From assembly GCF_020382885.2 (NCBI RefSeq), contig NC_058502.1:10877950-10941949 (forward strand): a DNA stretch of 64,000 bases. Direction: 5' to 3'. Within the stretch, counting starts at the first letter, position 1. Each line of letters starts with the position of its first letter. Made by a program: the position numbers and the translations under genes. The notes under the pieces are model-generated. The model did not search any database, was not told the DNA's origin, and saw nothing but the letters and a program-made list of their open reading frames with translations. Shown here piece after piece: positions 1 to 64,000 of this stretch. Source of the DNA: Scatophagus argus (Eukaryota > Chordata > Actinopteri > Scatophagidae).

Positions 1-2650
1 ATGGTCCATTGTGTTTAGGTAGTTATGGGTTGAGAAAATTCTCCTAATTCTTTAACTAAATAAAGGACTGATTAGCCAGAAAATACACTGTCATACCATG
101 AACTTTTATTTAAGTAAAGTTGTGAATGCAGGACTTTGAAGTGCAGTAGAGTATTTGCTTAAAGTAAGATGTGAATACTTCACCACTGGCCATCACATTG
201 CTGCTGAATGTTTATGTATTGGGACATCAGCAGTACTTACTCCTGGGCTGCTTTTCCTGCTCAGCCATCAGACATTCATCAGAAAGTGACACAGTGACAG
301 TTTCATTTGGCAAGGGAGAAACACTAAGACAATTTACAGACAAGCCCTAATTTGTATGACTGTCCGACCCCCCCAATGGCTATTACACATTCAGCGGGGT
401 GTCAATCAATGGCTCAGGGGCAATGTAGCTCTTGACAATTACCCCAGTGCTGCACGAACGTTGCTCCAGATTTAATTAGATGGTGCTGGCTGAAGAGTAC
501 AACACCTATGATTCAAACTACAACATACAAGCAGTAACATATAAAAAAAAGATTCAAGCAGAGAAGCAGTAAAATTTATTCTTAATTCCATTAGTCTGTG
601 TATGAAAAATAAATCTCTTAAAGTGGTGCATGTCTGCTGTGGAATGGCAGCTGTTAATCATTACTGCTCAATGTTTCGGCGTGATGCATTGAATGGTCCC
701 TCATCCCGGATCCATCAACTGATACAAATGTAACTGACAGAAAGTGGTCATCACCAGCGGGTATTCTGTGTCTTCACACATGTACCCATCCACATTCCTG
801 TATCACTTTTTCCAATAATTACACATGCTAAAAACCTATGAGTTCTATTAATTTTGACATTAAAACCTTCTCCTTCTCCTCTGAGCACCACCGTCCCTTG
901 CTAAATTCCTCAGCAGGAAAGAAATTATAAAATAGAGGGAAATACTGTGATCAGGAGTCAGAACAGTGAGAGCAGCTGCTGATGCAATAGACTCCTGGAC
1001 GGACAAGTTTCTTGTTGACTTTACTCAGCATCCTTACAGATTTAATAGGACGTTTTAATTAAATTGGATTAAGCTATAAAAAGGCTGGGGCAGCTATTGA
1101 TCCACCAAGCTCTCTGCTTTACTCTGAGAAATTATCTCAGTGGGGGACATTTTTGGAGTGGCCTGAATTTAGCTGAGTAATCAGTGGTTCACATATCAGT
1201 CTGACGGAACCGCAACAAGTATTAAATGTTTCCACTTAAGTGTAAAAGCTCCATTAGAATACTGATGTTGTTCATGATGGCTGCAACTAACACATGAACT
1301 CACTCAGGAAAAAAATGCTTTACTAAATGCAGGTAATCAAATTAGGCTATTGGTTGAGATCTGTTTGCAATCTATTAAAAGCTTCTGTGTTCTTTTCTTT
1401 TGTTGTAACATGGTTTGTATGTAAACTTATTTCAAAGCAAACACACTGCCAGTAGACAGGCAAAACTACTAATAATGTATGTATTAGACATACATGGGTC
1501 CTGAGTCACTTGACTCCTAAAAAGAACCCCACTTGCATGAATCACCCTCTCCATTAACCCAGATCTGCTGAGTCCTTGCCTACACGTGCTGCTAACAACC
1601 CACATAAATACAAAATTATAAATTGCGTCATTCATAAACTTTTTATAATCTACCACATTCATGCTAAGTAGTTATTAGCAAGGAACTGTTGCAACAAATA
1701 TGATAAATTACATGGACTCGCAGGGACTGCTACGTTATTCTTCATCAGAGGGATCAGGAATCTGACAGAGTCGGGTTAGAAAGACTTCCTACACGGGCAG
1801 AAACATAGCCGAGAGCCAGTAAAGAAGTACCTGGAACAGGATTTGCCTTGACTAGTGTGGAATTCTGAAATCGGACAGATGATTACTTGAAAATCGTAAA
1901 TTTATATAACAGTTAAGTAATTCAGAACAACGAAAATAAATATTCATCCCACACAAGAATAAGTTTCTCTAACAACATGTACATAATTAAACCCCCTAAG
2001 TATCTGCACAGAAGATAAGAAGTGACAAAAGAAAAGAGGAGGGAGAAAGAAAAACAGAAAGACATCCCCCTGGTTCACCTGCAACAGCTGCTGCCGCCAT
2101 GCTCTGTGCTCATCTGTCCTAACTACAGTATATGATGCCAATTTGCTCGCATGAGACTCCAAGGTACTGGGAGGGGACGACGCATACTGATGGAAATGCA
2201 GTCAAACGGAGAAAAGCAAGCTCCCTTTGTGATAACAACTCTAATTTAGTATCAGCTTCATTCTTCATTAAGGTATATTTTATACATATTAAAGGACTGT
2301 GGCTTCATGTGCAGCCTCTACATGGCAAAGTTCACATGGGCTGGCCGTTAGAGATATGATACACACAACTGGCTGCATGTCAGTTCTCTCAAACTGCAAA
2401 TATATAGGCCTGTTATATGGCAAATTAAGAGATCAAAAAAATTGCATTTCTTTAAAGGAGATTTTCCACCCAAAGAATTGGATTCAAATGTCATATGCTT
2501 CATGTTCAGCAAAGAAGCTTAGATGAGACGCAGTTTAGCAATAGAGTAGGTCAGTAGGCTTTAGGGAATTTGTTTTAATCTTCCTGCTTTATCTTTTATA
2601 CAAGACTAGCCAATAAAAATGAGGTAGCACTCATATTTTGGACAGCTTAC
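1..2650 (-). other. parg intron reaching the left edge; no exon recognised
   Basis: This stretch lies downstream, in the minus-strand sense, of the last parg exon visible in the window. I looked on the minus strand for the next PARG segment (the helical accessory domain leading into the macrodomain) and found no match. Two exon-like strings with fair splice sites (about 242-340 and 2079-2123) do not encode PARG-like sequence or break the frame. The simplest reading is a large intron of at least 2.6 kb, with the catalytic exons outside the window. Confidence 0.6.
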
Positions 2651-2870
2651 CTCTGTGCAAAGAAGGTTCAGGGCAGTGAAGTCCCATTTCTTTGCATGAG
2701 CTGTGTTGTATCTCAGTATCGCATCCTAAAGAGGATAATTAGGAGTTATCTATTCATAGAAGATTATTTTTAAACATATGAAACACATGCACAATTATAG
2801 TTCATATTACAACATACAGGTCTTCTTTTAATACAGAATGTTATACTCTACTATATATTTATGTATATAT

Positions 2871-2903
<33 letters not shown>

Positions 2904-5570
2904 GAATATATATATATAGTAGAGTATATTATACTCCACTATATATTATATATTTCTTGAAAACTCTGCCACCGTCTGGTCATTTCTGGAATAACTTTTA
3001 TGTATCTGACAGTTCAATTGGTTCAAAGTTCAAAGTATGAGCAGAGGTTCTCTATTGAAACTGCTGAAACTGATAACTCTGAAAACAACAACTGCTGTCT
3101 CTGCCACTTCTAAAAATGTAATGGATGTAATGTGCAATTTTATTGTTTGCAATCCGAAAGGGAGAGAGAAGAAGACAATGAGCCCTCTTGGGTTGGTCTG
3201 GTTTTGGTGTTTCAGGAGGAATAGAAAACTTTGAATGAAAAGTCATTCCACATATGAGTAAATGCTGTCAAAGAGAAAGCACCTAAGAATCAATTGAGTT
3301 CAGCCCAGCATAGCTGTCTTACCCTCACATCCAGAGAACTCTTGAATCCTCCCTTCAAGGCAGTGCGGATCAGCTCCCACCGACTTTGGACACCACCTCC
3401 ATCCTATATTACACAGCCAAAAGACACACTACTTTTGCAACAGTGTTCCTACAGTGACTAATCTTGTTATACTGAGTTGACATGTTTCAAAACGCATGCA
3501 CTAGTATACCTCAGTCTCCATAGGAAACAGATTTTTCTCAGAGCACGGCATCTTCACAGACACATCGTCCCACGCGTCTTTGAACTTTGTAGGGTACGAG
3601 ACAGGGACAACATCCTCTCTGAGGAGATCTGTCTGTAACAGGGAAACAAAAAAGCAGAGAAAAAGAAATGTCTTTACAAGGTACTGTTGTGTGTTGAGAA
3701 GTGATGATCTAGGTACCTGTTTTCTCTTTGCTCATCTAAAAGTTGCAACAGTTGGCTTTTAAGTATTTAAAACTTAGAACATGGTATAACAGATTACAGA
3801 AAATTGACATTGTCACTTTGTCTGTGATCGTTACTTCTAAATAAAATGAAATAGAAGACTGCTATGTAGGTCTACTACCTTATCTTAAAACTGAACATAG
3901 AGATAATGGGAACACAAAATAAACACTTATTGTACCAAAAGTCAGAAGTTCCTTTGATGGTTGACTTAATAACAACTGAAAGCTATCCTGATCAATTAAT
4001 GTAGATATGTGATTTTCTTAAAATGGTTATTAAAAGTTCAGCATTCTTGTGATTTAGGGAGTGATAGACAATCTAGCTTGGGTGGCGGCACTGACAGTGT
4101 TCCTAAGGTACTAGAACTGTAGGCCACAGTCTAATAGGAGCTTTACTGACAAGAGGCCCTGGGGGATCATTGAGGATGGCTTTAATTTAACCAGAACTGT
4201 TTCTCTGTCGCTTGTTCCAACTGTCTGCATCTAAACAGCCTTCTGTACATAGTCTTTCCATTGTGATCCAATCTTGTTTTCTTTCATTAAAAGAGTAGAG
4301 CCATCATGACATGGCCAGCCACATCCGTAAGCGTTCTTTTTATGACAGGAGTGTTTCTCACAACATGCCACATACAAAAACACATTCAGAACATGTGAAT
4401 GTTGACTCACCCTGACAGTGACAGTGTGGTTAGGCACTGCTTTCAGGTAAGACAAAGGGGGAGCACACTGAGGCATTCTATTCAGCTCATCTATTGGTGT
4501 CCCCAGCCATCTTCTGTCCATGTTGTGCAATGCGAACGAAACACTGCACAAAACAACAACAGAACAGATCAATTTACCACACTGCAACTGAAGGACAATG
4601 TGAGCAGAAACAGGTGATTCACTAACCATAACACATAAAAAAAGTGGTACAAAGAATTAAAAATGTTCACAAGTACCTTTCAAAAATTGCACCTGACTGG
4701 CATCCAATTAAGTCCTGGCTCATATCAGATGAGCCACTGTACTCTGCCATCTGAGCATCCTCAGTTCCCATGGCAACCAAATGGACCCTGTCTTTGACAG
4801 ACTGCGTAGATTCTACTACCTGAGGCTTTGCAAAGCCAGAGTCCTCTGCGCATGCACTGTCATCATGATCCTTGTCTTCAGAGTTGTTGACAAGCATGGT
4901 TTTAGAAACGGGGCTGTCTGGACTGAGCATCTCCACATCACTGGGTGTACTTACACCCTTCCTTGGACTGTTGCTAAGACAGAGGATGAGCTTTGGATTT
5001 GAAGAGTGTGCAGCAACACAGGTTGTTTTAACAGGGTGAGGACCAGGTGAACTAGACCTCTTTGATTTCTGTCCATTTGAACAGTGTGTTTGAGCAGTGT
5101 TACTTTTGCTGCCTGCAAGGACAAACTCATCCAGCCCACCTACAGACTCACAGTCCATCGACTCCTGAGACGCTGCAACATCTTGTGTATTTTCCATTAG
5201 CGCACGGTCTTTTGTCGTGTCATGTTTTTTAGCTCCGAGGAACATGTCAGCTTTTCTATCTGTTAAGTTTGCTTTGGGAACATCATTCTTCACAACCTCT
5301 GGCTCGACATCAGCTGTCACACTGCACCAGGACAAAAAGAGAACAATATGAGGAAAGAGCTTAACAGCAGACTGCAAGTACAATATGTATGATCATAATG
5401 ATCCATCTTCCTCTTATCTAGAGCCCACTATGCGCATATTCATTAATAATACACGCACAAATCATGCAAGGCATAAACATGTTTTTTTTTTTTTTGCTGC
5501 TGTTTTAAAAACAAGAGCACTCAAAACCCTAACAGCTTTACCTTCCTTGAGAATCCATCTCTTCACTCAT
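2651..5570 (-). CDS. parg: Poly(ADP-ribose) glycohydrolase, 5' part (first 362 codons)
   Basis: PARG removes poly(ADP-ribose) chains from proteins during DNA repair, mainly in the nucleus. Coding exons read here: 5542-5570, 4677-5321, 4411-4543, 3510-3632, 3323-3403 and 2651-2725, all with GT-AG borders and one open frame. The start is the ATG at 5568-5570 (MSEEMDSQG). Exon 2 encodes a low-complexity Ser/Asp/Pro-rich regulatory region with a basic patch (KSKRSSSP), which in the family is poorly conserved and carries localisation signals. Family identity comes from the following exons: WLGTPIDELNRMP, PNHTVTVR, KMPCSEKNLFP, SRWELIRTAL and DAILRYNTAHAKKWDFTAL closely match the PARG accessory domain that precedes the macrodomain. 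The catalytic GGG-X6-8-QEE signature is not in the window, so the gene is cut by the left edge. Whether this is parga or pargb of a fish-specific pair cannot be told. Confidence 0.92.
2842..2928. repeat. (GA)n microsatellite inside a 16-bp inverted repeat
   Basis: A run of GA dinucleotides (about 2879-2905) lies between AT-rich arms. The arm TATACTCTACTATATA at 2842-2857 is the exact reverse complement of 2913-2928. A further near-copy of the first arm follows at about 2930-2946. It lies in the parg intron between exons 2651-2725 and 3323-3403. Confidence 0.85.
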
Positions 5571-7131
5571 CTTTCACAGGTCAGATAAGGTGAATCAACA
5601 ATAGCTGCTTGAGAAAGAAGAACAGTCACATGTTCAAAATCTACCACAATTTTCATAATTTTATACATGTCTAACAGGAATGTTATTTCAAGTGCCCGTT
5701 TTCAATTATCAGACTCCACGCTGAGCCAAATACAAAGCTTTGTTTACGTCTGGTGTTGGCTACACTCAGATCTTTGGTAGGGATAGCCAGTAAAACTTAG
5801 AAGAGCGTTTGGGGAAATTTGTTCGCTCCACCTTCTCAGAAGAAGGTTCGGGGCAGCTGCTTTAGATTCTGCCTCAAAAACAGTTTCTCCAGTTTTATTT
5901 TATGAATCATATACCAAGCGTACGCTCGGCAGCCAACACATCGCAACAGATCTGCTGCAGTCTGGTTCCACAAAGCTAAAAAGAGCCAGCTAACTAACCC
6001 CAGCCAACCCCTATATTTTAGCCATTTATCTTTACGGTGAAAAAAAAACCCAAAAACCACTTAGACGGCTATAAGTGGCACAATATTTTTCCGAAGGATT
6101 TGGTCAGTAGCTTCTACCTTCATGCGACCACATCCTGCAGGACAAAATGATGTCATCTTTAGCTAACTTAGCATTCACTGGCTAAAGATCGATACCTTAG
6201 CATTTATTCGCTAGCTCATATTCTTGTAGATGACACTATCGTAACTCAACCCGATCAAGCTAACAGTGCAACGTATGTTAAAACGAAGAGATAAAACTTA
6301 CACACATGTCCTTCTTTGTGTAAGTCTTCTGATTTAGATGTATTACATACTTACTTATTTATTTATTATCATCTAAAACCATTTATCTCCTGACTACATA
6401 TCAAACGTTATCGTCCGGTTATTGGTTTAACGTTACTTTATCTTCGTTGTTGCTGACAGCTGCTACATCTTGACGGCAGAAAATCTAACGAATCCAAACA
6501 TTTTTCTTGGGAAAAGAGGTGGGAACATGAGTTGGTATCCTAGCAACTGGGTCAAAAAGGAGTTTCCTGTCGTGCAACCGTTAAAGAGGTATCACCATTG
6601 ATTGCGTACATAGACAGAGGTGTATAGACTTACTAAACACTGTTAATAGATGAAAGTGCCCGATAACAACAATAAATCTATAGGTATATGACAATATATC
6701 AAGCATCAGTTTATGTAATATTTATATATCAGTATCCCACACTTAAAAAAGGCACTTTATTCCATGTTGTACTTAGTTAAGTCTGTTATTTTTTGAGTTT
6801 AGTTTTTAATTGTCTAAACAATTTGGTTTTCCCTTTATTGCATGTTACTGAGTTGTATAATAATGAATTCTTGGCGTGTTATGTTTATTTTTGAAGTGAT
6901 TTTTTTTTTTTTTTAAAAGTCTTGATGGATGTAACTGTGTTAACATGACACTTTACATGTTAACAACCTAAAATGTACGTTTGTGATGTAAGTTTAAAAT
7001 GTTCTTAGTTTTGATATTGCAAACTAATATGTTGGGAATAAGATTACAGAATTTTCATATCTTAATATTACACACTTTTCAAACATGTGTCCAAATATAA
7101 CAAAAGATCGAACATTTTGTTTTAAACAATG
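5571..7131. promoter_or_regulatory. parg 5' flank and spacer to the 3' end of myof
   Basis: The sequence between the parg start codon (5570) and the myof 3' end has no convincing coding exon on either strand. The part next to parg (about 5700-6500) probably holds the parg promoter and an untranslated first exon, because coding exon 1 is only 29 nt and is preceded by an acceptor-like CAG. It contains several GCTAGC/AACGTTA words (6150-6440), the same words found by the cep55 5' flank. The part from 6600 to 7130 is AT-rich with a poly-T run at about 6900-6915. Promoter assignment is inference. Confidence 0.4.
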
Positions 7132-7137
7132 TTTATT
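7132..7137 (-). promoter_or_regulatory. Candidate polyadenylation signal of myof
   Basis: AATAAA on the minus strand (TTTATT on plus), about 245 bases after the myof stop codon at 7381-7383. This gives a short 3' UTR. Position and strand fit, but no transcript data were available. Confidence 0.5.
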
Positions 7138-7380
7138 AAAATAAATCATTCTCGACTTTGATTTTCTTTTTCTAAATTTGACAATATAACAAGAGAGATT
7201 ATTTGCTACACAAGAAATACTGAGAATGCAAAAACTGAAAACAGACACATCTGATTATGTGAGAGAAGTATGACAAATATATATCTGCTGTGACATCATT
7301 GCATATTTCTGAGGGAAGTAACAGTGAAGAGGACTGCAGATTCTGCAGCAGGAAGGCAGACGGCTTCTCTGTGACATCTC

Positions 7381-25880
<18,500 letters not shown>

Positions 25881-26542
25881 TTTGAAATCCAAATTTATTC
25901 GGAGAAGCGAGTCATATTCCGTTGAGATAGGGAGTCCTCAAAGAGGGAAGTGAAAAGCACATATGTTTAGATGGGCGAGGAGTGGACCGCGGAGGGCAGG
26001 CTTTCTCATGAGTCAGAGGCATGAAACACATCAGTCAGCCTTGGTGAGGTGGATTAAAAGGCGGCGAAGACACAGTGACCCTTCTAACTTACCACTCATT
26101 AACTTTTTGAAAGTTTCATACTCATAACTCAACTTGACATCACCATGCAGAGTAAATTCATTCACCATCCTGGCACACAAGCAGAGTCGGTCCACTCTGC
26201 TTAACTTGTACTGTGGCTCCCCCCAGTGGTGCAACGAAGTCGTGCATCCGTTCTATCCAAGTTACATTTAAACTAACACAGACGTTGGGCTTACAACTAG
26301 CTAGAAGTTTCCACTTAAGTAAGTCTCAGCTATATAATCTGATAAGAATGATATAAACACAAGTAAACACATACATATATCGCTGAAAGTCACAAAGAGA
26401 AGTGATATCGTTTCTGTTTTCGAATTTTAGCGCAGAACTGCTGTGCTACCTTTCAACGGAGGAGTTTCGGCGGGGTTTTGAAGGCACTGCGGTACTTCAA
26501 TTCAGTGACGAGTTAACGTTAGCTGTCTCTCTGTCCCCAAAG
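25881..26542. promoter_or_regulatory. Candidate divergent promoter of myof (-) and cep55 (+)
   Basis: myof starts at 25880 and runs left; cep55 runs right. The likely cep55 untranslated first exon ends at 26542 (CCAAAG|GTAATG), which can splice to the acceptor before 27426 (GTTAACAG). So the two start sites would lie a few hundred bases apart. The right part (26510-26580) carries TAACGTTAGC and related words also seen by parg. No TATA box is obvious near either end. Short open frames here (such as 26031-26234 minus and 26402-26635 plus) are best read as untranslated sequence. Confidence 0.45.
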
Positions 26543-27434
26543 GTAATGCTAGCTATAACTAACGTTATTTATCGCCACTACAGTGGAATTAATGGCTATT
26601 TTAAATACATAAGGGTTTACTTAACGTGTGTTTGAAGTCAGGTGTCAGTACAGTAGCAGTGGTAGCCTAACCTAGTACATTATCAGCGTTTTATGCTAGC
26701 TAACATTACTTTTTTTTCCTCCAAGATAAGTTAAGCTACATAACATCAGTCGCTAACCAAACCATCATTACATGGGATTGTCTTCTCTTTGTCAATTTAA
26801 CTGTCTAACAAAACCAACCTACCTAAATAGTTGTGGTTTCTTTTGTGTGTATGTGTGTGTTTTGTTAGATGTTAGCTAGTTAGCTGCTTATTAGCTTAAC
26901 TAGTATAGTACCCAATATCTAGTTTTAAAAACTAGCCTCATTGAGCAAGCGAGTGTCCTGTCATGTTAGTTGACCTATTTTGGTAGAAAATGTATTAAAT
27001 TAAGTAACATAAAAAGTAAAAATACCATTTGTTTGATATGGCCAAAACAGTCACATCCAAGTCCACTGGGGCTTTCAGTCATATTACACGATCTTCATCA
27101 GTCGATGGAGTTTGCCCACTTGTAATGGAAAAGTCAGCTTGTATTTTTTTTCTGAGCACATAATTCCACAACTTACAAAGTTCCAACAGTAAGTCAGTAT
27201 TATAAAGATATTGGTTTGCACTGTATTAGACTATAAATCTAATTGCGGAAGGTCGTGTTTCTTTCTGAACTTTTTATCTTGGGTCCAGTTCAGTTGTCCA
27301 TTGGCTAATGTAAAGAACTGAAGGGAAAAAATGTTGGTCCCTTTCAGAATGTGTATTTTTGAAATTGTATATTCTGGCAACCCAAAAATATTTTTGTGTC
27401 AATCTCTTGTAACATTTGTTAACAGGTGATTGAG

Positions 27435-30400
27435 ATGGCGTCCTTGAAATATAAGCATTTCCACAGGAAAAACCCGAATGCAAAGCTTGTCTTGCTTGTC
27501 AGTGGTCTGCGGAAGGAAAATGCCTATCTGAAGAAGACCCTGGTTGAGCTGTCTCGTCAACATTCAGAGCATAATAAGCTATTAGAGGTAGACTGAGTCA
27601 GATGACCCTGTTTCTCTGGTATTTATCCAACATGAGTCAACTAACTAACTACTACTCACGCTGTACCATTGACTACCTAATGATGTCAGTGAGATCTGTG
27701 TGGGTTTTTTTTGTTTTGTTTTGTTTTTTTTTTCATTTCAGGGTTTTATTGTCTTGCAAAAATGGACCATTAGTGAAACAACTTATCTTTCACTGTCTTT
27801 TCACAGAGATTCCTCTCTCTTGAAACTGTTAGACTGGAGAAGTGCCAGCCACTGATGACCAAAGACGAGAGGACTGATTTACCATCAGACCAGCTGAAAA
27901 ATAAAGAAGTGAAGCAGACAGACGTAGTGAGTATAAGGGTAAAGAAAAGCATATCCAGTTACTCCAGAGAGAGATTGAAAACAATAACAAGATTGTGAGC
28001 GTCTCAGCTAGTCAGTATCTGAAGAATGATGATGATGTTACAGGGAAGAAGGTATAGTGTGGCGTGATTTTGTCATAAATGAGTGTAGTATTTGAGGAAA
28101 TAAAAACAAACTAAATATCTTGATGAGCCAGAGACCGTTTTATAGATACTACTATATAAAACAATATGTTTTTAGTTGGAAATAACAACAAATTTATAAA
28201 ATGTGGAAGTTGGGGGTTATGATTTGCCAACCCTGTCCATCTTACCAGTGTTACACCACTAGATGGCAGCAGTTGTTTGTAAGTGTCAGTGTTTAAGGAA
28301 CGAAGAGTACTCCCTAAAAACATAGAGTATGTCCTCATACAGAGCATGTCATCGCAGTCACATGTTTGATTAAGTGGAATCAAACATGTGGGCCTTGTCT
28401 AGGAATGTCACAGTGCAGTCCTCTTTATTAAAGCAGTTAAAGTGGATTGTTCATTCACCTTTGTGTAAGGCTGTTTCCTGTTGTCATATAGGGTTCCACT
28501 TCAGATGATTTGGCCCCGACTAACAACGTGACAGAGCTCCAAAATCACCTCAGCGATGTAAGTGCTGTGTGGTTGACACGAAGCTGGAAATGGTCCCTTC
28601 TGCTTGACCTTTCTGTATTTTTCTTTACTTCTAATTTTAAGGCCTGTATGGGTGCATTTGTTTCTAAGTGAAGATGTGCGCCTATGTACAGTAGTCAGAT
28701 TTTTGCTTTCAAGCCTCCCCTCTGTCAAAACCCTCTTTCTGTCTTTTTCTTCTATGTCCTTCTCATTCTTTTATTCAATCTCCCGAGGCCTTGGAGAAGA
28801 ACAAGCAGTGGCTGGAATATGACCAGCAGAGAGAGGCCTATGTGAGGGCAATTCTGGCCAGAATGTTATGGCTGGAGAAGCAACTGAACGAAGCCAATCA
28901 GGCCCTCTCACAGCAGCACAATGAGGACCATTCAGATGGTGAGCCAGAGGGGCAGTGGGCAGTGGGCACTCACCACTGGGGCAACAAGGGGCAGCAGACT
29001 GTCACAACAAGGTTTTTAAGATATCAAGATTGCCCTGGAATAGCCTATTATGACAGAATCTGTAGCTTGCAGTACACTGTCAGAATTATATATTTCTTAC
29101 TACGTGGTATGTGTTGCTGTACATCTTTGCATATGTCAATGTGTAATTTTTCCTTTTTTTAAAAAAATGTTTCACTTTCAACTTTTGCTTGTCCCATTAC
29201 AGAGAATGAGCAAATAAGCCAAATGCAGGAGCACTATGAAAGTCTTCTCCAGAAATCCAAAGACGAGCTGGAGGTGCTCAGGGAGCAGGTTGACATGACC
29301 CACCAGAACCTGATAAAAACCCAAAAATTGTATGACTACTGCGAAAAAGAATGAATAATATGACCCTGATTAAGTTGGAGAAGGGTAGAATGGTAGTCAG
29401 CTACTTTACATGACAGACCCTGTTGATATGTAGGTGCGAGGAAAGGCAGAGTGAGGTGGAGGAGCTCAAGCAGCTGCTGCAGACTGAAGAAATGAGCAGA
29501 AAAAGTGCAGCAGATGATCACTGTGCTACCCATGAAGAGCAACATCTGAGGGATGAGCCCAAAGACCTCCAGCACAGACTGGATGAGGAAAAGTGCAGGT
29601 CAACCAACTTTGAGCTGCAGGTACAGTGTCATTGAAAAATTAATCTAGTAAGTAGGGGGAAGAAAATTAAAGGTTAATTTAAATATATATATATATATAT
29701 ATAAAAAGACAGATATGACAGACACCCTCACTTTGTTTTGGTCCCTTAGTATTAACTAGAAATTTAGAGTTGTTGCAAATCAACCTATCTTAAAAATGGT
29801 ACAAGTTAATTACCCCAGGATCGACAACAAATACCAGTCTTCACACAAACAAAGGATATCATTTTTTATATATGAAAAATTCCCTCATATATTGTATGTT
29901 ATTCTCCATTCTAATCTTAATATTATTACTTTTAGATCAAAATTTCTTCACAAGACCTTGAAGACGAGAGGCAGGATTGTTCGTATTTAAAGAAGCAAAT
30001 GGTCAGAGTCCTGAAGGCGCTGCGAAAAAATAAACACTCTGTGACAGCACAGTCAAAGGTTGGCATGAATAGTGCAAAGGATTAGTTTTTTATTTGTTAG
30101 TATGTTCGAACTTAAGCAATGATTAACCTTAAAGCTGCATTCATTATTAATTAAACAGCCCACCTCAGAGCAGTGACACTGAAATATTGATTTGTGCAGC
30201 TTTAAAATGATAGAACTACATGAAAAGATTATTTTAATCAGAGTCTTGCTAATCAAACTGCTGGATGGCTCCATTTATATTAGAGAGTCCAGCTGGATAG
30301 CCATTCATGTGAAGCAGCACACCCACCGTCTTCGCCTTCCAGAGACAGCCTGACATCCTCCCTGAATGGCAGCTTGCTGAATGAAAGCTTCCTGGAATGT

Positions 30401-30475
30401 CCCAGCTGCCAGACTGCGTATCCTGCCAGTCAGTACAGAGAACTGATGAACCACCTAGAAATCTGTCTGGACTGA
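27435..30475 (+). CDS. cep55: Centrosomal protein 55, with an apparent frameshift
   Basis: CEP55 is a coiled-coil dimer that recruits ALIX and TSG101 to the midbody for abscission. Coding exons: 27435-27587, 27807-28051, 28492-28557, 28788-28938, 29203-29329, 29434-29620, 29936-30058, 30284-30475. The start is ATGGCGTCC at 27435 (MASLKYKHFHRK). The ESCRT-binding hinge is clear (ALEKNKQWLEYDQQREAYV, with the Trp and Tyr used for ALIX/TSG101 contact), as is the C-terminal zinc finger (ECPSCQTAYP, then HLEIC). Most of the rest is heptad coiled coil. Exon 27807-28051 is 245 nt: it enters in one frame (RFLSLETVRLEK) and leaves in another (EKHIQLLQREIENNNK), so one base seems missing near 27901-27960. 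With that base the product would be about 414 aa (human 464). As it stands the frame stops at TGA near 27996. Sequencing error, polymorphism or gene decay are all possible. Confidence 0.9.
29681..29703. repeat. (TA)n microsatellite in a cep55 intron
   Basis: About eleven TA units in the intron between cep55 exons 29434-29620 and 29936-30058, which is otherwise AT-rich and without coding signal. Confidence 0.85.
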
Positions 30476-30555
30476 ATTAAGCAAACTTTTTCTGTTCTGT
30501 ATCTTCTGTAATAAGAATTTTACTTACACTGTGTGCCAAAGGCTCAGGTTATCTT

Positions 30556-30561
30556 AATAAA
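30556..30561 (+). promoter_or_regulatory. Candidate polyadenylation signal of cep55
   Basis: AATAAA about 80 bases after the cep55 stop codon (TGA at 30473-30475). No other plus-strand AATAAA lies closer. Confidence 0.6.
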
Positions 30562-31659
30562 CTACGGTGTTGAGTCAGTGAAGATTGTGCGTCTGAGTAT
30601 TTAAAATGAACCCACAAAAGTTTGATTAGCTCTAAAATGCTTCCAGTGGATTTTGACATCTCCTGACTTTCTTGAGCACTACAGTGAGATTCATTTAGGA
30701 ATATATTATACAGGTCATCAGAAATTCAGTTTGATCAACATTTCGGTTTATGATCACCCAGTTTGTATGATACTGTGTTCAAGTATGCTGCTGCAGGTCC
30801 TTGACCCCCTCCCAGGTTTCCACAGTGTTCAAACCAGATGAATAGCTCAAAACAGCTTGTGTAAGGTAATCCCTTTCCTGTGCTATTTAAGGACATGGAT
30901 TAGTATTGCTATCCAGCAATATGGAGAGTCAGAGGTCTGTGCAGTGGCTATGAGCTTTGAAAGAGAACGTGACACCAAGGGTTAGCCTAGACTAATAGCT
31001 TTAGAAAAAGTTGCTAATATGGTTTAGATCCCTCCTAATTGTGTGGGCCTGTGCCTTCCAGGAGCTTTTCATATGGAAATGCCTTCATGGAAAGTTATAA
31101 TATGAGCTCAGCCTGTCTGAGACGCAGACTTAGAGCCAAGAGGGTGTTTTTCTTTTGGCCTGTTAGATTATCAAAACAAGGCATGACAAAATATTTTAAG
31201 AGAAAGGAGGATGTGTCTTGGCTAATTTATAATAAATATTTCTTATCTCCTACTTAATAAATCCTTAAACATTTCATAGCCTGTTTTCAGCCAATTACTA
31301 CATCATGACATCATGACCAGGAAGTGAGCCTGGTAATCTAATTCACAGGGTAAATAAAAGTGGTGTCAAACTAATTAGATCTCAGCAGATAATTTGAGAT
31401 TTTCACAGCATCACTTCAACAGAGTGTAGTGTGTTGTAATTAAATGTAAACCTTTTCTTAAAGAGGTGATCCAAGAAAACTTAACTACACAGTGTAAGAC
31501 AAAAGCACAAAGAACATCTTGTAATATTTGACTCAGCTTCTCTGGTATCAATTTATGCCTTTTCAGATGCTTTTGCCCATTGACCTTTCTGGCATTAAAT
31601 TAGTAAGCATATCAGATCTAGATCTTTTTCAGTCTATATGGATATTAACCCTCACACCC
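30562..31659. other. Spacer between cep55 and the ffar4 relic
   Basis: No coding exon, RNA gene or clear repeat seen on either strand. Short open frames (30653-30841, 31039-31257) have no recognisable family. The segment could hold the former ffar4 promoter, but nothing in it shows this. Confidence 0.5.
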
Positions 31660-32083
31660 ACTCACTTTACATTAGAAACTTATTTTTGCTTGCTCTCCAA
31701 GCTGCACAGCTTAAATCATGTTTCCATCCCTATTGTTGACACCCCGGCTATCACTGTTGTCTTGCTGATCTCTATGGCAAGCTGCAACCCTGGTGACCTG
31801 TGAACACAGACTTCTGGCCAACAAGACTGTCCTGACCCTCAGCTTGTTTGTTGCCAGTCTGTTGTTTGTCAGCATGATCGTTGCACTGTGGTGGACTATG
31901 TGGTTGACCCTGGGGTATAAAGTCTGTCACACTGCTTTGAGTCATCTGTATGGGCAGCTGTGTCACAGTCACTACCCTGGCCTCCATCAGTGTGGAGAGG
32001 GTCCAGGCTATGCTTTGGCTGCAGATTGTGCCCACTTTAAACTGCAGTATTGTGACTGTCTTTCTCTTGCTCACCTGCAATTG
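31660..32083 (+). pseudogene. ffar4: Decayed ffar4 (free fatty acid receptor 4 / GPR120), first exon
   Basis: FFAR4 is a class A GPCR for long-chain fatty acids. Three pieces in different frames line up in order with its N-terminal half as I recall the human protein. First, ETYFCLLSK and PIVDTPAITVVLLISM (31675-31777) match the N-tail and TM1. Second, after a frame change, LVTCEHRLLANKTV and LSLFVASLLFVSMIV (about 31786-31890) match intracellular loop 1 and TM2, with GYKVCHTAL (ending near 31939) at the start of TM3. Third, after another shift, GSCVTVTTLASISVERVQ (from 31953) matches TM3 with its (E)R switch motif. That frame ends at TGA near 32083. Two frame breaks, a missing stretch in TM1/loop 1 and the stop show it is not functional. 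The place, between cep55 and pde6c on the plus strand, is where human FFAR4 lies. Confidence 0.75.
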
Positions 32084-32517
32084 ATGTATTTCTTTCCCAT
32101 TTATTTTTGAGTCTTTTCCACAGAAATGCATGTATACATGCACTCTCACTTGGCCAGACTCAAGTGAAGAGAGTGTGTGAAATTTAGCCTTTACTGCCCT
32201 GTGCTTCCTTTGCTTCAATTTTCATAATTGTGGTCCGTTACAGCAAAATATTACCAGTGAGCTCATTGTCTTTTTTTTTGATTTGCAAAGATGCAAAGTG
32301 AAGAAAGAGACTAAAAGATAGTCGAGTTTTTTTGGCTGCAGGGGATCCTTGTCACACTTTTAAAGAAAGACCTTTTTAAAAGATAAAATTCAATGGAAAA
32401 GCAGTTTTAGTTTATCTATACTGGAACGACTTTCCTATCCTGTCTGTGATGCGCCTTTGTTTGCGGGTTGTAGGTGATGGCTTTGACCTTGAGACCACTA
32501 GCTCTTACTGGGGGCTA

Positions 32518-32640
32518 GATGAAGCTCTTTACAGGTCTTTTGGTCCTGGAGCTCTCTTTATTTCTTGTTCTTCTGTTTGGTGACATTCATGCACTCAATC
32601 CCAGACTCTGCTGTGGCACCACGGAGAAAAGAACATTGTG
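32518..32640 (+). pseudogene. Possible remnant of ffar4 TM6-TM7
   Basis: One frame reads KLFTGLLVLELSLFLVLLFG followed shortly by HALNPRLCC. In FFAR4, TM6 begins RLFRTLFLL and TM7 holds SALNPILYN. Order and position after the better 5' remnant fit, but about 35 residues between them would be missing and similarity is weak. It may be chance hydrophobic sequence. Confidence 0.3.
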
Positions 32641-34013
32641 GAATTTGATACAGCAAGTCAGATTGAGGGCTCTTTATAAAGCATACAGCACACTGTCTGC
32701 ACCTCTGGTGACATTTTAAAAACAATATACAGTATGCCTCTCATGTAAGATACATTATTTGATTTCTCGCAACAGTCCTGACATTTAAGACTGAAACCTC
32801 TCCGAAAACGCAAACACTATAAAGTTACTTCATTTTGTAATAAATCTTTGAAATTTTGTGACTTTCGGCACTTTCTCTTCAGTCTACAAAAATGTATCTG
32901 ACCTTGAAATGTCAAATAAGAAATTTGTGTTGCAGTATTAGAGTACATGTTTTTATAAGGTTAATTAATATTAAATTATTTTATAATAATCTGTTCTGCA
33001 AATTCTGATCTGTCTCATATGGTGTTTTATTCTTAAAATGTGAGAGGTTTATCTGTCACCATTGCCTCTTAGTCATCTATTTTTAAGTAAATATTTGTGT
33101 CTTGTAACCAGATCACACTAATAAACGGCAGTTTGCATGCCAGGAAGAGTCATTAGAGTCCAGGCAGCAGTTAAAAGTCCCACTTAATCTTGTTAATTTT
33201 TAAGTGTGGCTGCTATCTACCATAGGCTGCCAAGCAAAGCCAGTGCCATGATATAAACACATATTTCTTCCTGGAGGAGTGCCTGTAGTTGAATTAGACC
33301 ACAGTAGACCGGCTGTATTGCTGTTATTTCAGCTTTCCAGGTGTCACTGTATCATCACATTAATCACCGTCTCTCATACAAAGCTTCTCAGACATCATAA
33401 GACACTTAAACACAGCTTTTATCAAGTGGCACCTCTGACCCTCTTTGCCTGGTATTATTGTTATGGTATTATCCAATAATCCTCCTCTTAAAATCATACA
33501 GCATGTTTGTCCAGCACAATGCAACCAAAGCAGTATACAGCTTATTTAAACTAGAGATGAACCAGTGATCTCAGTATTTATCAGATACATTCAGGAAACC
33601 CTCAGGAATTATTACTGTTTTGACGTCTTGCTTTCTGTGCATGTCATATTGCAGGAGCCATAACTCAGCTGTTACCTGTGATGGGATTTGCCACGCTAAA
33701 ATGACAAGTGGCTGGATTTACAAGTTAAGAAAGCTGAGAGGCTTTATGACTCTTGCGTCACAGTTATTAGTGCCCCCTGGGATCCCCTTACCCACTAAGC
33801 CACTACCTTCTGTTGCTGTGGAGAAGGTTGGAGCTGCTGCTTTGGTCCTGTGTCCACAGAGGAGTTTGGGAAATGTCTCAGTAAGATCTACTCTGCCACA
33901 TCTTCTGTAGGCAACCTTTACTGCTCTGTTCTCTCCTCCACCCAGCTGCACCCATCTGAGAGGAGCATTTTTGTGCAGCTAGAGAAGGGATTGGTTATCC
34001 GAGCTTGGACAAC
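32641..34013. other. Spacer and pde6c 5' flank; no gene recognised
   Basis: Human RBP4 lies in this interval on the minus strand; I found no lipocalin motif (no GTWYAMAKKDP-like string) on either strand. The last few hundred bases (about 33700-34013) probably hold the cone-specific promoter and 5' UTR of pde6c. No TATA box or firm photoreceptor element could be assigned by eye. Confidence 0.45.
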
Positions 34014-39955
<5,942 letters not shown>

Positions 39956-40909
39956 ACCTCCAAGACCGTCGAAGCAATTACAGATGTTTGTCTGGATGTG
40001 TATTTATACAGTGTGAGTATGTGCATGAGCATGTGGTCACAGATGAAAGAAATGTAATGTGCAAAGATCACTAAATGATTATTTTTAAAGGTTACAACTG
40101 CATTAATTTAATTTTATTCTTGTATATATTAAAAAAAATATTCAAGTCATTTAAAGAGAACATATTTGTATTTTATTATAAATATTTATACTGAATATGA
40201 TATATGCATATTTAGCTCACTTTCTTCAGCTTTGGACATGATGTGAATAGAAATATTAGACTGTATATATGATGCAGTTCGAGCTCGAGTATTTATGGAA
40301 TATAAATACTAGAATAAGATGCACTTATTTTGATGAGAATAAGCTTAATAAACAAAATTACTAGTTGCTTTTTTATTGCAAGGAGTGCTTTCAAAATTTC
40401 AAACATATGTCCCAGGCAAATAGGTGAGAGATGTAAGACGATTTGACTGAATTGGATTTGTTTATAAGCCACCTCGAGCCCTGAGGCTTTCCTTTTTAAG
40501 TCCCCTGCTTACATAAAGTAAAAATACTGCTGTCCCACTCATATGTAAGCATGTCCAGAGTATATGTAGCACAGGACACAGGAAGACATCATCTTGAAAC
40601 ACTGTGCAGCCATGTATAGGAGGGTGTCAAACAACACATTAATTATGATATGTTGTGATTTCTTAAAGCTGAAATGTTTAGATTTGTTTTCCCGAATCAC
40701 TTCTCAGTACAGATCTGGCTAGCACAGAAAGATGTCAGATTTTATTGTATTTTCTTTTCTCATGCAAAAGTTTATTTCCTTTTTAACCTAAAGAACTTTG
40801 AATCTCAGTGAATGTGATGTTTGCAAAGAAATGTAACCATCATGCATGTATAGCATTAAATACATAATCATATGTGCAATAGCAGTATGTATAATGAATG
40901 AAAAATGTC

Positions 40910-40915
40910 AATAAA
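40910..40915 (+). promoter_or_regulatory. Candidate distal polyadenylation signal of pde6c
   Basis: AATAAAG about 955 bases after the stop codon. Another AATAAA at about 40347-40353 could give a shorter 3' UTR. The intervening AT-rich sequence has no gene and is read as 3' UTR. Confidence 0.5.
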
Positions 40916-43900
40916 GTTTATTTTCAAATTTGATGTGCATTTTAGCCCTTTTGCAAATATGGGACAAGGACAGTTCAGCACAAATTTAGCGTTTTTGTGC
41001 TTCATGTCAACGGCACTTTGATACAATGCCAGAACAGATTAGGTGCAGCGCATTGATTATTGAGCAGAACAAGTTTCCCGATGGGGACTTGCACCCTCAT
41101 TGACTTCATGATTGGCCAACAGGACCTTGCGTACACTGTGTCAACTTCTTAGATCCAGCTAAAGAGGGGTTTAAACGAGGAGGACTGACCAAACATCACC
41201 TTTTAATCAACTGCTAACAAGCTTACAAAAGATCTGTCTTACTGACTGGCAAATGGTTTCTGTTTCTGACTTCATACTCAGTCACCAAATGTAAGTGTAC
41301 ATTACATACAGAAGAAAGATAAATGCAGCTAGCCAAGGTGTGTATCCCTGCACTAATTCCAATATCACTATCTACAGTTACAGTACAGTTTAAAGTATGC
41401 AACCATAGCTCTGTTTTTTGACCTTTGACTGTTTGACATGATTGACCTCAGCAGGGATGGTTAGCAGATGTTGTAGTGCGTCATATGCGAATATCCCTAT
41501 GAAGGATCCCATGCACGCAAAGGGTATCACTGCATCCCTGCTGCTTCTCACTGTAAAAATCTATTTGGAATAACAAAACAATAAGTAAATCATTTTATTT
41601 ATCCTCATACCTGAACCTCCACTCATTTAGCTGTTATACACGGACATTAATGTGATACTTTGAATTTATTTCAGCTTTTACAGTGCAATAATAATAAGAA
41701 TAATAATGAAACATTTCTCCGCAGTGATGGTAAACTACTGTGTGCCAAATAATTATCAGACTTCAGAGCCGTGTACATTTATGAAGGTGTGTTTTCTTAT
41801 GCCAGAGGTGATTATCCCTTTGATATGATTAGCTCAGGCAGGTGACAAACTTCATAGTTCATAGAGGGTATCCCAGTTACAAAACCCCGTCAATCACGTC
41901 ATAAGAGGTAAGCCAGCTTTGTGGACTCACAGGAAACCTTAAGACAGCATGTAGGTTCAGAGGTCAAACAGTAAAGCAAGCGTGTACTCGATGTGCTGCT
42001 TTCACTGGTGGGAAAACACAGGAGCAGGACAGACACATTTATTTGGTACCACAATAGAGATAGTAAACTAGGAGAATTGTATGAATGTTGATTCTACTTT
42101 ACTGTTATTTAAAATTGCATAAATAATAATACAGGCAACCGTAAGTAATTAATTTAAAATTAACAATCCTAAAGAAGAAATATGAAAGGCAGAGAAGTTT
42201 AGCCTCTGGTGTGAATGTAAATTGTAAAGTCTCACCACGAGTTAACTTCATTTCACGTTCTAAAAAGTAATGGTCTTCTCCATTAGGTGGAAGTCATTTT
42301 AAAGATGTGAGCCCTCACACATCAGTTCACCTCTGACAGGCACTACCTAGGCTCTACATTTCCCTCTAGTGGGGAGATCAGTCCATCAGGGAAGACTGGC
42401 AGAAAGCCTGTTTCCAGAGCCATTCGGTGTACACACACACACACACACACGTACACCTCCCATACTTGGTCTGCGGGTATATTTTCAGCAGCACAGACAC
42501 TATTGAATGACTATAGATGTACTATAGGAAGACTACAGGTAGCGGTGTGTCTCTATGATCCTCTTGCTCTTCCCTGACTACACGTTGCTGCTTGTCACTT
42601 TTATTATGAAGATGACACTACTCTGTAGAGTACGTGGGTTATAAAATGGAAATGAATATTATAGTATTTAGTTTAGAGAATACTACAGATCCAGAAAGGC
42701 GGAAATGCACAACTACAAATCCACCAGCTACTTCAGCACCACGGACAGCACTATGGGCTCCGCGGCACAGTTTGGCTACCGGTGTTCTGTCGTGATCTGG
42801 GCTGTAGGTTGTGATTTGCACAAAACTCAGTCACATAAGGATCAGTGAGTCACGCAACTACTCAACTAAACAACCTCTCTGCTGCTACCTTCTCTCTGTC
42901 TCTCTCTCTCTATGGGGGGAATGGCAGGTTAACAAAGGGGAAACAATTTTGGACATTTTGCTAACAAGGGGGAGGTATCCTGCTCATCCTCCTTCAAATC
43001 ATCTACTGCCAGTAACATCAAAAAGAGAAGGTTTGCTTAGGAAATATGATAATTATTTCATATGCTCAAAAATATATATACTTTTTTAGTTATGAGGACA
43101 TGCAGATTAATAGGTCATATAGTGATTATCAGCAGCAGAAATCAAATAACACAGATCCTAAAAGTAAAAATCATGTCCCAAAAACACAGACTTTGCTGTA
43201 TCAATAGCAGTGGACAATCACTGTGATGGAATACTTGCTGGACAGTGTGTGTTCTATTCTGAGTGATGAATGATGACATTTATGAAGCACAGACACTACC
43301 CATCATCTTGCAGTAAAACAATAATATCCAGTGTTCTCCACTGAGTCCAAAAGCTGCTGGTGAAAATAAGACATTTGTTACTTTCTGTTCCTTCCAGCTT
43401 CTTGTTGTCAACAATTCCCTTCTGTAAGTTTCCTCAGAAGCCTGAGTATCTCTCTCACTGGTAATACTTATTATTCGTCCTTTGCCTTTAACGCAGCAAT
43501 GCAGCATACCACAAAACCTCCAGCTCCCCAGAGCAAGCCTCTTTTCCACACAAAATCATATTATCACTGGATATCAAATGGTGTAAGGACATCAGGGCCC
43601 AGGGCAGCATGTGTTCATTGAGAACCCTTTTAAAAACAGCTGTACATGTTTCTTCCCAGAACGGTCTGACACATGCAGGCCTGCCAGGCACAGTGAGTAA
43701 ACATATTAATCTTACAACTCTGGAGGGATCTGAGAAATTAGATTATGAAGAAGAAGTCCTTATAGGGCTCCCAAGTTATGTCTGGCACAGAAGAGGAGAA
43801 GAATGCAATAAAACTGCGAGGGGAATGTTTCATGGCAATAAAATAGAAAAAGGAGAAAGGAGTGGGGTTTTTTTATTTGGATTATTGAAGTGAAACAAAC

Positions 43901-44259
43901 ATGATGTCATGCAGAAAAGCAGGATGGGAGCAAAGACCTGCCCTTTGTTTGTGAGCGGCAGGAGGGGGATGGGGTTTAGCTGACTGAGGCAGAGCAGATG
44001 TCAGGATGACAGGAGGGCTTCCCCACACCCCTCTATCACAGGGCAGCCACATCTTGCATCCATCAGTCGCCATGGAAACCGCGTGCAAACCAGGAAACAA
44101 ACCCAAAATGTGCAAATAAATAAATAAATTAAAACAAGCATGAGAACATTTAGAGCGAAACAAAAGGTCACAGCTGCATTAAAAATACAAGACATGTAAT
44201 GGCAGGATGTTGGCAGCCTAGTGGAGCACGCCGAGCCAAAACTACAGCTGTCTCCGTGG
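40916..44259. other. Spacer between pde6c and lgi1; no gene recognised
   Basis: No exon with a recognisable family on either strand. Human FRA10AC1 lies here on the minus strand; I found none of its motifs. A CA microsatellite occupies about 42430-42450 and a short CT run about 42890-42910. Open frames at 43280-43549 (minus) and 43609-43893 (plus) have no family features and no splice context. The interval may hold lgi1 enhancers, which the sequence alone does not show. Confidence 0.5.
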
Positions 44260-44845
44260 TGACAATTGTAACCCGGTTTCCCAACCGCTTCCCGCATAGA
44301 AAGCCCGTGTGCGTCTGCGCCACAGGCAGCAATCCGCTGGCTCATGTCGGGGCTTCGTTTTATTCAGCTGATTCACCAAGACTTGCACAATTCCGTCGCC
44401 TATTGGGCGGAATCCTCCGGGTGCTCGACACACGGCGAGCGTGGCGTTCACTGAAATCATAGGCGTGGTTTTGGCTGGAGATGCTCCGTCTGCTCCCGCT
44501 GGGATCCCCACCTGCCGTCACATCGCGTTTCTCACTTCTCCAGCTGGTATTTTCCTGAGCCACTACAGCGCGGATTTGATTTTGGTTTCATTTTTGTCAA
44601 AGAAGACGATGGTGATGACTATGTCTGGGGTTGTAGTGTGATTACAGCGCTGTGGACGTACGGGGCCCCCGATTTTAATCATCTCCGGAGCGGAGGTAAA
44701 CAAGAGCATACAGCGCGTCGCTTGGCCTCCAGGTAGCAGCAGCAGCAGCAGCAGGGGCAGCAGTGGGAAAGGAGCCTCAGCGGAGACCCTGGTTCATGTG
44801 AAGGGCTGTTTGACGCGCAGGTCGTGCAGGCAGCGGTTCGCAAGG
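44260..44845 (+). promoter_or_regulatory. CpG-rich promoter and 5' UTR of lgi1
   Basis: From about 44260 to 45040 CG dinucleotides become clearly denser than in the sequence on the left, as in a CpG-island promoter, and the stretch leads into lgi1 exon 1. A CAG/GCA triplet run (about 44735-44755) lies in the probable 5' UTR. An in-frame upstream ATG at 44798 is discussed under lgi1. The transcription start was not located. Confidence 0.5.
44735..44755 (+). repeat. (GCA)n triplet run in the lgi1 5' UTR
   Basis: About six to seven GCA units, then GGGGCAGCAG. It lies about 45-60 bases before the upstream ATG of lgi1, so it would be transcribed but not translated. Confidence 0.8.
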
Positions 44846-47800
44846 ATGGAAAATACATGCAAGATGCCTAAAAGATCGCCCTGGTTCGGTTTGCTTGTAG
44901 TGGCGTCTGTTTTACTTTTAGTGGACAGCAAGAGAGCCAGGCAGCCCCGCTGTCCCCCATTATGTACATGTACCAAAGATAACGCGTTGTGCGAAAGCGC
45001 AGGACTGATCCCTCGCAGCTTCCCCCCCGATGTCATATCACTGTAAGTCGTCTTTATCATTGTCTTACACTAAATTCCTAACCAGTGCTTTTCATTTACA
45101 AAGATTTACAAAGCACAATATCTTTTGGTTAAGACGTGAATTTCTCTGCTGCTGTTTCACAGTCTTGCATATGCAAGGAATTGACTGGAATAACTGTTCG
45201 TATGAGACAGTGTGTGCTTTAAAGCTGATCACTACATGTCTGTCTGTCGTGTCCCTCCTTCCTTACAGATCATTCGTCAAGTCTGAATTCACTGAAATCC
45301 CGAAGGAGAGCTTCATCCACACGCCTGCCCTTCATCTCCTGTGAGAAATCTCTCTGGAGCTTTTCAGTCTTTGTTACATGCTGTCAGTCCCCAGTGAGGT
45401 GATCAACGCCATGTTTAATGTTCAAGACATCTCCCTTCCGCTGATGCTACACATTTTAATTCAATGAATGTAGCGTATTGATAGGAAATGGGGAGCTTAA
45501 ACATCGTTCTGGATAAAATGACCTTTCTAAACGATCTCCCTGCATGCTTTTTCATTTCATGGTAGAGTTATTCTCTCTAATGGGTATTCATCCAAGTCTT
45601 GCCTTGAAACCTATGTGTGCATATTGTGCATCAGACCTGTATTCATGGGGAATCCCTCCTTTTGAAGAAGGGAATCCCCTTGACTCCCGTTTCATGGGGT
45701 GGTATTGACTGAGTCCTTCAAAACAAACATGTAAGACTGCAGGAATCCTAGCAGAGCATTGATCTTTGTCTTTGATATATTTGGGTTACTATTAAGAGGA
45801 ATTTTTTTCCAGAGTATACAGCTGCTATTGTGGGACAACAGCTTGCCATTATGCAATCTGTGTGCAGGAATAGTGAAATATCATGGATTTCTATACACAG
45901 GCTCTTCACAGCCAACAACCTGGAATCTATAAACGAGGACGCTTTCCTTGGTCTTCCTCATCTGGAGTATCTGTGAGTAGATGAGGCTAACATATCCTGA
46001 AAGCTGTTTCTAAAGGATGAGATTGTCTCACTTTTCATATATTCATTCTGCACCTTTTCAGGTTCATCGAAAACAACCAGATCAAGTCGATTTCGCCAAA
46101 TGCTTTTCGTGGACTGAAAACCTTAGTGCATCTGTAAGTATGAAATAGAGTCATTCTTGATCAAAAAGTAGTATTAACATGCAATTGATAATGTAATTTC
46201 TGGATGATTTTATTTGAGATTGATGGTTTATTTGTAAGAGAGAGACTGTAAAGAAGTTTTACGTTATTTGTCCCAGTGGAAGGTGGTGCAATCTATCCGC
46301 AGGTGAAAGAGTTGTTCCGGTAAAATGCTGACAGAGTTTATTACGCAACATTTCTTGCCACACATACTGGAAAATGTGTTGTGCTGTTAATATGATTATG
46401 AAGCGAATCCTGTCACCTTCCCTGTTTAAATCAATAAAATTCAAAAGAGTAAGGCCGCTTATATCATATTTTGTTGCAGATTTAGTAAGCAAAATCTATT
46501 CTCTTCAATTGCCCATTCATTTCTTTTAGACAGACATAAAAAAAGTGGTTTGCACCATTAACTTAAAGATTTGAAAAAAAGTGATGTCTTGAAATTGAAG
46601 ATAAACCTCTGAGAAAAAGAAGAAAATGAATTGTAGCAATCTTCTCAACAGCCATATGTACTTCCCCCCCCCATTTTTGTGGGAGAGAAAGCCATAAAAT
46701 GGCTGAGAAGGCAGCTCTAAAAATAACTTAATGTTTCCTCAAACTCACAATAAGCAATGTTCCTGCCTCCAGTCTCCAGGGTGGCAATACAGTGCCAAAG
46801 CTTTTAAACAGATATCCTTATATCTTACTGCAAGGAAACATTGTGTAACCACATCCACATTTTATCCTTCATTTTATGAGAAAGCACCAGAAGCTTAATA
46901 GACAAGCAGTTGAAAATGCGTATCAGTAGATAGTATGAAGAGGGAAGGATGGGGGGAGGTCCACTCAACAGACGATGAAACAAGATCAGTGGGTTTTACA
47001 TGTGATCAACTGTCACAGAGCAGCTGCCTTTTTTCCCTTCTTTACAGGAGTCTGGCCTACAATAATCTGGAGACTCTGCCCAAAGATTTGTTCAAGGGTC
47101 TTGAGGCCTTGACAAAAGTGTAAGTATGAATTTCAGTCCTGCATTGTCTGGAAACAAAGAGATGCATTGCAAAGTGTTACATAACTAAAAGCAAAATTTA
47201 TGCTATTGTGGGCAATCAGTTCTATATATAGATCACTGCATCATTATTCCACTTCTGCCAAGGCTTGAAAAATATGTGAGTGGTGCTTTTAGCACCATTA
47301 AAATTACATGTGATGGTGAGCAAGAGAAATACTTTGCCATCAATCACCCACTGAAGATGTTCACGTCTCCTTTATAGCCCTTCTTGATATTAATGAGTGC
47401 GCAGAGTGAAGCTGTGAGGGCTCACAGAGCAAAGCCAGCAGTTATACTTCAGTATGATCGCAGTATTTAATAATGGAATCCTTTCAAAGAGCTAGGAGCA
47501 TTCCTGTGTATGCTTTAAGCATTTGGAAGTTAGTTAGGTGGTTTTGTCTCTTCAGAGACTTGCGCGGGAACCAGTTCACCTGTGACTGTAAGCTGAAGTG
47601 GTTGGTTGAGTGGATATACAGCACCAATGCTACAGTGGATCAGATTTACTGTAAAGGCCCGGTCTCACAGTTGGACAAGAAGATTAATGATCTTGCGCCG
47701 CAGTCCTTTGACTGCATCACCACAGGTGGAGTACAGAAAATGTTTTAATTGACCCTTTCTAACACTCATTCCATATTCTCCTGAGGTTTTGAGCTCATTT

Positions 47801-48955
47801 TATGTGTTCTTGTTTCTCTCACAGAGTTTGCCTCCTACCAGTCCCTAAAGTTTGAATCGATATCAGTGGAGGCGTTTTCCTTTGGGAATGACCAATATGT
47901 GGTGTTTGCCCAGCCCTTCATTGGGAAATGCAGCTTTCTAGAATGGGATCATGTGGAGATGGTCTTCAGAAACTATGACGATATTGACAGTAAGTAAAAG
48001 TTGTTTCAAATGTACTGCAGTGTGGTTGTGAATGACCTGTGTGAGTTTAAAACGAGGGGATGAGATTTGGAGAGGAACCACAAGATGGAGACGTTGTTTT
48101 TGAATGTTGTTTTTAATCTATCCTCTCTCTTCACCAGGCACATCCACAGTGATCTGCAAACCTCTGGTCATTGACAACCAGCTTTTTATCATTGTGGCTC
48201 AGCTGTTTGGTGGCTCACACATCTATAAGCGTGACACTTCGGCCAACAAATTTATTAAGCTCCAAGGCATTGACATCCTCAAAATCCGCAAACCGAACGA
48301 TGTTGAGACATTCCGCATTGATGGAGAATCTTTTTTCGTCATAGCAGACAGCTCCAAAGCTGGTTCCACCACCATCTACAAGTGGAACGGCAATGGCTTC
48401 TACTCTCACCAGTCTCTCCACCCGTGGTACCGTGACACTGATGTGGAGTACATGGAGATCTCCTCCAAGCCTCACCTAATCCTGTCTAGCAGCTCCCAGA
48501 GGCCGGTCATCTACCAGTGGAACAAAACCACCAAGCTGTTTGACAGACGCACCGACATCCCAGAGATGGAGGACGTCTATGCTGTGAAGCATTTTCAGGT
48601 CAAATCAGACCTCTTCATCTGTCTGACGAGGTTCATTGGTGACTCCAAAGTGATGCGCTGGGAAGGGTCCCTGTTCAGAGAGTTGCAGACCATGCCCTCT
48701 CGTGGCTCCATGGTGTTCCAGCCCTTCACTGTGGGCAGTTGGCAGTATGCCATCCTAGGCAGTGATTACTCTTTCACCCAGGTGTACCGCTGGGATGCCA
48801 AGAAGGGCGAGTTTGTCCATTTCCAGGAGCTGAACATCCAGGCGCCGAGGGCCTTCTCTCCAGTCTCCATAGACAACCGACAGTTCCTGTTGGCCTCAAG
48901 TTTCAAAGGAAAAACTCAGATTTATGAGCACCTGGTCATTGATCTGAGCAATTGA
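44846..48955 (+). CDS. lgi1: Leucine-rich glioma-inactivated protein 1, complete, 8 exons
   Basis: LGI1 is a secreted neuronal protein that bridges ADAM22/ADAM23 across the synapse; human mutations cause lateral temporal epilepsy. Exons: 44846-45042, 45269-45340, 45901-45972, 46062-46133, 47048-47119, 47556-47725, 47825-47989, 48138-48955. Exons 2-5 are each 72 nt and encode one leucine-rich repeat apiece, the usual LRR exon pattern. Order: hydrophobic signal peptide ([14 protein letters not shown]), N-terminal cysteine cap ([14 protein letters not shown]), LRRs, C-terminal cap ([13 protein letters not shown]), then seven EPTP repeats forming a beta-propeller, mostly in exon 8 ([39 protein letters not shown]). 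The frame closes at 545 aa from ATG 44846; an in-frame ATG at 44798 would add 16 residues (561; human 557). Whether this is lgi1a or lgi1b is not decidable here. Confidence 0.95.
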
Positions 48956-49879
48956 GCGATTGTCTTCTTGACTGGTTGGCTGTTGTTTGAGTGGTCTCTG
49001 TGTTTAGAGATGGTTGTTGCAGCAGATCCATGGCTGAACAACACTGAAAGGCATAATCATCTAATTCTAACTTGAGCAAGGCATGCATCACTCTTTTCTT
49101 TTTTAATTTTCCATTGCAATCAGAGCATGATACATTTAAAGCTAATTGCATATATCTCGACCAAATATATTTGACTGAGATGCATGTGCAGTTGAATGCA
49201 AGCTTCTCGAGTTAGGATTAGATCCAGTATGTTAAGAAGACATTAATGCATGACCAGGCCTCACACAGACCATCCCATTCTGATGAATGCAGCATCCATG
49301 CTCATTAATCCATTGAATCTTGCATTGGCCAGTTTTCTTTTTTGTGTCCAGCTTTTAATGTCATTCAACGATGTTTATACATTTGTAATCTCATATATTT
49401 ATCTACAGAAAGTAATAATGAAATGATACTTTTTAAACCTATTAACATGTTGAACAAATCTGCCAAAATGAAATGTTTACAAATTTTTGTCTTTCCACTT
49501 GTATGCTACAGGATTTGTAAATGAAGCTTTTATAAGTTTAAGAGGGACCACACCAGTTAGATACATATTTGTTAAGGAGAATGATTTTAAACTTAGGTTT
49601 ATAGTTTGGAAAATGTCAGAAATGTTGTGTGAGAATCTACCTGTAAATCCTTGTGACTTACATTTTTATTGTTAATGGTTTATAATGTTTAAAGTATTGA
49701 AGTTTTTCATTAGAAGTATGGAAAACATTTTGGGCAACCTTGGAACTATTTTCACACACTTAAAGGAACTGCAATGAATTGTTCATAATGCTTTACCTTT
49801 GACTAACATGTATGCAAAATACGTCAACTGTGTCATGATTAGGATGAAGTCATTGACTAACATCATGCTATTTACAGTC

Positions 49880-49885
49880 AATAAA
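49880..49885 (+). promoter_or_regulatory. Candidate polyadenylation signal of lgi1
   Basis: AATAAA about 925 bases after the lgi1 stop (48953-48955). The sequence 48956-49879 is AT-rich without a gene and is read as 3' UTR. Confidence 0.5.
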
Positions 49886-51126
49886 AATTTACATTATTAA
49901 ATGTTACATCTCACTTGAGCTCCCGGCTGTGAAATGCTCAGATCCTCAGAGCAAATCAACACACACTAACACATTGACTTCACTGCTTAAGGGAAATCTA
50001 GAAATTAGTTGTGTATTTCAGAAATTGAATAAAATAAATACAAACAAATAAAATCCTTTTTATTTTCTCCAACAAAGTGCACGCCTCAATTCTACAAAGC
50101 AGCACATTACAATGTAATGGAATAAATACAATAAAATCCGTCGAATTAAAAAAAAAAAAAGAAAAAGAAAAGAAAAACACAAGCAAGGAGATACACAAGT
50201 ACCTGCATAATCACACTGGTGGCAGGACTAAATCAGGGTCTTTAGAAAGGCTCCACCAGACAAACTGCTTCTTTCATGTTGATTGTTTGACTTTTCATGC
50301 ATCTTCAATCCTTTGGATAAAAACATCCTGTCCTCTGCTTTCTAAAGTAAACCAATTTAAACCCTGCTTTTTTGTAATTGAGGACTACCAAACTAACACG
50401 AAAGAAACACAGGTGCATACTCTCATGTTCATACACGTCACCCTGGAAAACTTGTGCAATTGCAGCAGGATCTCCTAATCACCTCCCTACTGCTGAGAGA
50501 AAAATAAAGTGAACACATTTTCAGTTTTAACTGAAGTTACTACTCAAGTCTATGTGGTGCAACTTAGTGTTTTTTTCTGTAGGCAAATAAAATATAACAT
50601 AAAAGGCAAGGGAGCACATCCCTTAATATTCAACAAAATAATTTAGTGCTCTTTAAATAAAATTAAAAACACTATTTTCATATGGTGGCTCTTAAAAAAC
50701 AATTTTAAAAAAAACAACTCACAGACTGAAAGGATAATGCTTTAAGAGACATCAATTATATTAGGAAAGAACTCAAATCCCATGAAAAAAAGACAGTATT
50801 GACAATAAAATTCTGTACAGAACATAAAATCAATGTACAATACAGTACCTGCAGATGTTATGCATACAGTACAATTCTCTTTTTACATAGTTTTAGTATG
50901 GGCTCCAGCCTGATCTATATACTGACTTAACACAGGTGGAAAAGCGGCTATTTTAGCTTTCAGTAATTTTAATGGTTATTCAGCGAGGAAAGTAGATCTT
51001 GTAGTAGGCGTTTTAGAAAAAGAGATTGAAAACATTATTGCAGGATGATCATCTTCAGTTGCATACTGCATGTGTTACATGAATGTGTTCTATGACGAGG
51101 AGCAGCGGGTTGATGAGAGAGAGAAC

Positions 51127-51178
<52 letters not shown>

Positions 51179-51449
51179 CTGGACGGAAGAAACAAAATAA
51201 AGGGGGGGGGGCGGGGTTGTTTTTGCTATCTCTCCATCACAGAGGTTAAACCTTGCGATATCTCTCTGATCCACTACCCTGTACAGTACATTCATGGCCA
51301 GTATTGCACATTACCAGCCGAGTCCACCCTGATTCTGCGCGGTGAGGAACTTCAGTGCTGAATTTTGTCCTGTAAGTCAACACTAATCCAGTGATGAGAT
51401 GAGACCATAACCAGAGCTCACCAAAAACTGACTGGGACTCCATCTGCTG
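49886..51449 (-). other. lgi1-mark1 tail-to-tail spacer and probable mark1 3' UTR
   Basis: mark1 runs leftwards and stops at 51450. A minus-strand AATAAA (TTTATT at 50059-50064) would give a 3' UTR of about 1.4 kb, ending roughly 180 bases from the lgi1 polyadenylation signal. More plus-strand AATAAA words occur near 50028-50050. There is no coding exon here. A long GA microsatellite is listed separately. Confidence 0.45.
51130..51215. repeat. Long (GA)n microsatellite followed by a G run
   Basis: About 24 uninterrupted GA units (51130-51177) and, 25 bases later, a run of nine G (about 51202-51210). On the mark1 strand this is C9 then (CT)n, within the probable 3' UTR about 270 bases after the stop. 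Open frames of alternating Arg/Glu or Ser/Leu across it are artefacts. Confidence 0.95.
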
Positions 51450-60791
<9,342 letters not shown>

Positions 60792-63700
60792 CTGTTGAGA
60801 CACAGAGGTAAATTTAATTCTTCCCAAAAACACGTCAATATTACAAGCAGTGACCAGAAGTGGCAGCTCTTTCTCTGCTGGGAAACACTGAACTGAATTA
60901 GGGAAGTGAGTGGAGGGAATCGAGTCGCAATAGACTCCAAAGCACCAAAGTGCGTATACATGTGAAACCGGATTAAACTCAGCAGGAACATGAGAGGACC
61001 TGAGGATCATGGGACTACTGTACCATGTAAATCAATATGACTGATGCAGTTAACAGCGTCACACTAAACCCTGACCTACACAGATAAGGACCAGCATTAC
61101 AACTCCACTGACACGCTGCAGTCCAGCCAGCAGGCCATCCAAACACCCAGTCAGCAGCATCACACAGCCACCCACTGCAGAGTAACAGCATGCAGGCTTA
61201 CAGCCAGTTAGGCATCTGCTGCCTAATGTAATCATCTTAACATGGACGTGCAAATAAAAAAAAAATAAGAGAAAAAGCATCAAAATTATATTGATGCCTT
61301 GATCCCGCAGTTCAGGAAAACAAAACACAGCAGAATTCGATCATGAGATTAAAATTCTTTTCACTGCTGATGGGAAAAGTTTCCATCCAGTCTTATGAGA
61401 AATCTCTAAAAGGAAAATCACGTCCTCCAGTCTATATTCTCCAAGTAGTCCAACAGCTGAGTGCGGAGTCAGACAGGAGAGCATTATAATCATTCAAAAC
61501 CATCTCCTCAGAGTCGGCGTGACTGTTTATGTCAGACGAGCTCCTGCAGCCACTTAGAGGTGCTGTTGAATCATTTACATTTTGCTGATTCCCAGTCATG
61601 CTGAGGCTGTGTCTGAGTGTTAAGTTTCAACGCTCGCTCAGCTGGGATTTTGCATCTGCTGCTACCTGAGACAAAGAGCACAGATTTTGCCATTTGCTGA
61701 CCATTTCAAGCAAAAGTGCTCTTCCAGAGTGCTGAGTGGTGCTTTCACCTCCTGTCTATTATAAAATGAGAAAATTGATTGCAAGTCTGTATGTCATCAA
61801 CAGTATGTGCATGTAACTTTTCTAATGGCCTTTTCTGTCTTATGTAAGTGCTGGGATTGTCTGTGTTTCTAGGTCATCAAACACAGCCATTATACCAGTG
61901 CGAGCAGGCCCAGTTCTTTGGGACCTCTCAGCTACAGTCTGGTTGAACAACATGCAGGTACTCTCTCCGCTCTGTCTCTACTTGCTTGCCTGCCTGCCTT
62001 TTTTCCCTTCTGACACCTCCCATCTGATTAGACCCAGCACACACACACACACACACACACATCATATGCAGCACAGTGTGAGTTGCTGCAGGGGCTTAAA
62101 GAATAAGGCTTCTGTTTGATTCACATTGTCTTAAAAATAAACTATTCATACTATTATGTCTCGTCTGTGTGGTCAATGCCCGCTACAACAAATCAAAACC
62201 AGATCAGTGAGCCACATTGTTGCACTAAGGTGACATCGTACTTTGTTACAATTAAGATGGACAATGCAGTTAGAGCACCAAATGCACATTAATCAGCAGC
62301 TGAAAACAGTCCAAAATAAATGCAGTATTTACTCTTGTTTGAGAAGAAGCCTTTTCTACAATTCACAGTGCTTTGTATGTTTTGGGTCATTTTTTTCTTG
62401 TTTATTCTATTTTGTGATTCACTTTAGATCTTCATCGGGAACTAAAGTGCAACAGACAGTGTGTGGAAGTCAAATATTATTGAGAGACATTGTAAAAAAT
62501 AGGGTTTGTTGACAATTAGGAAAATATTTTGTTAGTGTTATCCTTTCAATATAACCTGATGTATTCACATCTTCATGGGAAAAATCTTCTGGTAAAATCT
62601 AATGGTTTAACTGTAACTGCATATGTAATAGGCTTTACATGCACTAACTATGCACTATTATCAAAAACTATCAATGTATATTTACAGATTGAGTATAGAA
62701 TGATCATTAAATTCTGCTTTCTACTTAAGATTTTAATTCTTTACGTTATGCTTTGCAGGAATGTGTGTGACTGAATTAATTATGACGTCCTGTTTTTGGT
62801 CCACAAAAATCTTCAACCCTGACTAGCTCAGAGTAGCGAGCTTCTCCTGTGTGGCAAACCCCGCTCCATATTCATCAGCTGCTGTGTGAGAGGTTCCCCC
62901 CTTTGGTTACAAAGTCAATCAGAGTGGAAACACACTGACACAATAACCAGAAGATGTCCTACATTTCACATAAAAATAGGCCCATTATTAATCTGAATGA
63001 GAGATGGTCACTATTAATCTGAATGAGAGATGGTCCACAGAGTCAGTGTTTCATCCCGGTCTCTTATCGCTTCCTCTATGTGCCTCTTTCCCTCACTCTG
63101 TCTTGTTTACGTCATTGCCCTAAAGCATCTCACATGGGAAGCACGCGTGCAGCCACTTGGAAACAAAAATTAGAACAAATCTGAGAAGGGAGGTGGAAAA
63201 CTACGACAATAAACACAGTGTCTGTCAACACAAGCTCAATAGAGATATAGCAACCATGGATGCTGACGGAGGATAATGAGGCCCAGAAATCTGAAAATGA
63301 AATCTTGAAAATATGAAATCTTGAAAATCTGAAATCTTTAAACCATATCATATTGATATTAACCAGTATTAATATCAATAATAGACATGAAGCAGTTTTT
63401 AGAGTGTTTCTGGACAAAATGAGAGGGGACTGAATATTTGGATCAACTTCCTGTGAGGCACAATTACATTTTTGTAAACTAAAATGAACCAAAATCACTG
63501 GTTCAGATGACGAACTGAGACAGTGATTAAAGGAAATGATTTAAACAAATAGCTGCAAAAAGAAAATGTGTATCACAAAACATGAAAACACACCGCTTCC
63601 AATGGGCTTGAATCTCTGAAGTCTGTGCCAGTGACCTACTTCCAGCCACCCAGGGGCGCCCAGGCTCCCAAACTAGCCTTAATTACAGCAGAGTCCCCAT

Positions 63701-64000
63701 GCAGAGGGAGCAGAGCAGCACATATCAGACTGGGAACACTTACAGGAACTGGCTGGACTATTTCAGTCACAGCAACACAGCTGCTCATTCAACAGAGTGA
63801 TTATTGATAGGATGAGTAGCCTGGAAGCCTGGAAGCCCTCATCTCTCTAATGACTGTGTGTGTGTGTGTGTGTGCCTGTTTTCATGTGCACAAATAGTAT
63901 TTTAAAATTGTGTATCAGTAAATAACCACTGCTTTCTGTTTGTCAAAGAAAGACAGACATGGAAAGAAAGAGGGACAGACAGGCAGACTAAGGGACCGAA
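60792..64000 (-). other. mark1 intron reaching the right edge
   Basis: I looked on the minus strand for the upstream MARK exons (P-loop GKGNFAKVKLA, VAVKIIDKTQLN) and did not find them, so the intron runs past the window. It holds CA repeats at about 62039-62060, GT repeats at 63854-63874, a two-copy 26-bp tandem duplication at 62986-63036 and a short tandem TGAAATCTTGAAAA run near 63298-63335. No gene was seen on either strand. Confidence 0.55.

Follow-up and report, generated by a model that had tools for sequence, protein, structure and literature searches.

FFAR4 (GPR120) is a receptor through which long-chain and omega-3 fats are sensed. According to the available part of the survey by Roy et al. 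2023 (PMC10029227), ffar4 is present once in several percomorphs and twice in channel catfish, gilthead seabream is listed among the carriers, and the gene was not found in zebrafish or salmonids, so that fish lineages without ffar4 are already known. In the large yellow croaker, a farmed percomorph, FFAR4 is reported to be anti-inflammatory in the available text of PMC8222784. Here we describe an ffar4 locus in the spotted scat Scatophagus argus (Scatophagidae), located in a window of 64,000 nucleotides (the whole stretch of DNA analysed; NC_058502.1, positions 10,877,950 to 10,941,949 of the forward strand; all coordinates below are those of the window unless a contig is named). We are highly confident that this locus is a decayed, non-processed ffar4 remnant adjoining cep55, as the gene does in other percomorphs, and that S. 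argus likely has no working FFAR4. No report of an ffar4 relic in this species was found among the openly licensed PMC papers listed, and as far as these show the relic is new for S. argus, although the absence of ffar4 as such is already known in fishes.

The open frames of the locus were pieced together, with X at the breaks, and used as a protein query against ∼5.8 billion proteins, and 36 matches at E≤0.001 were obtained from 155 candidates. FFAR4 or FFAR4-like was the name given to 22 of the 36, the remaining 14 were unnamed, hypothetical or generic GPCRs, and none was named as another receptor; a species missing among these 36 matches should not be read as lacking the gene, since gilthead seabream, a carrier, is unnamed there. 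The best match was FFAR4 of Centropristis striata (P0121; E 5.5e-42, 51% identity to the pieced query). When the same Centropristis protein was compared with the window by tblastn, a check that the first-pass annotation had asked for with fish Ffar4 proteins, five plus-strand pieces were found between 31638 and 32538 (joint E 2.5e-43). A frame-tolerant alignment was also made, in which a profile built from the 22 teleost FFAR4 rows of alignment A1 was fitted to the DNA with frame breaks and gaps allowed. The locus scored 471, whereas 100 first-order shuffles averaged 44 and reached 63 at most, and the best non-overlapping tile of the window on both strands reached 70. The three FFAR4-like peptides from which the locus was originally recognised were found in the sequence, in the order, strand and frames that had been claimed for them. 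Single-frame pieces were too short to be decisive against solved structures: the three matches of the TM2-TM3 frame alone were all to human FFAR4 but weak (E 0.23-0.35), and the TM3 frame alone gave no match at E≤10.

The remnant spans 31638-32313, with weaker traces to ∼32620 (Table 1). Because a loosely penalised alignment produced noise past ∼32313, the extent was taken from a stricter one. The interval first assigned to the pseudogene, 31660..32083, does contain remnant, but its limits do not hold, since the ATG lies at 31638 and the exons continue past 32083. From the start codon the remnant reads MDINPHTHSLYIRN, where the majority of teleosts have MDIDPHTHLLHLRN. The exon 1 piece (31600-32070) scored 355 and the exon 2 piece (32070-32295) 114, whereas 200 shuffles of each reached no more than 60 and 52, respectively. 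Exon 2 measures 133 bases, and 132 are expected from the Centropristis protein. A well-preserved exon 3 was considered and dropped, this part being barely recognisable, as all sequence past 32295 scored 53.2 against a shuffle maximum of 55.8 (200 shuffles); the possible TM6 and C-tail traces are suggestive only. Within the exon 3 zone, 148 bases at 32371-32518 have no alignment to FFAR4.

Table 1. Features of the ffar4 locus and its neighbours in the window.
Feature	Position	Strand	Basis or remark
cep55, upstream neighbour	27435..30472	+	matches Scatophagus argus CEP55
exon 1 remnant, ATG through TM1-TM3 into TM4	31638..32066	+	profile alignment
TGA of the first-pass annotation, poor FFAR4 match	32082..32084	+	4 of 18 codons match; probable intron placement
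intron 1, relic of 3' end, pyrimidine-rich, ends CAG	32086..32123	+	sequence; agrees with junction of mammalian isoform P0056
exon 2 remnant, loop 2 and TM5	32124..32256	+	profile piece score, length
nonsense TGA replacing invariant Trp	32178..32180	+	aligned rows
intron 2 relic, 34 bases, GTGAGC...GCAAAG, directly after KILQ junction	32257..32290	+	sequence
exon 3 start remnant, third intracellular loop, TGA at 32299	32291..32313	+	alignment, weak alone
possible TM6 (MKLFTGLLVLELSL) and C tail traces	32519..32620	+	tblastn and profile; not significant alone
pde6c, downstream neighbour	34014..39955	+	22 exon pieces by eye, ATG at 34014

At least two frame breaks had been claimed for this locus, and four were seen. 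The profile alignment places three of them in exon 1, near 31680 (net -5 bases), 31780 (net -11) and 31940 (net -2), together with an in-frame deletion of 9 bases at 31876; the fourth, one added base, lies in exon 2 near 32220. TM4 lacks its second half, and the greater part of loop 2, of intron 1 and of exon 3 is missing. The TGA in exon 2 is a clear coding stop of the remnant, at a position where all 25 aligned rows having a residue carry Trp. The stop reported earlier near 32083 is present as a TGA, but the sequence around it has a poor alignment to FFAR4 and is probably residual intron 1, so that this TGA should not be taken for a coding stop.

The position of the remnant between cep55 and pde6c, noted when the locus was first recognised, was upheld by the CEP55 EABR domain upstream (E 1.4e-15) and an open pde6c reading downstream. 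The cep55 gene, when spliced by eye, was identical to S. argus CEP55 isoform X2 (P0157) at 371 of 374 residues, the residues outside these falling at joints, and the next species was Siniperca chuatsi, at 72%. A cep55 segment of Siniperca chuatsi CEP55 falls at 27930-28060, where it apparently shifts frame near 27970, and is absent from isoform X2. The downstream gene reads through 846 residues without an internal stop and has a GAF domain scoring just below the Pfam cut-off; we take it to be pde6c, following the name given by the earlier reader and its homology. Among other percomorphs, the locus tags of cep55 and ffar4 are consecutive in Perca fluviatilis and Channa striata, Eleginops maclovinus has one tag for both, and gene models of Etheostoma spectabile and Perca flavescens (P0255, P0262) are fused, with 7tm_1 and EABR in one protein. 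These fused public models, which contain most of an FFAR4 receptor, are probably annotation errors, because the two genes are closely spaced. Together with the locus tags, they imply that the place of ffar4 in percomorphs is next to cep55. The human gene order is CEP55-FFAR4-RBP4-PDE6C.

Splice-site relics were found at both FFAR4 intron places, with junctions as in two mammalian isoforms, from which the intron places were taken: P0056, in which exon 2 (43 residues) is skipped, and P0002, which adds 16 residues after KILQ. A closer similarity to FFAR4 than to other GPCRs, the intron places and the adjacency to cep55 seen in relatives all speak for orthology with FFAR4. In a processed pseudogene the introns would be cleanly gone and the genomic place would be new. 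Here the intron relics argue against a processed copy (retrocopy), which was rejected on that ground, and the neighbours are kept.

Further copies were sought with Centropristis FFAR4 in the 570.7-Mb genome (48 contigs, the window being on C10), giving 90 matches at E≤10 among the 115 of 382 candidates that were scored. The two with the best identity (56 and 59%) are the ffar4 locus itself, and the other 88 are 21-35% identical, so that the whole-genome check for another copy found no second ffar4. Since 115 of 382 candidates were scored, this absence is valid for the present assembly at that sensitivity, and S. argus therefore likely lives without an FFAR4 sensor. Channel catfish, with two ffar4 genes in the available part of PMC10029227, provides a precedent for the idea that a working ffar4 lies elsewhere and the locus is a copy of it, processed or duplicated, but the intron relics at the locus, the neighbours matching those of other percomorphs and the lack of any further genome match above 35% identity among the candidates scored leave this idea very little probability. 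Instead, the ffar4 remnant has the properties of a unitary pseudogene: disabling lesions, with the frame broken four times, a single clear nonsense codon, TM4 cut to half and exon 3 mostly gone; no functional copy within the sensitivity of the genome search; and an orthologue in relatives, represented by the 22 full-length teleost rows of alignment A1, as judged from their sequences, activity being reported for the large yellow croaker (PMC8222784).

Related receptors are present in the genome. Human FFAR1 gave 41 matches at E≤1e-6, and the four best (L021-L024), at 31-37% identity, are open frames on C9 and C17 that look like receptors of the FFAR1-3 types, two of them ∼4.7 kb apart on C17. 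When two of the four were compared with solved structures, one was FFAR2-like and the other was closest to FFAR3, then FFAR2 and FFAR1. Part of the FFAR4 role may be taken over by receptors of the FFAR1-3 types or by other lipid sensors. The genome also contains tandem arrays of class A GPCR frames at C19:15.61-15.83 Mb (19 rows of the Centropristis FFAR4 search) and C11:2.76-2.88 Mb (13 rows), which to judge from their layout are perhaps TAAR or odorant receptors.

Loss of constraint was evaluated on 177 codons in seven segments, hand-picked as confident from the looser and stricter alignments. The remnant agreed with the teleost majority at 122 of these codons (0.689), and intact fish, each compared with the majority of the others at the same codons, had a mean of 0.895 and a range of 0.751-0.943. 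Among columns invariant across 26 rows, 11 of 39 were altered in the remnant, counting the stop as one, and leaving out each of 22 intact fish in turn gave 0-2 altered among 39-41 invariant columns. When only fish were considered, 15 of 64 invariant columns were altered in the remnant, and 0-5 of 64-69 in intact fish. The altered invariant sites include that aligned to Asp85 in TM2, a position with a general role in class A receptors, and that aligned to human Arg99. Arg99 of human FFAR4 is named as a likely partner of ligand carboxylates in the available part of PMC7916689, and was not found in the available part of PMC8564095. The lesions, together with the 11 of 39 altered invariant residues, uphold the earlier claim that ffar4 has been lost at this locus.

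The amount of drift was compared with neutral simulations that started from intact fish sequences and used the codon use of pde6c, with 300 runs per distance and substitutions only. The observed identity fell inside the central 95% of runs at neutral distances of 0.10-0.16 per site, and outside at 0.08 and 0.20. At 0.12-0.14, 14-16 of the 64 fish-invariant sites changed in the simulations and ∼1.5-1.7 stops arose, compared with 15 and 1 in the remnant. The remnant thus fits ∼0.13 neutral substitutions per site, and the loss looks old. Neutral rates are roughly 2-5e-9 per site per year, and at such rates a distance of 0.13 would correspond to some 25 to 65 million years, a figure that shifts if constraint persisted partly for a time or if the lineage is a fast one. 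Because this would place the loss tens of millions of years ago, the initial suggestion that it was fairly recent is unsupported.

The same comparison bears on whether the locus still functions, as an RNA or as a short truncated protein. The start codon and the first 14 codons are recognisable, 10 of the 14 agreeing with the majority, in favour of such a function, but the frame is broken after these 14 codons and the alteration of fish-invariant sites fits neutral drift, making residual function highly improbable. Least probable of all, and scarcely credible, is an intact ffar4 whose apparent breaks are errors of sequencing or assembly, for although the evidence comes from a single assembly, the adjoining pde6c is open throughout and, besides the indels, invariant residues are substituted, including the human Arg99 site, which is not the product of assembly indel errors.

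Returning to a decayed ffar4 gene, the following history may be proposed. A first inactivating change, no longer identifiable, would have been followed by apparently neutral drift, during which exon 1 would have accumulated small frame-breaking deletions. One deletion may have taken out half of TM4 together with most of intron 1, the Trp in TM5 would have become a stop, one base would have been gained, and most of exon 3 would have been lost. Presumably, no receptor protein is made from the locus.

If FFAR4 is absent, the effects of omega-3 fats in the scat must use other routes, and the species could be used as a natural comparison when FFAR4 function is studied. That the loss of ffar4 is linked to diet and lipid sensing, as had been suggested for this fish, is a guess at present. 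We regard it as rather unlikely that all members of the scat family share the loss and that ffar4 disappeared several times in parallel among fishes that feed on plants and detritus, the scats being one such case; if this were so, the scat would be a natural knock-out of omega-3 sensing.

The remnant resembles percomorph FFAR4, such as that of Centropristis striata, in the order of its segments, its exon junctions and its place adjoining cep55, and in addition to the identity obtained with the pieced query (51%), its mean identity over confident codons is 64%. Unlike percomorph FFAR4, it has a broken frame, a nonsense codon, missing parts and altered invariant residues. The bat GPR84 pseudogene, as described in the available part of PMC9508565, is similar in that a fatty-acid GPCR was lost through nonsense and frame-shifting changes with conserved regions affected; it differs in concerning another receptor and lineage, and 11 species were compared there and one here. 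Zebrafish and salmonids are likewise teleost lineages without ffar4 where the gene could be expected. In those fishes the gene was not found, and the available part of PMC10029227 names no relic, whereas in the scat the relic is visible, so that one case of the patchy absence of ffar4 from fish gene lists becomes a loss with readable and datable traces.
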